Shown here: piece by piece, positions 1 to 64,000 of the stretch | How the letters are laid out: every line of letters begins with the position of its first letter | Position numbering within the stretch: position 1 is the first letter of the stretch | Source: an uncultured Paenibacillaceae bacterium | GTDB lineage: Bacteria > Bacillota > Bacilli > Paenibacillales > K13 | Direction of reading: 5' to 3' | Length of the DNA: 64,000 bases | Assembly: GCA_913056365.1 (NCBI GenBank) | Contig: CAJXLT010000001.1 | Span: 682,001 to 746,000 of the forward strand | Program-made: the position numbers and the translations under genes | The notes under the pieces: generated by a model | Told to the model about the DNA's origin: nothing | The model's database searches: none | The model's input: only the letters and a program-made list of their open reading frames with translations

Positions 1-27
1 TCCGCTACATGTGAGGAGTGGAGCCTA

Positions 28-894
28 ATGGAGTACCGCAAGATGCTCAATACTGGCGATATGCGGAAGATGAAGAAGGAAGGACAGCCGATTGCGATGG
101 TGACCGCATACGACTACCCATCTGCCAAGCTGGCAGAGGAAGCGGGAGCGGATATCATCTTCGTCGGTGATTCGCTCGGCATGGTCGTGCTTGGATATGA
201 GTCTACGATCCCAGTCACGATGGATGATATGATTCATCATACGAAAGCTGTAATGCGAGCGGTCAAGAACAGTTTTGTACTGACAGATATGCCGTTCATG
301 AGCTACCATGGCAGTATAGACTTCACACTGCGCAATGCGGCCCGCCTGATGCAGGAAGGGATGGCGAAGGCAGTGAAGATGGAAGGCGGCGCTGAAATAT
401 GCGATGCTGTCTCCGCCTGTGTGAGCGCAGGTATACCTGTAATGGGTCATATCGGACTAACACCGCAAGCGATAAATCAGCTTGGCGGTTATAAGGTGCA
501 GGGAAAGAGCGCAGAACAAGCGATGAAGCTAATCGAGGATGCGAAGGCGCTTGAACAGGCCGGAGCGTTCGCTATCGTACTGGAGATGGTGCCCGAACCG
601 CTGGCCGAATGGATTACACAACAAATTACAATTCCTACGATCGGGATAGGCGCAGGGCGGGGCTGTGACGGTCAAGTGCTCGTCTATCATGATTTGCTGC
701 AATATGCTTCACCGGTCAACGCTCGCTTCGTCAAACCTTATGCGAATGTGCAGGATGTTGTGCGCGATGCTATCGGACAATATGTTCGGGAAGTGAAGGA
801 GCGTGTCTTTCCCGAAGAAGCGCACGTCTTCCCTATGGATGCCAGCGTGATGGATGAAGTGAAGAGCAAGACACGGGAAGGCGGCGAAGCATGA
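28..894 (+). CDS. panB: 3-methyl-2-oxobutanoate hydroxymethyltransferase (ketopantoate hydroxymethyltransferase)
   Basis: PanB transfers a one-carbon unit from 5,10-methylene-tetrahydrofolate to 2-oxoisovalerate to make ketopantoate, the first committed step of pantothenate and CoA synthesis in the cytoplasm. The 288-residue product is full length for the family. The metal-binding [11 protein letters not shown] motif lies near residues 46-56, and the barrel continues through GHIGLTPQ and [20 protein letters not shown] site lies 7 bases before the ATG. Its stop overlaps the start of panC by ATGA, so the two are translationally coupled. The family assignment is certain. Confidence 0.97.
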
Positions 895-1784
895 GACGTT
901 GTTATACAGTGGAGGATATGCGCCAATGGCTAGCCGACAACAATGCGTACAAGTTTGGCAAGACTAAGACAGTCGGCTTCGTTCCGACGATGGGATATTT
1001 GCATGACGGCCACATGAGCTTGCTCGAACAGTCGAAGCAAGATAATGATTTAACGGTGCTAAGTATCTTCGTCAATCCATTGCAATTCGGACCGAGCGAA
1101 GACTTCGAGCGTTATCCGCGAGACGAGGAGCGGGATTTGAGACTTGCGGAACTATGCGGCGTAGATGCTGTGTTCCTGCCTTCTGTTGAAGTGATGTACC
1201 CACACAAACCGCTGACCACTGTACGTGTGTCTGCCATTGCAGATGTGCTGTGCGGTGCGTCTAGACCCGGACACTTCGACGGAGTCGCTACGGTAGTTAG
1301 CAAGCTTCTCCATATTGTGTCGCCGGACCGCGCTTATTTCGGGATGAAGGATGCGCAGCAAGTGGCGGTGCTGACACAGATGACAGCCGACTTGAACCTG
1401 GATACAGCGATTGTGCGCTGTCCGACACTTCGGGAAGAAGACGGCTTGGCATTGAGCTCCCGCAATGTGTATTTAACACCGGAGGAGAGAGATCAAGCAA
1501 CAGTTTTGTATGCTTCGTTGCAGACATTGCAGCAATCGTTGAAGGAACAGAGACTGTCCGTAGCGCAGGCAGAGCAGCTATTGGCAGCAAGCCTGCGAGA
1601 AGCGCCGCTTGCCATTATCGAATACGCGGAGGTAAGAACCTTTCCCCGATTCGGACAGCCCTCTCCGCATAGCTGCATGCAAGATATCATACAGCAGGGA
1701 ACGACGCTTCTGGCTGCACTTGCTGTCAAATTCGGCACAACGCGTCTAATCGACAATATGGTGTACGCGCCAGACCGAGAATAG
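891..1784 (+). CDS. panC: Pantothenate synthetase (pantoate-beta-alanine ligase)
   Basis: PanC condenses pantoate with beta-alanine through a pantoyl-adenylate intermediate to give pantothenate. The 297-residue protein has the nucleotidyltransferase signature [12 protein letters not shown] at about residues 30-41, in which HDGH is the HIGH-like ATP motif. It also has [18 protein letters not shown] and the late [10 protein letters not shown] block, in which KMSKS-like function resides. It sits between panB and panD in the usual order, overlapping panB by 4 bases, so the three probably share one transcript. Nothing about the protein is unusual. Confidence 0.97.
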
Positions 1785-1800
1785 AGGAGGTGCTTTTCGC

Positions 1801-2184
1801 ATGTTCCGTACAATGATGAAGTCCAAGCTTCACCGCGCAACTGTCACGGAGGCCAATCTGCAATATGTAGGAAGTGTTACCATCGATGAAGCTTTATTGG
1901 AAGCGGTCGACATATTGCCTAATGAAAAAGTGCAAATCGTTAATAATAACAATGGTGCGCGCTTAGAAACCTATGTCATTCCCGGACCGCGCGACTCAGG
2001 TGTTATTTGCCTGAATGGTGCTGCGGCAAGGCTTGTTCAGCCCGGGGATATCGTTATCATTATTGCCTATGCGCTAATGAGCCATGATGAAGCCAACAAT
2101 TATAAGCCGAAGGTTGCCATCATGGACGAGCACAATCGTATTAAGGAAATGCTCGGCGAGGAAATTCACACCACGATTGTATAA
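1801..2184 (+). CDS. panD: Aspartate 1-decarboxylase proenzyme
   Basis: PanD decarboxylates aspartate to beta-alanine, the second substrate of PanC. It is made as a pro-enzyme that cleaves itself between Gly and Ser to form a pyruvoyl cofactor. The cleavage pair is visible at Gly24-Ser25 in YVGSVTID, and the catalytic tract [13 protein letters not shown] follows. At 127 residues it has normal length. A GAGGAGGTG site precedes the ATG. With panB and panC it completes the pantothenate branch, leaving only ketopantoate reductase (panE or ilvC) to be encoded elsewhere. Confidence 0.97.
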
Positions 2185-2290
2185 GTCGTAGCACCCTCCG
2201 AACGTATGCATGAAAGTCGATGCGGTAACAAAGAATGTAGGTACCTGCTTTCTCGGCACAATGCCGGATATGCCAAGGAGGGAAACGTCT

Positions 2291-2923
2291 ATGTTCAAGC
2301 ATATGTTTGCTGTTATGAACGAGGTGCTCGATCACATTATGGCCAACTTGGATCAAGCGCAGGGGGAGGAACGACAGGATTTGCTGGATCAGCTCGCGGC
2401 ATTAAAGTCGATGAGCGATACCTGTATTGAAGAATGGCTTTTATTCGAAGAAAAAATGGGCATGCTGCATCCGAAGCCTGTAGCAGCGGCGGTTGACGCA
2501 ACTTCTCCGGCATCAATCGAATCACATGTATGGCGTGATGCGTATGAACGCGGACACGGGTTTCTGAAGCTGCTCATGTTTGAACAATCCATTGAGCAAT
2601 TTGTAGAAGTAGTTCGGCTGCAGCCGGATTATTTGCCAGCACGATTTTATTTGGCGCTTTGTTATATGCAGTATGGTGATACCGGTGAAGCTTATCGGCA
2701 TTTTCAATTTATTATTCAATTATCCGGTGACAGTAAGCTGCGGGCCGTCGCTTACAATGCGATGGGCTGCATTCAAGTGAAAAAACGGAATTTGGAAAAG
2801 GCGGTAGAGCTGTTCATGCTAGCGCATGAGCAGGACCCTGATTTGGACGATCCAATTCGCAATATGCAGGTACTGTCTGAGGAGGACGGCAGCTTGCAGA
2901 TGGGGATGGGGTTTCCCCACTAA
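2291..2923 (+). CDS. Tetratricopeptide-repeat protein of unknown role
   Basis: This is a 210-residue soluble protein. The start at 2291 is chosen because AAGGAGGG lies just before it; an in-frame upstream start at 2210 has no ribosome site. The N-terminal 70 residues are helical and acidic. The C-terminal part carries about three TPR-like units (around FIEQFVEVVRLQPDYLPARF, MQYGDTGEAYRHF and VKKRNLEKAVELFMLAHEQDPD). TPRs are protein-binding scaffolds, so a partner protein is expected, but none can be named from sequence. It lies between panD and dinG, co-oriented. The TPR call is firm; the function is unknown. Confidence 0.8.
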   Translation: MFKHMFAVMNEVLDHIMANLDQAQGEERQDLLDQLAALKSMSDTCIEEWLLFEEKMGMLHPKPVAAAVDATSPASIESHVWRDAYERGHGFLKLLMFEQSIEQFVEVVRLQPDYLPARFYLALCYMQYGDTGEAYRHFQFIIQLSGDSKLRAVAYNAMGCIQVKKRNLEKAVELFMLAHEQDPDLDDPIRNMQVLSEEDGSLQMGMGFPH

Positions 2924-2967
2924 GTTCAGGAGTCTGCCGCTTGGGCCCGGAAGGGGAAGGCGCACTC

Positions 2968-5889
2968 ATGAAATTTGTAGTGATCGATTTTGAAACAACG
3001 GGCAATGCAGCGGAAGATCGGATTATACAGGTCGGGGCTGCCGTTGTAGAGCAGGATACAATCACATCTATATACAGCTCATTCGTGAAGCCAGGCATAC
3101 CTATACCGGCATTCATAGAGCAACTGACAGGCATTGATGACGAGATGGTGAAGGACGCGCCCGAGCTAGAGGAAGTAATGACAGAATTGCTTCCTCTGCT
3201 GGATGGCAGCGTCCTTGTCGCGCATCATGCAGCATTCGATGCAGGTTTCTTACAGCGAGCCCTTGAGGAATGCGGATATGAACCGTTCACGGGTCCGGTA
3301 TTGGATACGATGGACTTGCTCCGCATGATGTATCCCGGGCTCGGGAGCTTGCAGCTTTCTATGGTATGCGCAGCATTCGGGATCGAGCATGAACGGGCGC
3401 ATCAAGCGGATAGTGATGCGGAAGTGACAGCCCGTATATTGCTGCAAGTGCTGGATAAGCTGGAGAGCTTACCGTTGTTGACCATTCAGAGGCTGTGTCA
3501 CCTGTTCGACCATCCGGAGGTTGCCAATGCAGTAGATATGTCCTGGTTCCTGAGTCAAATTCGAGAGCAGAAGGAACAGGAGCTGCAAACCTTAGAAGAC
3601 GAGTCTCGCTATTATCGGCAGTTTGTTCTTCAAGTTAAGGAATGGACCGAGGAGAAGCCGGCTCGCGAGGACGAGGATGACTCGTTAGATTTGGAGCCGG
3701 ATTTCGCTAATTTCTATGAACAATTTAAGGAAGAAGCGGCGAAGCGATTCCCTCATTACGAGCCGCGCGAGTCGCAGGATCGAATGATTCACGAAGTGCA
3801 TCGCAGTATGAATGAGGATAAGCACTTGCTTATTGAAGCGGGTACAGGTACTGGCAAATCACTAGGTTACCTGATTCCTGCCCTGCATTATAGTATCCTA
3901 CATGAGCAGAAAGTAACCGTCAGCACACATACGATTAATTTGCAGGAGCAGCTACGGCAACGAGATATCCCGCTGCTGAATGAATTGTTTCCTGTGCCGT
4001 TTCGAGCAGCTGTGCTGAAAGGCCGCAGTCATTACTTGTGTCTGCGCAAGTTCGAGCATAAAATAAACAATAAGGAATTCGACGAGATCAAAGACGATCT
4101 GGTAGCAGCGGCACAGATGGTGATATGGCTTGGAGAGACAGAGCATGGGGATGAGGAAGAGCTGCAATTCGGCAATAAAGGGGCGGAATTATGGTCGGAC
4201 GTATCCAGTGATGCCGATTCCTGTCTCAACCGAGCCTGTCCTTGGTTTCGCCGCTGCTTCTACCATAGAGCGAAGCATCAAGCGAACGTAGCGGATGTAG
4301 TCATTACGAACCATTCACTGCTATTCACGGATACACAGGCTGATTCTCGCTTACTGCCTTCATACTCCCGTTTGGTCGTTGACGAGGCTCATCACTTCGA
4401 AGAGACAGCAGCGAAGCATCTGGGCAGCCAAGTGAATTACTTCGGTCTGATGAATACGATGAACTGGTTGTTCAAGGATGCGCAGACAGGTAGGCTCCCA
4501 ACATTGGCGAGACAGCTCAGGAATGAGGCATCCAGCGCTCCATCAGAGGCGCATCCGGAAGAATGGGCCGAAGAGATTGAAGGCTTGCTGCCGATGGCTG
4601 CAGAAGCGAAGGATCAATGGGACCGTCTATGTGAAAGCATGTACAAAGCATTCATAGAGAACAATCGCCAGGCGTCCATGGATGCCGGACAGGTAGTGCG
4701 CATACAACCAGCTGCGCTGCCTGATGAGTGGCCGGAACTGCAGCATAATGGGGAGCAGCTGCAGGAACGCCTAGCGCTGCTGCTTAAGAAATCAGAGAAG
4801 CTTGTTCAGACGATTCGCGAAGTATGGGACGATACCGAATTGCAGGGCTTGCTTACCGATATTTCCGGAACGCTTAAGGATTTGAACCGATTCAAGGATA
4901 CCGCCAAGCTGTTTATGAAACTGAACGATACGTCGGTTGTGTATTGGTTGGAAGCTCAGGCAACATATCGGTACAAGTCATTGCAGATGATCGCGGTGCC
5001 GATTGATGTGAGTGAGAAGCTGCGAAGCTTGTTTTTCCAAGCGAAGGATAGCATAGTCCTCACCTCGGCTACACTGTCTGTCAAGCAATCCTTCGCATAC
5101 ATTATAGATCAGTTGGGCTTGTCGGAAGATGAAGCTGGTGGACGCTTGCTCACATCCGTACTGCCATCGCCATTCGACTACCGCAACAAAGTGCTCGTAT
5201 GTATTCCAAGGGACTTCCCTAAGCTGAAGGGAGGAGGGCAAGGCGAAGAAGCATTCTTGCGCCAGCTTGCTTCCACGATTGTAGAGACCGCAGTTGCAAC
5301 TCGCGGGAGAATGCTTGTCCTATTCACCTCGTATCGGATGTTGAAGCAAGCGTATGAGCTATTGAAGAAGCCGCTGGATTGGAATGGCATTGCGTTGCTC
5401 GGGCAAGGTGTAGAAACACATAATCGAAGTAAGCTCACGCGTTGGTTCAAGGAGAGCGAAGCATGCGTATTGCTTGGGACCAGCAGCTTCTGGGAAGGCG
5501 TGGATATACCTGGCGATGCACTGACATGCTTGGCAATGGTTCGCCTGCCCTTTCAACCGCCGAATCATCCATTGGTAGAGGCCAAATGTGAGAGGTTGGA
5601 GCAGCAGAATAAAAATCCGTTCATGCAATATTCCGTGCCGCAGGCTGTTATTCGCTTCAAGCAGGGCTTTGGCCGATTGATACGAACCTCGCAAGATCAG
5701 GGGATCGTCCTATTGTTCGACACGCGGGTGCTGGATACGTTTTATGGCAAGCACTTTCTATATTCTTTGCCGGGACCCAAGATCGAACATATGAAGACAG
5801 ATATGCTTGTGTCGCGTGTTCAGCAATGGTTGGAACGAGATGACGCGTCACCGGCTATGTCCGTCGATGAAAAGGGGGAGCAAGGATGA
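2968..5889 (+). CDS. dinG: DnaQ-like exonuclease / DinG-family helicase fusion
   Basis: The 973-residue protein joins an N-terminal 3'-5' exonuclease to an XPD/DinG superfamily 2 helicase, as in other Firmicutes. The exonuclease has DEDDh residues in VIDFETTG (Asp7, Glu9), HHAAFDAGFL and HQADSDAE. The helicase has Walker A GTGTGKS near 292, DEAH at about 472 and C-terminal motif GFGRLIRTSQDQG. Four cysteines at about 358, 419, 424 and 430 match the iron-sulfur pattern of E. coli DinG. The likely role is unwinding or trimming R-loops, D-loops and damaged ends. The start at 2968 follows a GGAAGGGGAAGG site; a TTG at 2941 is less likely. It overlaps rex by ATGA. Confidence 0.93.
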   Translation: MKFVVIDFETTGNAAEDRIIQVGAAVVEQDTITSIYSSFVKPGIPIPAFIEQLTGIDDEMVKDAPELEEVMTELLPLLDGSVLVAHHAAFDAGFLQRALEECGYEPFTGPVLDTMDLLRMMYPGLGSLQLSMVCAAFGIEHERAHQADSDAEVTARILLQVLDKLESLPLLTIQRLCHLFDHPEVANAVDMSWFLSQIREQKEQELQTLEDESRYYRQFVLQVKEWTEEKPAREDEDDSLDLEPDFANFYEQFKEEAAKRFPHYEPRESQDRMIHEVHRSMNEDKHLLIEAGTGTGKSLGYLIPALHYSILHEQKVTVSTHTINLQEQLRQRDIPLLNELFPVPFRAAVLKGRSHYLCLRKFEHKINNKEFDEIKDDLVAAAQMVIWLGETEHGDEEELQFGNKGAELWSDVSSDADSCLNRACPWFRRCFYHRAKHQANVADVVITNHSLLFTDTQADSRLLPSYSRLVVDEAHHFEETAAKHLGSQVNYFGLMNTMNWLFKDAQTGRLPTLARQLRNEASSAPSEAHPEEWAEEIEGLLPMAAEAKDQWDRLCESMYKAFIENNRQASMDAGQVVRIQPAALPDEWPELQHNGEQLQERLALLLKKSEKLVQTIREVWDDTELQGLLTDISGTLKDLNRFKDTAKLFMKLNDTSVVYWLEAQATYRYKSLQMIAVPIDVSEKLRSLFFQAKDSIVLTSATLSVKQSFAYIIDQLGLSEDEAGGRLLTSVLPSPFDYRNKVLVCIPRDFPKLKGGGQGEEAFLRQLASTIVETAVATRGRMLVLFTSYRMLKQAYELLKKPLDWNGIALLGQGVETHNRSKLTRWFKESEACVLLGTSSFWEGVDIPGDALTCLAMVRLPFQPPNHPLVEAKCERLEQQNKNPFMQYSVPQAVIRFKQGFGRLIRTSQDQGIVLLFDTRVLDTFYGKHFLYSLPGPKIEHMKTDMLVSRVQQWLERDDASPAMSVDEKGEQG

Positions 5890-6506
5890 AAGTACCGAAA
5901 ATCTCAGAAGCGGTTGTTAGAAGATTGCCTATCTATTTGCGCTATTTGAATGAGCTTGAGCTTTCTGAAGTGCAGACTGTTTCTTCGCAGGCTCTAGGTC
6001 AGAAGCTCGATCTTAACCCGGCGCAAATAAGGAAGGACTTAGCTTATTTCGGCGAATTTGGCAAGAAGGGTATCGGCTATGATGTCGGATATTTGATCGA
6101 GAGAATTCGACATATATTGAAGCTGGATCAAGTCATTCATGTCGCATTGGTTGGCGCTGGCAATCTAGGACAGGCATTAAGTAATTACAACAAATATTTG
6201 CAAGACAATATGAAGATTATATGTATCTTCGATGCATCACCGCACAAAATCGGCTCAACCATTAATAATATTGAAGTTCAACCTGTAGAAAAGCTGCAGC
6301 AAGTCGTCAGGACGCTTGGTGTGCGCGTAGGAATCATTACAGTTCCTGCATCAGAAGCGCAAGCAGTGGCGAACCGCTTCGTACAAGCAGGAGTTGAGGC
6401 AATACTTAACTTTGCTCCCGCAATATTGAAGGTTCCGTCTGACGTTCGTGTACATTATGCTGATTTCACAACAGAGCTTCACAGCTTGGCCTATTATTTG
6501 GACTGA
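5886..6506 (+). CDS. rex: Redox-sensing transcriptional repressor Rex
   Basis: Rex senses the NADH/NAD+ ratio. It binds operators when NADH is low and releases fermentative and respiratory genes when NADH rises. The 206-residue protein has an N-terminal winged helix (SSQALGQKLDLNPAQIRKDL, about 35-54) and a Rossmann domain with the dinucleotide motif VGAGNLGQAL near residue 92. The C-terminal helix ending LAYYLD serves the domain-swapped dimer. Translation is coupled to dinG through ATGA. I did not see a clear Rex operator next to it. A terminator hairpin follows at 6567. Confidence 0.96.
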   Translation: MKVPKISEAVVRRLPIYLRYLNELELSEVQTVSSQALGQKLDLNPAQIRKDLAYFGEFGKKGIGYDVGYLIERIRHILKLDQVIHVALVGAGNLGQALSNYNKYLQDNMKIICIFDASPHKIGSTINNIEVQPVEKLQQVVRTLGVRVGIITVPASEAQAVANRFVQAGVEAILNFAPAILKVPSDVRVHYADFTTELHSLAYYLD

Positions 6507-6566
6507 CATATAATCGGTAGTCGCAGTTCAGGCAAGCTATAAGCCTCGGTAATACGCAGCATACAT

Positions 6567-6614
6567 ATAAGGCTGTCCGAGGGTCATGAAGTCATGATCC
6601 TTGGACAGCCTTAT
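6567..6614. terminator. Bidirectional terminator between rex and pit
   Basis: A 12-base arm ATAAGGCTGTCC at 6567-6578 pairs with GGACAGCCTTAT at 6603-6614, and an inner TCATGA repeat sits in the loop. A-rich and T-rich ends occur on both sides, so it could stop transcripts from rex (+) and pit (-), which converge here. Confidence 0.8.
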
Positions 6615-6638
6615 AGGGTTGGAGCTAGCATCTGACCT

Positions 6639-7652
6639 TTAGCCTGCAATACCAACCGCGACTAACAGCTTGTACGATAAATAAGCAATAAGAGAAGTGC
6701 CTGGCAATGTGAATATCCATGCCGAAATAATCTTGCCCGCAACGCCCCAACGTACGGAGCTTAATCGTCCAGTCATCCCCACACCGATAATCGCACCCGT
6801 AATCGTATGTGTAGAGCTAACAGGAATGCCAATCTTGGAAACAGTCGTCAAGATCATCGCAGCGGCGGTTTCAGCAGCGAAGCCATGGATTGGCTCCAGC
6901 TTACTCAGACGCATGCCTAATGTCTTAATTACCTTCCATCCGCCAATAGCCGTCCCCAATGCGATAACCAAGCCGCAGGAGGTAATGACCCAAATTGGAA
7001 TCGGATCGTCCATCGTAATTCCGCCGACACTGCCGGCTACGAGCGCCATCATGATAATACCCATCGCTTTCTGTGCATCGGAGCTTCCATGGCTGAATGC
7101 CATCCAAGATACAGAGACAAGCTGCAGAATACTGAATGATTTCTTCACCTTGGACGGTTGCACGCCTCCTACAATAATAAGGAGCAACTTCATAATTAGA
7201 TACGCCAGTATAGCACCGATAACAGGAGAAATCAGCATCGCCAATAATACCTTCTGAATGCCGCTAACGATTAGAATGCCGAATCCGCCGTGCGCAACAG
7301 CCGCACCGATAATGCCTCCGATCAGTGAATGAGAAGCGCTGATCGGCATCCCGATTAATGTCATCAGCACATTCCAAGTGATTGAACCCATTAGCAAGGC
7401 GATGACCACATAGAGAGTAATATGCTGCGGATCAACGATGCCTTTACTGATCATCTTGGCAACGGCGGTAAAAGCGAATGCACCTGCCAAGTTCAGAACA
7501 GCGGCTAAGAGCACAGCTGGTAGAGGCTTCAGTACACGTGTGCCTACAACCGTAGCAATGGCGTTGGCAGAATCATTCCAACCGTTCGTGAAGTCGAATA
7601 ACAGCGCCATGATGACAACAATGACAATCAGTAAGCTGACACCATCAAGCAT
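6639..7652 (-). CDS. pit: Low-affinity inorganic phosphate transporter, PiT family
   Basis: This integral membrane phosphate:cation symporter has about 337 residues and roughly ten hydrophobic segments. The two inverted PiT signature blocks are visible as FDFTNGWNDSANAIATVV near the N-terminus and VSSTHTITGAIIGVG near the C-terminus; a matching SASHSLIGGIIGAA lies between them. The start is placed at the ATG at 7652, which overlaps the stop of the upstream DUF47 gene; a GTG at 7667 is also possible. Pairing with a DUF47 protein is typical of this family and supports phosphate as substrate. Metal-phosphate complexes are the probable transported form. Confidence 0.93.
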   Translation of the reverse strand: MLDGVSLLIVIVVIMALLFDFTNGWNDSANAIATVVGTRVLKPLPAVLLAAVLNLAGAFAFTAVAKMISKGIVDPQHITLYVVIALLMGSITWNVLMTLIGMPISASHSLIGGIIGAAVAHGGFGILIVSGIQKVLLAMLISPVIGAILAYLIMKLLLIIVGGVQPSKVKKSFSILQLVSVSWMAFSHGSSDAQKAMGIIMMALVAGSVGGITMDDPIPIWVITSCGLVIALGTAIGGWKVIKTLGMRLSKLEPIHGFAAETAAAMILTTVSKIGIPVSSTHTITGAIIGVGMTGRLSSVRWGVAGKIISAWIFTLPGTSLIAYLSYKLLVAVGIAG

Positions 7653-8268
7653 AACGGAGTACCACACTTTCTAGAATGTCAGCAACATCTTCGCAGGCAT
7701 CGGTGGTTTCTTCCAGCCTTTCATAAATTTCCTTCAGTTTGAAATCATGGTAAGGATCCTTAGGGCTCTTGAATATCTCACGAATGCCTTCACGCATCAA
7801 GCGGTCGCCTTCATTCTCTAGGCTGTTGATATGTAAAGTATGCTCGCGAATTTGCATATACTTCTTCTTACTGAGTAGCTTGAACGCTTGCAGCATATGC
7901 TCACATTGCGATACAAGCACCTCAGAGAACTGCTTCATGTAGTCATCGCTGAACGATACGCTCAAATAATCAAATCGTGCCAGCGACGCCTCCATCCCGT
8001 CCATCACATCGTCCATGCGGACAGCGAGCTCCATGATGTCCTCACGGTCCAGCGGCGTGATGAAGACCTGGTTGAGTCCCTTGAACAATTCATGTGTATA
8101 AGAATCTCCAGCATCCTCCAGCTCCTTCATTGCTTCCAAGAATGCGGAAGGCTCCTTGTCACCCAGTAAGGCTTGTCTCAACAAATGTGAACCCTTCACG
8201 CAGTTTTCTGCGGACTTGATCATTAAGTTGAGGAAATTCACATCGTCCTTTTTCCGAAATACGAGCAT
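7645..8268 (-). CDS. DUF47 / PhoU-like phosphate transport regulator
   Basis: The 207-residue all-helical cytoplasmic protein belongs to the DUF47 (PhoU-related) family, which is normally encoded next to PiT transporters and is thought to modulate them. Visible features are acidic helices such as LDREDIMELAVRMDDVMDG near residue 75 and ERLEETTDACEDVADILE at the C-terminus, which resemble the metal-cluster helices of PhoU. The ATG at 8268 is preceded by GAGGAGGG. It is the first gene of a two-gene operon with pit, overlapping by 8 bases. Confidence 0.9.
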   Translation of the reverse strand: MLVFRKKDDVNFLNLMIKSAENCVKGSHLLRQALLGDKEPSAFLEAMKELEDAGDSYTHELFKGLNQVFITPLDREDIMELAVRMDDVMDGMEASLARFDYLSVSFSDDYMKQFSEVLVSQCEHMLQAFKLLSKKKYMQIREHTLHINSLENEGDRLMREGIREIFKSPKDPYHDFKLKEIYERLEETTDACEDVADILESVVLRYA

Positions 8269-8390
8269 TCGTATCCCTCCTCAAGTATCTTTACACATTC
8301 TTAAAATTTACCACAGCAGTCATTCGACATGCAATGCAAAATTTGTTACATTAAGAAAGGATCGGTTAGGAAAGGGGTCTTCATTCGAAA

Positions 8391-9683
8391 ATGGCGAAAC
8401 TGTTAATCAAGAACGGCACCTTCATTACGATGCGTAACGACGATGCGGTGCTGAAGGGATCGATGGTCGTAGAGAACGGTCGTATTACATATTTGGGAGC
8501 GCAAGTACCGGAAGGCGAATTCGATACCGTCATAGATGGTACATATAGAGTTTACTTACCGGGCCTTGTCAATACACACGGGCATGCTGCTATGTCGCTG
8601 CTACGTGGCTATGCCGATGATCTGGCGCTTCAGGTTTGGCTGGAGGAGAAGATGTGGCCGAACGAAGCGAAATTCACGGCAGAGGATGTCCAATGGGGTA
8701 CGATGCTCTCAGCAGCAGAGATGCTGTTAAGCGGAACTACGGCCTTCGTCGATATGTATGATCATATGGATCAAGTAGCCGAAGTTGTCGAGCAATCAGG
8801 CATGCGCGGCTGCTTGACCCGGGGGATGATCGGGTTAGTCCCACCAGAAGTGAGAACGGCGAAGCTAGACGAGGCGATCGCCTTCGTCAAAGCTTGGCAC
8901 GGCAAAGCAGACGGTCGGATTACGACGATGATGTCGCCGCACGCCCCGTATACTTGTCCGCCGGAATTCATTCAGGATATCGTTCAGGCTGCGCATGAGC
9001 TGGACCAGCCTATTCATATCCATATGTCAGAAACAGCGCGGGAAGTGGCGCAGAATGTAGAGGATTACGGTGAGCGTCCTGTTCGCCACCTCGAGAAGCT
9101 AGGCGTATTCGAGCGTCCTTGTCTGGTCGCACACGGTGTGCATTTGACAGATGAAGAGATTGCTGTCTTGTCGAAATACGACGTACGTGTGTCTCACAAT
9201 CCAGGCAGTAATCTGAAGCTGGCCAGCGGGATTGCCCGAGTTCCGGAGCTTATGCAAGCTGGCGTGCTCGTATCGTTAGGTACAGACAGCTCTGCAAGTA
9301 ATAACAACTTGGACCTGTTGGAAGAAGTACGCCTTGCCGCCCTGTTGCACAAAGGAATTACGGGAGATCCGACTGCCGTTCCTGCTATGGAAGCGTTGAA
9401 GATGGGTACCGTGTATGGCGCCAAATCAATATGGCTCGATGATGTCGGCACCTTGGAGGTCGGTCAGAAAGCTGACTTTATCTCGATTAATCCGGAAAGA
9501 CTGCACTATTATCCGCATACGAATCTAGTCTCACACCTCGTATATGCGGCGAACTCCGCAGATGTGATGGATGTCTGGGTGGACGGCAAGCAGTTGGTGA
9601 AGAATCGAGAGCTGCTTACATTGGATGAAGAGCGGATCAAACGAGAATTTACAGCCAGCTTCGAGCGTGTGATTGGCGAATGA
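8391..9683 (+). CDS. mtaD: 5-methylthioadenosine / S-adenosylhomocysteine deaminase (amidohydrolase)
   Basis: The 430-residue metal-dependent amidohydrolase matches the MTA/SAH deaminase family, which converts MTA or SAH to the inosine derivatives. Metal ligands are seen in NTHGHAAMSLLRG (H-x-H), HIHMSET and AHGVHLTDEE, and the catalytic aspartate in LGTDSSASNNNLDL. The last two blocks are characteristic of the subfamily. It lies apart from the mtn salvage genes, but MTA is the entry compound of that pathway, so a link is possible. A GGAAAGGGG site precedes the ATG. The stop overlaps the next gene by ATGA. Substrate choice within the family cannot be settled from sequence. Confidence 0.88.
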   Translation: MAKLLIKNGTFITMRNDDAVLKGSMVVENGRITYLGAQVPEGEFDTVIDGTYRVYLPGLVNTHGHAAMSLLRGYADDLALQVWLEEKMWPNEAKFTAEDVQWGTMLSAAEMLLSGTTAFVDMYDHMDQVAEVVEQSGMRGCLTRGMIGLVPPEVRTAKLDEAIAFVKAWHGKADGRITTMMSPHAPYTCPPEFIQDIVQAAHELDQPIHIHMSETAREVAQNVEDYGERPVRHLEKLGVFERPCLVAHGVHLTDEEIAVLSKYDVRVSHNPGSNLKLASGIARVPELMQAGVLVSLGTDSSASNNNLDLLEEVRLAALLHKGITGDPTAVPAMEALKMGTVYGAKSIWLDDVGTLEVGQKADFISINPERLHYYPHTNLVSHLVYAANSADVMDVWVDGKQLVKNRELLTLDEERIKREFTASFERVIGE

Positions 9684-10177
9684 ACGAACGATGGAAGGTA
9701 TGGTCGGCTGTAGTTGCTGTTGCTGGCATAATACTCTTCACCGTTATTTGGTATTATAATGTCATTCAAGGACCGTTGTGGGACGCACAGCAAGCCGCTG
9801 CACAAGTGGCATTGGAGCACACCGAGATTGTGGAAGTGACGGCTGTGGAGGCTTCCTCCAGCGAGAATGCCTATCAAATTGTATATGGTGCAGACCAGGA
9901 GGACGAGGCATGGATCGTCTGGGTCGGGAAGGATGAACTGCATGCGGCTAAGGCCGATGACGGCTTAGCGCATAATCAAGTTCGCTTGCTTATGCAAGAG
10001 AAGGAACCGGAAGCCAAGCTGATCCGTATCGTACCTGGCGTATGGAATGACGAATATGCATGGGAAGTATACTATGAGAAGCGTGAGGACAAGGGGATAC
10101 GGCATTATTATGACTATTACCGCTTCTCGGATGGACAGAAATTGACGACATTACGGCTCAATCTCATACCAGATTAA
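9680..10177 (+). CDS. TseB/YpmB-like membrane-anchored protein (DUF5590)
   Basis: This 165-residue protein has one N-terminal membrane segment (about 7-28) and an extracellular domain of the DUF5590 type found in B. subtilis YpmB (TseB), which influences the penicillin-binding protein PBP2A during wall elongation. The motif NVIQGPLWDAQQAAAQVAL after the membrane helix and the end block EVYYEKREDKGIRHYYDYY fit that family. ypmB lies near dinG in Bacillus, as it does here. Translation is coupled to mtaD by ATGA, and a strong terminator follows. Family assignment is fairly sure; the PBP role is inferred. Confidence 0.75.
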   Translation: MNERWKVWSAVVAVAGIILFTVIWYYNVIQGPLWDAQQAAAQVALEHTEIVEVTAVEASSSENAYQIVYGADQEDEAWIVWVGKDELHAAKADDGLAHNQVRLLMQEKEPEAKLIRIVPGVWNDEYAWEVYYEKREDKGIRHYYDYYRFSDGQKLTTLRLNLIPD

Positions 10178-10215
10178 TGGAGATCTAAGACTGAGAATAG
10201 CTGTATGAATGGAAG

Positions 10216-10254
10216 GCAAGGACGAATGGAGGCTCATTTGTTCTTGCTTTTTTT
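10216..10254 (+). terminator. Rho-independent terminator after the TseB-like gene
   Basis: GCAAGGACGAATG at 10216-10228 pairs fully, counting two G-T pairs, with CATTTGTTCTTGC at 10235-10247 around a 6-base loop. Seven T residues follow. Confidence 0.88.
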
Positions 10255-10330
10255 CGTGTGGGTGATTGGAAATCGTTGACTGTGTGCAGTGTCGTATGTT
10301 GTGCCCTTTGCTTCATTATCCCCTTCGCTC

Positions 10331-10510
10331 AGAAGTACTCAAAAGTATTCAGAAATACCTAGAAGTATTCAGAAATACCTAGAAGTACTCAGAAGTATTT
10401 AGAAGCACTCAGAAGTACGCGGAAATATTCAGAAGTAAGTACATAGAAGTAAGTACATAGAAGTACACAGAAGTACTAAGAATTACGCAGAAGTTTTCAG
10501 AAGAATGGAG
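10331..10510. repeat. 10-bp tandem array, consensus AGAAGTACTC
   Basis: From 10331 to 10440 eleven decamers follow one another in perfect register, all variants of AGAAGTACTC (AGAAGTATTC, AGAAATACCT, AGAAGCACTC and so on). From 10431 two 14-base units AGAAGTAAGTACAT occur, then degenerate decamers run to about 10510. The unit is not a multiple of three, so it is not coding. It contains the palindrome AGTACT. The array lies between a terminator and the promoter region of the next operon. Confidence 0.85.
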
Positions 10511-10653
10511 TGTTGTGCACATCAAGCACCTTAACTGTATTCCATTATGCGTGTCTAATTCTATGGTTCATACCAATTAGCATATAGCGGTATATGTGAA
10601 TAACCTCGGCAGACCATTCGGATTAGGTTCGGATCAGATATTCTAACAGATTT

Positions 10654-10707
10654 GCTGAGTGAAGGGGATACCGAATGAAAGCTGAGTGAAGGGGATACCG
10701 AACAAAA
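10654..10707. repeat. 27-bp tandem duplication
   Basis: Two adjacent 27-base copies (10654-10680 and 10681-10707) begin GCTGAGTGAAGGGGATACCG and differ only near the end (AATGAAA versus AACAAAA). Each carries the sequence that is inverted at 10317-10332. Confidence 0.85.
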
Positions 10708-10778
10708 GAGGGGAGGACATGTCCCAAGGCGACCAAGAGTAGGGGAATCTTCCGGTTGTGCTTCCACACTTTACTTGC

Positions 10779-10806
10779 TTTCGACGCTTACGTCCTGTGC
10801 TATACT
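10779..10806 (+). promoter_or_regulatory. Candidate promoter for the 10859 operon
   Basis: TTTCGA at 10779 and TATACT at 10801 are 16 bases apart, giving a plausible sigma-A promoter about 50 bases before the next start codon. The -35 element is weak. Confidence 0.4.
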
Positions 10807-10858
10807 TGGATATATCACAAGTTGATAGATCGATGAGATAAAGGGGGACGTTGACGAA

Positions 10859-11395
10859 ATGAAATTGCGTGTATGGCCTGCTGTCATTAGTCTGGTCCTT
10901 GCAAGCGGTGTTCTATTCGGTGGGTGGTTTGCGTACCATAGCTACGCCGTGAAAAATCCGCTTCATGATCATCTTGCAAGTATAGAAGGAATTCAATCGA
11001 TTGAGTCTGTTACTATCGAACGCGATGCTGTGCACATCACGTTGTCCTTGGAGGATGATGCTCGGCTGCGAATGATAAGAGAACACATTGTTACGGGAAA
11101 TCCGTCTATATTTCAAAAGCGGGAGCTCGTTCTTGACCTGGACATGACATCCAGCGAGCAGCTGGAGCAATGGTGGTCGCAAGCATTATTCGAGGTTGCT
11201 GAAGCGATGGATACTCATCAATACGGCAGTATTCCGAAGGTGCTTGAGGAGCGTGCGCAAGGTGCGTCACATGTGGCAGTTCATACTGAAATGGATGATA
11301 AATATGTATACGTGCAGCTAAGTGACGGGACGTCGACTAAATATATTATGCTTCCCCGCGAGCCCGTCATGACGGGGGTGTGGCCTAATGCGTAA
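10859..11395 (+). CDS. Membrane-anchored protein of unknown function, partner of the short FtsH
   Basis: I do not recognise this 178-residue protein. It has one N-terminal membrane segment (about 5-28) followed by a domain of about 150 residues predicted to lie outside the cell, with alternating beta strands and helices and no cysteine. The end of the gene overlaps the start of the FtsH-like protease by 8 bases, so the two are translationally coupled and probably work together, for example as adaptor or substrate receptor. That role is inference from position only. A GGGGGACG site and a plausible promoter lie upstream. Confidence 0.7.
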   Translation: MKLRVWPAVISLVLASGVLFGGWFAYHSYAVKNPLHDHLASIEGIQSIESVTIERDAVHITLSLEDDARLRMIREHIVTGNPSIFQKRELVLDLDMTSSEQLEQWWSQALFEVAEAMDTHQYGSIPKVLEERAQGASHVAVHTEMDDKYVYVQLSDGTSTKYIMLPREPVMTGVWPNA

Positions 11396-12902
11396 ATGGG
11401 GAAAAGAAATTGCTGTCGGTGTCGTGCCAGCTGTACTTGCTTTTCTATGGTTTATCGGTGTGAATCTCATCCCGATTCTCATTGCGGGTCTGTTCATCGG
11501 CGTATTGATTTATATGGCTCGGGCTAGAGGGATGGTCGGAGCTGGTGTGAAGCATACGGATAAGCCATCCAAGCCCACCTATATGACCTTCGATGAGATT
11601 GGCGGTCAGGAGCGGGCTAAGCAAGAGCTGAAGGAGGCGCTTGATTTCCTTATTAAGCGGGATGAGTTGCATAGACTGGGCATTCGACCGCTGAAGGGGA
11701 TATTGTTGACGGGGCCTCCCGGTACGGGCAAAACCTTGCTTGCCAAAGCTGCTGCCCACTATACGGACTCTGTGTTCGTTAATGCCTCAGGTAGTGAGTT
11801 TGTCGAGATGTATGTCGGTGTTGGTGCGAGCCGGATTCGAGAGCTGTTCAAGGAAGCGCGCACTCGCGCACAGAAGGCGAATAAGGATAGTGCTGTCATC
11901 TTCATTGATGAGATTGATGTCATTGGCGGTAAGCGGGACGGCGGTCAGCATCGTGAATATGATCAGACGCTGAATCAGCTGCTTACGGAGATGGACGGCA
12001 TGAATACGACGGAAGAGCCGCGTATCTTCATGATGGCAGCTACGAACCGTAAGGAAATGCTGGACAGTGCCTTGCTGCGCCCGGGCAGATTCGACCGCCA
12101 TATCGGCGTTGATCTTCCGGATAAGAAGGGGCGTCTGCATATTCTTAAGCTGCATGCGAAGAATAAGCCGCTAGCTGAACAGATTAACTTGCACAAAGTA
12201 GCGGAGGAATCGTTCCAGTTTTCCGGTGCGCAGCTGGAAAGCGTTATGAACGAAGCGGCGATCTATGCGCTGCGGGATGAGGCGGCCATCATCGAACAGC
12301 GTCATCTCGATCAAGCGATTGATAAGGTGATGATGGGCGAGAAGACGGACCGCGAAACGACGAAGGAAGAGAGAGAACGCGTCGCGATTCATGAGCTCGG
12401 TCACGCAATTTCTGCAGAAACTGTGCGTCCTGGCTCCGTATCTCAGGTTGCATTAAGCCCCCGGGGGCAGGCACTTGGGTATGTTCGTCATCATCCGCAG
12501 AAGGATCAGTATCTCTATACGAAGCCGTTTCTTGAGGAGCAAATTATGATCGCACTGGGCGGTGCTGCGGCAGAGGAGATTTACTATGGCGGACGAAGCA
12601 CGGGCTCGCGTAATGACTTCGAGCAAGCGATGCGTGTCGTCCAGACGATGATTGAATCCGGATTAACGGAGCTCGGTATTGTTCATTCCGATATGCTGTC
12701 GAAGGAGCAATGGATGCGTGAGAACAGACGGATTCTGGATGAACTGTTCAGCCGCACTCACCAGTTGCTGGAGGAACGGCGTGACGTATTCGACCGCTCT
12801 CTGGCAATATTAATCCGTGAGGAGTCATTGTCCGGTGAGCAGTTTCGCAGCTTGCTGGCAACTAGCGATATGCAATCACCTGTACCGGTCACAGCTTCAT
12901 AA
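11388..12902 (+). CDS. Short FtsH-like membrane AAA+ metalloprotease
   Basis: The 504-residue protein has the FtsH arrangement: a membrane N-terminus, an AAA+ module and an M41 zinc protease. Walker A is GPPGTGKT at residues 109-116, Walker B is VIFIDEID and the second region of homology is MMAATNRKEMLDSALLRPGR. The protease motif HELGH is at 335-339, with the third ligand likely in SRNDFEQAM. True FtsH proteins are about 620-680 residues. Here the two membrane segments are joined by only a few residues, so the external domain is missing, and the C-terminus is short. It is therefore a paralogue rather than housekeeping FtsH. Its substrate is unknown. It is coupled to the preceding membrane protein. 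Confidence 0.88.
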   Translation: MRKWGKEIAVGVVPAVLAFLWFIGVNLIPILIAGLFIGVLIYMARARGMVGAGVKHTDKPSKPTYMTFDEIGGQERAKQELKEALDFLIKRDELHRLGIRPLKGILLTGPPGTGKTLLAKAAAHYTDSVFVNASGSEFVEMYVGVGASRIRELFKEARTRAQKANKDSAVIFIDEIDVIGGKRDGGQHREYDQTLNQLLTEMDGMNTTEEPRIFMMAATNRKEMLDSALLRPGRFDRHIGVDLPDKKGRLHILKLHAKNKPLAEQINLHKVAEESFQFSGAQLESVMNEAAIYALRDEAAIIEQRHLDQAIDKVMMGEKTDRETTKEERERVAIHELGHAISAETVRPGSVSQVALSPRGQALGYVRHHPQKDQYLYTKPFLEEQIMIALGGAAAEEIYYGGRSTGSRNDFEQAMRVVQTMIESGLTELGIVHSDMLSKEQWMRENRRILDELFSRTHQLLEERRDVFDRSLAILIREESLSGEQFRSLLATSDMQSPVPVTAS

Positions 12903-12916
12903 TCTGTAAGATTACT

Positions 12917-12941
12917 TCCCTTGCTTATAGCAAGGGATTTT
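12917..12941 (+). terminator. Rho-independent terminator after the FtsH-like gene
   Basis: TCCCTTGC at 12917-12924 pairs with GCAAGGGA at 12930-12937 around a 5-base loop, followed by TTTT. The remaining bases up to 13187 show no other clear feature. Confidence 0.75.
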
Positions 12942-13187
12942 CTGCGTGATGTTGTGACGGACTTTAGGGAATGTTCGTACATGTTTCAATGCTGGGAGTG
13001 CATCCTAGCTGTATGGGTATATCTTGGATCGGGGCAATCGCATTGGATGGAAGTGTTGTCTAATTTATGAAAGTTCGCTTGCTCAGCATGATCGTGTCGA
13101 TCGATACAGTGATTGATGCGTGAAATTGTGTCCCAAATTCGGTATGATCGAGAGAGAAAGATTTATAAAATGAGTAGGTGAGACAGC

Positions 13188-14063
13188 ATGCAATTATTTA
13201 AGCGTATTGGTGTGATTGGCGGAGGTACGATGGGGCAGGGCTTAGCGGAGATGCTATCTGCCAAAGGTCTGGATGTCATGCTCGTCGAGAAGTCTCGAGC
13301 AAGGCTGGATTGGGCATGGGAGTCGATTCAGATCAGCTTGGACAAACAGATTGAGAAATGGGCTATTACCGAAACGGAGAAGAAACTGATCTTGTCCCGG
13401 ATTGATCTTATTGTGGATTGGGGCGAGCTTTCGACATGCGATATGGTAATCGAGACGATTACGGAAGATTTGGCATTGAAGAAAAAGGTGTTTGCACAGC
13501 TGGATGAAGTGTGCCGAGCGGAGACGATACTTGCCAGCAATACTTCTACGCTTAGCTTAACGGAGCTCGCAAGTGGAACGGAACGACCGGAGCGCGTCAT
13601 TGGCATGCACTTCCTGCATCCGGTTGCCAAGATTGATCTTGTGGAAATTATACGCGGATTACATACGACGGACGAGACGTTCCGACAGACGAAGAAGTTT
13701 GTTGAGGAGGTTATTCAGAAGCAGGGCATTCTCGTATATGAGTCCCCAGGTTTCGTCACTACGCGATTAATATGTGTGTTAATTAATGAGGCGCTCCATA
13801 CGATGAGTGAAGGTGTAGCTTCAGCTGAAGATATAGATGCGGCGATGCGCATCGGGTATGACTTCCATCATGGTCCGTTGGAGATGGCGGACCGATTCGG
13901 ACTAGATGCTGTGCTTGCGGCTATGGAGCGGATGTTCCGCGAGTTCGGCGAAATAAAGTACCGCCCTTCCTTCTTGCTGAAGAAGATGGTTCGCGGGGGC
14001 AAGCTCGGTGTGAAGACGGGAGAGGGATTCTTCATGTATGACAAGGACGGTGATCGACAGTGA
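13188..14063 (+). CDS. 3-hydroxyacyl-CoA dehydrogenase (3-hydroxybutyryl-CoA dehydrogenase type)
   Basis: This 291-residue NAD-dependent enzyme interconverts 3-hydroxyacyl-CoA and 3-oxoacyl-CoA. The N-terminal Rossmann motif is IGVIGGGTMGQGLAE at about residues 7-21. The catalytic histidine lies in GMHFLHPVAKIDLVEII near 140, and the C-terminal domain has GPLEMADRFGLD and GKLGVKTGEGFF. The length fits the single-function Hbd/PaaH type. The gene overlaps ackA by 4 bases (GTGA), an uncommon pairing that suggests shared use in acyl-CoA or acyl-phosphate metabolism. The exact chain length cannot be told from sequence. Confidence 0.9.
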   Translation: MQLFKRIGVIGGGTMGQGLAEMLSAKGLDVMLVEKSRARLDWAWESIQISLDKQIEKWAITETEKKLILSRIDLIVDWGELSTCDMVIETITEDLALKKKVFAQLDEVCRAETILASNTSTLSLTELASGTERPERVIGMHFLHPVAKIDLVEIIRGLHTTDETFRQTKKFVEEVIQKQGILVYESPGFVTTRLICVLINEALHTMSEGVASAEDIDAAMRIGYDFHHGPLEMADRFGLDAVLAAMERMFREFGEIKYRPSFLLKKMVRGGKLGVKTGEGFFMYDKDGDRQ

Positions 14064-15268
14064 ACATACTAGTAATCAATGCAGGAAGCTCCTCCTTGAA
14101 GTATCAGTTCTATGATATGACGGATGAATCAGTATTGGCCAAGGGAAGAGTGGAGAGGATTGGCTTCGAATCTTCGATCTTGGTCCATGAGCCAGCAGGC
14201 AAGCCGGATGTAAGGCATGTGAGTGAGATTCTGGATCATAAGACCGCTGTTCGTCAAGTACTGGATCATCTCGTACACGCTGATCATGGCGTAATTGCAA
14301 CTATCAAGGATATAGATGCGGTCGGACATCGAGTCGTGCACGGCGGGGAAAGCTTCTCGGAATCGGTCATCGTAGACGTTCAAGTGAAGCAAGAGATACG
14401 GGATCTATTCGATCTTGCACCGCTCCATAACCCGGCACACATGATGGGTATCGACGCAGTTGACTTGAATATGCCGGACGTTCCCCAAGTGGTCGTGTTC
14501 GACACGGCGTTCCATCAGACGATGCCGCTCAAGAGCTACTTGTATCCAATTCCGATGGTATTGTACCGCAAGCACAAGATAAGACGTTACGGGTTCCACG
14601 GTACGTCGCATATGTATGTCGCAGAGCGGGCAGCGGAGTTTCTCGATAGGCCGTTAGAGCAGCTCAAGCTGATTACTTGTCACATTGGCAACGGGGCTAG
14701 CTGTGCAGCAATTATGGACGGCAAATCTTATGATACGAGTATGGGGATGACTCCGCTCGAAGGCTTGATGATGGGCACGAGAAGCGGGGACTTGGACCCG
14801 GCGATTGTACCGCTGGCGATGGCTAAGCATGAGCTCAATGTCAGTGAAGTGAATTCGATGTTGAACAAGCATAGCGGATTGCAGGCTGTATCGGGCTTGA
14901 GCTCAGACTTGCGGGAGATTATGGAGGCAATGGAGGAAGGCGATAAGCAAGCTACGCTGGCCTTCGACATGTATGAGTATCGGATACGCAAGTATATCGG
15001 CGCCTATGCGGCTGCGATGAACGGTGTGGATGTGATTGTATTTACTGCAGGAGTAGGGGAGAATGCCAGCTTGCTCCGCGAACGGATTTGTGAGCAATTG
15101 ACTTACCTTGGCGTAACATTCGATCCGAACAGAAACAATGAGCATTCTGTAACGGATAGACGGATTACGTCAGATGATTCGCGGGTGCAGGTGCTTGTCA
15201 TTCCGACGAATGAGGAACTGGTTATCGCTCGTGATACGTATCGATTGGTTAACAGAAGAGGGGATTGA
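14060..15268 (+). CDS. ackA: Acetate kinase
   Basis: AckA exchanges phosphate between acetyl-phosphate and ADP to give acetate and ATP. The 402-residue protein has the family N-terminal signature NILVINAGSSSLKYQFYD (about 2-19), DAVGHRVVHGGE near 90, FHGTSHMYV, the adenosine block HIGNGASCAAI, the second signature TPLEGLMMGTRSGDLDP and FTAGVGENA. It starts with GTG, overlapping the stop of the dehydrogenase gene. Butyrate and propionate kinases are relatives, but the signatures fit AckA best. Phosphotransacetylase is not in the window. Confidence 0.93.
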   Translation: MNILVINAGSSSLKYQFYDMTDESVLAKGRVERIGFESSILVHEPAGKPDVRHVSEILDHKTAVRQVLDHLVHADHGVIATIKDIDAVGHRVVHGGESFSESVIVDVQVKQEIRDLFDLAPLHNPAHMMGIDAVDLNMPDVPQVVVFDTAFHQTMPLKSYLYPIPMVLYRKHKIRRYGFHGTSHMYVAERAAEFLDRPLEQLKLITCHIGNGASCAAIMDGKSYDTSMGMTPLEGLMMGTRSGDLDPAIVPLAMAKHELNVSEVNSMLNKHSGLQAVSGLSSDLREIMEAMEEGDKQATLAFDMYEYRIRKYIGAYAAAMNGVDVIVFTAGVGENASLLRERICEQLTYLGVTFDPNRNNEHSVTDRRITSDDSRVQVLVIPTNEELVIARDTYRLVNRRGD

Positions 15269-16000
15269 ATGCATATGGGAGACGTTTTTCATGAAGGAGT
15301 TGCGCACGCTTTCACCGACGGGGTTGTAAATCTACCGTATTCCTTGCTTCGTCATTACCGCAAACTTGGGATAGGGGATGCTGAGCTGCTGCTGCTGCTT
15401 CAGCTCATCGCATACAAGGAGAAGGAACATAACCCGTTCCCAACACCAGACGAGCTTCAGGAGCGTATGGGCATGTCCTTGGATATTATAACCGGTACGC
15501 TGGGACGATTAGTTAAGCAACAATGGCTGGTTATAGAGGAGAAGGTAGATCTGACGAGCGGTGTACAGTATGAATGCTACTCATTAACTCCACTCTATAT
15601 TCGATTAGCCGAGGTGATGCAAGCAGAGCGCGAGCAAGCGCAAGAATCGATCACGCAAGTAGCAGGCTTCGGTCAGCAGCAGACTGCTGCTGGAACAGAT
15701 GAAGCAGAGCCGCAATCCCCTTCACCTGCTGCTGAACATATGGAGAAGGACATATACTTTATATTCGAGAAAGAATTTGCCCGGCCGTTGACACCGATGG
15801 AAGGAGAAACAATCGCTGCATGGGTAGATACGGATGGATATCCGCGGGAGCTAATATTATTAGCGCTGAAGGAGTCTGTCTTCGCTGGAAAGTTGAATTT
15901 CCGATATATAGACCGCATCTTGCTGGAATGGCAGCGCAACCGTATTCATACGGTCGAGCAAGCTAAGGAATTTACGAAGCAATTTCGTTCAGGGAGATAA
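15269..16000 (+). CDS. dnaD: DNA replication initiation protein DnaD
   Basis: DnaD is a primosome component of low-GC Gram-positives that acts with DnaA, DnaB and DnaI in helicase loading. The 243-residue protein has an N-terminal winged-helix part (about 20-105, with DELQERMGMSLDIITGTLGRLV) and a linker rich in Gln, Ala and Glu. The C-terminal DnaD-like domain (about 160-240) carries FEKEFARPLTPMEGETIAAW and ends near the YIDRILLEWQRNRIHTVEQA helix, typical for DNA binding. The ATG follows the ackA stop directly. A second in-frame ATG two codons later is equally possible. Confidence 0.9.
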   Translation: MHMGDVFHEGVAHAFTDGVVNLPYSLLRHYRKLGIGDAELLLLLQLIAYKEKEHNPFPTPDELQERMGMSLDIITGTLGRLVKQQWLVIEEKVDLTSGVQYECYSLTPLYIRLAEVMQAEREQAQESITQVAGFGQQQTAAGTDEAEPQSPSPAAEHMEKDIYFIFEKEFARPLTPMEGETIAAWVDTDGYPRELILLALKESVFAGKLNFRYIDRILLEWQRNRIHTVEQAKEFTKQFRSGR

Positions 16001-16021
16001 GAAGATAACCGCATTATCGCT

Positions 16022-16717
16022 TCATTCGGTATGTGCGCGCAATAGGAAGCGTCTGTAATCGAATAGCTGCCAGCTGTCAGGGAGCGCATCCCCTTCACTG
16101 CATGCAGATAGCTTGTGACGCTCATCTAACGGATATGCGCGGAACTCATATGTATCCGCCCCTCCGCCACAGCCGGAATAGCCTGTCTCGGTCTTCAAGA
16201 TGGAGAATTGCTTCAAGGGCATGGACAGCCCAGTGCCTAACGCTTTGATATAGCTTTCTTTCATCGTCCACAACCGGTAGAAATAGGGGGTCTGCTGCTC
16301 TTTCTGTAAGCTCCGCAGAGCGGCAAGCTCGCGATCTGTGAAGACGGCTTCTGCAACCTGTTCGTCCAGTTCGCCAATCTGTTCCACATCAATCCCGATC
16401 TGCTTGTCATAGTGGCTGGTGATCGACACGACCCAATCGCCGGAGTGTGAAACATTAAAGCGATAGCGGGGACTATCTGCGAGCTCGGGCTTGCCATACT
16501 GCGAATGTTCGAATTGAATGGCCGATACAGGGCGACTCAGGTCAGCGGATGCGATGAGCCGAATCATCGCTTCCCCCATTAAGGAGCGGCATGTATCGAT
16601 CTCCCTATAGAAGCGTGCTGCTCGTGCGGCCCGTTCCTTCGTGACGATGGCGTTCAGCTGCTCGTAACGCTTCTTCGCAAGCATATCCGATACGCGCCAG
16701 GCATAGATGTTCATCAT
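16022..16717 (-). CDS. 4'-phosphopantetheinyl transferase, Sfp type
   Basis: The enzyme moves the phosphopantetheine arm of CoA onto carrier proteins of fatty acid, polyketide or peptide synthases. The 231-residue protein has the two Sfp motifs, IGIDVEQIG (about residues 106-114) and WTMKESYIKALGTGLSMP. The start is placed at the first of two consecutive ATGs (16717), behind GGAAAGGGG; a longer in-frame extension has no ribosome site. It is the last gene of the T-box operon, 31 bases after mtnB. No carrier-protein or synthetase genes are nearby, so its clients are elsewhere. Sfp-type rather than AcpS-type is clear from length and motifs. Confidence 0.92.
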   Translation of the reverse strand: MMNIYAWRVSDMLAKKRYEQLNAIVTKERAARAARFYREIDTCRSLMGEAMIRLIASADLSRPVSAIQFEHSQYGKPELADSPRYRFNVSHSGDWVVSITSHYDKQIGIDVEQIGELDEQVAEAVFTDRELAALRSLQKEQQTPYFYRLWTMKESYIKALGTGLSMPLKQFSILKTETGYSGCGGGADTYEFRAYPLDERHKLSACSEGDALPDSWQLFDYRRFLLRAHTE

Positions 16718-16748
16718 GCCGCCCCTTTCCTTATGAACTATGGTGAGA

Positions 16749-17402
16749 TTAGCCCCGCAGCAGAAGCTTGCGGTATAAGTATTCGAACAGAAATTCGAAG
16801 GCCTCAACATGCCGTTTCGCTTCGAACGGTGTTGCCCCCCATGCGTAAATACCGTGATTGCGGAGCAATATACCAGGAACTTCGCGGTTCAATGCACCTT
16901 CTACTAATTGTGCGATAGAGGGTATGTCGGCATAATTAGGCACGATTGGCACGCGGATTTCAGCATTTTCCTCCCATATATTCAACGCCTTGATCAATTC
17001 TACTCCTTGAATCGGAACAGTTCCTTGATCGCCATAATGCTCAGAAATCACATTGTTGTAGACGGTATGGACGTGATAGACGGCACCGCATCCAGTCAAG
17101 CGATAAAGCTCGCAATGGATTAATGTTTCTGCTGAGGGCTTCAAGGAGGTTGCTTCGATTGGCTTGCCCTGTTCGTTGACGATTAAGTAATCTTCTGGTG
17201 TGTGGACGGACTTGTCTTTGCCGCTTGCTGTAATGGCAAAGTGATAGGACGGCTTGTCCTTGCTGATGGGATCGTTACCGAGACGAATGGACATATTGCC
17301 GCTCGTTGCGGGAAACCATCCCTTGTCCGCCAATACGGCCTTGTCAGCGGCTAATTGGGCATACGCACGTTGGCGGTCTTCCGCCGTATAGGATGCGCTC
17401 AT
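16749..17402 (-). CDS. mtnB: Methylthioribulose-1-phosphate dehydratase
   Basis: MtnB dehydrates 5-methylthioribulose-1-phosphate to the diketo compound used by MtnW, in the methionine salvage pathway. The 217-residue protein belongs to the class II aldolase/adducin fold. Zinc ligands are seen in VYHVHTVYNN (H-x-H, near 103) and in LLRNHGIYAWG near residue 180. GWFPATSGNMSIRL near the N-terminus is the substrate loop. The start overlaps the mtnX stop by ATGA. Its place after mtnW and mtnX matches the Bacillus mtnWXB order; mtnD, which follows in Bacillus, is replaced here by an sfp-type gene. Confidence 0.95.
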   Translation of the reverse strand: MSASYTAEDRQRAYAQLAADKAVLADKGWFPATSGNMSIRLGNDPISKDKPSYHFAITASGKDKSVHTPEDYLIVNEQGKPIEATSLKPSAETLIHCELYRLTGCGAVYHVHTVYNNVISEHYGDQGTVPIQGVELIKALNIWEENAEIRVPIVPNYADIPSIAQLVEGALNREVPGILLRNHGIYAWGATPFEAKRHVEAFEFLFEYLYRKLLLRG

Positions 17403-18118
17403 TGTGAATCCCTCCGTTTGTCTTCTGATGCATGGCTAAGTGAGGTCGCTAGATGTTGTTGGAGCGAAGCGGAAATCTTGTGGAAGTCCTCGTATGCTTC
17501 ATAAGGAATCCCGCTTGATTGACATTGCTCCAGCAGATGTGAACGGGCATATACATAGTCAGCTGCTCTGGCCGCTTCGAAGTCGGTAATGCTGTCTCCG
17601 ATGACAATGCGGTAATACTGCTGCGGTGGGAAGCTGCGCATAATGCGCGGCTTGCAAGTTCCGCAGTCGTTGTTGCAATGCTCATCGCACGTATAGGGCC
17701 ATTCAATGCGAATATACACGCCATCGAAATGGCCGATATTGCAGTATATCTGTTCAGCCTCAATCGGATAATCGGCAAGCAGCGGCTTGATGAAGAAATC
17801 GATGCCGCCGCTCACTACGTAGAACGGGATATCGTGCTCCCGGCATATGCGCAGCAATTCGCGGAAGCCAGGACGAATGACGGCATTCTCAACGGAATAG
17901 CGAATGATTTCTTCCTTGCGGGAGGTAGGCAGCGAGCCGAACAGTGCGGTCACGCCATCCCGAATGCTTCTCTTCTTGCTAATAATCTCATCTACTGTGT
18001 TCGCCCAGCCCGGCGGATCGAAATAGCGCATAATCGCCACAATATTGTCCTTCATTGTAATCGTGCCGTCGAAATCACAGAAGATGACAGGTTGCTTATG
18101 TGCGATGGAGGCACTCAT
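17399..18118 (-). CDS. mtnX: 2-hydroxy-3-keto-5-methylthiopentenyl-1-phosphate phosphatase
   Basis: MtnX is a HAD-family phosphatase that dephosphorylates the MtnW product to the acireductone of the methionine salvage pathway. The 239-residue protein has the catalytic aspartates in FCDFDGTITMKDN (about 13-25), a Ser/Thr motif in VVSGGIDFF and the acidic motif IGDSITDFEAA near 190. Extra cysteines (CDEHCNNDCGTCK) near 155-167 form the cap-side cysteine cluster seen in MtnX proteins. One base separates it from mtnW and it overlaps mtnB, so expression is coupled. Confidence 0.95.
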   Translation of the reverse strand: MSASIAHKQPVIFCDFDGTITMKDNIVAIMRYFDPPGWANTVDEIISKKRSIRDGVTALFGSLPTSRKEEIIRYSVENAVIRPGFRELLRICREHDIPFYVVSGGIDFFIKPLLADYPIEAEQIYCNIGHFDGVYIRIEWPYTCDEHCNNDCGTCKPRIMRSFPPQQYYRIVIGDSITDFEAARAADYVYARSHLLEQCQSSGIPYEAYEDFHKISASLQQHLATSLSHASEDKRRDSQ

Positions 18119-18119
18119 A

Positions 18120-19349
18120 CTATTCTTTCGCCCCCCATAGTTGAACGGCTGCGGCTAATTCGGGATGATGAGCAGTGGCGTCGGTTAAGGATTCACCGCG
18201 AAGTACAGCATCGATCGCCTGACGGAATGCCATTCCGCCAGCGGCAGCGCCGCCGGGATGACCGTGCACACCGCCGCCAGCATTGACGATTGTATCTGTT
18301 CCGAAGTCACGGATGATCCATGGGACAAGCCCCGGATGAATACCTGCTGACGGAACCGGGAAGCTTCGCTTCAATCGATCATCTGGCTGGAGGAGCGCTT
18401 CCTTGATGCCCATGTTCTCTTCCTTCGACATGACGACAGAGCCGTATGGGGAAGGGAAGAGGACGAGATCTGCACCGGCGAGACGCATCAGCTTGCCTAG
18501 CAAGAGAGGTGCGGCGATGCCGTAATAGGTTGAAGGATATAGCGCGCCAGCCGTAGCCGGATGGGCGGCAATCGGAACAGAAATATCGGGATCCTGCGCC
18601 AATTCATGCAGAACGTCAAAGCCGTATGCGAGCACATTGAACAACAGCGCATTGGCACCGGCCTCGATTGCCTTCACCGCCTGTTGCTTGAGCTTATACG
18701 TCGGACCAGTCAGGTTCACAGCATAGAGGAGCTTCTGTCCTGTCTGCTGCTCGGCTTCAGCGGCAGCTTCCATACAAGTGCGTACACGTTGCTCCAACGG
18801 CGTGAGCGGGTTCTCGAACAAAATTTCATCATCCTTAATGAGATCAACGCCGCCTAGCGCCTGCTGCAGAAATTGCTTGCGCAGCTCTGGCATATCATGA
18901 CCGATAACGGATTTGAAGATGCTCATGAGCAGCGGACGGTCATGCACACCAAGCAGGCTGCGAACACCGTCTAAGCCGAACTTCGGACCCGCGAATCCTT
19001 CACGGAAGCGGTCGGACACTTCTAGGTCGAGCAGCTTAATACGTCCGTCCATCGATAGCTTGCCGAAGACGGTAACGAGCAGTGCCGGAATATCATGGCT
19101 GAAGTTGAGATCCGGATATGCGATCCGGATATCGGCGTAGCGCTCTTCACCGGGCACTTCATGTACGTCTACAGATACGACTTGTCCAAGATGCTTCTCC
19201 ATCTCTGACTTCTGCGCTTGGGGCAGCTCTGTCCAGCTGCCTACAGTAAGACCGACAGCGATTCCTTGTGCCTTCTTGGTGAAATCAGCTTTGTCGTCAT
19301 GCAGCCTGTAAGTGGCTACACAGTAGTTGGCTGTCCAATTACGCATCAT
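18120..19349 (-). CDS. mtnW: 2,3-diketo-5-methylthiopentyl-1-phosphate enolase (RuBisCO-like protein)
   Basis: MtnW tautomerises 2,3-diketo-5-methylthiopentyl-1-phosphate in methionine salvage and is a form IV RuBisCO homologue. The 409-residue protein keeps the large-subunit barrel, with the active-site tract [12 protein letters not shown] (carbamylated Lys plus Asp and Glu ligands) near residue 170, and [11 protein letters not shown] and [14 protein letters not shown] near the C-terminus. It lacks the loop residues needed for CO2 fixation, as expected for the salvage type. A GGAGGAGC site precedes the double ATG, which overlaps the end of proC by 11 bases. It is thus read from the proline T-box transcript. 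Confidence 0.95.
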
Positions 19350-20202
19350 GGTGCTCCTCCTTTGCGGTTTTCGTCGTTGCGCCCATTTCTCTAGAACGCG
19401 CTTCGGCGCTCGTCATCGCTTGCTTGACGATATCTTTGTAATTCAACTGACGGAATCGCTCCAGGGCAGCATAGGTCGTACCGCCGGGTGAGGTGACCTT
19501 CTCTCTTAAGGTTGACGGTTCCTCACCGGTACGTTGCACCATCTCTGCTGCGCCTAATATAGTTTGAACGGCAAGTTCCTTAGCAGTAGACTCGTCCATG
19601 CCCATAGAGACAGCTGCTTCCATCATAGCTTCAATCATATAGTAGACATAAGCAGGACCGCTTCCGGACAAGGCTGTGACCACGTGCAGCTGATCTTCCT
19701 CCACAAGCTTAACTGTACCGATCGCTTCGAATATCGTCATCGCTTGTGTCTGTTGCTCTGCTGTGACAGCAGGCGAGAGGCTGATGCCTGTAGCCCCAAG
19801 CCCAATCGTGCTAGAGGTGTTCGGCATCGTCCGGACAATCGGTAAGGTCGTACCGGCGTAGCGTTGGAGCGAAGCAATCGATACACCGGCAAGCACGCTT
19901 ATCAGTAGTTGATCAGGCCGCAGGCAGTGGCGCACGGCAGTGAGTGCAGCTTCGGCATCCTTAGGCTTAACAGCCAATAGAAGCAGTTCAGCTTCCTTGA
20001 TCGCCTGTTCCTTCTGCTCCTGATCGCAAGCTGTATTGATCCCGTATTGACTTTGAAGCTGCTCAAGCCGTGTATGATTGTGTCGATTGGTTACGATAAT
20101 TTGGTCCGGTGCGGCTACTTGACGCTCCAGCAAGCCGCGAAGGATCGCTTCTGCCATGGACCCGGATCCGACGAAGCATATGGTGCCGTTGATTGCATGC
20201 AT
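19339..20202 (-). CDS. proC: Pyrroline-5-carboxylate reductase
   Basis: ProC reduces pyrroline-5-carboxylate to proline with NADPH, the last step of proline synthesis. The roughly 287-residue protein has the nucleotide motif [12 protein letters not shown] near the N-terminus and the P5CR signature [17 protein letters not shown] near 165-181, followed by [15 protein letters not shown]-like residues at the substrate site ([12 protein letters not shown]). The ATG at 20202 is preferred because AAAGGAG precedes it; a GTG four codons upstream lies inside that ribosome site. It follows proA by 28 bases. Confidence 0.95.
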
Positions 20203-20230
20203 AGGATGGCTCACTCCTTTCTCTATCTGG

Positions 20231-21478
20231 TTATTGCCTAATTTGTCCGGTTCCTTCGACTATATACTTGCTGGACGTTAGAGCAGGAAGTCCCATCGGT
20301 CCGCGGGCATGAAGCTTCTGGGTGCTGATGCCGATTTCTGCACCGTACCCAAATTCGAAACCGTCGGTAAATCGCGTGGAGGCATTATGATAGACCGCGG
20401 CTGCATCCACTTCAGCGAGGAAGCGACGAGCGTTCGCTTGATTGTCCGTTACGATGCACTCTGAATGCATCGTGCCATAACGACGAATATGCAAGAGCGC
20501 TTCGTCCAAGCTGCTGACGATCTTCACATTCAATACATAGTCGTTATATTCTGTTGCCCAGTCTTGCTCGGAAGCTTCTGCCATGCCAGGTACGAGCGTA
20601 CAGGCACGTCGATCACCACGCAGTTCCACATTGTCTTCCTTCATTCGCTTGGCGATCGCTGTCAAGTGTTCAGCCGCGAAACCTTCATGAACGAGCAATG
20701 TTTCCATCGCGTTGCAGACAGAAGGACGTTGAACCTTGGCATTGAGAGCGATGTCTGAAGCCATCACAGGATCAGCTTCCGCATCCAAATAAGTATGGCA
20801 TATACCGGCGCCGGTTTCGATAACAGGGACTGTTGCGTTCTGTACGACATTCTGAATTAAGGATGCGCCGCCTCGCGGAATGATCGTATCAATGACGCCA
20901 TTCAGCTTGAGCATCTCGTCCACGGAGGAGCGGTTGGCATCCTCGATAATTTGAAGCGCATCGGCTGGAATGGCCGACGCAGCTAAGGCGTCATGCAGGA
21001 TTTTAATAATTTGGAGATTGCTGGACAATGCTGCTGATCCGCCGCGCAGCACTACGGCATTGCCAGTCTTCAGACAGAGCCCGGCAGCATCGACGGTAAC
21101 ATTAGGCCGTGCTTCGTAGATTATGCCAATAAGCCCGATTGGCACGCGCAGCTGCTGAATCCGCAGCCCGTTCGGACGCTCAATCTCTTGTAAGGTTTCG
21201 CCGACTGGATCGGGCAGGTCTACAATTTGACGGAGCCCCTCCGCCATAGATGCGATACGATCTTCATCTAACGCAAGTCGGTCTAACAGAGAGGTGCGCA
21301 GACCTGTTTGGCGCCCGCGCTCCAAGTCCTCCGCATTAGCTGCTATAATCTCGGTCTGACGGGTAACGAGATGATCTGCCATCTTCAGCAGTGCTTCATT
21401 CTTCTGAGCAGCGCTCAATACACCAAGTGCGTATGAGGCATCCTTCGCAATCCTTGCTTTGTCTACAACTTCACTCAT
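20231..21478 (-). CDS. proA: Gamma-glutamyl phosphate reductase
   Basis: ProA reduces gamma-glutamyl phosphate to glutamate semialdehyde, which cyclises to pyrroline-5-carboxylate. The 415-residue protein has the aldehyde-dehydrogenase-like fold, with RVPIGLIGIIYEARPNVT near 115, GNAVVLRGGSAA, PRGGASLIQNV and the catalytic cysteine in KVQRPSVCNAMETLL. The end block FGYGAEIGISTQKLHARGPMG is the family signature. AAAGGGGAT precedes the ATG. It lies 56 bases after proB in the T-box operon. Confidence 0.96.
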   Translation of the reverse strand: MSEVVDKARIAKDASYALGVLSAAQKNEALLKMADHLVTRQTEIIAANAEDLERGRQTGLRTSLLDRLALDEDRIASMAEGLRQIVDLPDPVGETLQEIERPNGLRIQQLRVPIGLIGIIYEARPNVTVDAAGLCLKTGNAVVLRGGSAALSSNLQIIKILHDALAASAIPADALQIIEDANRSSVDEMLKLNGVIDTIIPRGGASLIQNVVQNATVPVIETGAGICHTYLDAEADPVMASDIALNAKVQRPSVCNAMETLLVHEGFAAEHLTAIAKRMKEDNVELRGDRRACTLVPGMAEASEQDWATEYNDYVLNVKIVSSLDEALLHIRRYGTMHSECIVTDNQANARRFLAEVDAAAVYHNASTRFTDGFEFGYGAEIGISTQKLHARGPMGLPALTSSKYIVEGTGQIRQ

Positions 21479-21534
21479 CGTTCATATCCCCTTTCATAAC
21501 ATTACATTCGTGCACGGTAAGAATAAGGTGATGA

Positions 21535-22653
21535 CTATGGCTGAAGGACGATCCATTCATCACGGTGAATGACTTCTATGCGCTGCACATCAACCCTGCG
21601 CTTCACTTCATCGGAATTGAATCCGGCAGCGGCGCGCAGCTGCCATGCTTCATAATTGCTGACTCCTCGCCCGATAATGTGGCCTTCTGGATCGACAACT
21701 TCTAAGACATCGCCCGGGTGAAAATCACCATCGACCTCCGTTACTCCAGCAGGCAGCAGGCTTCGTCCTTGATGAAGAATGGCGTTCGCTGCGCCATGAT
21801 CAACATGAATACAGCCTTCCGGCACGGAGTAGAAACCGACCCACTGTTTCTTGATTGGCAGAGAATGCAAGACTGTATCGAAGTAAGTGCCTTTGCCAGT
21901 ACCTGCGCATGCTGCACGCAAGTCACCTGTCTCCGTCGCTTTTCCGACGAATACTGGAATACCGCCTCGTGTTGCGATTCTTGCTGCTTCAACTTTGGAA
22001 CGCATACCGCCAGTGCCGACAGCGCTGCCTGCGCCGCCCGCAATAGCGAAGAGCGACTCTTGAATTTGATCGACCCGTTCAATACGTTGCGCTGTAGTAT
22101 CATAACGCGGATCTGCGGTGTACAAGCCATCTGTGTCGGTAAGGATCAGCAGCCGACCTGCTTTGACCAAGTTCGCAGCTAATGCGCTAAGCTTATCGTT
22201 GTCGCCAAACTTCAGCTTGATTTCATCAACGGATACGGTATCGTTCTCGTTCACGATCGGAATGACACCTCGCTGCAGCAGCTCCTCGATCGTCATTAAC
22301 GCATTGTTCACGCGCTGTCGATCAGAGAAATCGGCTCGGGTGAGCAAAATTTGCGCAGCTACAATACCATGTCGGCCGAAGCTCTCCTGATAGGAACGCA
22401 TCAAGAGCGCCTGACCTACAGCTGCACATGCTTGCTTCTCGTGCATGGCACGAGGACGTTCGGTGAAGCCAATCGCTCTGAAGCCTGCTGCTACCGCACC
22501 AGAAGTGACGAGCAGCATCTGATAGCCTTGCTTCTGTAAGGAAGCAATCTCCGTTGCATAGTAATCAAGTCGATCCCGATTCAGCCCTCCCTCAGAGTTG
22601 GTTAATGAGCTGCTGCCAATCTTGACAACGAGTCGCCGTTGTTCAGCTTCCAC
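21535..22653 (-). CDS. proB: Glutamate 5-kinase
   Basis: ProB phosphorylates glutamate at the gamma carboxyl to begin proline synthesis and is usually feedback-inhibited by proline. The 372-residue protein has the kinase domain (LVVKIGSSSLTNSEGGLN near residue 8, LLVTSGAVAAGF, NENDTVSVDEIKLKFGDND and GTGGMRSKVEAA) and a C-terminal PUA domain (about 275-355). The start is a GTG behind GGAAGTG. It is the first gene of the seven-gene unit and lies about 90 bases after the T-box terminator. Confidence 0.96.
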   Translation of the reverse strand: MEAEQRRLVVKIGSSSLTNSEGGLNRDRLDYYATEIASLQKQGYQMLLVTSGAVAAGFRAIGFTERPRAMHEKQACAAVGQALLMRSYQESFGRHGIVAAQILLTRADFSDRQRVNNALMTIEELLQRGVIPIVNENDTVSVDEIKLKFGDNDKLSALAANLVKAGRLLILTDTDGLYTADPRYDTTAQRIERVDQIQESLFAIAGGAGSAVGTGGMRSKVEAARIATRGGIPVFVGKATETGDLRAACAGTGKGTYFDTVLHSLPIKKQWVGFYSVPEGCIHVDHGAANAILHQGRSLLPAGVTEVDGDFHPGDVLEVVDPEGHIIGRGVSNYEAWQLRAAAGFNSDEVKRRVDVQRIEVIHRDEWIVLQP

Positions 22654-22740
22654 GTCTAATCACTTCCGATTCTCGAAATATACTCTTAGAACTAATTCAA
22701 CCTTACATGATCTGGTGCGCACTCCGTATGTTCTAACAAT

Positions 22741-23018
22741 AAAAAAAAGCCTTCTCCTATACATAAGGACGAAAGCTACTTCCGCGGTACCACCTTAATT
22801 GCCGATAAGAAGCTCCGCCATGCGCAGTGCCATGACGTTGATCCGCAGTCGGCCAACTCGGTTCCCGGGATAACAGCCGGGGCTGGTCAGCTCCTCACTG
22901 ACTGTTCAGGGGTGGGTTCGAAGGGCGCCTTCCGACAAGCTCTTGCAGCCGAGGAGCTTGCTCTCTGAACGGGTTCCGCGATTCTACTAGTCCCATCATT
23001 ACATAGATACATTCAATT
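22741..23018 (-). promoter_or_regulatory. T-box riboswitch, proline type, upstream of proB
   Basis: Read on the minus strand, the conserved T-box AAGGTGGTACCGCGG lies at 22782-22796. It is followed by a terminator stem (CTTTCGTCC and its partner) and eight U residues at 22741-22748. The exposed TGGT would pair with an uncharged tRNA ending ACCA, that is, discriminator A. Stem I includes AGTAGAAT, AGAGAG and CTGAAC; the triplet after GAA at 22914-22916 is CCC, a proline codon, as expected for proBAC. Uncharged tRNA-Pro should favour read-through. The specifier assignment rests on the usual GAA-codon-ACC context and was not modelled. Confidence 0.92.
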
Positions 23019-23024
23019 TGTTTC

Positions 23025-23053
23025 AGAATAGCATGCCGGAGCACGGATGTAAA
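23025..23053 (-). promoter_or_regulatory. Promoter of the T-box / proBAC-mtnWXB operon
   Basis: On the minus strand TTTACA (23048-23053) and TATTCT (23025-23030) are exactly 17 bases apart and lie directly before the T-box leader. Confidence 0.7.
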
Positions 23054-23222
23054 GCCGCGGTAATGGGCTGATTACGAATCGAAAGAAAGACGAAAGTCCT
23101 ATTTTTGTGGTCGAGATTACAGAAATAATTCCAAAGTCGAGGCATAATGTACACAAAGACCTAATTCTTAAGTCTCGGTTTATGAGTTCAAAATAGTGAG
23201 GTGCAGTGAGGTGTATGTACAA

Positions 23223-23540
23223 ATGGATGATCAACTCGGCCGTCAACGAGTCATTGATCAATTCCGCAAACTGCTGGACAGCATGCCGAATGATAAAGCA
23301 GGCGTCATAGCAGCGATGGATTTTATTTATGAAGCAATGAGGAACAAGCAAGGTGTATTGCCGATGACGGAATTTATTACGGTGTTGAAGCATGATAAGC
23401 CGTTGATGTTCCAGCATATGCGACATGCCATCGCGCCAACTAGCCGCCTGTATTTCGTTCTGCAATTAGAAATGGACGTGCAAGAGGCATATAGACGGCT
23501 TGGATGGACAGCGAATAGCGATGAGGAGGGGGAGTCATGA
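23223..23540 (+). CDS. Small hypothetical protein
   Basis: I do not recognise this protein of about 105 residues. It is rich in helices, has no signal or membrane segment, and contains the stretches IDQFRKLLDSMPNDKAG and MDVQEAYRRLGW, which suggest a compact soluble helical domain. The ATG at 23223 is preferred because GAGGTG lies 8 bases before it; an in-frame GTG at 23196 is possible. It points away from the T-box operon and converges with mtnE. Confidence 0.6.
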   Translation: MDDQLGRQRVIDQFRKLLDSMPNDKAGVIAAMDFIYEAMRNKQGVLPMTEFITVLKHDKPLMFQHMRHAIAPTSRLYFVLQLEMDVQEAYRRLGWTANSDEEGES

Positions 23541-23569
23541 AGCGCTGAAGAACTTCCTGAGCTTGGCGC

Positions 23570-24760
23570 TCAGAATAATCCAAGGCTTGCGATTCGAGCG
23601 GCGGCTTCACGCAGCCGCGCTTCCGGAGCGAGCAAGCCAAGCCTGACGTACTTGTCGCCATGCGGACCGAAGCCTACCCCTGGCGCGACTACGACATGGG
23701 CCTTCTCCAGTATAATGTCAGCGAATTGTGCTGAGTCCATACCTTCCGGCACCGGCAGCCAGCAAAAAAATGACCCCGATGGTTTGTCTGCCTGCCAACC
23801 AGTTCCATTCAGCGCGCTGAACAGCGCATCTCGACGTTGCTCATAGGTCTGCACGAGTTGATCTACACAATGCTGCGGGCCTGTCAATGCAGCAGCTGCA
23901 GCTTCCTGAATTCCGCCGAATAAGCTGCAATAATAATGATCCTGTATGAGATTAATGAGACGGATGAGCGATGGATTGCCAACGGCGAATCCGACTCGCC
24001 ATCCCGCCATGTTATAAGTCTTGGACAAGGTGTAAATCTCTATTCCGACATCCTTGGCACCGGGTGTCTGCAGGAAGCTGCGCGGCTTCTTGCCGTCAAA
24101 ACCGATAGCGCCGTAAGCGAAATCACTGACGACCGCGATCTTATGCTGTTCTGCGAACCGCACGGTGTCTTCATAGAAGCTGGCATTGGCCGTACTGCCT
24201 GTAGGGTTGTTCGGATAGTTAATATACATGAGTTTCGCTTGCGCCGCATCGTTGGCATGAATGGCTGTGTAGTCAGGCAGGAAATCATTATCTTTCGTCA
24301 ACGGCATCATGACCATGCGCGCACCGGCAAGTGCAATGCCGGACCAATAATCTGGATATCCCGGATCAGGAACGAGGCATGTATCTCCTGGATTGAGCAA
24401 GCACTGGCTAATTTCCACTAAGCCTACCTTCCCGCCGAACAAGATGGCGATTTCTGTCTCTGGATCTAGTTCTACGCCATAGTCTGCTTCATACCGCTTC
24501 GCCGCCGCTTCCTTCAGGAAGTCGTATCCGCTGAACGGCGGATACTTGTGATAGAGCGGATTCGCAGCTGCTGCTTGCAGCGATGCGACGATGTGAGGAG
24601 GTGTTGGCTGATCAGGATTCCCTTGCCCGAGATTGATAATATCGTGCCCCTGCGTATGCAAGTGCCTGACCTTCTCCGCAAGGCTTGCAAAAAATTGTGT
24701 TGGCAGCATCTGCATGCGAGAAGCTGGCTCGAATTGTGAATCGAAAGTAGATGATGACAT
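23570..24760 (-). CDS. mtnE: PLP-dependent transaminase of methionine salvage
   Basis: The class I/II aminotransferase of 396 residues closely resembles B. subtilis MtnE (YkrV), which aminates 2-keto-4-methylthiobutyrate to methionine. Seen are HDIINLGQGNPDQPTPPHIV at the N-terminus, LFGGKVGLVEISQCLLNPGD, VPDPGYPDYWSG, the PLP lysine in YTLSKTYNMAGWRVGF and a late SFFCWLPVPEG block. The start at 24760 has GGAGGA before it; the reading frame extends 23 codons further upstream without a site. It is divergent from mtnU, which makes its product's partner reaction, so the salvage role is preferred over a general aspartate aminotransferase. Confidence 0.85.
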   Translation of the reverse strand: MSSSTFDSQFEPASRMQMLPTQFFASLAEKVRHLHTQGHDIINLGQGNPDQPTPPHIVASLQAAAANPLYHKYPPFSGYDFLKEAAAKRYEADYGVELDPETEIAILFGGKVGLVEISQCLLNPGDTCLVPDPGYPDYWSGIALAGARMVMMPLTKDNDFLPDYTAIHANDAAQAKLMYINYPNNPTGSTANASFYEDTVRFAEQHKIAVVSDFAYGAIGFDGKKPRSFLQTPGAKDVGIEIYTLSKTYNMAGWRVGFAVGNPSLIRLINLIQDHYYCSLFGGIQEAAAAALTGPQHCVDQLVQTYEQRRDALFSALNGTGWQADKPSGSFFCWLPVPEGMDSAQFADIILEKAHVVVAPGVGFGPHGDKYVRLGLLAPEARLREAAARIASLGLF

Positions 24761-24916
24761 GCGGATTCCTCCATTATCGTGACTGTTTCCAATAAACTTT
24801 TTTGTCGAATCAGAAGCGAAACGCTTCAAACCAAATTAAAAATAATGTAACATGTTTCTGAATAGATGTAAAAAAACTTGCGAGACGAAAGCCGACAGAG
24901 GAGGAGTCCCTATTAT

Positions 24917-25714
24917 ATGAGTAATCCACTTCGCATTGCGCTAATACAGACAGATATTACGATCGGCGAGCCGGATGTTAACGCAGATCGGGTCATACAA
25001 CAAATGGAGGAAGCCGTACAATCAGCCGCCAAGCCTGATATCTTGGTCTTGCCCGAGATGTGGAATACCGGTTACGCGCTTGAACGAATTGACGAGCTGG
25101 GCGATGAAAACGGCGTAAGGACACGGAACATTATTTCTGCATTTTGCCGTAAGCATAACGTATATGTAATGGCTGGTTCTGTTGCTGAACTGAAGGAAGG
25201 ACGCGCTTACAATACGAGCTATGTCTTCGACCCGAGCGGTCAAGTGATTGCGGATTATTCTAAGATTCATCTGTTTCGACTGATGGACGAAGAGAAGCAT
25301 CTTACAGAAGGGGAGAAGCTGTGTACATTTCCGCTTGCCGGACAGCAAGCAGGTGTCATGATTTGTTATGACATCCGGTTCCCTGAATTGGCGCGCAAGC
25401 TGGCGCTAGACGGAGTTAAACTGCTATTCGTCCCGGCAGAGTGGCCGAATCCGCGCCTGCACCATTGGCGTACATTGCTGCAAGCCCGAGCTATTGAAAA
25501 CCAAATGTACGTCATTGCCTGCAATCGCGTAGGCACGAGCGGAGAGACGAGCTTCTTCGGCCATTCTATGATTGTAGATCCTTGGGGTGAAATTGTAGTG
25601 GAAGGTGGAGATGAGCAAACGGTGCTTCATGCGGAGTTAGATCTTGCATTGGTTGATGAGGTGCGCAGCCGGATACCGGTGTTCGAAGATCGCCGCCCAT
25701 CCTTGTACAGCTAA
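24917..25714 (+). CDS. mtnU: Carbon-nitrogen hydrolase, omega-amidase of methionine salvage (MtnU/YkrU type)
   Basis: This nitrilase-superfamily enzyme of about 265 residues probably removes ammonia from 2-oxoglutaramate or 2-oxosuccinamate, pulling the mtnE transamination forward. The catalytic triad is visible: Glu in LVLPEMWNTGY, Lys in YSKIHLFRLMDEEKH and Cys in GVMICYDIRFPEL. AEWPNPRLHHWRTLLQARA follows the nucleophile, as in YkrU. The start at 24917 is the ATG of MSNPLRIALIQ, about 12 bases after GAGGAGG. Divergent placement against mtnE supports the role; other omega-amidase substrates are possible. Confidence 0.82.
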   Translation: MSNPLRIALIQTDITIGEPDVNADRVIQQMEEAVQSAAKPDILVLPEMWNTGYALERIDELGDENGVRTRNIISAFCRKHNVYVMAGSVAELKEGRAYNTSYVFDPSGQVIADYSKIHLFRLMDEEKHLTEGEKLCTFPLAGQQAGVMICYDIRFPELARKLALDGVKLLFVPAEWPNPRLHHWRTLLQARAIENQMYVIACNRVGTSGETSFFGHSMIVDPWGEIVVEGGDEQTVLHAELDLALVDEVRSRIPVFEDRRPSLYS

Positions 25715-26442
25715 TGGGGAATCATCCGGGCACTTATGCGAAGCGATTCGGATTGTCAGTCATATGGATTGCGATTATAGCTGTGGTTAGTATTTTTTGG
25801 ATGCAACAACAAGAAGAAGGCGGCGAATTCGGACATGTAGCCTTCGCAGCGGAACTGGAATTCGAAGCAACGGACGCTGGTTTTCGCTATGGTCTGCCCA
25901 TTGATCCTTCGCGAATCGCAAGATACTATAAGAATTTGTCCACCGAATTAGGTGAATTTTTCATCTATATGTACAAATACAAAGAAGGCTTCTATGCGGG
26001 CGCCGATATTGGAGGTCAATTCTATGAACTGGCCAAGGTTGGTTATGGTTCGAATCCCGAGCTGATTGATATGGAGGAATCTATGCTGTTCGGTATTCCA
26101 TCTGTACGGATTCGAGGATATTGCGCGCCGTCGTGTCCGATTGCCGATTACATTACGGTTGAGGATGGATATCCGCATATTTGGCTGCATGTTGATGCCA
26201 GTGTGCAGGAATATGACCTGAATCAGGACGGTACGAAGGATTTGATTACGACGGTTGGCACGCCGCTCGAAACTTCTGTGTATATGTTCATGGAGGGAAT
26301 CTTAATGAGCGCCTCAGTCAATGAAGCGCTCGATTCGAAATCTGTTTCGTTCTTCCAAGACGGTCGGTTTATTGCCTATGTGCCAAATTCAGCATTGACC
26401 CGCACGTATACATTCCATGAAGGGCAGCTCGTTACGAAGTGA
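25714..26442 (+). CDS. Membrane-anchored extracytoplasmic protein of unknown function
   Basis: I do not recognise this 242-residue protein. It has one N-terminal membrane segment (about 12-30), then an external domain with two cysteines close together in GYCAPSCPIAD that could form a disulfide. A DLNQDGTKDLITTVGT stretch in it resembles an FG-GAP or EF-hand-like acidic loop. The ATG shares one base with the stop of mtnU (TAATG), so it is co-translated with it. It converges with, and overlaps by 11 bases, the LysR gene. The protein-coding call is sound; the function is open. Confidence 0.7.
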   Translation: MGNHPGTYAKRFGLSVIWIAIIAVVSIFWMQQQEEGGEFGHVAFAAELEFEATDAGFRYGLPIDPSRIARYYKNLSTELGEFFIYMYKYKEGFYAGADIGGQFYELAKVGYGSNPELIDMEESMLFGIPSVRIRGYCAPSCPIADYITVEDGYPHIWLHVDASVQEYDLNQDGTKDLITTVGTPLETSVYMFMEGILMSASVNEALDSKSVSFFQDGRFIAYVPNSALTRTYTFHEGQLVTK

Positions 26443-27352
26443 ACGGCGGTTCGTCAGATGTGCGAAGCAGCACTTCCCGCAAGGAGGCAATGAAGGCTTC
26501 AGCTGCTTTCGACAAGTAGCGACCCTTGCGGTATCCAATGCCTAATGTTCGGGTAGGCTGCTCTGCCAGTGTCAAGTAAGCAGGGACGAACGGCTTCCAT
26601 TGTGTCCGAGCGACCATTTGCGGGACGAAGGCAATGCCCATCCCAGCAGCTACTAAGGATTGCACCGTCTCAATATTGCTGCTCTCAAACACGATATTCG
26701 GTGTAAATCCGTTCGCTGCACACAGATCTAAGCTGATTTGTCTGAACCCCTGTCCTTTTTTCAACACAATGAAGGGCTCATCCCTCAGTGACGTTATCGT
26801 CGTTTTGGCGTATTCAGGCTGTGCTGCCAGCGCATGCTCTTGACTGACAGCAAGACAAATTTCTTCTTTGATCAGCGGCACGAATTGCAGGGCGGAGTCC
26901 TGAATCGGCAGCGACAGTAGGGAAATATCAGCCTTCCCTTGGTGAGTCAGCACTTCCAGATTAGCCGATGTATCTTCCATCAGGACGACTTCAATGTCGG
27001 GATAGCGTTGCCGGAATACGGGAAGGACAAGCGGCAGCACGTGGGAGCCTGTGATGGGCAAGCTTCCGACGACGAGCTTTCCCTTCTTCATCTGGGAGAT
27101 GTCTTCCATCTCCTGCTTTAATTGATCGGCCATGTCGAGAATTTTTTGCGCCCGCTCGATGAATACTTCGCCAGCATGTGTAAGCTCTACGGAATTGGTG
27201 CTTCGTCGGAACAGCAACGTTCCGATCTCATCTTCTAGCTTCGCCAGCTGCTGGCTTAATGACGGTTGTGCGATGTGGAGCGCTTCTGCAGCCCGTGAGA
27301 AGTTTTTGTCCGTTGCAATTTGTACGGCATAACGCAATTGACGAAGTTCCAT
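26432..27352 (-). CDS. LysR-family transcriptional regulator
   Basis: The 306-residue protein has the LysR N-terminal helix-turn-helix (NFSRAAEALHIAQPSLSQQLAKLE, about 17-40) and a two-lobed effector domain (from about 90), beginning GKLVVGSLPITGSHVLPLVL. It is transcribed away from leuC with a shared intergenic region, the usual layout for a LysR regulator acting on its neighbour. Control of leuCD is therefore likely, but the effector is not predictable. Relatives of this type include CynR and CysL. Confidence 0.9.
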   Translation of the reverse strand: MELRQLRYAVQIATDKNFSRAAEALHIAQPSLSQQLAKLEDEIGTLLFRRSTNSVELTHAGEVFIERAQKILDMADQLKQEMEDISQMKKGKLVVGSLPITGSHVLPLVLPVFRQRYPDIEVVLMEDTSANLEVLTHQGKADISLLSLPIQDSALQFVPLIKEEICLAVSQEHALAAQPEYAKTTITSLRDEPFIVLKKGQGFRQISLDLCAANGFTPNIVFESSNIETVQSLVAAGMGIAFVPQMVARTQWKPFVPAYLTLAEQPTRTLGIGYRKGRYLSKAAEAFIASLREVLLRTSDEPPFTS

Positions 27353-27392
27353 CTATATACACTCCTTTATAATCTCTGCCTATTAAGCTTAT

Positions 27393-27405
27393 AGATATTA
27401 TATCT
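27393..27405. promoter_or_regulatory. Perfect palindrome in the lysR-leuC intergenic region
   Basis: AGATAT-T-ATATCT is a perfect dyad between the divergent genes, 40 bases from the lysR start and 86 from the leuC start. A TAAGCTTA dyad lies just beside it at 27383. It fits a LysR T-N11-A type box, but binding is inferred. Confidence 0.5.
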
Positions 27406-27490
27406 TGGAACAATGAAGAATGAAATGCTAAGATAGAGTTAGTTGAACTAGAACGATTCATAGACAATTGAAAGAAGAGGTGACCTAAGC

Positions 27491-28918
27491 ATGGCTAGCA
27501 AAAAAACATTGTACGAAAAAATTTGGGAACAGCACGCCATTCACGAGGAGTCGGGCAAACCGAGCGTTATTTATATCGACCTGCAACTTGTGCATGAGGT
27601 TACAAGCCCGCAGGCATTCGAGGGACTCCGCCTCGCAGGTCGCAAGGTACGGCGTCCGGATCTGACCTTTGCAACGATGGATCATAATGTACCGACACAA
27701 GATCGGTTCAATATTACAGATCCAATCTCTAAGCAACAGATCGAGACTCTGGAGCAGAATTGCCGGGATTTCGGTGTCAAGTGCTTCGATCTGAACAGCG
27801 CGGATCAAGGTGTTGTTCATGTCATGGGACCAGAGCTTGGCTTGACTCATCCAGGCAAGACGATCGTCTGCGGTGACAGCCATACTTCCACACACGGCGC
27901 TTTCGGCGCGCTGGCATTCGGCATCGGTACGAGCGAAGTGGAGCATGTGCTTGCGACACAATGTCTGCAGCAAGGCAAGTCGAAGACGATGGAAGTTAGA
28001 ATCAACGGAAAGTTGAAGCCGGGACTTACAGCGAAGGACATTATTCTTGGTGTCATTGCGCAGTACGGAACAGATTTCGCAACAGGATATGTCATCGAGT
28101 ACACGGGTGAAGCGATCCGTAATCTGTCGATGGAAGAGCGCATGACCGTATGTAATATGTCAATTGAAGCCGGTGCGCGCGCAGGGTTGATCGCTCCGGA
28201 TGAGACGACATTCAGCTATCTGAAGGGCCGTGAATATTGTCCGCAAGGTGAAGCATGGGATAAGGCAGTAGCGCGCTGGAAGGAGCTTCGCACAGATGAA
28301 GGCGCCGAATATGACACTGTCGTGGAATTCGATGCGGACAGCTTAGTGCCGCAGGTGACTTGGGGAACTAGCCCGGGCATGGGAACAGACATTACCGCTG
28401 TTGTGCCTACACCTTCCGAATTTCCGACTGAGAATCAGCGCAAGGCTGCTGAGAAAGCATTGGAATATATGGATCTTAAGCCAGGGACGAAAATGTCTGA
28501 TATTAAGATTGACCGTGTCTTCATCGGCTCATGCACGAATGGCCGGATTGAAGATCTGCGCGCAGCAGCAGCAGTCGCGAAAGGTTACAAGGTAGCAGAG
28601 GGCGTACAAGCGATGGTCGTACCAGGCTCTGGACGTGTGAAGATTCAGGCTGAGAAGGAAGGATTGGATCAAATCTTCGTTGAAGCCGGATTCGAATGGC
28701 GCGATGCAGGCTGCTCCATGTGTCTGGCGATGAATCCAGACTTCTTGCTGCCAGGTGAACGCTGCGCATCTACATCGAACCGTAACTTCGAAGGACGGCA
28801 AGGACGCGATGGCCGGACGCACCTCGTCTCACCAGCGATGGCCGCTGCGGCAGCTGTCAGAGGGAAATTCACCGATGTGCGTGATTGGGAATTTAAGCAG
28901 GACGCTGTGACCGTATAA
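27491..28918 (+). CDS. leuC: 3-isopropylmalate dehydratase large subunit
   Basis: LeuC with LeuD isomerises 2-isopropylmalate to 3-isopropylmalate in leucine synthesis. The 475-residue subunit carries the [4Fe-4S] cluster: one ligand lies in [14 protein letters not shown] and two in [13 protein letters not shown]. Other aconitase motifs are [21 protein letters not shown] and [26 protein letters not shown] precedes the ATG. It is followed by leuD, and it is divergent from a LysR gene. leuA and leuB are not in the window. Confidence 0.97.
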
Positions 28919-29010
28919 TCCGTTACAATTCGAGCAATCACGAGTGAATAGAACGGTATCGCGGCTCTATACAGCCGTATTACAAAAATAGAATGGAAGG
29001 GTGAATGCAG

Positions 29011-29619
29011 ATGGAAGCATTTGTTCAGCATACAGGCAAGGTAGCTCCCGTTGACCGTGTTAACGTGGATACGGACGCCATTATCCCGAAGCAATTTTTG
29101 AAACGGATTGAACGTACAGGTTTCGGACAGTTTTTATTTTATGAATGGAGATTTTCTCAGAACGGTGATGTCAATCCGAATTTCTCTCTGAATCAGGAGC
29201 GCTATCAGGGGTCTTCGGTATTAATCTCCCGTGCGAATTTCGGCTGCGGCTCTTCGCGTGAGCATGCTCCATGGGCGATTCTGGACTATGGATTCAAGGT
29301 GGTCATTGCGCCTTCCTTCGCTGACATCTTCTATAACAATTGCTTCAAGAATGGCATCTTGCCGATCAAGCTGAGCGAGGAGCAAGTTGAAGAGTTATTC
29401 CAACGAACAGAGAAGCATGAGGGATATGAGCTGTCTGTCGATTTGGAAGCGAAGAAGCTGACTGATGCGCACGGACTTGACATCTCTTTCGATCTGGATG
29501 AGCATCGCCGCCAGTTTTTGCTGCAAGGCTTAGACGATATTGGCTTGACGCTGAAGTTGGGCGATCAAATCACTGCTTACGAGCAGCAACACCAAGCCAG
29601 ACTTGCACATCAGGCATAA
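29011..29619 (+). CDS. leuD: 3-isopropylmalate dehydratase small subunit
   Basis: LeuD supplies the swivelling substrate domain of isopropylmalate isomerase. The protein of about 202 residues shows [15 protein letters not shown] near the N-terminus, [18 protein letters not shown] (the aconitase swivel motif) and [17 protein letters not shown]. An ATG two codons upstream (29005) is too close to the GGAAGGG site, so 29011 is preferred. It lies about 90 bases after leuC, and a terminator follows. Confidence 0.96.
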
Positions 29620-29657
29620 TGATTCGCTCATTTTCGGGTAGCAGGATTGCCCGCTCA

Positions 29658-29693
29658 CACCCTTGTTCCGATCAATCGGTTCAAGGGTGTTTT
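29658..29693 (+). terminator. Rho-independent terminator after leuD
   Basis: CACCCTTG at 29658-29665 pairs with CAAGGGTG at 29682-29689; an inner CCGA/TCGG pair extends the stem. TTTT follows. The rest of the gap to 29890 shows no clear element. Confidence 0.85.
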
Positions 29694-29890
29694 GATTAGC
29701 GATAAGGAAGCTGCATGCATCTGGAGTCGGTTGCTCCAATATATGTGAATATTGTTCGCAACTTTTGTCCGAATGTGTGCGTCTAATAGAATAGATTGTG
29801 CTGTCTCTTTGTGCAGAGTTTTGCTAGAATTGTAGGATACGGTGTCGAATCTCGGTCTTCATGAGAGTGATTACAAGCGAGGTGTATAGT

Positions 29891-31315
29891 TTGCGTAAAT
29901 TTCCGTTCATCTGGCTCTTATTGGCATCATTCGTTTGTATATTTCCCGCATCTGTCTGGGCATTGAATTCGGAAGTGACTCTCTATATAGATGGAGAGGA
30001 GCAGGAACTGCAGCATCCACTCTTGTACGAGAATCAAGACGTATACATAGCTATTGATACAGCCGCACATCTCTTTGCGCTGGAAGGGTCCTATGAGCCC
30101 GCTGAACAGAAAGCGAACCTTGTCATCTCCGGCACAACGTATCACTTTCAGGAGAGTGACCCTGCTACTGCAGAAGGTCAACCGCTGCCTGACAAGGACG
30201 CGCAGGGAATTGTCGCACATAATCAGTTCTATATTCCGCTCAGCTTCGTGGCGGACAAGCTTGCCTTGCGCATGAGCTGGGACGCTTGGACGGGCACGGC
30301 CAGTCTGTATGAGAAGTCTGAACCGACACGACCCCCGAAACCGATATTCACGAATGATCCGGTAACAGAGCAAGAGCTGGACAGTAAGGTGCTCGGTGTG
30401 GATCAGTTGCCGTTCAATTGGCGGGACCCTGCTCAGGTGACTCGTGTCAGCTTGGAGGGCGGACGTCTATCTGTTCAGACGAACAGCCCAGTAGAAGTAC
30501 AGCCGTTGTACTTGGCAGATCCTGGCGGAGACCATGCAGATCGCTTGGTGCTTGATATCCCGCATGCAGTTCTGCACGGCGAGGTGAATGGAGAGTCAGC
30601 GGATTCGGGATATGATCTGTTCGTGGATCATCCGATCATTAGACAGGTGCGGTTTGCACAATTCAGTCAAGATCCTCTCATAGTAAGGGTAGTCCTAGAT
30701 TTGAAGCAGCCGGTCACCTATCAGGTGGAGGCAGGCGCGCAGAACGGATTTGCCGTTTCGCTACAAAGTGCTGGCAGTGCAGCATATCGCGTAGTGATCG
30801 ATGCGGGACATGGCGGGAAGGATCCTGGCGCAACAGGAATTAGCCATCGGTATGAGAAGGAATTCAACCTGAACGTCGCGAAGAAGGTACAAGCTGCGTT
30901 GGCTGGACATCCGCAAGTCAGCATTAGGTTGACGCGGGATGACGACACCTATATAACGTTGGAGGATCGGTCAAGCATGGCGAATGATTGGCCTGCTGAT
31001 CTATTCGTATCGATTCATGCCAATACGTTCGAACGTCCGATATCGGGCACCGAGACGTATTATTGGAACGAGAATAGCAAGGCTTTGGCCGATTTGTTAC
31101 ATGCTAGTCTGATAGATGCGTCTGGATTTGATGATCGAGGCGTTCGCAAGACGGCATTCAAAGTAGTCAAAGAAACGAAGGTGCCTGCTGTATTGCTGGA
31201 AATCGGCTATTTAACGAATGCAGAGCAGGAGCAACGTCTGTTGGACAACGCCTTTCAAGACTTGATTGCGCAGACTATCGCAGAAGGAATCTTAGAATAC
31301 TTAAATCTATCATAA
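29891..31315 (+). CDS. N-acetylmuramoyl-L-alanine amidase with stalk and AMIN domains
   Basis: This secreted enzyme of about 474 residues cleaves the bond between muramic acid and the stem peptide. A signal peptide ends near SVWALNS. A copper-amine-oxidase-type stalk domain follows (about 25-145), then an AMIN domain (about 170-285), which usually targets the septum or wall. Last comes an Amidase_3 catalytic domain with zinc ligands in VIDAGHGGKDPGATG, EKEFNL and SIHANTF and the end motif LLEIGYLTNAEQE. The TTG at 29891 is preferred because GAGGTG lies 6 bases before it; an ATG at 29861 is in frame. It lies directly before the SLH gene. Confidence 0.9.
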   Translation: MRKFPFIWLLLASFVCIFPASVWALNSEVTLYIDGEEQELQHPLLYENQDVYIAIDTAAHLFALEGSYEPAEQKANLVISGTTYHFQESDPATAEGQPLPDKDAQGIVAHNQFYIPLSFVADKLALRMSWDAWTGTASLYEKSEPTRPPKPIFTNDPVTEQELDSKVLGVDQLPFNWRDPAQVTRVSLEGGRLSVQTNSPVEVQPLYLADPGGDHADRLVLDIPHAVLHGEVNGESADSGYDLFVDHPIIRQVRFAQFSQDPLIVRVVLDLKQPVTYQVEAGAQNGFAVSLQSAGSAAYRVVIDAGHGGKDPGATGISHRYEKEFNLNVAKKVQAALAGHPQVSIRLTRDDDTYITLEDRSSMANDWPADLFVSIHANTFERPISGTETYYWNENSKALADLLHASLIDASGFDDRGVRKTAFKVVKETKVPAVLLEIGYLTNAEQEQRLLDNAFQDLIAQTIAEGILEYLNLS

Positions 31316-31344
31316 ACTTATATGATCCCTGGGGAGGAAACAGA

Positions 31345-34014
31345 ATGAAAGTTTGGCGGAAAGCATCTCTGTTCAGCATTATTGTAGCAATGTTCTTCTC
31401 GATTTTACCGATTAGCGCATTTGCTGAGGACACTGAGGTTACGATGACGTTTACAGATGTTCGCAGCGGACACTGGGCAGAGCAGCATGTAGCGAAGCTT
31501 GCGCTGCAAGGTGTTATTGCCGGCAGACCGGGAGGCAAATTTGCTCCAGATGATTCTGTTACGAAGGAAGAAGTCATCACGATGCTGATCGGATTTCTCG
31601 GGTTGAAGGATGAAGCAGAGAGTTCCACACGTGACAGCGTGTTGCCATTTAGCTATAGCACGTGGGCTAAGCCATATATTAACAAAGCAGTTGACGAAGG
31701 ACTGCTGAACCGGCAAGAAGAGCTGAGCTTGCAAGACAGCGAGGAGCTGACCTCGTCGATATGGGGACAGGAGGAAGCGTCTCGCGAATGGGTATCGAGA
31801 ATGCTAATCCGCGCTATTGGGCAAGAGGATGAGGCTGAAGGTATGGACGAGCATCTCGACTTGTTCCCAGATGCGTCTGATGTATCTGCTTGGGCTTACC
31901 CCTATATGAATGCAGCAGTTGGATTAGGTATTCTGTCCGGCAGCGGCGGTAATCTGCTCCCGCAACATACGGTGACACGTGCGCAAATCGCTGTCATGCT
32001 GAGCAAAGCAGATGAAGTGAGCGACTACTTGTCAGAAGGCTTCGAGCAAGTTCATATCGGCACAGTCAGCTCTATGAACAGCGACATGCTGCGTGTGCAG
32101 ACAGAGGAAGGCGAAGCTGTTAATGTCGTGATTGCTAACGATGCCCTGTTGTACAAGAAGGGGGAATCAGAACCGATCGGACTTAGCGGGATACAACCAT
32201 TCTATCGCGTGTATCTGATTGAGCAGGATGGGGTCGGTTACTATGTAGAGGTTCTCGAAGAATTGCAGTTTGAGAAAGTAACAGGACGATTCGTGCTCAC
32301 GAGCACGAACCCACTTCAAGTAATCGTAGATATAGACGGAGATGCCGACACGTTCGAGCTGGATTCTGATGCTGCCGTTGTCAGAGCAGACGGAAGCGGA
32401 GCAAGCATTCGGACAATCGTCGCCAATAGTGTAGTGGAGCTTTACTATAATGAAGAAATTAATGACGGCAAGATTCAGAAGATCGTCATTGTGGAAGAAC
32501 CGGTCAACAAATCCGCTTCGGGTGTGATCGATCTGAATGAAGAGGGACAATTGACGATTATTGAATCGGAGAGCGGACAGGAAGAAGCCTTCGACGTATC
32601 TGAATCTGTGCTGATCACGTATGACAAGCGTCTGATGAGCTTGGAAGAACTCAAGCAAGGTGATGAAATTAGCTACGAAGTGAAGGACAGTGTAATTACG
32701 CAAATTCAATTGATCAAGCCATCAGTTCCTCTCGTCTCTTACGATACGGGAACCATTCGAGCAGTCGAAACGGATTTTATCGTCTATGAGAAGAGTGCTG
32801 AAGAACCTATAGTCAAGTACTTGTCTCCGAATGTGACGATATTGCTAGAAGGTGCTGATGATCCAAGCTTGAATGATCTGCACACAGGAGATCGGGTCGA
32901 TCTGGAAATCAACGACAACAATCGAATTACGAAGATTTCAGTTACGAATCGAGAAGTGACTACACATTTCCGCAAGCGAATTGAAGAAGTGATTTTGATC
33001 GGCGATTATTATTATTTGACAGTGGAGATAGCCCGCAATGATGTCAAGCTGTACAAGGTCGACAACGGTACGGTAGTGCGTTATAACGAATCGAATGTTT
33101 CTATGAATAATTTCGAAGATTATTTCGTTAGAGACCGCTATGTTAACTTAACAGTATCCAATGACCAGCTAATGCGAGTGGAAGGGATCTCGATGTATGA
33201 GGGAACCGTCCATCATTTGGATGCGAGCCGTAATCTGTTAGAAGTGGAGACCGAACGATATGGTGTCGTTGATTTCGATCTGTCCAACTTCGTACGTATC
33301 GAACGGAACGGTTCGTACAGTGTGGGACAGCATGAATTAATTCCAGGGACACCGGTCAAAGTGTACATGGATCTGACGCAACAAAACCTTGAGCGAATCG
33401 TCATTATTGATGTTGTACGAGTCGATGTGCTGGAGACGAACACTTCCAATAATCGATTAACCGCGAAGATGCCGGACGGAACAGAGAAGAATATTTATAT
33501 TAGCCAGACAGCGCCGATTAAATTACTGACGAAGAGTAACGGTTACTTCACGTCAATTCAAGAAGGTGAGCCCGTCTTCTTAGTATACGAAGGCGCAACG
33601 ATAACAGCCGTTCATCTTGCAGAAACAACATTAGGGGAAGTGCGTGCTGTTCGCGCAGATGGGACGATTGATATTCAACAATATGACGGTCAACAGCGCA
33701 CTCTTCCTAAGTCCGACAGTCATTCGGTGAGAGCGGGAGATCGCATTGCCGTAACAATGGACGGTTACGACAACCAGAGCATTCAGACATTGGAATCGGT
33801 AACGCGTCCGTTCTGGAAGAACAATCGAACGAATGGCACGATTTCGGTGAAGATTTCGAAATTAAATGAGCAAAATGAATACAACGTGGCAGAAGACGTC
33901 TATGTGCATGATGAAGACGGCGAGGAAATGACGTTGAACGCAATTAAGGAGAATGAAACGGTAAAGCTATATCTATTCAATGACGAAGTAGTAGAAGTAG
34001 AGAAGCAAAACTAA
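31345..34014 (+). CDS. SLH-domain cell-surface protein with repeated beta modules
   Basis: The 889-residue secreted protein begins with a signal peptide (cut near FAEDTE) and three SLH domains (about 32-80, 95-165 and 176-225) that anchor it to pyruvylated wall polysaccharide. The second is interrupted by an acidic insert. The rest (about 230-885) is a row of beta-rich units of 65-80 residues, each with a glycine turn and a K/R-x-I-x-I/V strand (KIQKIVIVEE, TKISVTN, LERIVIIDV). No enzymatic motif is seen, so a structural or binding role is likely. GGGGAGGAAA precedes the ATG. It lies 29 bases after the amidase gene, and the two are probably co-transcribed. Confidence 0.88.
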   Translation: MKVWRKASLFSIIVAMFFSILPISAFAEDTEVTMTFTDVRSGHWAEQHVAKLALQGVIAGRPGGKFAPDDSVTKEEVITMLIGFLGLKDEAESSTRDSVLPFSYSTWAKPYINKAVDEGLLNRQEELSLQDSEELTSSIWGQEEASREWVSRMLIRAIGQEDEAEGMDEHLDLFPDASDVSAWAYPYMNAAVGLGILSGSGGNLLPQHTVTRAQIAVMLSKADEVSDYLSEGFEQVHIGTVSSMNSDMLRVQTEEGEAVNVVIANDALLYKKGESEPIGLSGIQPFYRVYLIEQDGVGYYVEVLEELQFEKVTGRFVLTSTNPLQVIVDIDGDADTFELDSDAAVVRADGSGASIRTIVANSVVELYYNEEINDGKIQKIVIVEEPVNKSASGVIDLNEEGQLTIIESESGQEEAFDVSESVLITYDKRLMSLEELKQGDEISYEVKDSVITQIQLIKPSVPLVSYDTGTIRAVETDFIVYEKSAEEPIVKYLSPNVTILLEGADDPSLNDLHTGDRVDLEINDNNRITKISVTNREVTTHFRKRIEEVILIGDYYYLTVEIARNDVKLYKVDNGTVVRYNESNVSMNNFEDYFVRDRYVNLTVSNDQLMRVEGISMYEGTVHHLDASRNLLEVETERYGVVDFDLSNFVRIERNGSYSVGQHELIPGTPVKVYMDLTQQNLERIVIIDVVRVDVLETNTSNNRLTAKMPDGTEKNIYISQTAPIKLLTKSNGYFTSIQEGEPVFLVYEGATITAVHLAETTLGEVRAVRADGTIDIQQYDGQQRTLPKSDSHSVRAGDRIAVTMDGYDNQSIQTLESVTRPFWKNNRTNGTISVKISKLNEQNEYNVAEDVYVHDEDGEEMTLNAIKENETVKLYLFNDEVVEVEKQN

Positions 34015-34038
34015 ATTCGGTTCGGAATCGCATTTCGA

Positions 34039-34082
34039 CAGCTCCGCACGGTTGAACACCGCTAGCGGAGCTGTTTTTTTTC
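34039..34082 (+). terminator. Rho-independent terminator after the SLH gene
   Basis: CAGCTCCGC at 34039-34047 pairs with GCGGAGCTG at 34065-34073, followed by eight or more T residues. Confidence 0.9.
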
Positions 34083-34173
34083 ATTAAAATTTCAACGTTT
34101 TTTTGTTCGTTCGTGTTGCTTGCAAGCTCTATTCATGAGAGAATATAGGAATGACTGCGAGGTGAGTTGTGAC

Positions 34174-34854
34174 ATGAATCGGCAACAAGTTCGCACGATT
34201 GTGGATACGATGGGCGAGATGTTTCCCGATGCTCGCTGTGAGTTGAATCATGCGAATCCTTTTGAATTGACCATTGCGGTTCTGCTCTCTGCGCAATGTA
34301 CAGATGAAACCGTCAATAAGGTGACAGCTGACTTATTCGAGAAATACAAGTCACCGAAGGACTATATTGCGGTGCCTATAGAAGAGCTGGAGCAAGACAT
34401 TCGACGCATTGGCTTGTTTCGGAATAAGGCGAAGAACATCCAAGCGTTGTGCAGCATCTTACTCGAGCGATACGATGGGCAAGTGCCATCCTCGCACAGC
34501 AGTCTCGTAGAGCTTCCCGGGGTAGGGCGCAAAACAGCGAACGTCGTAGTATCCAACGCATTCGATGAGCCTGCCATTGCCGTAGATACTCATGTAGAGC
34601 GTGTGTCGAAGCGTCTAGGTATAGCCGCGTGGAAGGACTCTGTCCTCGAAGTGGAGAAAAAACTGATGAAGGCTGTTCCTCGCGAGGAATGGACATTAAC
34701 ACATCATCGGTTCATATTTTTTGGCCGTTATCATTGCAAAGCTCAAAACCCGGCTTGTGACATATGTCCGCTGCTGACATTGTGCCGGGAAGGAAGAAAA
34801 CGAATGAAACCAAAACCTGTGAGAAACAATAAGCCAAAAACCGGCAGCAGGTAG
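34174..34854 (+). CDS. nth: Endonuclease III (DNA glycosylase/AP lyase)
   Basis: Nth removes oxidised pyrimidines and nicks at abasic sites in base excision repair. The 226-residue protein has the helix-hairpin-helix ELPGVGRKTANVVV with catalytic Lys120, the catalytic aspartate 138 in AVDTHVERVSKRLG and a C-terminal [4Fe-4S] loop with cysteines at about 188, 195, 198 and 204 (spacing 6-2-5). These positions match E. coli Nth almost exactly. The start at 34174 has GAGGTGA before it; the frame is open 18 codons further up. In Bacillus nth follows dnaD, whereas here they lie 18 kb apart. Confidence 0.97.
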   Translation: MNRQQVRTIVDTMGEMFPDARCELNHANPFELTIAVLLSAQCTDETVNKVTADLFEKYKSPKDYIAVPIEELEQDIRRIGLFRNKAKNIQALCSILLERYDGQVPSSHSSLVELPGVGRKTANVVVSNAFDEPAIAVDTHVERVSKRLGIAAWKDSVLEVEKKLMKAVPREEWTLTHHRFIFFGRYHCKAQNPACDICPLLTLCREGRKRMKPKPVRNNKPKTGSR

Positions 34855-34882
34855 CCAGATGGAAGGGAGACCATACAGTATT

Positions 34883-35155
34883 ATGAAGTGTATTTCGGTG
34901 TATACAGACAATTTTGAACAATTTTCGGATATTTATGAAGAAGTTATAGGAGCAAACTTGGGTGAGAATGAAGAACGCGAATTCGAAGGGATCACAGCTA
35001 GTGAGTCAGGTGAAGTGCCGGAGCATTACTTGGATCGGATGCGAAGCAGACCAGATGTCGTCGTGATGAAGGTGAAGGACAAGGATATTACAATATTGCA
35101 GCACGGCGATGTATTCGAAATTTTGATTCCGAATGCTGCAGAGGTATTGAGTTAA
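34883..35155 (+). CDS. Small acidic hypothetical protein
   Basis: I do not recognise this protein of about 90 residues. It is acidic and soluble, starts MKCISVYTDNFEQFSDIYEEV and ends in beta-strand-like DVVVMKVKDKDITILQHGD and VFEILIP. It has no signal peptide. The start is placed at 34883, behind a GGAAGGGAG site 14 bases away; an in-frame ATG at 34859 lies almost on the nth stop and has no site. It may be co-transcribed with nth. A terminator begins right at its stop codon. Confidence 0.6.
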   Translation: MKCISVYTDNFEQFSDIYEEVIGANLGENEEREFEGITASESGEVPEHYLDRMRSRPDVVVMKVKDKDITILQHGDVFEILIPNAAEVLS

Positions 35156-35185
35156 GAAACCGGACATGCGCTTCGGTTTCTTTTT
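35156..35185 (+). terminator. Rho-independent terminator
   Basis: GAAACCG at 35156-35162 pairs with CGGTTTC at 35174-35180, followed by five T residues. It starts immediately after the stop codon at 35153-35155. Confidence 0.8.
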
Positions 35186-35197
35186 ATGGTGCGGGGA

Positions 35198-35360
35198 AGC
35201 ACTACATCACTTTCGCGTGTGTTTTTGTTGTATGGGCCCCGCGAAAGTAATCGGAATAAGCTGCAAAGCATTACTTCACTTTCGTGGGTGTTTTTTTGTT
35301 GTATGGGCCCCGCGAAAGTAATCGGAATAAGCTGCAAAGCATTACTTCACTTTCGTGGGT
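35198..35360 (+). repeat. Tandem 71-bp terminator-like hairpin repeat before dynA
   Basis: A 71-base unit at 35227-35297 is repeated without change over 63 bases at 35298-35360; a partial, diverged copy lies at 35198-35226. Each unit holds CCCGCGAAAGT, an 18-base central part and ACTTTCGTGGG, which pair as a hairpin. The first full unit ends in seven T residues, like a terminator. In the last unit the T-run is replaced by TTTAATTA, just before the ribosome site of dynA. The intervening loop (CGGAATAAGCTGC) is the same in both. Confidence 0.85.
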
Positions 35361-35382
35361 TTAATTATGGGGGAAATGAGTC

Positions 35383-38300
35383 ATGGATTTAAGAAATATA
35401 GCGAAACAGATCGAGCGAGAGGGCAACCAGACCGCAGCAGATCAAATTAGTGAATTAGCGGACAAAGTACAATCTGGGCGGCTCGATATCGCCTTCTGCG
35501 GACATTTCTCAGCAGGAAAGTCGAGTCTCATTAATGCGTTAAGCGGTGCTCAGCTATTGCCGTCCAGTCCTATTCCAACGAGTGCGAATGTTGTGTCGAT
35601 TGCGAAGGGAGAAGCGTCAGCAGAAGTATGGATGAGGATGCAGGACGGAAGTGCTGCGCCGCAGACGGTGCCCTTGTCACAATTAGACGCCGTCTGCCGC
35701 AACAGTGATGAGGTTGTGAAGGTGGATATACGGTATCCGGTTGAAAGGTTGCAGGAGCAGACGGTATGGTTGGATACGCCCGGAGTCGATTCGACCGATG
35801 ATGCGCACGCTAGGGCAACTGAATCAGCCTTGCATCTGGCCGATGCTGTCCTGTACGTGATGGATTACAATCATGTGCAGTCCGAAACAAACTTCACATT
35901 TGCGCGTGAACTTGAAGACAGAGGGAAGCCGTTATTCCTTATTGTTAATCAAATAGACAAGCATCGGGATTCTGAGCTGCCGTTCGAAGCTTATGCCCAA
36001 GGTGTTCGGCGTGCATTCGCAGATTGGCACATTCAACCGCAGGACTATTTCTTCCTTACATTGAAGCAGCCCGATCATCCGCATAATGAATGGCGTCGGC
36101 TGACGGCTATGCTGAATCAGCTGCAGCTGCATCGCGAGGCGCTTATTCAGCGCAACGTGATTGCTTCTGCGCAGCATCTGATCCGTACTCATAAGCAGCA
36201 TCGACTGCTTGCGCAAGAGGAGCAACGGGAACAGCTGCAGGAGGCGGCACAGTCGATTCAGAACTTGACTCCAGAAGGAAGACAAGAGCTGGAAGAAGCA
36301 GAACAGCTTCGTGCTGAGTGGGATACCAAGCCCGCAGACTGGAAGCAGGAACTGGGCAAAATACTAGATTCTGCGAATATTACGCCAGCCGATACTAGGG
36401 AGCTTGCACGTCTCATGATCGAGAGCCGCCGATCTGGATTTCGCGTAGGTTGGCTATTCGCCGGAGGTAAGACTGAACAAGAACGGAAGATGAGGCTCCA
36501 GGCTTTCACCGACAAGTTCGCCGAAGATGCGGAGTCCCAGATTGTCTGGCATCTTCGCAGCTGGTTGAACGAATTGACAAGCCAAGAGCTCAGGGAAGGC
36601 ACAGCAGTTGATTGGGGACAGACGATTCGACTGGAGTTGAATGCTGAGCATCTGGCAAGCATGGTGAAGGAGCAAGCAACCGTAACAGGCGAATATGTCT
36701 TGAATTATATGCGGGATGCAGCTGCTGAGGTGAAGTTGGCTTTGCGTAAGCAAGCGCTTGCTGTCTTGGAGCATATTGAACGGCAATGGCGTTCCGCGCT
36801 CGAGAAAGAACGGATGGCGTTGGACACCAAGCTGGAGCATGTACGCCAAGCGGAAGCTGCACAAGCGCAGCTGGAACAATGGGATCATGCGCTCGAGCAG
36901 GAAGAGCAAGCGTTGTTGACACAGCTGCCGCCAATGCCGGCACTGCCTAAGATCTCAGCAGAGATATCTGGTGCAGCAGCAGATCGTGCAGGTACGGCAG
37001 GCGAACAACTGGCAAGTCAGCCAGCACAGCGCGAATTGGCACTAGTTGCCTCCCACACACAATCGGCAGCAGCGGCTTCCTATGAGATGCAGGCAGCAGA
37101 GCCAGTACCATTAGCAAAGGAATCAGATTGGACAGATGCAGCGGAAGGATTGGCTGTGAGCGGAGGGAAGGTTCGGGATCGGGCGGAAGAGGCAGCCCGC
37201 TTGTTGGAGCTGACCGTACAGAAGGCAGATGCTTTCCCGGCTTTGCGCCATACTGTGAAGGAATTAAGAGAGCGAGCTGACCGTCTTCGTGATCGAAGAT
37301 TCTCCCTTGCTTTGTTCGGCGCATTCAGTGCCGGCAAGTCTTCCTTCGCCAATGCATTGATGGGCGAGCCCTTGCTTCCGGTATCGCCGAACCCGACAAC
37401 TGCGGCAATTAACCGTATCCTGCCTGTGGATGAGGAGCATGCGCACGGCAGCGCATGTATTGTGATGAAGCGTGAAGATGTACTGTGGGAAGATATGCAG
37501 CATTCGATGCAAGCATTGGGCTTGACTGCCGACACGCCAGAGGACGCCATTATGCGTATACGCCAGGTGAAACCTGAGCGTGTCAGACCGAAGGGCAAGC
37601 CCCATCTTGCCTTTCTAAGTGCTGTTGCGGAGGGCTGGGAGCGGAATGCTCGCATGCTTGGCAGCACGCTAGATGCTGATCTGGAAGTGTTCCGCCAGTA
37701 TGCAGCAGTCGAGAGCGATTCCTGCTTCGTTGAGCGAATTGATGTGTATGTCGATGCGCCGCTTACACGATCCGGTATGATGCTCGTTGATACACCAGGT
37801 GCAGATTCCATTAATGCGCGCCATACCGGTGTTGCGTTTCAATATATGAAAAATGCGGACGCCATTCTCTTCATTACGTATTACAATCATGCATTCTCGC
37901 TTGCGGACCGTGAGTTCCTGCGTCAGCTCGGACAGGTTAAGGATGCATTCGATATGGACAAAATGTTCTTCGTTATTAATGCTGCTGATTTGGCTGCTGA
38001 TGAACAAGAATTGGAGGATGTGACTAAGCATCTTGCCGATAATTTGGGGCGGTTCGAAATTCGTCACCCGCGCGTGTATCCAGTGTCCAGCCTTGATGCG
38101 CTGGAAGCGAAGCAGAGCCGCAAGGCAAGCAAGCTTGAGCAATCTGGTTGGGGACGTTTGGAGCGTGAGCTGAGCAAGTTCGGTCTGGAAGAGTTGAGCG
38201 AGCTTGCGGTGCAAAGCGCGATGCAGGAGGTAAAGCAAGTGATCCGTACGTTGGAGGATTGGAAACGAATGGCAACGTCGGATCAAGCGGAGCGAGAGCA

Positions 38301-39066
38301 GGAAGCATTGCGCCGAGAGCAAGCATGGCAGGAATGGCTAGCAGAGATGGAGCAGCTGTCCGGTCAAGACAAGGAGAAGCAGGCGCTGCAGCAAGAGATT
38401 CGCGAGCTTCTCTATTATGTGAAGCAGCGCTATAAGTTCCGCTTCGGTGAATGGTTGCAGGAAGCGTTCAATCCAGCTTCCTTGCGCGGGGATGTGCGAT
38501 CGACTAAGGACGCATTGTCAGAATGTTGGTTCGAGCTCGTGCAGCTGATCGACAATCACTTATCTCGTGAATTGCAGGCTACTACACTTCGAGTCGAGAA
38601 AGCTATGAGACGGATGCTTGTTGAGATGTGGGAAGAGTGGCGCAGACTATTCGCCGCGCGGTTCCCTTCTGCTGCGATTGCTGATTATGAACCGGTACCG
38701 CCGCCTACCCCTCTAATTGATGAATCAGCTGAATGGTTGAAGCCGGACTTGGCACGCTTGCAAAGCTTATATAAGAATGCGAAGCACTATTTCGAAGGCA
38801 ATGGTCGAGCGAATATGCGGGAGTGGCTGGAATCAGTCGTTACTCCGCAAGCGGAATCGTATGTGCAGCTTCATGAAGAACGGCTGCTTGTCTACTATGT
38901 TGAGCAATGGGAGTCAATGAGCGAGGAAGCGAACCAGCGCTGCCAGGAATTGGCTGAAGCGTATCAAGCAGGGGCGGCATCGATAGCGCACGATGCACAG
39001 TCCATCGCTATGCTTCGGACGACGATCACTGCGCTTGAACAAGAGCTTGCGCAATTGGACAACTAG
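35383..39066 (+). CDS. dynA: Double dynamin-like GTPase (DynA type)
   Basis: The 1227-residue protein contains two complete bacterial dynamin units in one chain, as in B. subtilis DynA (YpbR), a membrane-tethering and fusing GTPase that protects membranes under stress and phage attack. Unit 1 has P-loop GHFSAGKSS at residues 40-48, WLDTPGVDSTDD and NQIDKH. Unit 2 has GAFSAGKSS at about 646, LVDTPGADSIN and INAADL. Long Gln/Glu/Ala-rich coiled-coil helices lie between and after them. There are no membrane helices, so binding to lipid is peripheral. GGGGGAAA precedes the ATG. The gene stands alone, behind the tandem hairpins. Confidence 0.92.
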   Translation: MDLRNIAKQIEREGNQTAADQISELADKVQSGRLDIAFCGHFSAGKSSLINALSGAQLLPSSPIPTSANVVSIAKGEASAEVWMRMQDGSAAPQTVPLSQLDAVCRNSDEVVKVDIRYPVERLQEQTVWLDTPGVDSTDDAHARATESALHLADAVLYVMDYNHVQSETNFTFARELEDRGKPLFLIVNQIDKHRDSELPFEAYAQGVRRAFADWHIQPQDYFFLTLKQPDHPHNEWRRLTAMLNQLQLHREALIQRNVIASAQHLIRTHKQHRLLAQEEQREQLQEAAQSIQNLTPEGRQELEEAEQLRAEWDTKPADWKQELGKILDSANITPADTRELARLMIESRRSGFRVGWLFAGGKTEQERKMRLQAFTDKFAEDAESQIVWHLRSWLNELTSQELREGTAVDWGQTIRLELNAEHLASMVKEQATVTGEYVLNYMRDAAAEVKLALRKQALAVLEHIERQWRSALEKERMALDTKLEHVRQAEAAQAQLEQWDHALEQEEQALLTQLPPMPALPKISAEISGAAADRAGTAGEQLASQPAQRELALVASHTQSAAAASYEMQAAEPVPLAKESDWTDAAEGLAVSGGKVRDRAEEAARLLELTVQKADAFPALRHTVKELRERADRLRDRRFSLALFGAFSAGKSSFANALMGEPLLPVSPNPTTAAINRILPVDEEHAHGSACIVMKREDVLWEDMQHSMQALGLTADTPEDAIMRIRQVKPERVRPKGKPHLAFLSAVAEGWERNARMLGSTLDADLEVFRQYAAVESDSCFVERIDVYVDAPLTRSGMMLVDTPGADSINARHTGVAFQYMKNADAILFITYYNHAFSLADREFLRQLGQVKDAFDMDKMFFVINAADLAADEQELEDVTKHLADNLGRFEIRHPRVYPVSSLDALEAKQSRKASKLEQSGWGRLERELSKFGLEELSELAVQSAMQEVKQVIRTLEDWKRMATSDQAEREQEALRREQAWQEWLAEMEQLSGQDKEKQALQQEIRELLYYVKQRYKFRFGEWLQEAFNPASLRGDVRSTKDALSECWFELVQLIDNHLSRELQATTLRVEKAMRRMLVEMWEEWRRLFAARFPSAAIADYEPVPPPTPLIDESAEWLKPDLARLQSLYKNAKHYFEGNGRANMREWLESVVTPQAESYVQLHEERLLVYYVEQWESMSEEANQRCQELAEAYQAGAASIAHDAQSIAMLRTTITALEQELAQLDN

Positions 39067-39086
39067 CATGTGTATCAACCTTAGAC

Positions 39087-39117
39087 ACCGTCCCGGACAT
39101 ACATGCGGGGCGGTTTT
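39087..39117 (+). terminator. Rho-independent terminator after dynA
   Basis: ACCGTCCCG at 39087-39095 pairs with CGGGGCGGT at 39106-39114 (one G-T pair), followed by T residues. Confidence 0.75.
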
Positions 39118-39212
39118 GTTGTACAGCTGAAGCCGATTATGCGGAAGATGTCGATCCAGTTGCAAATCGTGTACAATACGATTAACCTTATGGGTATGAA
39201 GGGGGAGGGACG

Positions 39213-40004
39213 TTGAAAACATCGCGTTGGTTATGGCCGCTGCTTGCGATCAGCTCCTTGGCAGCGTGTCTACTGCTGATAAGCGGCTTGATCTATGGCA
39301 TCAGCACGATCCTGTATCCCGCTGAATCGAACCTGCAAAGAGTGAATGTTGAACGGGATGATCAGTTGAACGAAGATGGGGTATGGACGATTCTCGCTTT
39401 GGGAGACTCCATAACGAAGGGGACTGGAGACGCTACTAGCAAAGGGTACGCCGGTCAAGTTCGGGATGCGGTTGATGCATGGGACGATACGGAGGTTCGA
39501 TTGATCAATATGGCCGTTAACGGCTATACGACCGAACAGCTGCATACACAGATCGAGCAGCAGAATGGCGTCATCGTATCCATTCAGCAGGCTGATGCGA
39601 TCTTGCTGTCGATCGGTGTGAATGATCTATATACGCCTGGTGAGGAAGTGCTGCCGGAAGATGTGGCGGACAGCATGACACAGGCGCTGTCGCGAATCGA
39701 AGACATCGTACAAGCCTTGACAGAACTGAACACGGATGTGCGTATTCTATATACGGGCTTATACCATCCGCTGCGTGAGATCGATCCGGATGGTGAGCTG
39801 GCTGCCTTACTGCGTGAGTGGAATTACCAGGTGATGCAAGTGGCGGATGCTTACCCGCAGGTTGTATTCGTGCCGACCTATGATCTGTTCGGCGATAACG
39901 GCACGCGCTACTTGTCCGGAGATCATTATCATCCGAACGAGGAAGGCTACAAGCGCATCGCTGCTCGTATTATGCAGGTGCTGGAGGAGGATTGGCATGA
40001 GTAG
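39213..40004 (+). CDS. SGNH/GDSL-family hydrolase, membrane-anchored
   Basis: The 263-residue protein has one N-terminal membrane segment or signal anchor (about 9-30) and an external SGNH hydrolase domain. Motif blocks are ILALGDSITKGTGD (nucleophile Ser), the Gly of MAVNGYTTEQL, SIGVNDLY (block III Asn) and SGDHYHPNEEGY with the Asp and His of the triad. Such enzymes are lipases, esterases or deacetylases of surface polymers; the substrate is not predictable. The start is TTG behind AAGGGGGAGGG. It overlaps the ABC ATPase gene by 8 bases, which suggests joint expression. Confidence 0.85.
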   Translation: MKTSRWLWPLLAISSLAACLLLISGLIYGISTILYPAESNLQRVNVERDDQLNEDGVWTILALGDSITKGTGDATSKGYAGQVRDAVDAWDDTEVRLINMAVNGYTTEQLHTQIEQQNGVIVSIQQADAILLSIGVNDLYTPGEEVLPEDVADSMTQALSRIEDIVQALTELNTDVRILYTGLYHPLREIDPDGELAALLREWNYQVMQVADAYPQVVFVPTYDLFGDNGTRYLSGDHYHPNEEGYKRIAARIMQVLEEDWHE

Positions 40005-40962
40005 CAGCAAGGCATCAGCTGTATTGAAGGTGCAGAATGTGAAGAAGAAAATTAAGAATAAATGGATTATACAAGGTGTAAGCTTCGCTATATATGAAGG
40101 TGAAGTGTTCGGATTCCTAGGACCGAACGGCTCGGGCAAGACGACGACGATCCGGATGCTGGTCGATCTTATTCGACCGACAGAAGGAACGATTGAAGTA
40201 TGCGGGAAGCAAGTGCAGAAGGAACATGACGCAGCCTTGCAGCAAATAGGAAGCATCGTAGAGAATCCCGAGCTGTATCCTTATTTGACAGGGTGGGAGA
40301 ATTTAGAGCACTTTGCCGGCATGCTGCCGGGGGTCACCTATGACCGAATACGGGAAGTAACCGATATTGTCGGTATGGGGGCGCGCATGCACGACAAGGT
40401 GAGAACCTATTCGCTCGGTATGCGTCAACGACTCGGTATTGCGCAGGCACTGCTTGGGAACCCGAAGCTGCTCATTCTGGATGAGCCTACGAATGGACTT
40501 GATCCACAAGGGATCAAGGAATTACGCGCCTTTATTCGCAAGCTTGCAGACGGAGGACTCAGTATTTTTATATCCAGTCATCTGCTCAGTGAGGTGCAGA
40601 TGATGTGCGATCGAGTAGCCATTATTCGACGCGGTGCGGTCATTGCCGAAGGTCGTGTATCCGAGCTGCTGCAGGATGCGATGAATCGGATACAGTGGCG
40701 GCTGCATCCGCGAGACCAAGCGCAGGAGCTTCTGACTCGCATGGATGGAGTGGAGCTGATAGAAGATGCTGGCAGGGAGGATGATCTCCATCCAGTCGAT
40801 GATGAATGGTCATACATATGGACACAGATGGAGCCGGAGCTCGTACCGCAAGCTGTAGCTGAGCTGACCAAGCATGGCGTATCCATATATGGCGTAGAGG
40901 TGAAGCCGCCGTCATTAGAGACGCTGTTCTTGACCTTGACGGAGGGGGAGAGCATTGAATAG
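39997..40962 (+). CDS. ABC transporter ATP-binding protein (ABC-2 export type)
   Basis: The 321-residue ATPase has Walker A GPNGSGKT at about residues 42-49, a Q-loop region SIVENPELYPYLTGWENL, the signature YSLGMRQRLGIAQAL, Walker B LLILDEPTNGLDP and the H-loop SSHLLSE. The C-terminal 90 residues form the extra domain common in exporters of the bacitracin/lantibiotic-immunity or Ytr type. The start at 39997 follows GGAGGAGG; the frame is open for 50 codons upstream inside the previous gene, without a site. It overlaps its permease by 8 bases. The cargo is unknown. Confidence 0.92.
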   Translation: MSSSKASAVLKVQNVKKKIKNKWIIQGVSFAIYEGEVFGFLGPNGSGKTTTIRMLVDLIRPTEGTIEVCGKQVQKEHDAALQQIGSIVENPELYPYLTGWENLEHFAGMLPGVTYDRIREVTDIVGMGARMHDKVRTYSLGMRQRLGIAQALLGNPKLLILDEPTNGLDPQGIKELRAFIRKLADGGLSIFISSHLLSEVQMMCDRVAIIRRGAVIAEGRVSELLQDAMNRIQWRLHPRDQAQELLTRMDGVELIEDAGREDDLHPVDDEWSYIWTQMEPELVPQAVAELTKHGVSIYGVEVKPPSLETLFLTLTEGESIE

Positions 40963-41944
40963 TCTATTGCCGCTCGTACGCAATGAGATGCTGAAACTAT
41001 GGAAGAAGAAGCGATTCTTCGTCATTATCGGTATTATTGCAGTGCTGATTCCGATCTTTACTTATGCGCAGCTGCGGGTATCGCTCGATCGCCAAGAACA
41101 GATCGGAACAAGTGATTGGCGCGTGAGTCTCCAACAGCGTATTAACGACTACGCGAACCGGATGAGCAGCCCGCGAGTAATCGAAGAATGGCGCAAATGG
41201 ATGTCTGTCGAAGTGCAGCGGCTGCAATATTATTTGGATCATGATGTGAATCCCGAGGAACCGAGCGGTGTGACCTTTACGAGGGAGTTCGTTAAGAATG
41301 CGGTTGGCTTGTTCGTTCCGCTGCTCGTCATGGTCATTGCTTCAGACTTAGTATCGTCGGAGCACGCACAAGGTACGATCAAACTTCTGCTTACACGGCC
41401 AGTCAGCCGTTGGAAGGTGCTCTTATCGAAGTATTTGGCCATGTTATTGTATGTTTCGCTCATTGTGACCGCGCTGGCAGCTCTGTGCTATATTATTTCA
41501 GGTGCGGTATTCGGGTACGGCGGCTGGCATGCGCCGACATTGATCGGATTTCAGGTCGCAGGTGCGGATATCGATACGTCCAATGTGAATATGATTGCAC
41601 AATGGCGGTTTATTCTAATGGAGCTTGGGCTTGTTTTTTACACAGGTGTGCTCGTTGGGTGTATCGCTCTGATGGTGTCTGTCATCGTGAGAAGCACTGC
41701 TGCAGGCATGGGAATTATGCTGGCGACCTTGATTGCAGGTACAATCTTGAGCAACATGGTATCATCATGGGAAAGCGCGAAATATTTTTTTATGGTCAAT
41801 ATGGATTTAGTCCGTTATCTGAGTGGAGATATACCGCCGATTGAAGGGATGAATCTGAGCTTTTCCCTCTGGGTGCTGACAGTATGGGCAGCAGCTTCGA
41901 TCATCGTATCGTTCTCCGTATTTACCCGCCGTGATGTGTATTAA
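40955..41944 (+). CDS. ABC transporter permease (ABC-2 type)
   Basis: The 329-residue integral membrane protein has a membrane segment at about 20-42, an extracellular helical region (about 45-110), then five more segments, as in ABC-2 permeases of the NosY/YtrC kind. The motif SSEHAQGTIKLLLTRPVSRWKVLLSKYLA near 140-168 is the usual coupling helix block. The start is TTG behind GGAGGGGGAG, overlapping the ATPase stop. It forms the exporter together with the preceding ATPase. Confidence 0.9.
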   Translation: MNSLLPLVRNEMLKLWKKKRFFVIIGIIAVLIPIFTYAQLRVSLDRQEQIGTSDWRVSLQQRINDYANRMSSPRVIEEWRKWMSVEVQRLQYYLDHDVNPEEPSGVTFTREFVKNAVGLFVPLLVMVIASDLVSSEHAQGTIKLLLTRPVSRWKVLLSKYLAMLLYVSLIVTALAALCYIISGAVFGYGGWHAPTLIGFQVAGADIDTSNVNMIAQWRFILMELGLVFYTGVLVGCIALMVSVIVRSTAAGMGIMLATLIAGTILSNMVSSWESAKYFFMVNMDLVRYLSGDIPPIEGMNLSFSLWVLTVWAAASIIVSFSVFTRRDVY

Positions 41945-41947
41945 GGG

Positions 41948-41975
41948 TTGCCGAGTCAAGTTGACATGATATAAT
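41948..41975 (+). promoter_or_regulatory. Promoter of parE-parC
   Basis: TTGCCG (41948) and a perfect extended -10 TGATATAAT (TATAAT at 41970-41975) are 16 bases apart, 37 bases before the parE start. Confidence 0.7.
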
Positions 41976-42011
41976 GCTAATGAAGTATTGAACGAAGAAG
42001 GGGGCGCACCA

Positions 42012-44093
42012 ATGGCGGAACAGCTCGATCTATTCGGGATCCCCATGCAGGACAAAGCTAAGTCCGGCACTAGCAGAGCGACGACTGAATTGGCTTCGAA
42101 GCAGCAAGCAGCCGGGAGCATACAGAAGCAACAGGACGCGGCAGCAGCCGCAACGATGTCGAAGCAAGGCGCCGACTACGGCGATGATGATATACAGGTG
42201 CTGGAAGGACTCGTCGCTGTTCGGAAACGTCCAGGAATGTACATAGGAAGCACTAGCGCTTCAGGCTTGCACCATCTAGTATGGGAGATCGTCGACAATG
42301 CGGTGGACGAGCATCTGGCGAAGCATTGTACGCAAATTGACGTCACGCTCCATAAGGACGGAGCCGTTACCGTTCAAGACAACGGACGCGGTATTCCGAC
42401 AGGGATGCATAAGACAGGCGTACCGACACCGCAGGTAGTCTTCACTGTGCTGCATGCAGGCGGCAAGTTCGGCGGCGGCGGGTACAAGAAATCCGGCGGC
42501 TTGCATGGTGTTGGTGCTTCGGTGACGAATGCGTTGTCCGAATGGCTCGTCGTTGATATTTATCGCGACGGCAAGATTCATCGCCAACGCTTTGAATATT
42601 GGGTTGATGAAGTGAATAAGGAGCGTGTAGGCGAACCGGTTACGGGGCTTGACATTATCGGCAATACGAACCGCACAGGCACGAAGGTTACGTTCAAGCC
42701 GGACAAGCGTGTATTCGCAACGGTTCAGCTGAACGGGGACACATTGTCTGAGCGACTGCAGGAGATCGCCTTCCTTAATTCCGGACTGAAGGTGACATTG
42801 AAGGACGAGCGGGATGACAGGCATGATGAATTTATGTATGAAGGCGGCGCAAGTGAGTTCGTGCGCTTCTTGAATGAAGGGAAGACCGCGCTTCATGAGG
42901 TGATTCATTTCACAGGGGATAAGGACGACATCGAGGTTGAAGTGGCGCTGCAATACAATGACGGATATACGGAGACGATCGCCTCCTTCGTGAATGCGAT
43001 TCCGACACGGGGCGGGGGCACGCATGAGACTGGCTTCAAGACAGCGTTCACGCGGGTGATGAACGAGTATGCTCGGAAAACCGGTATATTGAAGGAGAAG
43101 GACAAGAATCTCGATGGCACCGACCTCCGTGAAGGCATGATGGCTGTTGTGAACATCAAGATGGCTGAGGTAGAGTTCGTCGGGCAGACGAAGGACCAGC
43201 TAGGCAGTTCATCTGCCAGAAGCGCAGTCGATACAGTCGCCTCTGAGCAACTAGCTGTCTTCTTGGAAGAGAATCCTCAGACAGCGCAGAGCTTGATTAA
43301 AAAAGCAGTCCAAGCGTCTAAGGCGCGCGAAGCTGCTCGCAAAGCGCGCGAAGAGGTACGCAGCGGGAAGAAGGGCAAAAGTCAAAGCTCGAATCTTGGC
43401 GGCAAGCTTACACCTGCCCAATCCAAGGATTATGCCCGCAACGAGCTGTTCATCGTCGAAGGTGATTCTGCCGGCGGCTCAGCGAAGCAAGGGCGGGATT
43501 CGCGCCATCAGGCGATCTTGCCGTTGAAGGGCAAGCCGATGAACCCGGAGAAGGCGAAGCTGCCGGACATTCTGAAGAACGACGAATACAGGGCGATTAT
43601 CGCGGCAATCGGTGCAGGCGTAGGTCCGGAATTCGAGGCAGAGGAGTCCAATTACGGCAAAATTATTATTATGACGGACGCAGATACGGACGGTGCGCAT
43701 ATTCAGGTGCTGCTGCTGACGTTCTTCTATCGCTATATGAAGCCGTTGATTGATGCAGGCAAGGTGTACATAGCGCAACCGCCGTTATACAAAGTTACGA
43801 AAAAAGGCAAGTCGCGAGAGATGCGTTACGCTTGGACGGATGAGCAGCTGCAGGTAGCGGTCAAGGAACTGGGCCGTAATGTAGAGCTGCAACGCTACAA
43901 GGGCTTAGGCGAGATGAATCCGGATCAATTATGGGAAACGACGATGGACCCGGAACAACGCATCTTGCTCCAGGTGCAGATTGAAGATGCGGCCAAGGCG
44001 GAGCGGCGGGTCACGACATTGATGGGAGACAAGGTTGATCCGCGCAAGCGCTGGATTATTGATAACGTGGATTTTACAGAATTTGAAGCGTAG
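42012..44093 (+). CDS. parE: DNA topoisomerase IV subunit B
   Basis: ParE is the ATPase subunit of topoisomerase IV, which unlinks daughter chromosomes. The 693-residue protein has the GHKL ATPase domain ([20 protein letters not shown] and [14 protein letters not shown]), the transducer domain and the TOPRIM domain ([14 protein letters not shown] and DADTDGAHI), ending with [18 protein letters not shown]. Compared with usual ParE proteins of about 650 residues it has an extra N-terminus of about 55 residues rich in Gln, Ala and Ser, beginning [10 protein letters not shown]. The conserved part begins at [19 protein letters not shown] precedes the ATG. It is 41 bases before parC. Confidence 0.96.
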
Positions 44094-44104
44094 TTGGTTC
44101 AAAT

Positions 44105-44118
44105 TCGCAAATTTGCGA
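44105..44118. other. 14-bp perfect palindrome between parE and parC
   Basis: TCGCAAATTTGCGA is a perfect dyad just before the parC ribosome site. It may be an operator or chance; no T-run follows, so it is not a terminator. Confidence 0.4.
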
Positions 44119-44134
44119 TCAGGCAGGTGAAGGT

Positions 44135-46570
44135 ATGAGCGTACTCGAACAATTTTTACCGGCTTTCTTGGAAGAAGTCGTCGGCGACAGATTCGGCCGC
44201 TATTCTAAATATATTATTCAAGACCGCGCTATTCCTGATATTCGGGATGGCCTTAAACCCGTACAGCGGCGTATTCTGTATGCAATGTACGAAGCGGGGA
44301 ACACCCCGGATAAACCTTATCGCAAATCAGCCAAAACGGTAGGCGACGTGATGGGCAATTATCATCCGCATGGCGATTCCTCGATCTATGACGGCATGGT
44401 GCGGATGGCGCAGCCATGGAAGATGGCGCATGTGCTGATTGACGGTCACGGCAACTGGGGATCGACGGATGATGATCCTCCTGCAGCGATGCGCTATACA
44501 GAAGCAAGACTGGCTTCTATCGCGATGGAGATGATGCGTGATATTGAGAAGCGCACAGTGCCGTTCAAGGATAATTTCGATAATACGGCGAAGGAGCCGG
44601 TCGTTCTTCCGGCACGCTTTCCGAACTTGCTCGTGAACGGGGTGAGCGGAATCTCCTCGGGATTCGCTACAGAAATTCCGCCGCACAATTTGCGCGAAGT
44701 GATCGATGCATGTACGGCGTATATCGACGATGACTTGATCTCACTCGAGGATCTTATGAAGATCGTCCGCGGTCCCGATTTCCCGACAGGCGGTACGATT
44801 ATGGGCGAAGCGGGTATACAAGATGCTTACCGCTCCGGGAAAGGTCGGATCGTGCTTCGCGCCAAGACAGAGGTCGAGGATCTGCGCGGCGGCAAGCAAC
44901 AGATCGTCGTCACAGAAATTCCTTATCAGGTCGTCAAGTCCAGACTTGTAACCGCGATGGAGAATATTCGTCTGGAGAAGAAGGTAGAAGGGATTGCCGA
45001 AGTTCGGGATGAGAGCGGCCGCAACGGCCTGCGCATCGTCATAGAGTTGAAGAAGGACGCTGACGCACAGGGGATATTGGCTTACTTGCTGAAGAAGACA
45101 GATTTGCAAGTTAGCTATAATTTCAATATGGTTGCGATCGTCAACAAGACGCCTAAGCAGCTCGGCTTGAAGGATATGATTGCTGCTTACGTGCTGCATC
45201 AGAAGGAGATTGTCACGCATCGGACGCAGTTCGATCTGGAGAAGGCCGAAGACAAGGCACATGTCTTAGAAGGACTCGTGAAAGCATTAGACCTACTTGA
45301 CGATGTGATCGCTACGATTAAGGCTTCGAAGAACCGGCAAGATGCGCAGAACAACCTTATATCTGCTTACGGCTTTACAGAACGTCAGTCTGATGCGATT
45401 CTGACCTTGCAATTGTACAGATTGACGAATCTGGAGATCAGCTCGTTGGAGAAGGAATTGAAGGCGGTTCGCAAGCAGATTGCTTATTTGCGCAGTATTC
45501 TGGACAGCGAACGCAAGCTTATGACAGTCATCAAGGATGAATTGTCGGAAATTCGGGACAAATACGGCATTGCGCGACGCTCTGACATTCAGGGCGAAGT
45601 AGAAGAAGTCAAGGTCAGCTTGGAAGTCATGGTCAATCCGGAGGATGTCAAAGTAACGCTCTCTGGAGACGGCTACATTAAGCGCACATCGTTGCTGTCC
45701 TTCAACCGATCCGGCGGTGAGGCGGAATCAACGGGACTGAAGGAAGGCGACTACTTGCGCTATATGCTCGAGGTCAATACGTTAGATAGCTTGTTGATCT
45801 TCACGGACAAGGGACAATATTACTTGCTGCCTGTTCACCAAATACCTGAATATAAGTGGAAGGATAACGGGACTGCGATCGTCAATGTGTTGCCGATTCC
45901 GAAGGATGACCGGATCATTCAAGTGTTGTCTGTTCGTGAATTTGACCAGCCGAATACGTCGCTCGTATTCGTAACGCGCAAGGGACAGGTGAAACGTACA
46001 GAGCTGAAGGAATACTTCACGAATCGCTCGAAGGCGATTACAGCATGCAAGCTTGCCGAGGATGACACAGTGGTAGCTGTACATATGAGCAGCAGTGAGC
46101 AGGACATACTGCTTGTCACTAAGCAGGGCATGAGCATTCGCTTCCATGAAGGCGAGGCGAAGCCTATGGGCCGTGCAGCAGGCGGTGTACGTGGCATGCA
46201 GCTGAAGGATGGCGATGAACTTATTGCGGCATTGTGGGTGGAAGAGGATGAAGGGGAGATCATGGTCATATCTGATATCGGCTATGCCAAACGTACACTA
46301 GTAGCTGATTACACCGTACAGGCACGCGGCGGCAAAGGGATGCAAACCTTCGCATTCAAGGAAGGCAAGCGCGTGCGTCCGAACGGAAACAGCTTAATTG
46401 GTGCCTTCTTTGTGAGGGAAGCGACAGAGCTGGCGGTAGCGATGGCTGACAGCGAGCTGGTGCGGTTTTCTTCAGAGGATACGCCGATAGAAGAGCGCAA
46501 GTCAACCGGCAAGCTTATTAGCGGCATTGGCAAATCTCCTGCTATTGTGGAGGTGCTGCGGCGCGCTTGA
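44135..46570 (+). CDS. parC: DNA topoisomerase IV subunit A
   Basis: ParC is the DNA-cutting subunit of topoisomerase IV. The 811-residue protein has the winged-helix core with catalytic Tyr121 in [10 protein letters not shown], the [19 protein letters not shown] block and a C-terminal beta-propeller with repeated strands ([28 protein letters not shown] and AKRTLVADY). In the quinolone region ([12 protein letters not shown]) the resistance-linked serine is the wild-type Ser82, and the acidic position is Asp86 instead of the common Glu. It is co-transcribed with parE, and a strong terminator follows. Confidence 0.96.
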
Positions 46571-46619
46571 CCGCCGTTACAGCATCAGACAGAATGGCTT
46601 AATCATTTCGAATGAGATC

Positions 46620-46662
46620 GATCAGGCAGCTGACTTCCCGGTCAGCCTGCTTGATCTTTTTT
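46620..46662 (+). terminator. Rho-independent terminator after parC
   Basis: GATCAGGCAGCTGAC at 46620-46634 pairs with GTCAGCCTGCTTGATC at 46641-46656 with one bulge, followed by six T residues. Confidence 0.9.
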
Positions 46663-46736
46663 GTTGTATGGCACACATTCATGTGTATGTTGCTAGCATA
46701 TATAAGTATGTAGGGACGGCAAATCTGGTAATGAGC

Positions 46737-46763
46737 GAAACTTTTTGCCGTTCACGAACGTTT
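46737..46763 (+). promoter_or_regulatory. Candidate ECF sigma-factor promoter
   Basis: GAAAC at 46737-46741 and CGTTT at 46759-46763 are 17 bases apart, with T-rich sequence right after the -35. This is the pattern of Bacillus ECF sigma factors (GAAAC-N16/17-CGT), linked with cell-envelope stress. Confidence 0.55.
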
Positions 46764-46785
46764 AAATGAGAAAGGAGTGGCAAAA

Positions 46786-46881
46786 CTGAGAACGCAGAGT
46801 CATTGCAAGAGCCGCATGATGGAATGGCCTTCACAAGCGCGAAAACAATGCGGACCCGTATCCAACCTGGAGGTGAACTGA
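46786..46881 (+). other. Possible short leader reading frame overlapping the lipoprotein start
   Basis: A GGAG site at 46774 is followed by a 31-codon frame from CTG at 46786 (or ATG at 46816) whose TGA shares a base with the lipoprotein ATG (TGATG). A CTG start is rare and the peptide has no recognisable motif, so this may be chance. Confidence 0.2.
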
Positions 46882-47912
46882 TGAAACGATTCTTTGCTAT
46901 ACAGACTGTACACGGCACCTTAGCAACGATGGCGGTTATCCTGTGTTTGATGCTAATTGTAGCTGCCTGTCAGCCTAGCTCGAACTCTGCTGGCTCGAAC
47001 GATGCCGGCAATTCGAACAATGAAGCGAATTTAGACGATGAGAGCAGACATGCCGAAGTGTGGACGGAGAAAGGCTATTTGGTTGCTAAAGAAGACAATC
47101 GATGGTTGATCACTGTCTATGAAGCTGGCGCTGGAGAGGAACTGCACAAGCAGGCAGGCTGGTTTACCGTTAACGAACATACAGCGGTCACCTCGGAGCA
47201 AGGGCAAGCGATTGAAGCGGAATCAGTCGAGGTTGGCAGCCGTGTCAAGTTGTGGACTGCAGGCGCGATTGCAGAATCGTATCCGGTTCAGGGAACTGCT
47301 GCCGAAGTTATGACACTCGGAACATCGGATAATCAAGTGGACGAACAAGCTGCCGAACAAACCCGCATAGCAGAGTCGTATGCAGTGCGACAAGCGCTCG
47401 AATACGTTCAGAGTGAGGAATTTATCGGTCCATGGTATGTCGTCAAGACCGTGTTCGATGAAGCGGAATATCAATGGCTCGTACAAGTAGCAAGCGAAAT
47501 GGAGCTGGAGCAAGTCGAGACGGTAGTGCTTGATGCAGCGAATGGTACTGTAATTGAGAAACCAGTTGCGGAAAATAACGCCTTCCGCGTGTATGAGCCG
47601 CAGGAGAATGAAGAGGTTGACGGCACATTCACGGTGCGAGGAGAAGCTAGAGTGTTCGAAGGCGCCTTCAGTTGGAGGCTCGAAGACGGGCATTTCGTGC
47701 TGAAGGAAGGTCACGCAACGACGGACGCCGGTGCGCCGGAGTGGGGCAGCTTCCAATTCGATGTCGAATTCGAGCAGACTACGAATCCTATCGTGACCTT
47801 AGTCTTGTATGAAGCAAGTGCTAAGGACGGTTCTCCGCAGCACGAACTGATTATCCCGCTCCAAGCGGATTCTAGCTTACAGGGAAGATTAGATGAGAAT
47901 ATGATTGAATAA
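46881..47912 (+). CDS. Lipoprotein with Gmad2 immunoglobulin-like domain
   Basis: The protein of about 343 residues has a lipoprotein signal with lipobox IVAAC near residue 30, followed by a Ser/Asn-rich linker. A small beta domain (about 60-145) suggests an OB-like fold, and a middle part (about 160-235) resembles PepSY-like or GerMN-adjacent regions. A C-terminal Gmad2 domain (about 233-340) carries FRVYEPQENEEVDGTFTVRG. Gmad2 domains occur in surface proteins linked with sporulation and germination. The ATG at 46881 follows GGAGGTG; earlier in-frame starts have no site. An ECF-type promoter upstream suggests envelope-stress control. Confidence 0.8.
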   Translation: MKRFFAIQTVHGTLATMAVILCLMLIVAACQPSSNSAGSNDAGNSNNEANLDDESRHAEVWTEKGYLVAKEDNRWLITVYEAGAGEELHKQAGWFTVNEHTAVTSEQGQAIEAESVEVGSRVKLWTAGAIAESYPVQGTAAEVMTLGTSDNQVDEQAAEQTRIAESYAVRQALEYVQSEEFIGPWYVVKTVFDEAEYQWLVQVASEMELEQVETVVLDAANGTVIEKPVAENNAFRVYEPQENEEVDGTFTVRGEARVFEGAFSWRLEDGHFVLKEGHATTDAGAPEWGSFQFDVEFEQTTNPIVTLVLYEASAKDGSPQHELIIPLQADSSLQGRLDENMIE

Positions 47913-47914
47913 GT

Positions 47915-47961
47915 ATAAGAGCTGTCCTGGTTGTTCATGACGAACAAGGGACAGCTCTTAT
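47915..47961 (+). terminator. Terminator after the Gmad2 lipoprotein gene
   Basis: ATAAGAGCTGTCC at 47915-47927 pairs with GGACAGCTCTTAT at 47949-47961, and the inner TTGTTC/GAACAA also pairs. T-rich sequence follows. Confidence 0.8.
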
Positions 47962-48113
47962 TGTATGATGGACATTGTGCCAGTCAGGAGCTTGTAACAA
48001 TGTTGGGAGGATGGTTGTAAAAGCATGCCAATTACTTTCTGAGCATGTTATAATAAAGGGCGGGAAGTACATAACAAGCAATCCTTATCTCTTCATTATG
48101 GAGGTGCCGCCTC

Positions 48114-48782
48114 ATGGGTAAGTTATTAGGCTTTTCACTCTTATGGTACCTGATTGGCAATCCATTCGTAGCTATCTTCGTTTTGCTGCTTATCTTGTAT
48201 GTATTGGATCGTCGGTTTGTTGGCTTTTTTCCAAGTATCTTTCGTCCACTTCAAGATTTGCAGCGTATTCGCAAGCTGCGCCAGGAGCTCCGCATGAACC
48301 CGCATCATACGTCTGTTAAAGTTGATTTGGCGCGGCGTCTCATGGAACGCAAGTATTACAAGCAAGCGCTCGGCTATCTGAGGGAAGCAGAGGGCGTCAT
48401 GCCCGATTCTTCGGAGATCAAAGCCGAAATCGCGATCTGCTTGTTCGGCACTGGCAGCTTGCAGGAAGCGGATACGTATTTGCATAAGGCACTTGAGCTG
48501 AATCCGCGGGTTCGTTATGGTGAACCGCTGCTGCTTGCAGGGGAGAAATGGGCAGCAAGCGATCAACAGAAGGCGCTCCACTATATGGAGCAATTCAAGG
48601 ACTTGCATTCCTCATCATGCAAGGCGTATTACCGGCTTGGCCAGCTGTACCAAACGGTCAATCGGCTGCATGACGCGAAGGCTGCGTTCAGGGAAGCTGT
48701 GGACATCTATAGAGGGTTGCCCAAGTACAAGCGCAAGCAGGAGCGACGTTGGGCGTTGCTGTCGTGGTTACAAGCGATATAG
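48114..48782 (+). CDS. Tetratricopeptide-repeat membrane protein
   Basis: The 222-residue protein starts with a hydrophobic hairpin (about 5-38), then a basic juxtamembrane stretch (LQRIRKLRQELRMNPHH). About four TPR units follow (ARRLMERKYYKQALGYLREAE, SLQEADTYLHKALELNP, DQQKALHYMEQF and LYQTVNRLHDAKAAFREAV). The TPR part is predicted to face the cytoplasm. It resembles membrane-anchored scaffold proteins, but no partner can be named. GGAGGTG precedes the ATG. It is 20 bases before the MarR gene, probably in one unit. Confidence 0.8.
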   Translation: MGKLLGFSLLWYLIGNPFVAIFVLLLILYVLDRRFVGFFPSIFRPLQDLQRIRKLRQELRMNPHHTSVKVDLARRLMERKYYKQALGYLREAEGVMPDSSEIKAEIAICLFGTGSLQEADTYLHKALELNPRVRYGEPLLLAGEKWAASDQQKALHYMEQFKDLHSSSCKAYYRLGQLYQTVNRLHDAKAAFREAVDIYRGLPKYKRKQERRWALLSWLQAI

Positions 48783-48802
48783 CCTATAGGGGGCGATGAA
48801 CG

Positions 48803-49225
48803 GTGCAAGCACCTGAGGAATTAGCGAAGCTATGGTACAAGTATACGCAGGAGTATCGGCTATATATGGAGCAGCATCTCGCTCTGACGGAAGGGCAATT
48901 CATTGTCTTGGATTATTTGCTCGACCGTCCCATGGATGCAGTGAAGCCTTCCGACTTGCTGCCGCATCTGTCCACGACGCCTGCAGCCGTTACGACATTA
49001 TTGGATCGTATGGAGAAGAACGGCCTGATCGTACGGAAGCGCGATGATCGAGACCGTAGAGTTGTATGGATTATGCCAACGGACAAGGGGAAGAGCGAAG
49101 GAGATCAAGGTCGTCTAGTACGCCGTCAGTTTTTTGAACAGACGCTTGACCGCCTGTCGCGTCATAACCAGCAATTATTTATTTATTTGTTCGGCAAGGT
49201 ATCCGCTTCTTCGGTTAATGATTGA
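48803..49225 (+). CDS. MarR-family transcriptional regulator
   Basis: The 140-residue protein has the MarR winged helix: a dimer helix at the N-terminus, HTH MDAVKPSDLLPHLSTTPAAVTTLLDRMEK (about 39-67) and the wing GLIVRKRDDRDRRVVWIMPTDKG. The DRDRR-x-V block is the MarR signature. The start is a GTG behind AGGGGGCGATG. Its last 43 bases overlap the convergent CapA-like gene. Its targets are not obvious; the upstream TPR gene is the closest candidate. Confidence 0.9.
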   Translation: MQAPEELAKLWYKYTQEYRLYMEQHLALTEGQFIVLDYLLDRPMDAVKPSDLLPHLSTTPAAVTTLLDRMEKNGLIVRKRDDRDRRVVWIMPTDKGKSEGDQGRLVRRQFFEQTLDRLSRHNQQLFIYLFGKVSASSVND

Positions 49226-50463
49226 AGATGGCTGTTCATCTCAGCAGCGTATTTTTCTAGCATGGTGTAATGATATGGTTGTAGAATCGTGTCGTTCTGG
49301 TTTGCTAATACCGCCTCCATCGGGAGTATGCGGTATTTTCTTTTGCCATTTTCGTAGTATTTGTGCACCCACGTTGATACGGTCTCAGGCTCCCCGAGCG
49401 TCACGATCTCCTCGGGAAATTGCTTCGTTATTGGCAGGGAGAAGATAACGCCGACATCGGTGTACTTCGCTGTACCTTGATCCGGTCCTTGGTTAGATAT
49501 GAAATTACCGAGTGAATAGATGACGATGCCTATGCGTATATCGCCTTCATCGTTCTCCGTCGAGATCCATTCATAAGGCTGAACAACATGCGGATGGCTG
49601 CCAAGTATAATATCTGCGCCTGCACGAATTAAGGATTGGGATAATTGCTTCTGCTCCTCGCTTGGCTGCCTGTGATATTCATGTCCGAAGTGTAGCGAAA
49701 CCGTAACGAGTTCGGCACCGCTATCGCGTGCTTGCTTGATGTCCTGCTTTATTCTCGCTTCATCAATCAGATTCACCAGATAGTCCTTGCCTGCCGGAAT
49801 AGGAATGCCGTTCGTTCCATAGGTATAAGCGAGGAATGCAATCGAAATTCCCTGCTTCTCCACAATAAGTGGAATAGCGGCTTCGGCTTCACTTCTGGCT
49901 GTTCCGGTATGATAGAGTCCTCGTTCCTCAAGAAAGTCAATCGTGCGGCGAACACCGGCTTCCCACCGATCGAGCGAATGGTTGTTCGCGGTTGATACGA
50001 TATCGAAGCCTGCTTGCTTCAATGCATCCGCGAGCTGTTCTGGCGCATTGAATTGCGGATATCCACTGTAGCCAGCCTCTTCTCCAGCCATTGGCGTCTC
50101 GAGATTAGCAATGACCCAATCTCCATCCAGGTAACCTTCCAGCGGTTCGAAGTAGGTATCGAAGGAATACGTTGTATCAGTAACGGAATAAGCAGAAGGT
50201 AGTTGCGGACTGTGCATCATAATATCTCCAACGGCTACTAAAGTTGCTTCGCGTGTATAAGGTTCTACCGGCTGCTCTGGGAGTGACGGTTCCGGTTGAT
50301 CAGGCGTATTCTCATCAACTGGCTGCTCAACAGCCGGAGGAGGATTAGGTTCAGACGAACGGTTAGGATCGTCGCCAGACCAGCATCCGCTTAGCAGAAT
50401 GATGAACAGCAGCATACAAGCTGAAATCCGTATGAATGTGCCTAGCGGCAACGGTCGCTTCAT
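49183..50463 (-). CDS. CapA-family lipoprotein (poly-gamma-glutamate synthesis CapA-like)
   Basis: The protein of about 426 residues has a lipoprotein signal (LLFIILLSGCW), a Pro/Glu-rich linker (about 30-70) and a metallophosphatase-like CapA domain from about 73. That domain has LVAVGDIMMHSP, VIANLETPMAGEE, ANNHSLDRWEAGV, SLHFGHEYHRQPSEEQ and ILGSHPHVVQPYEW; the His and Asp residues are metal ligands. No capB or capC gene is nearby, so it is a stand-alone CapA-like protein whose role need not be polyglutamate synthesis. The start at 50463 overlaps the pseudouridine synthase stop by ATGA. Confidence 0.88.
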   Translation of the reverse strand: MKRPLPLGTFIRISACMLLFIILLSGCWSGDDPNRSSEPNPPPAVEQPVDENTPDQPEPSLPEQPVEPYTREATLVAVGDIMMHSPQLPSAYSVTDTTYSFDTYFEPLEGYLDGDWVIANLETPMAGEEAGYSGYPQFNAPEQLADALKQAGFDIVSTANNHSLDRWEAGVRRTIDFLEERGLYHTGTARSEAEAAIPLIVEKQGISIAFLAYTYGTNGIPIPAGKDYLVNLIDEARIKQDIKQARDSGAELVTVSLHFGHEYHRQPSEEQKQLSQSLIRAGADIILGSHPHVVQPYEWISTENDEGDIRIGIVIYSLGNFISNQGPDQGTAKYTDVGVIFSLPITKQFPEEIVTLGEPETVSTWVHKYYENGKRKYRILPMEAVLANQNDTILQPYHYTMLEKYAAEMNSHLQSLTEEADTLPNK

Positions 50464-51161
50464 GACAGCAGTCCTTTCCATGGAATATCATCAGGCGGAC
50501 TTGATGTGAACGTTACCGGTTCCTTGTGTGTCGGATGGGGGAAGGTGAGGCTGGTCGCCCATAAGGCGATCTGCTGCCCCGGTTCATTGGCCTTGCTCCC
50601 GTATCTCTGGTCGCCGTATAGCGGACAGCCGATCGCAGCGAACTGCACACGGATTTGGTGCGGTCTTCCCGTATGTAATCGTATCTCTACGAGGGACAAT
50701 TCGTTCGAAGTCGCTAGTACTTTGTAATCGAGCACAGCCTCCTTGCCCTTCGGATCATTGCGCTGAACAACGGCTACCTGATTGACAGCGGTGTCCTTCC
50801 TCAGCATGTGCACGAGCCTGTCTTCACGCTTGTCGGGCAGCCCGCGCAATACCGCCATATAGGTCTTTTGGAAGCTGCGTGTGCGAATGGCATCCGACAG
50901 CCGCGAAGCGGCCTTCGAAGTCTTGGCGAACACCATCACACCGCCAACAGGCCTGTCCAGCCGATGAACAAGTCCGAGATAGACGTTACCAGGCTTATTG
51001 TAACGGCGCTTCAAATCCTGCTTGAGCAAGGTGAGCATATCCGGATCGCCGGTCTGGTCCTCCTGTGACAGCACGTTGACCGGCTTCTCTACGATAAGCA
51101 AATGATTATCCTCGAATAATACAGGAATCGCGGAGGGAGTGTGATGCTGTTGCTCGTTCAT
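50460..51161 (-). CDS. RluA-family RNA pseudouridine synthase
   Basis: The protein of about 233 residues has no S4 domain and carries the catalytic block VHRLDRPVGGVMVFAKT with its aspartate, then RSFQKTYMAVLRG and RLHTGRPHQIRVQFAAIGCPLYGDQRYG. It is of the short RluA type that modifies rRNA or tRNA; the exact site is not predictable. The start at 51161 overlaps the methyltransferase stop by ATGA; a GTG four codons upstream is possible. It forms a tightly coupled three-gene unit with its neighbours. Confidence 0.92.
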   Translation of the reverse strand: MNEQQHHTPSAIPVLFEDNHLLIVEKPVNVLSQEDQTGDPDMLTLLKQDLKRRYNKPGNVYLGLVHRLDRPVGGVMVFAKTSKAASRLSDAIRTRSFQKTYMAVLRGLPDKREDRLVHMLRKDTAVNQVAVVQRNDPKGKEAVLDYKVLATSNELSLVEIRLHTGRPHQIRVQFAAIGCPLYGDQRYGSKANEPGQQIALWATSLTFPHPTHKEPVTFTSSPPDDIPWKGLLS

Positions 51162-52027
51162 CGGCCCTCCCACCGCCCTAGTATGCCAGCTGGAAGCACG
51201 AGGTCACTTAATGTCACCGGCAAGCCGATCTCACCGGTTGTAATTCGGCCGCCGAATCGGGCGCCTAATGTCAGCTTCATCAAATTGCTAAGCACTACTG
51301 GCGACAGTCCAGTCGTATAGGTGTTCACCAGCACGAACAGCGGTTGGTCTGACAAGATGGAGAGACACGTCTCTAGGAATGGGAATAGATCTTTCTCCAG
51401 CTTCCACGTTTCCCCTCCTGGCCCTCTGCCGTAAGAGGGCGGGTCCATCACGATGGCGTCATACTTGTTGCCGCGCCGTTGTTCACGCATAACGAACTTG
51501 AACACATCATCAGTAATGAAGCGTACAGTACGGTGCTGAAGTCCAGACAACTGCACGTTCTCCTTCGCCCATTGCACCATGCCCTTGGCCGCATCTACAT
51601 GAACGACTTCAGCACCTGCGCTTGCTGCAGCTACGCTCGCACCGCCGGTATAGGCGAATAAATTAAGCAGCTTAATAGGTCTGCCTGCTCCATGAATTTT
51701 GTCCATAATCCATGACCAGTTGGCTGCTTGTTCTGGAAACAGCCCGGTGTGCTTGAAGTTCGTTGGTTTTATGTAAAATTGCAGCGGACCGTACTGGATC
51801 GTCCAGCGCTCCGGCAGACGCTTGCTGTATTCCCAGTGGCCGCCTCCGGCGTTGCTGCGGTGGTAGTGGGCATCTGCAGCTTCCCAATGCTTGCGGTTAC
51901 GCGGTTGAATCGGCCATATAATCTGGGGATCTGGACGGCGAAGCACGACATCCCCCCAACGTTCGAGCTTTTCGCCGCCTCCTAGATCAATTAATTCATA
52001 TTGTTGCCATTCCTTCGCAATAAACAT
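51158..52027 (-). CDS. Class I SAM-dependent methyltransferase (RlmI/RlmK-like)
   Basis: The protein of about 289 residues resembles the catalytic half of 23S rRNA cytosine-5 methyltransferases. It has LLNLFAYTGGASVAAASAGAEVVHVDAAKG (SAM motif I and II, about 128-157, cited here in two parts: LLNLFAYTGGASVAAA and EVVHVDAAKG) and the motif IV block VMDPPSYGRGPGGETW. No PUA domain precedes it. The start at 52027 follows GAGAGGAT; an in-frame ATG at 52051 is an alternative. Coupling to an RNA pseudouridine synthase supports an RNA substrate. Confidence 0.85.
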   Translation of the reverse strand: MFIAKEWQQYELIDLGGGEKLERWGDVVLRRPDPQIIWPIQPRNRKHWEAADAHYHRSNAGGGHWEYSKRLPERWTIQYGPLQFYIKPTNFKHTGLFPEQAANWSWIMDKIHGAGRPIKLLNLFAYTGGASVAAASAGAEVVHVDAAKGMVQWAKENVQLSGLQHRTVRFITDDVFKFVMREQRRGNKYDAIVMDPPSYGRGPGGETWKLEKDLFPFLETCLSILSDQPLFVLVNTYTTGLSPVVLSNLMKLTLGARFGGRITTGEIGLPVTLSDLVLPAGILGRWEGR

Positions 52028-52132
52028 AGACGTTAGATCCTCTCTATTCATGTCGACTTTTCCCTATTCTACAACAAGTAATTGTCGGATATCCAGCTTT
52101 CGACCCGAATGGATACGGTTCGATTGGCTGTA

Positions 52133-52621
52133 TTAGTCTGTATAGCGAACATATATTTCATGGGCGGGTTCGTCCTTCTGGTCTTTGCGAATGCGAATCG
52201 TCAACGTGCGATTGTGGAAGACAGCTCGAGCTGACCGCTTCGCTACGAAAGCGGGGAATGGGAGCGAATGACGTTGTTGTTGTTGCTGATCTGTCCAAAT
52301 AAGCGCTTGCGATGTGATGAAGAATCTATATTGACGCGGATGAGCACCTGTCGGGAAAGTAAGCTTGATCGTGACCGACGTTGCGGACTGCTCTGTTTCG
52401 GATTGCAATTGTGCGAGAGAAGCGGCGCGGCTGCGGGCACGAGACGCCGAATGCGACGAGGATCGCTGTCGATCGGTGTTCGGTGCGGCGGCAAGCCCTG
52501 CCTGTTCGACGGCTCTCTTGGCAACATCCATCGCATTCTGTACCATTCGATCGACGTTCAGTCCATCATGCAGGGAATGAGGGACATCCGTGTAATTGCG
52601 GTTGCTGTCATTGTGATTCAT
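52133..52621 (-). CDS. Hypothetical protein, possibly spore-coat associated
   Basis: I do not recognise this 162-residue protein. The first 80 residues are low-complexity, rich in Ser, Ala, Arg, Gln and Asn. The second half is beta-like with SVTIKLTFPTGAHPRQYRFF and TLTIRIRKDQKDEPAHEIYVRYTD, which could resemble a small Hsp20 or coat-protein sandwich. A GGAGGTG site precedes the ATG. It is next to another coat-like protein on the same strand, which is the main hint to a spore role. Confidence 0.6.
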   Translation of the reverse strand: MNHNDSNRNYTDVPHSLHDGLNVDRMVQNAMDVAKRAVEQAGLAAAPNTDRQRSSSHSASRARSRAASLAQLQSETEQSATSVTIKLTFPTGAHPRQYRFFITSQALIWTDQQQQQRHSLPFPAFVAKRSARAVFHNRTLTIRIRKDQKDEPAHEIYVRYTD

Positions 52622-52715
52622 GCGGCACCTCCAGAAGCTGTTGCTTCATTGTATGTAACGGCGAATGCCGGGGTTCTTCACTCCGGCATTCCCATTCTGT
52701 ATTCAGGTTCAAGTA

Positions 52716-53021
52716 TTAGATGAAAAATCCGGGATACCCAGCGCCGAAGCCGTAAGGTCCGAACCCGTAGCCAGGGTATCCGCCAAATCCGCCGTATGCA
52801 TACGGGGCTGTTCCGATGGCCAGCAAGTCGAACAATACGAGAGGTATGATAGCTTTTGTTGCTGCTTTCCCTTTTGCCGTTGTCAAGTACAGCTTGCTTC
52901 CTTTGACAGATGCCAGCTTGCCGGATACGATGGTGCCGTCCTTCTTCATCGCATACACGGTTTTGCCGACTAGCTTTCTCGCTTGCGAAGCGGTGATGCG
53001 CTTAGTATTCGCCACGAACAT
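52716..53021 (-). CDS. Small Gly/Tyr-rich protein, spore-coat type
   Basis: The 101-residue protein has an N-terminal half with an SH3/LSM-like look (VGKTVYAMKKDGTIVSGKL and ASVKGSKLYLTTAKGKA) and a hydrophobic strand, IIPLVLFDLLAIGTAPYAY. Its C-terminal tail of about 25 residues is made almost only of Gly, Tyr, Phe and Pro (GGFGGYPGYGFGPYGFG). Such tails occur in spore coat and surface proteins of Paenibacillus and Bacillus. AAAGGAGTG precedes the ATG. CATATGATA upstream resembles a sigma-K -10 box, but no -35 is clear. Confidence 0.7.
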   Translation of the reverse strand: MFVANTKRITASQARKLVGKTVYAMKKDGTIVSGKLASVKGSKLYLTTAKGKAATKAIIPLVLFDLLAIGTAPYAYGGFGGYPGYGFGPYGFGAGYPGFFI

Positions 53022-53187
53022 CCACTCCTTTCAACTTGAATACACTCTTATCATATGGCTTGTGCATCAAGCCCGAATGGACAAGAACACACATATTACT
53101 AGATTGTGTTACTGTCGGGTGCAACGGATTTGTGCGGTTCCATATGATGATAGAATACGACTTCAAGGCTGAAGGAGAAGATGATAT

Positions 53188-53625
53188 ATGATTCGACAGC
53201 GGAAGGCTAGTGTGGATGATCTGGCGATATACAAATTAACTCGGCGCAGCTTGCTTCCTTATACGCGTAAACACTTTCCCGCTATGAAGCTAAGCCGAAG
53301 TGTGCTGCGCGAACGATTAGCTGAAGGAGTAACGCTTGTAGCACGAGGCAAGAGCGGGTTCAAAGGTTATGTGCATGCGCTGCTGCGGAATGACACGTTG
53401 TGGATTGACTTGCTTGCTGTGCGTAAGCCGTACCGTCGGACGGGTGTAGGAGATCGACTGATGCAGAACGCTGAGGAGTGGGGGAAGCTTAAGGGGGCCA
53501 AGCAAGCATTGCTTTATGTAAATGAAGAAAATAACGGAGCGAAGCAGTTTTATTCGCGGCGGGGATATCAATATTGGCAGTCGAATCGCACTTTGCATTG
53601 TGATGTATTCATGAAATCGCTCTGA
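53188..53625 (+). CDS. GNAT-family N-acetyltransferase
   Basis: The 145-residue protein has the GNAT core: the acetyl-CoA loop in LAVRKPYRRTGVGDRLMQNAEEW (R/Q-x-x-G-x-G at RRTGVG, about 83-88), preceded by the strand TLWIDLLAV. The end block YVNEENNGAKQFYSRRGYQYW holds the Asn and Tyr usual in motif B. The start has GAAGGAG before it. The substrate is unknown. Confidence 0.9.
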   Translation: MIRQRKASVDDLAIYKLTRRSLLPYTRKHFPAMKLSRSVLRERLAEGVTLVARGKSGFKGYVHALLRNDTLWIDLLAVRKPYRRTGVGDRLMQNAEEWGKLKGAKQALLYVNEENNGAKQFYSRRGYQYWQSNRTLHCDVFMKSL

Positions 53626-53796
53626 TTAGAAGTGTCGTTCTGCTCTGGGCGCGGGCACCATTCGATTTTGCTAGAGTGATTATGGACAAGCTTATCGCAT
53701 TCTTCCTTTGTTTTTTTTCGCTGCATTCGTTTTAATATGCACTTCAGTGATGGTACAATGAAAGGTGAAGCATCGCAAGGGAAAGGAGGGGCTGTC

Positions 53797-55413
53797 ATGG
53801 CGAGAGAGTGGATTCATTCACTGGAACAAGATTATACGCTGTCATCGATCCAATCCGGATTTGATCTGTTCCTCCGTGGGAAAGTAACCTTGGCCAACGT
53901 CGATACGGAGCAAGGTGACGCTTCAGCGGAAGTCATATCCCCTGACGGCTCCAGCGCTCTAATACGGGTACGGGGCGGAACCTTCACACCCGGACACTGC
54001 ACGTGCGGTGCCAAGGTGCCCTGCGATCATGCTGCGGCCGCATTGTTCGCATTGACAGCGAACAGCGGCCGGCGACCGGAGATTCTTCTGCAAGAGCTGT
54101 ATGTGAAGATACATCAACAGAGGGATCGCCATGAACAGCAGGCGAAGAAGAAGCGGCTGGCTATCGAACGCAAGCGCAAGCGGGAGCTCGAGCAGAAGTG
54201 GCAGGAGGAAGTCAATCGCTCCTTAGTGTTGAAGGCTGACGATGCCGCATCGGAATGGAAGATCTTCATTCGCCAATGGTTTAAGAAATACCGCTTGTCA
54301 GCCGAACCGGCTGTGCAAGCGATGACGGAAGATTACAAAGTACGGGTCCGGGCGATGGTATCTGCTTGGCCTCCGACTCAGCGCTTGTTGTTCCATCTAT
54401 ATATGGAAATGGAAATTATGCTTGCACTGGAGCGATATTGGAGCAGTTCTATCGTGGAGGGCAAAGCAGGCGGACCTCATTCTAACCAGTTGTTCCATGA
54501 GTGTGCAGGCCGAGTAGCCGATTATTTGCACCAATTGGATGCCAAGCAAGCACAAGCTCAGTACAAACCATATTTGAGCTTGTTCCGCAACCGATTAGAT
54601 ATCGGTGATCAGAGCAGAGTGAAGCGTTCATTCTGGAATGATCTGTACCGATACGTATGGAGCTATTTGCTCATAGATGAAAGTTGGAGAAGTAAGGAGC
54701 GCGATCGATTGACCCAGGCAGTGAATGAGGGAGCTGCGCCGGCGTTGATCGGACTGTTTCACTTCGAGATATTAGCAGGTAACGATGAAGCAGGATTCGC
54801 AAGGCTGACAGAGCTTGGAGATTCGCCGCATGTGAATGTGATTCGCCCAAGCTTCTTCCAGCACTATCTTGACACCTTCAAGGCACGGAAAGAATGGGAG
54901 CGTCTGGCAAGCTGGCTGCGCAAGCTGGCACCTCGATTCAAGGGCGCCCGCCAAGAAGAGCTGGATATGTTCGTTCGCGTCTGGCAGGAGTTGCTGCAGC
55001 ATCTGCCGTTGAAGGAAGAATGGGAACAGACGATGTACGCTCTACTGCCATGGACATACAACCATATGGCTGCACAATTACTGGAGCAGAAGCGAATAGA
55101 CCGTTGGGCGGAATTGACCCTGCGCATGGGATCCGTCTCGAAATGGGTGAAACCGGGAAGCTTGTACCGTATGGAGCAGGAGCACGGTTGGGAGCTGCTG
55201 CCGTTGTATCATCACTTGGCTGAGGAGGAAATCTCCAGAAAGAATAGGCAAGGGTATCAGGAAGCAGTCAAGTGGCTGAAGCGCATTCGATCGATCTATG
55301 CAAATAATGGAAACTCGCAGGAATGGGAGCGGTTTGTGTCACTGTTGAAGCAACGGTATGCGCGCCTAAAGGCGCTAATGGACGAACTTGCGAAAGGAAA
55401 GCTGCTTACATGA
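53797..55413 (+). CDS. SWIM zinc-finger protein
   Basis: The protein of about 538 residues has an N-terminal SWIM zinc finger: Cys68-x-Cys70 and Cys76-x-His78 in HCTCGAKVPCDHAAA. A basic coiled-coil (about 108-145, rich in Lys, Arg and Glu) and a long all-helical region follow. SWIM domains bind DNA or proteins. The gene overlaps an SNF2 helicase by 4 bases (ATGA), a pairing that recurs in Firmicutes, so the two should form a complex acting on DNA. The start at 53797 follows GGAAAGGAGGGG; earlier in-frame ATGs are not supported. An extended -10 TGGTACAAT lies at 53751. Confidence 0.88.
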   Translation: MAREWIHSLEQDYTLSSIQSGFDLFLRGKVTLANVDTEQGDASAEVISPDGSSALIRVRGGTFTPGHCTCGAKVPCDHAAAALFALTANSGRRPEILLQELYVKIHQQRDRHEQQAKKKRLAIERKRKRELEQKWQEEVNRSLVLKADDAASEWKIFIRQWFKKYRLSAEPAVQAMTEDYKVRVRAMVSAWPPTQRLLFHLYMEMEIMLALERYWSSSIVEGKAGGPHSNQLFHECAGRVADYLHQLDAKQAQAQYKPYLSLFRNRLDIGDQSRVKRSFWNDLYRYVWSYLLIDESWRSKERDRLTQAVNEGAAPALIGLFHFEILAGNDEAGFARLTELGDSPHVNVIRPSFFQHYLDTFKARKEWERLASWLRKLAPRFKGARQEELDMFVRVWQELLQHLPLKEEWEQTMYALLPWTYNHMAAQLLEQKRIDRWAELTLRMGSVSKWVKPGSLYRMEQEHGWELLPLYHHLAEEEISRKNRQGYQEAVKWLKRIRSIYANNGNSQEWERFVSLLKQRYARLKALMDELAKGKLLT

Positions 55414-58322
55414 TGGAATATGACATGAAGCCAATTGAGGTACAGATTGCTTGGAAGCATTCGGAAGGATTCTGGCTATGGGCTTCTGATGATGCGGGCA
55501 TTCCACTTGCCGCAGATGAATTGAGACGAATCTTATTCGGCCGCCATCGGCGCACGTTCTTCGGCACGATGTTGGACAGCAAGGCATCCTCTTCCTACGA
55601 AGCATTGTTGCTGGATCCTTGGGCAGCCATAGATTATTGGCAGAAGCCTGCTGTATTGCGCTATGCAACGGTGGAATTCGGCGAGCTCGGCGAAGTGTTG
55701 CGGAAGGCTGCTGGATGGATACAGCGCATCGTGAGTGAAGGATGGTTCATACCGGAATTATCCGTGTGGAGTGAAGGTGCGTGGTGTTGGTCAGCAGCTG
55801 TTCCGGTTGCGCACAAGGCTGCTTATCAAGCGACGCTGCAACAAGCGAATGATGCAGGATTCACCCAGATGGAACAATGGTTGCATGATGCGGTTACAGC
55901 ATGCATCGACCAAGTGCCGGAAGCAGCTGAGGCTTGGTCTCGCATTGTCGATGCTTATCCTGCACTGCGCACGGAGTCCCTCACATCTGCGATTATGACA
56001 GAAGGGGAGGAGGAATGGCTGGAGGATATCGGCTTATCATCCGAGCCTAAGCCTTTCACCGCTTCACTGCAGCTTGCGGAGCCGGATCATGAACAAGGAG
56101 ATGAGGGGTGGAGGCTCCAATTCCGCTTGAAGGACAGAGCTACTGGGGAATGGACGGCTATCGTCGGTACAGACAGTGAATTACTAGACGGAACGCCGCC
56201 TCAGTCGTGGTTGGCTCAGATTCCGGATGTATTGGACAACTGGACGGAAAAAGCGTTAAAGCTCGTGCAAGCGCTTGCTGACCCAGAACGTCCTCAACAA
56301 CTGAAGAACACCTTATCTGAAGAAGAGGCTGTGCAGTTTCTAACGGCACATAGCTTGGAACTGGCGCAAGCAGGTCTATCGATATGGCTGCCTGGCTGGT
56401 GGGGGCAGGCCAAGCGCAGCACTCCTCGATTGAAGGCCAAGCTGCAAGCAGGCGCAGGTTCGTCTCCAACAGAATCGCTGTTCGGTCTGAAGCAAGTGTC
56501 CGCCTTTCAGGTTCGACTGGCGTTAGGCGGCAAGGAGTACACGGATGAGGAGATGGAGACGTTGCTTCAAGCGAAGAGACAGCTTGTTAAGCTGCACGGT
56601 CAATGGGTATACTTGGATCCGGCTGTGATGGCGCGATTGCGTAAGCGACTGAAGCGATTGGAGCGTCAAGGGTTGAGCTCGCATGAGTTGTTACAAGCAG
56701 CCTTTATGCGATCAAGCGGCGGCAGTTACGAATCAGACGGTATGAACGGAATGGATGATTCGCTGGATGCCGATGCAGAGCTGCTCGATATCGATTTGGA
56801 TGCAGCCTTGAAATCAGCTTCAGAGGTGTTGCAGCGCAAGGAAGGATATCCGATCATTGCGATACCGGATACGTTCCGGGGCGAGCTGCGCCCGTATCAG
56901 CGGCAAGGGGCTTCATGGCTCGCGTACTTGTTCGATTATGGCCTCGGTGGATGCCTCGCTGACGATATGGGTTTAGGCAAAACCGTGCAATGGATCGTGT
57001 ACATCCTTCACCTTAAGGAGCTTGGGAAGCTAAGCGGACCTTCCCTGTTAATATGCCCTACCTCCGTACTAGGCAATTGGCAGAAGGAGCTGGAACGCTT
57101 CGCTCCGAGCTTACGCGTACAGCTCCATCATGGAGCGGATCGAGCGCGAGGCAGCGAATTAGCATCTATGCTTGATGTTACGGATCTGTTCCTTACTAGT
57201 TACTCCTTAGCTAACATGGATCGGGAGGAATTCTGTTCTGTTGACTGGTGCTGTCTCTGTCTGGATGAAGCGCAAAATGTGAAAAATGTGTATACGAAGC
57301 AGGCACAAGCCATTCGCACGTTCCATGCTCGGCATAGAGTGGCCTTAACAGGGACTCCGATTGAAAATCGGTTAACCGAGCTCTGGTCGATTATTGATTT
57401 TCTCAATCCGCATTACTTGGGCAGCAACCGGCAGTTTACGAAGAAGGTTGTTCAACCATTGGAGAAGACGAACGATGCCGAGTTGATCAATCAAGTGCAG
57501 CGCTGGGTACAGCCATTCTTGCTGCGCAGAGTGAAGAAGGAGCCCGCGATTCAACTGGACTTACCAGATAAGCAGGAGTTCAAGACTTACGTAACGTTGA
57601 CTGCTGAGCAAGCGGCGTTGTACGAATCTGTGTTGGATAAACTGTTCGAATCGATCGAGAAGCTGCCGCCTATGGAAAGAAGAGGGACTGTATTAGCTGC
57701 ATTAACGAGGCTCAAGCAAGTATGCGGTCATCCGGCGCTGCTGTTGAAGGAATCCCCGCAGCACGTTCGGGCAGACCGCTCGCAGAAGTTGATTCGGCTG
57801 CTTGAGATGGTGCAGGAAGTACGGGATGAAGGAGAGCGGTGTCTGATCTTCACGCAGTTCGTAGAGATGGGCACGATACTCCAATCCGTCTTGCAGAAGC
57901 AGTTCAAGGAGGATGTACTCTTCTTATACGGCGGCGTCCCTAAGCAGGATCGCGATACGATGATCGAGCGATTCCAGGATGGGCAGTCAGACAGCCCTAA
58001 CTTATTCGTACTCTCACTGAAGGCTGGCGGAACAGGGCTCAACCTAACCGGTGCGAATCATGTATTCCACTATGATCGATGGTGGAATCCCGCTGTTGAG
58101 AATCAAGCGACGGATCGAGCATACCGGATCGGACAGACGCGTGAAGTACAAGTGCACAAGATGATCGCGCTTGGAACACTAGAGGAACGGATTGATGAAA
58201 TGATTGATCGCAAGCAGGAATGGAGCAGACGGATCGTCGGAAGCGGAGATAGCTGGGTAAGCGAGCTATCAGATGATGAGTTGAAGAAGCTATTCGAATT
58301 GCGACAGCCATTGCTAAGTTAA
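55410..58322 (+). CDS. SNF2-family DNA translocase/helicase
   Basis: The protein of about 970 residues has a long N-terminal region (about 1-480) typical of bacterial SNF2 enzymes, with SWI2/SNF2 N-terminal domain features. The motor follows: Walker A DDMGLGKTVQW (about 518-528), LLICPTSVLGNW, DEAQ box CLDEAQNVKN, TGTPIENRLTELWS and the C-terminal RecA lobe with CLIFTQFVEMG, LKAGGTGLNLTGAN, HYDRWWNPAVENQATDRAYR and IGQ. It probably translocates on double-stranded DNA and removes or remodels bound proteins; strand separation is not expected. It is coupled to the SWIM protein and followed by a small gene. Confidence 0.95.
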   Translation: MMEYDMKPIEVQIAWKHSEGFWLWASDDAGIPLAADELRRILFGRHRRTFFGTMLDSKASSSYEALLLDPWAAIDYWQKPAVLRYATVEFGELGEVLRKAAGWIQRIVSEGWFIPELSVWSEGAWCWSAAVPVAHKAAYQATLQQANDAGFTQMEQWLHDAVTACIDQVPEAAEAWSRIVDAYPALRTESLTSAIMTEGEEEWLEDIGLSSEPKPFTASLQLAEPDHEQGDEGWRLQFRLKDRATGEWTAIVGTDSELLDGTPPQSWLAQIPDVLDNWTEKALKLVQALADPERPQQLKNTLSEEEAVQFLTAHSLELAQAGLSIWLPGWWGQAKRSTPRLKAKLQAGAGSSPTESLFGLKQVSAFQVRLALGGKEYTDEEMETLLQAKRQLVKLHGQWVYLDPAVMARLRKRLKRLERQGLSSHELLQAAFMRSSGGSYESDGMNGMDDSLDADAELLDIDLDAALKSASEVLQRKEGYPIIAIPDTFRGELRPYQRQGASWLAYLFDYGLGGCLADDMGLGKTVQWIVYILHLKELGKLSGPSLLICPTSVLGNWQKELERFAPSLRVQLHHGADRARGSELASMLDVTDLFLTSYSLANMDREEFCSVDWCCLCLDEAQNVKNVYTKQAQAIRTFHARHRVALTGTPIENRLTELWSIIDFLNPHYLGSNRQFTKKVVQPLEKTNDAELINQVQRWVQPFLLRRVKKEPAIQLDLPDKQEFKTYVTLTAEQAALYESVLDKLFESIEKLPPMERRGTVLAALTRLKQVCGHPALLLKESPQHVRADRSQKLIRLLEMVQEVRDEGERCLIFTQFVEMGTILQSVLQKQFKEDVLFLYGGVPKQDRDTMIERFQDGQSDSPNLFVLSLKAGGTGLNLTGANHVFHYDRWWNPAVENQATDRAYRIGQTREVQVHKMIALGTLEERIDEMIDRKQEWSRRIVGSGDSWVSELSDDELKKLFELRQPLLS

Positions 58323-58334
58323 GGGGGTGTCAGG

Positions 58335-58562
58335 TTGAAGGAATCTACAGTCAAATCTCCGTTATGGGACGAACTGTACGCAGCAATACGGAAAGCCGCC
58401 TTACAGACTGATGCGGAACCGAGGCGTAGCGGTCAGGAGGATAATCGAACACCGGTAACGGGAGCAATACCGCAGGAAGCAGGTCACGCAGGCGATGCGA
58501 CTGCAACGGATTCCCACTCCGTGATGCAGGCAAGAGAAGATAGAAATACGTATGAACAATAG
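58335..58562 (+). CDS. Small hypothetical protein of the SWIM/SNF2 operon
   Basis: This is a 75-residue acidic protein with a helical start (KSPLWDELYAAIRKAALQ) and a disordered tail rich in Gly, Ala, Thr and Asp. It starts at TTG, behind AAGGGGGTG, 12 bases after the SNF2 stop. I do not recognise it. Its position suggests it is made together with the SWIM and SNF2 proteins. Weak coding evidence otherwise; the TTG start makes the call uncertain. Confidence 0.55.
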   Translation: MKESTVKSPLWDELYAAIRKAALQTDAEPRRSGQEDNRTPVTGAIPQEAGHAGDATATDSHSVMQAREDRNTYEQ

Positions 58563-58586
58563 GGAGCAGACAGGAGGAACGGATCG

Positions 58587-59651
58587 ATGAGAACAGTGAA
58601 TGTAGGACTAATCGGGTATGGGATGGCTGGCAGGGTGTTTCACGCACCGGTCATTAGCAGTGTCGCGGGACTGAGGCTGCATAGCGTTGTTGAGCGAAGC
58701 GGAAGTACAGCGAAGGAACGTTACCCGGATGTGAAGATCGTCCAAAGTGCTGAAGCATTAGTGAAGGATGCAGAGATCGAGATGATTGTCATTGCTACTC
58801 CGAATACTTCACATGCGGAGCTGGCTGCATTGGCATTGGAGCATGGCAAGCATGTTGTCGTGGACAAGCCATTCACGGTGAGTACGAGGGAAGCGCAACA
58901 TTTGATTAGCCTCGCTAAGCGCAAAGGACTGGTGTTGAGTGTCTTTCACAACCGGCGTTGGGACGGGGATTTCCTGACGGTACGTAAGCTGCTTCACGAA
59001 GGTACACTCGGTCGAGTAGTTTCGTATGAAGCCCACTTCGACCGATATCGGCCACAGCTTAAGCAAGGAGCATGGCGGGAGGCCGCATTGCCCGGCTCGG
59101 GGCTGCTGTATGATCTAGGCTCGCATCTTATCGATCAGGCCTTTCAATTGTTCGGATATCCGCAGACTGTCATTGCGTCATGCAGCAAGCAACGCGAAGG
59201 TGTGCAAGCGGACGATGCATTCGAAGTGAAGCTGGGATACGCAGGGTTACAGGTTGTGTTGAAAGCTAGCGCGTTAGTGCGGGAGCTTGGACCGCACTTT
59301 GCTATTCATGGAACGCTAGGATCATTCGTGAAGTTCGGCATGGACCCGCAGGAGGATGCGCTGAAGCGCGGAGAGCTGCCGGGCAGCGAACAATGGGGAA
59401 TCGAGCGGGAAGAACAATGGGGGATATGGAACGGTGAAGTTGCCGGTCTGCCTATTAGGGGCAAGGTCGAAACACTTCCAGGCGCTTATGAGGATTACTA
59501 TACAGATATATATGAAGCGATCATAGAAAGCAGAGAACCGGCAGTGAAGCCAGAAGAGGCAGTAGCAGTCATCCGCTGTATTGAGCTTGCGCTTGAGAGT
59601 CATGAGAAGCAACAGGCCGTTGCCTTCCGCTTGCAATTGGACGAAGAATGA
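58587..59651 (+). CDS. Gfo/Idh/MocA-family NAD(P)-dependent oxidoreductase
   Basis: The 354-residue protein has the N-terminal Rossmann domain (VGLIGYGMAGRVFHAPVI, about 5-22), the EKP-like motif region HGKHVVVDKPFTVS and a C-terminal GFO domain with the catalytic histidine block GLLYDLGSHLIDQAFQLFG. The HAP in the first motif fits the YvaA/YdgJ (scyllo-inositol dehydrogenase-like) branch. The substrate is probably a sugar or cyclitol. It lies 24 bases after the small gene of the SNF2 operon and may be read with it. Confidence 0.92.
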   Translation: MRTVNVGLIGYGMAGRVFHAPVISSVAGLRLHSVVERSGSTAKERYPDVKIVQSAEALVKDAEIEMIVIATPNTSHAELAALALEHGKHVVVDKPFTVSTREAQHLISLAKRKGLVLSVFHNRRWDGDFLTVRKLLHEGTLGRVVSYEAHFDRYRPQLKQGAWREAALPGSGLLYDLGSHLIDQAFQLFGYPQTVIASCSKQREGVQADDAFEVKLGYAGLQVVLKASALVRELGPHFAIHGTLGSFVKFGMDPQEDALKRGELPGSEQWGIEREEQWGIWNGEVAGLPIRGKVETLPGAYEDYYTDIYEAIIESREPAVKPEEAVAVIRCIELALESHEKQQAVAFRLQLDEE

Positions 59652-59691
59652 TCGACAATAGAACGAAGGAACTAGGAGGAGGTATACAACA

Positions 59692-60012
59692 ATGAAGAAT
59701 ATTGAAACTATCGAACAATACGAAGCACTTATTCATCGAGAGACCCCTACAGCCATTAAGTATTACACAACTTGGTGTCCAGATTGCAAGAACTTCGACC
59801 GGTTCATTACGGATATCATAGAGGAGCGCAGCGATCTAGCATGGGTACAGATGGATGCTGAGCAATTCCAAGAAATCGCAGAATCCAATGAAGTTCGCGG
59901 TATTCCTAGCTTGCTCGTCTATCAGAACGGCAAGAAAGTAGGACATCTGCACAGCAAGTTTGCCAAGACACCAGATCAAGTGCGTGATTACTTGAATGAG
60001 CTGTCGCTCTGA
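59692..60012 (+). CDS. Thioredoxin-family protein
   Basis: The 106-residue protein has the thioredoxin fold with the active site TTWCPDCKNFDRF (C-P-D-C, about 28-31) and the cis-proline in GIPSLLVYQNGKKVG. The C-P-D-C pair is unlike classic C-G-P-C thioredoxin and resembles YtpP-like proteins, so the redox potential and partners are probably different. There is no signal peptide; it is cytoplasmic. AGGAGGTAT precedes the ATG, and a terminator follows. Confidence 0.92.
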   Translation: MKNIETIEQYEALIHRETPTAIKYYTTWCPDCKNFDRFITDIIEERSDLAWVQMDAEQFQEIAESNEVRGIPSLLVYQNGKKVGHLHSKFAKTPDQVRDYLNELSL

Positions 60013-60031
60013 GTTAGCGTGCATTACAACT

Positions 60032-60069
60032 GCGGTTGTCCCGAATGTTGATAGGGACAGCCGTTTTTT
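60032..60069 (+). terminator. Rho-independent terminator after the thioredoxin-like gene
   Basis: GCGGTTGTCCC at 60032-60042 pairs with GGGACAGCCG at 60054-60063 (with a G-T pair), followed by six T residues. Confidence 0.85.
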
Positions 60070-60112
60070 GTTCGTTGCGTATTGTGCTGACCATGTCCTC
60101 TTACCGAATAAG

Positions 60113-61423
60113 TTACGAGCTTGGGGATAATGGCAGCTTCACGAGAAAGCGGGTTCCTTGCTCTAACTGGCTATGTACTTGAATCGTACCTCGGAGATAA
60201 TCGACGAGCTTCTTCACCATATACAATCCTATCCCTTGACCGCTCCGTTCAAAGTTCATCTTGCCGTACTTCCGGAATAATTGGGACAGCTGTTCGTCAT
60301 CCATGCCGAATCCTTCGTCTTGTACTTCTATGATCAGCTGATCTGCTTGCGAATCAATGCACAAGTGGACGACAGCCTTATCTTCGCTATATTTAATAGC
60401 ATTGCTAAGAAGGTTGGACAAGATCAGCTTCAAGCCGATGACACTTGTACGAATTGGCAGAGGACCGTTAGCAAGTATGGAGGCTTGCAGCTTAATTCCT
60501 TCAGAACGAGCCTTAATACACATGAAGTCGATCGTTTCATGAATGAGCGGCAGCGCGTTGTGAATAGTCTCAAGCCCCCATAGTTCCTCCCCAGACAGCA
60601 TCTGCTCCGTATAAATAATGTGATTGATTTCATTATCGATGACATCGACATACTCAGAGATCGCTCTGATCTTCTCCTTGCTATAATCACTCAGCTGCTG
60701 CTCTCTGGCAAGCACCATTGCTGCAAAGGCTTTCATAATCGTCAACGGATTGCGAACCTCATGAGAGATAACATGAACGAAATCGAGCTTTTGCCTGAAT
60801 AGATTCATCTCAGATTCCAGCTTCGCTTGCTGGGAGAGTGACGGGAAGATCATGTCTTCGCTATTCGCAGACAGGGGAGATTGCACGAATTCATGATCTG
60901 TCATCATATAATCATGATGCTTCAACAATTGTAACTGCGAGGAGCCTGATAGTTTCCATGCCGGATAGGCGTGTACGGTAATCGATTGCAGGTCTGCCAG
61001 CATACTATTGTTCATGCGACTGATCCCGTTCTGTCGATAATCATCAGCTGACACTGTGCTTCGCTCTTCATGTGCCCATACCCGCACAGTGATAGGTTGT
61101 GACACCTGTGTCTGTATCCTAAGGCAAGCTTGTTGCAAGTATTCCTCCGTGCTTCGCTCGTTAGGAAGCAGGGCGGAATCTACATATTGAATAGCAGCTA
61201 GCTTAGCTGCTGACAAGACGGATAGCAGACGCTTGCGAAGCTGTTCGCAATGATCGTGATTATCTATGACGAACACGTAATTGGCATGTTCTACGCTATG
61301 TGTAAGATAGGCAAGCGCATTGTCCAAGTAGCTGTTGACGCTGTCGTAACAGTACAAGATGCGACTGCCGTTCAATAATGGTATTTGCTCTGTTAAGTGT
61401 GTAATGTTGTCCGTATGTTCCAC
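60113..61423 (-). CDS. Soluble sensor histidine kinase with MEDS domain
   Basis: The 436-residue protein has no membrane helix. The N-terminus (about 10-175) matches the MEDS sensory domain (DcmR type) with GSRILYCYDSVNSYLDNALAYL and FVIDNHDHCEQLRKRL; the fold is RecA/KaiC-like and may bind a small ligand. A kinase core follows: the phospho-acceptor His221 in VHVISHEVRNPLTIMK, N-box LILSNLLSNAIKYSED, G1 box DEGFGMDDEQ and G2 GQGIGLYMVKKL. No response regulator is encoded nearby, so it is an orphan kinase. In other bacilli MEDS proteins occur with stress signalling genes. The start is a GTG behind GAGGTGATGG. Confidence 0.9.
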   Translation of the reverse strand: MEHTDNITHLTEQIPLLNGSRILYCYDSVNSYLDNALAYLTHSVEHANYVFVIDNHDHCEQLRKRLLSVLSAAKLAAIQYVDSALLPNERSTEEYLQQACLRIQTQVSQPITVRVWAHEERSTVSADDYRQNGISRMNNSMLADLQSITVHAYPAWKLSGSSQLQLLKHHDYMMTDHEFVQSPLSANSEDMIFPSLSQQAKLESEMNLFRQKLDFVHVISHEVRNPLTIMKAFAAMVLAREQQLSDYSKEKIRAISEYVDVIDNEINHIIYTEQMLSGEELWGLETIHNALPLIHETIDFMCIKARSEGIKLQASILANGPLPIRTSVIGLKLILSNLLSNAIKYSEDKAVVHLCIDSQADQLIIEVQDEGFGMDDEQLSQLFRKYGKMNFERSGQGIGLYMVKKLVDYLRGTIQVHSQLEQGTRFLVKLPLSPSS

Positions 61424-61532
61424 TTCCGTCCATCACCTCATATACACAGTATACCAAGAAATGTGTCGAAAGTGTTGAAAATTATGTCAAATATTTCGTA
61501 TCTCTGTAGATTTTACGGTTGTATGTCCATGA

Positions 61533-61931
61533 CTAATCTGCAATGACATAGGAAGTGATCTCCTTAATCTTGCCTTGTTTGCCAGCGCTATTGAAGATGT
61601 ACACATCGCAGAACGACAAACTGCTGTCAGCTAAGGTCAGTATGCCATTGGCTGCAGCGGTTCTGCCATGGGTAATAATGTTCGTCAAGTGTAGTGCTGA
61701 AGGAGCGAAATCGGTCGTTTGCTGCAGCATAAGGGCAACGTCCTGTTTACCCCGGATGGTTCGATCCCCAACCATCTGCCACACGACATCATCTGTAAGC
61801 TGCTCCAATACGTAGTCATAATCAGAACGCGCGTATGCAATATTAAAATCACGTATGACGATTTTCCTCGGTGCATTGCCGCAGTCTTCTGTTACATGGA
61901 TCGATAAAGAGTCTGGATTGGTTTGATTCAT
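61533..61931 (-). CDS. SnoaL-like (NTF2-fold) protein
   Basis: The 132-residue protein has the NTF2/SnoaL cone fold pattern: an N-terminal helix pair (FNIAYARSDYDYVLEQLTDDVVWQMVG), then curved strands (TIRGKQDVALML, LHLTNIITHGRTAAANGIL and FCDVYIFNSAGKQGKIKEITSYVI). Family members are small-molecule enzymes or binding proteins; no catalytic residues can be assigned. AGGAGG precedes the ATG. It lies about 110 bases before the histidine kinase gene on the same strand, so a link is possible. Confidence 0.85.
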   Translation of the reverse strand: MNQTNPDSLSIHVTEDCGNAPRKIVIRDFNIAYARSDYDYVLEQLTDDVVWQMVGDRTIRGKQDVALMLQQTTDFAPSALHLTNIITHGRTAAANGILTLADSSLSFCDVYIFNSAGKQGKIKEITSYVIAD

Positions 61932-62053
61932 ATTAAGGAACCTCCTAACTTATTAGTACTGTGTACGTCAACCATTGTAACATACGGATAGGTAGAACAT
62001 TTCTTCTAGCTTGCTCGATTAAGTTGCTATTCTTCATGGTATAATAAGTAAAC

Positions 62054-62245
62054 ATGATATTCCATTCACTGACCGTTCATCATTATTCACTTCTCGGCAA
62101 TGATAGTCCGCTGCTATGGGGATTAATCTCCAATGAGCAGGCTTCCGCCATATCGATAGATCAGCATGCTGCTGCGATATTGGGAAACTCGGAATATAGG
62201 GTGTATTATCGTACTATGGAAACTTATGAAAGCAAGGATCGATGA
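62054..62245 (+). CDS. Possible small protein (uncertain)
   Basis: This is a 63-codon frame with an ATG 8 bases after a TATAAT box (62040) and no ribosome site, so a leaderless start would be needed. The peptide (MIFHSLTVHHYSLLGND at the start) shows no recognised motif. Its stop overlaps the next short frame by ATGA. It may be a gene or chance; the stretch 61932-62326 otherwise holds no clear gene. Confidence 0.3.
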   Translation: MIFHSLTVHHYSLLGNDSPLLWGLISNEQASAISIDQHAAAILGNSEYRVYYRTMETYESKDR

Positions 62246-62334
62246 ATCGCGCTAAGAATCAAGAAGGTGAGGTTGTTGCTGAAGTAGATGCAATAACTAG
62301 ACGAGAAGTACAGGAGGAGTACGCGCATGTATGA
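62242..62334 (+). CDS. Possible 30-residue peptide before the DUF1801 gene
   Basis: This short frame begins at an ATG overlapping the preceding stop (ATGA) and ends 8 bases inside the DUF1801 gene. The peptide is charged (EGEVVAEVDAITRREVQEEY) and the site AAGGA lies only 3 bases before the ATG. Overlaps at both ends suggest translational coupling, but the evidence is weak. Confidence 0.25.
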   Translation: MNRAKNQEGEVVAEVDAITRREVQEEYAHV

Positions 62335-62752
62335 ACAGAAGACGAAGGAAAATGACAACAGCGTCATAGCGTTTATTGAACAAGTGGAATCTCCTAAGAA
62401 GCGAGAGGACGCGTATAGGCTGCTTGATCTATTCACAGAGACATCCGGTTATGCTGCAAAAATGTGGGGGACGAGCATCATTGGATTCGGCTCGTATCAC
62501 TACAAGTATCCGACCGGTCATGAAGGGGACGCGCCGCTCGTCGGATTTTCGCCGCGTAAGGCGAAGATTAGCTTGTACTTCGCGACAGGGGACGAGGAAC
62601 GCGCGGAACTGCTCGACCGCTTAGGCAAGCATACGTCTGGCAAAGCATGTGTGTATATCAACAAGGTCGCAGACATTGATGAAGATGTATTGAAGGCGCT
62701 CATTAGGCGTTCGATCACTTTTCTGCAGCAGTTGTATCCGAATAACGAATAA
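62327..62752 (+). CDS. DUF1801 domain protein
   Basis: The 141-residue protein matches the DUF1801 family (YdhG-like fold). Its key blocks are FIEQVESPKKREDAYRLLDLF, AAKMWGTSIIGFGSYHYKYPTG, VGFSPRKAKISLYF and LLDRLGKHTSGKACVYINKV. The family has a frataxin-like or similar alpha/beta shape, but its biochemical role is not established. GGAGGAG lies before the ATG. Confidence 0.9.
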   Translation: MYEQKTKENDNSVIAFIEQVESPKKREDAYRLLDLFTETSGYAAKMWGTSIIGFGSYHYKYPTGHEGDAPLVGFSPRKAKISLYFATGDEERAELLDRLGKHTSGKACVYINKVADIDEDVLKALIRRSITFLQQLYPNNE

Positions 62753-62782
62753 GCTAAATACGTGTAAGTGACATGGAGTAAT

Positions 62783-62832
62783 TAGCCGGCATGATCATCA
62801 CATTATATGCAAAGTGATGATCACGCCCGCTA
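62783..62832. repeat. Imperfect 19-bp inverted repeat between convergent genes
   Basis: TAGCCGGCATGATCATCAC at 62783-62801 and its partner at 62814-62832 match at 17 of 19 positions around a 12-base A/T-rich loop. It lies between the ends of two convergent genes, so a two-way transcription stop is plausible, although neither side has a T-run. Confidence 0.65.
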
Positions 62833-62958
62833 TGTTCGGCATAATTGAATTACATGTAAAGGTGAGTCATTAAATCGCTGTATGCTATACACGCATTGAG
62901 ATGTCCGACTAGGTGAAATCACTTGTCAGGTTGGAGTAGCTGTTCTGCGAAATTAGGA

Positions 62959-63546
62959 TCAATCTACCTCTATTGGTTGAAGTGGATTACTGTTCAATAT
63001 CTCTTGCACTTCTTCATGCCCTGCAGGAAATGCGAAATTGTAACGTGCAGGAAGCATAAATACATAATCGTTATTGCGTCCAAGTTCTTTGGGACCTATG
63101 GGAGCCGCACCGATGTGGAATTTCTCCGCTTGGAGCGCGTCCCACTGAGCGATGGTCAGGATCATGATAGGGATATCCTGTCTTGGTATTTCAGACGTCC
63201 AATCCGGATGGCGAATCGCAATTATTGGCCCTTCTTCGGGATTGTCATTCTCGGATTGGTCCAAATACATACCTTGCCAAGTATCGGATATTACCGTATA
63301 ACCTTCCCAGCTATTCGGCAGTGAGAAGTGAAATCCATACTCGGTATTTTCGTATGCGGTTGTATGGTTTTGATCTGTATCTGCTTGTGATTGTTCCTTC
63401 TCGCCCAATTCAGAGCTAGAAGAATCATCAGTCTGTTCGACTGCGCTGTCTGTAGATCTTGCAGCTGCATCCCATACATTAGCGCAGCCTGTCATAGCTA
63501 CAAGGGTTGCGCATAGTGATCCAATTAAAAGAAGTTTTTTGCTCAT
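62959..63546 (-). CDS. Lipoprotein of unknown function
   Basis: The protein of about 195 residues has a lipoprotein signal with lipobox VAMTGC near residue 20 and a Ser/Asp/Glu/Gln-rich linker (about 30-60). A domain follows that begins YGFHFSLPNSWEGYTVIS and resembles the PsbP-like/DUF-type fold of small Firmicute lipoproteins. The start at 63546 follows GGGAGGG; the frame is open 26 codons upstream without a site. Function unknown. Confidence 0.75.
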   Translation of the reverse strand: MSKKLLLIGSLCATLVAMTGCANVWDAAARSTDSAVEQTDDSSSSELGEKEQSQADTDQNHTTAYENTEYGFHFSLPNSWEGYTVISDTWQGMYLDQSENDNPEEGPIIAIRHPDWTSEIPRQDIPIMILTIAQWDALQAEKFHIGAAPIGPKELGRNNDYVFMLPARYNFAFPAGHEEVQEILNSNPLQPIEVD

Positions 63547-63790
63547 AGCTGTTCCCTCCCAAGTTGATTTCACGTTTATGACGAATGTGTCGTATGTAAT
63601 GTTGCAATCCAACGAGACATTCATAGTGTTGCAAGCCCAACGACTTGAGTGTGCTGTTATCCCGCAGTATTCTTCATTAGTTTAGTTTGGAGAGACAATT
63701 TAAGTGTGGATATTTGTTTTTTAATAGCAAGTGCGATATTGTAATTAGTTAGTTACTAGCCGCTAATACATTTATGAAGGAGTGGATAGG

Positions 63791-64000
63791 ATGGCGAGAA
63801 AATCATCGACTTCTGTAAATCGCAAAACAGACATCATTTCAGCAGCAATTGAAGTTTTTTCTGAAATTGGTTACTATCGGGCCACAACTGCACAAGTCGC
63901 CGAAAGGGCAGAGATTTCCCAACCATATATTTTCAAATTTTTTTCTTCCAAGGAAGCGTTACTAGTTGAAGCACTAGAGGTATCTTGGGATCGCATTATT
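63791..64000 (+). CDS. TetR/AcrR-family regulator, N-terminal part (cut by the window edge)
   Basis: Seventy codons are open to the last base of the window. The translation, MARKSSTSVNRKTDIISAAIEVF at its start quoted in part as VNRKTDIISAAIEVFSEIGY, holds the TetR helix-turn-helix: ATTAQVAERAEISQPYIFKFFSS with the recognition-helix turn. AAGGAGTGG precedes the ATG. Only the DNA-binding domain is visible; the ligand domain lies beyond the window, so its targets cannot be guessed. Confidence 0.85.
   Translation, partial: MARKSSTSVNRKTDIISAAIEVFSEIGYYRATTAQVAERAEISQPYIFKFFSSKEALLVEALEVSWDRII

Follow-up and report, generated by a model that had tools for sequence, protein, structure and literature searches.

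The window, which is the whole stretch of 64,000 nucleotides analysed here, belongs to an uncultured Paenibacillaceae bacterium and contains a tandem array of ten-base units enclosed by inverted repeats. The question raised by this locus is what such an arrangement represents, the original prediction having offered a cooperative protein-binding array, a block of curved DNA or a small mobile element.

Structure of the window element

The decamer array with a degenerate tail was confirmed by TRF, which reported 17.8 copies at period 10 (score 112) and the same stretch at period 30 (score 126); when the window was dinucleotide-shuffled 100 times, the best score was 76. About ten units stand in register before a unit of 14 bp interrupts them and degenerate units follow (Table 1). 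The inverted repeats at each side were also verified. They are 27 bp long with 81% complementarity (10306-10332 versus both 10655-10681 and 10682-10708) and have as core the 16-mer CTGAG[C/T]GAAGGGGATA; the doubled right repeat was detected by TRF as a 27-bp tandem at 10654-10708. This end repeat (CTGAG-N5-GGGATA) faces outward, with one left copy, two right copies and the array between them. The first decamer unit, CTCAGAAGTA, starts with the CTCAG that closes the left repeat, and the overlap of both is 5 bp.

The element is intergenic, with a TseB-like gene (9680-10177) on one side and, on the other, a 178-aa ORF (10859-11395) for which no Pfam match was found. Downstream of this ORF, at 11388-12902, inspection of the translation by eye revealed an ORF of 504 aa encoding an FtsH-like AAA protease. 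No transposase ORF and no notable coding capacity were found within 10305-10709, an Rfam search of the element gave no match at E 1, and a consensus scan of it for terminators and promoters gave matches no commoner than in shuffles. Its RNA folds better than shuffles (z -4.9), for which the inverted repeats alone can account. Elsewhere in the window, TRF identified a 71-bp tandem repeat at 35197-35360 (2.3 copies, 93% match).

Table 1. Features of the window element (window coordinates)
Feature	Coordinates	Strand	Remarks
Left end repeat	10305..10332	-	Outward reading CTGAGCGAAGGGGATAATGAAGCAAAGG; core is the exact genome-wide motif
Decamer array	10328..10503	none	Unit CTCAGAAGTA on +, CTGAGTACTT on -; begins within left repeat; unique in genome
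14-bp unit, 2.5 copies	10431..10465	none	Breaks decamer register (TRF)
Interior, no recognised feature	10504..10654	none	
First right end repeat	10655..10681	+	
Second right end repeat	10682..10709	+	27-bp tandem copy of first right repeat

The dispersed end repeat and the genes that it encloses

In the genome to which the window belongs (G000; 4.65 Mb, 34 contigs), the 17-mer CTGAGTGAAGGGGATAC gave 54 matches with at most three mismatches, against 14 for the reversed control. The close matches group into about a dozen clusters of the end repeat. In these, left copies lie on the minus strand and right copies on the plus strand, with CTGAG inward, often in tandem at steps of 27-121 bp. The interiors, of about 0.1-1.3 kb, are mutually unrelated and only the end repeats recur. 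The paired pattern does not hold for L056, where the two copies are in direct orientation, nor for three or four copies that stand alone (L063, L064, L065). The direct pair of L056 (2992-3723) has longer flanking similarity and a small ORF between its copies. The decamer unit was not found elsewhere in G000, two matches with three mismatches being no more than in the control. The search for further copies in the genome thus succeeded for the end repeat and failed for the decamer, which was discarded as a dispersed family. In the genome-contig collection, the strict motif pattern was present in 0 stretches.

Three of the G000 clusters enclose genes, encoding proteins of 289 aa (L057), 294 aa (L061) and 276 aa (L068), the latter two being 63 and 49% identical to the first. 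All three matched the IS1595 zinc ribbon (PF12760) above the cut-off and DDE_Tnp_IS1595 only along its C-terminal 32-37 positions; their scores with the NCBIfam IS1595 model were below the cut-off, and all three lack the D-D-N/E triad. No DDE_Tnp_IS1595 match above the cut-off was found in G000. The zinc ribbon was matched by 47 of 47 proteins of set A3 at E 0.01, a set that includes three triad-bearing rows and matches 37 of 398 genomes in the class. Among Pfam and NCBIfam models, only those of IS1595 and zinc ribbons matched notably. Plasmid records yielded 295 matches, all below 60% identity; 17 of 20 among the matches listed carry an annotation, in all cases as IS1595 transposase. Only two weak matches were obtained in phage records.

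From 156 loci, 142 that were complete enough or kept as controls were aligned and 14 were dropped. Both catalytic D residues were present in 6 of the aligned proteins and neither in 123, while 13 had D1 alone. Seven of these 13 have the motif at both sides, the other six being outgroup or truncated controls, and the D retained by seven triad-less members counts against the reading that we prefer below. The 127 triad-less proteins formed one group in a tree of 138 rows calculated by a quick method with no bootstrap (SH-aLRT 99, stem 0.67). Five paralogue pairs from G013, G023 and G030 had dN/dS values of 0.14-0.26, and 28 pairs among eight G002 copies had values of 0.049-0.212 (median 0.104). 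In these tested pairs, the triad-less clade is under purifying selection. The orthologue pairs L057/L123 and L068/L144 showed saturated dS, with dN of 0.21 and 0.26, respectively. The AlphaFold model of one triad-less protein, L253 (pLDDT 91, pTM 0.88), retains the strand-helix order of the RNase-H core, with G143 at the D1 column, and its residues 117-269 or 137-269 aligned with moderate Z scores to Hermes (10.1) and retroviral integrase cores (about 8-9). The best Foldseek match was ISCth4 (E 5.9e-3), with none at 0.001, and a sequence search of the PDB gave no relevant match. The loss of the catalytic residues in a protein that is still conserved suggests a transposase reused as a DNA-binding protein.

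Other reduced genes of this type were observed. L152 (731-1726, G000:C5) and L153 (438-1574, G001:C61) carry an IS1595-like zinc-ribbon gene without recognisable catalytic core and without the motif, adjoining the same MarR-like gene in both species, which is perhaps a separate domestication. Short zinc-ribbon IS1595-like ORFs, likewise without the motif, adjoin an MFS transporter gene at L163, L164 and L165 (G023, G006 and G036, of one genus).

The origin of the repeat was indicated by triad-bearing sister insertion sequences of about 1.0 kb (L142, L282, L293, L294, L303, L327 and L331). All seven carry the motif once per end with at most two mismatches, L303 having one extra weak match; the notion that triad-bearing relatives lack it was discarded, as the criteria of one mismatch and flanks outside the ORF had been too narrow. 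Target duplications of 8 bp were found at L327, between copies of TTTTTATT, and at L303, between copies of TAAATAAT, and none was evident at the other five. Duplications of this length are described for IS1595 (PMC8101967). Since triad-bearing elements have the motif once per end, the end repeat is most simply regarded as the ancestral terminal inverted repeat of an IS1595-type lineage, multiplied in the triad-less clade. The predicted mobile element therefore stands as to origin, with IS1595-type terminal repeats and a short repeat-free site in the sister species.

Most simply, the former transposase would still recognise its multiplied ends through its DNA-binding part. We consider it somewhat probable that the window element is a gene-less member of a system that goes back to an insertion sequence of the IS1595 type, and that the triad-less protein of this system would bridge the repeats. 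The proteins from the three other G000 loci would bind the end repeats through the zinc ribbon and a helix-turn-helix region and, once bound, would bridge the two sides, so that the repeats, and not the interior, would be kept. Local slippage beginning in the inner CTGAG of the left end repeat would have produced the decamer array, which may provide additional half-sites. New sites may have been reached by past or trans transposition, or by ectopic recombination. A protein-binding role, as was predicted, is plausible for the end repeats and not for the decamer specifically.

Conservation and turnover among relatives

In a survey of 60 genomes, including that of the window, a homologue of the gene was present in 21 and the strict motif matched one or more times in 34, the reversed control giving 0-2 matches per genome. 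At least five copies of the motif were found in 10 genomes, all of them with the gene, and none of the 39 gene-less genomes reached five (highest, 4). Among the best 80 of 484 loci, the relatives named were mostly Paenibacillus and Cohnella, together with Ammoniphilus and a few other Paenibacillaceae or Bacillales. In these 80, which include a few triad-bearing loci, the core motif, sought within 700 bp with no more than one mismatch, was outward 207 times and inward 5 times, versus 1 in shuffles; any copy was present at 73 and copies at both sides at 51. A separate set of 71 loci of relatives, in which L225 duplicates L125, had 180 copies outward versus 2.

After removal of known duplicates, the 127 triad-less loci had 330 outward and 2 inward end repeats. 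Any copy was found at 111 loci, copies at both sides at 87, at least two on one side at 58 and at least three at 26. The motif extends to another family of the same class, in which L326 lacks the triad and carries it on both sides. The core motif is missing within 700 bp at 16 of the 127 loci, and this counts against the preferred reading. Fourteen of the 16 belong to one subclade. Its flanks have in common the words CTGAGCAG, CTGA-N5-GGGAA and ATCA-N5-GAAAG, which are far more frequent there than in shuffles, as though the repeat had changed along with the protein.

The comparison of the empty site in relatives, proposed in the original prediction, could be carried out with the sister species G001; the 60 genomes include no further member of the genus. 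At the window site G001 has a short intergenic region, with 158 bp between aligned blocks versus 585 in G000, and no motif. The conservation of the window cluster itself is thus unsupported, which also counts against the preferred reading. G001 is likewise short and motif-free at L060 (136 versus 410), at the gene-bearing L061 (190 versus 1547) and at L062 (127 versus 574); with a single outgroup, a gain in G000 looks the same as a loss in G001. No target duplication was seen at the empty G001 sites, whose flanks are strongly diverged. Both species have an occupied site at L057, L064, L066, L067 and L068. In the gene-less pairs L066/L156 and L067/L154, motif and place are kept and the interiors have turned over, the motifs lying within non-aligning stretches. 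A lone end repeat was observed at the same place in G000 (L064, 2371) and G001 (L157, 2747).

The empty site, the terminal repeat common to triad-bearing insertion sequences and the lack of notable coding capacity would also fit a decaying MITE. The element would then be non-autonomous and of IS1595 type, formerly moved in trans by an intact transposase and now inert, and the minisatellite inside it would be accidental. However, cluster interiors are mutually unrelated, which those of copies of a single MITE would not be, the motif persists in both species at two gene-less clusters despite their non-aligning interiors, the end repeats are multiplied in tandem and G000 has no DDE_Tnp_IS1595 match above the cut-off, so that we regard this alternative as rather unlikely.

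In G002 the loci are amplified: at sites unrelated to each other, stretches of about 1.4-1.6 kb are 82-89% alike. Some members have therefore spread, which would not be expected of a dead enzyme and counts against the preferred reading, that of a triad-less protein bridging the repeats. Homology between the copies extends about 100-150 bp beyond the motifs and stops near A-tracts and hairpins that by eye resemble host terminators. At L206-L219, the copies end at A-tracts followed by locus-specific hairpins, as if insertion had occurred at intrinsic terminators. A polymorphic insertion between G023 and G030 was discarded, L193 and L148 being at the same place in both; L193 carries an internal deletion in G030 and L148 meets a contig end.

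Locus-private arrays and comparison with known systems

A TRF survey of arrays with periods of 7-15 bp (the range searched) and scores of at least 80 yielded 36 arrays in the 256 kb lying no more than 1 kb from triad-less genes and 4 in 258 kb farther away, the density of locus-private arrays being about nine times higher beside these genes. None was found at neighbour-gene loci (101 kb), at triad-bearing or outgroup loci (47 kb), in the remaining window or, at this score, in the other gene-less G000 clusters. Arrays were present at 22 of 130 loci, or 20 of 127 once three duplicates (two of them array-bearing) were removed. As arrays are enriched and their units differ from locus to locus, the decamer exemplifies a property that recurs, and its length of ten is not part of this property. 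In 4 of 30 arrays (the window, L138, L244 and L305), the array starts at the inner CTGA(G) of the end repeat and overlaps it, sharing its first 5-8 bases. The remaining 26 have no such overlap; seeding by the repeat is not the rule, a further point against the preferred reading.

It is very unlikely that the array is an independent helix-phased protein-binding or curved-DNA block with the inverted repeats as incidental neighbours. About ten units do keep a 10-bp period in register, but the array overlaps the left repeat and is found nowhere else in the genome. The idea of one unit per helical turn on the same DNA face did not prove general, related loci having units of 7-15 bp, and curvature by A-tracts is unsupported, the array having no run of five or more A. 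Still less credible is a plain minisatellite born of chance slippage and unrelated to the element, which the unit's uniqueness in the genome would allow, but which agrees neither with an array that starts on the left repeat's inner CTCAG, as the arrays of L138, L244 and L305 do on their own repeats, nor with the enrichment of such arrays at triad-less loci.

The system resembles IS1595 insertion sequences in its zinc ribbon, the C-terminal part of DDE_Tnp_IS1595 and the terminal repeat CTGAG-N5-GGGATA, and differs from them by the absence of the triad, multiplied repeats, gene-less clusters and unrelated interiors. The window locus has terminal inverted repeats and no gene, like a MITE, whereas window-type clusters have no shared interior, no target duplication seen and ends in tandem. 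With VNTRs it has in common a tandem array. Tn7 and Mu have several outward-facing sites per end, resembling the present repeats, but their transposases are catalytic. RAYT (TnpA-REP) and REP/REPIN systems (PMC8266576, PMC3116915) combine a domesticated transposase with extragenic repeats that are dispersed, inverted and akin to its ends. Here too, dispersed end-derived repeats are linked to a conserved transposase gene. However, RAYT is an HuH/Y1 enzyme and the present protein has a zinc ribbon and an RNase-H fold; in addition, the REP palindrome of 20-40 bp is missing and the repeats stand in outward clusters far apart.

We tentatively propose, with doubt still slightly outweighing belief, that the dead DDE clade is a chromosomal DNA-binding protein of Paenibacillales which bridges amplified paired terminal-repeat arrays, both gene-bearing and gene-less, at loci that breed private minisatellites, and that it is the DDE counterpart of RAYT/REPIN. 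No literature on this system was found in open-access papers, and the case of a domesticated bacterial transposase with dispersed repeats that was found in them is the HuH/RAYT group (PMC8266576). If the proposal is true, a catalysis-dead DDE lineage under purifying selection with multiplied ends would be a second case, independent of HuH/RAYT, and would offer a direct way to ask for the function of domesticated-transposase and repeat systems. The locus-private arrays would be a natural experiment on the birth of minisatellites beside repeated putative binding sites.
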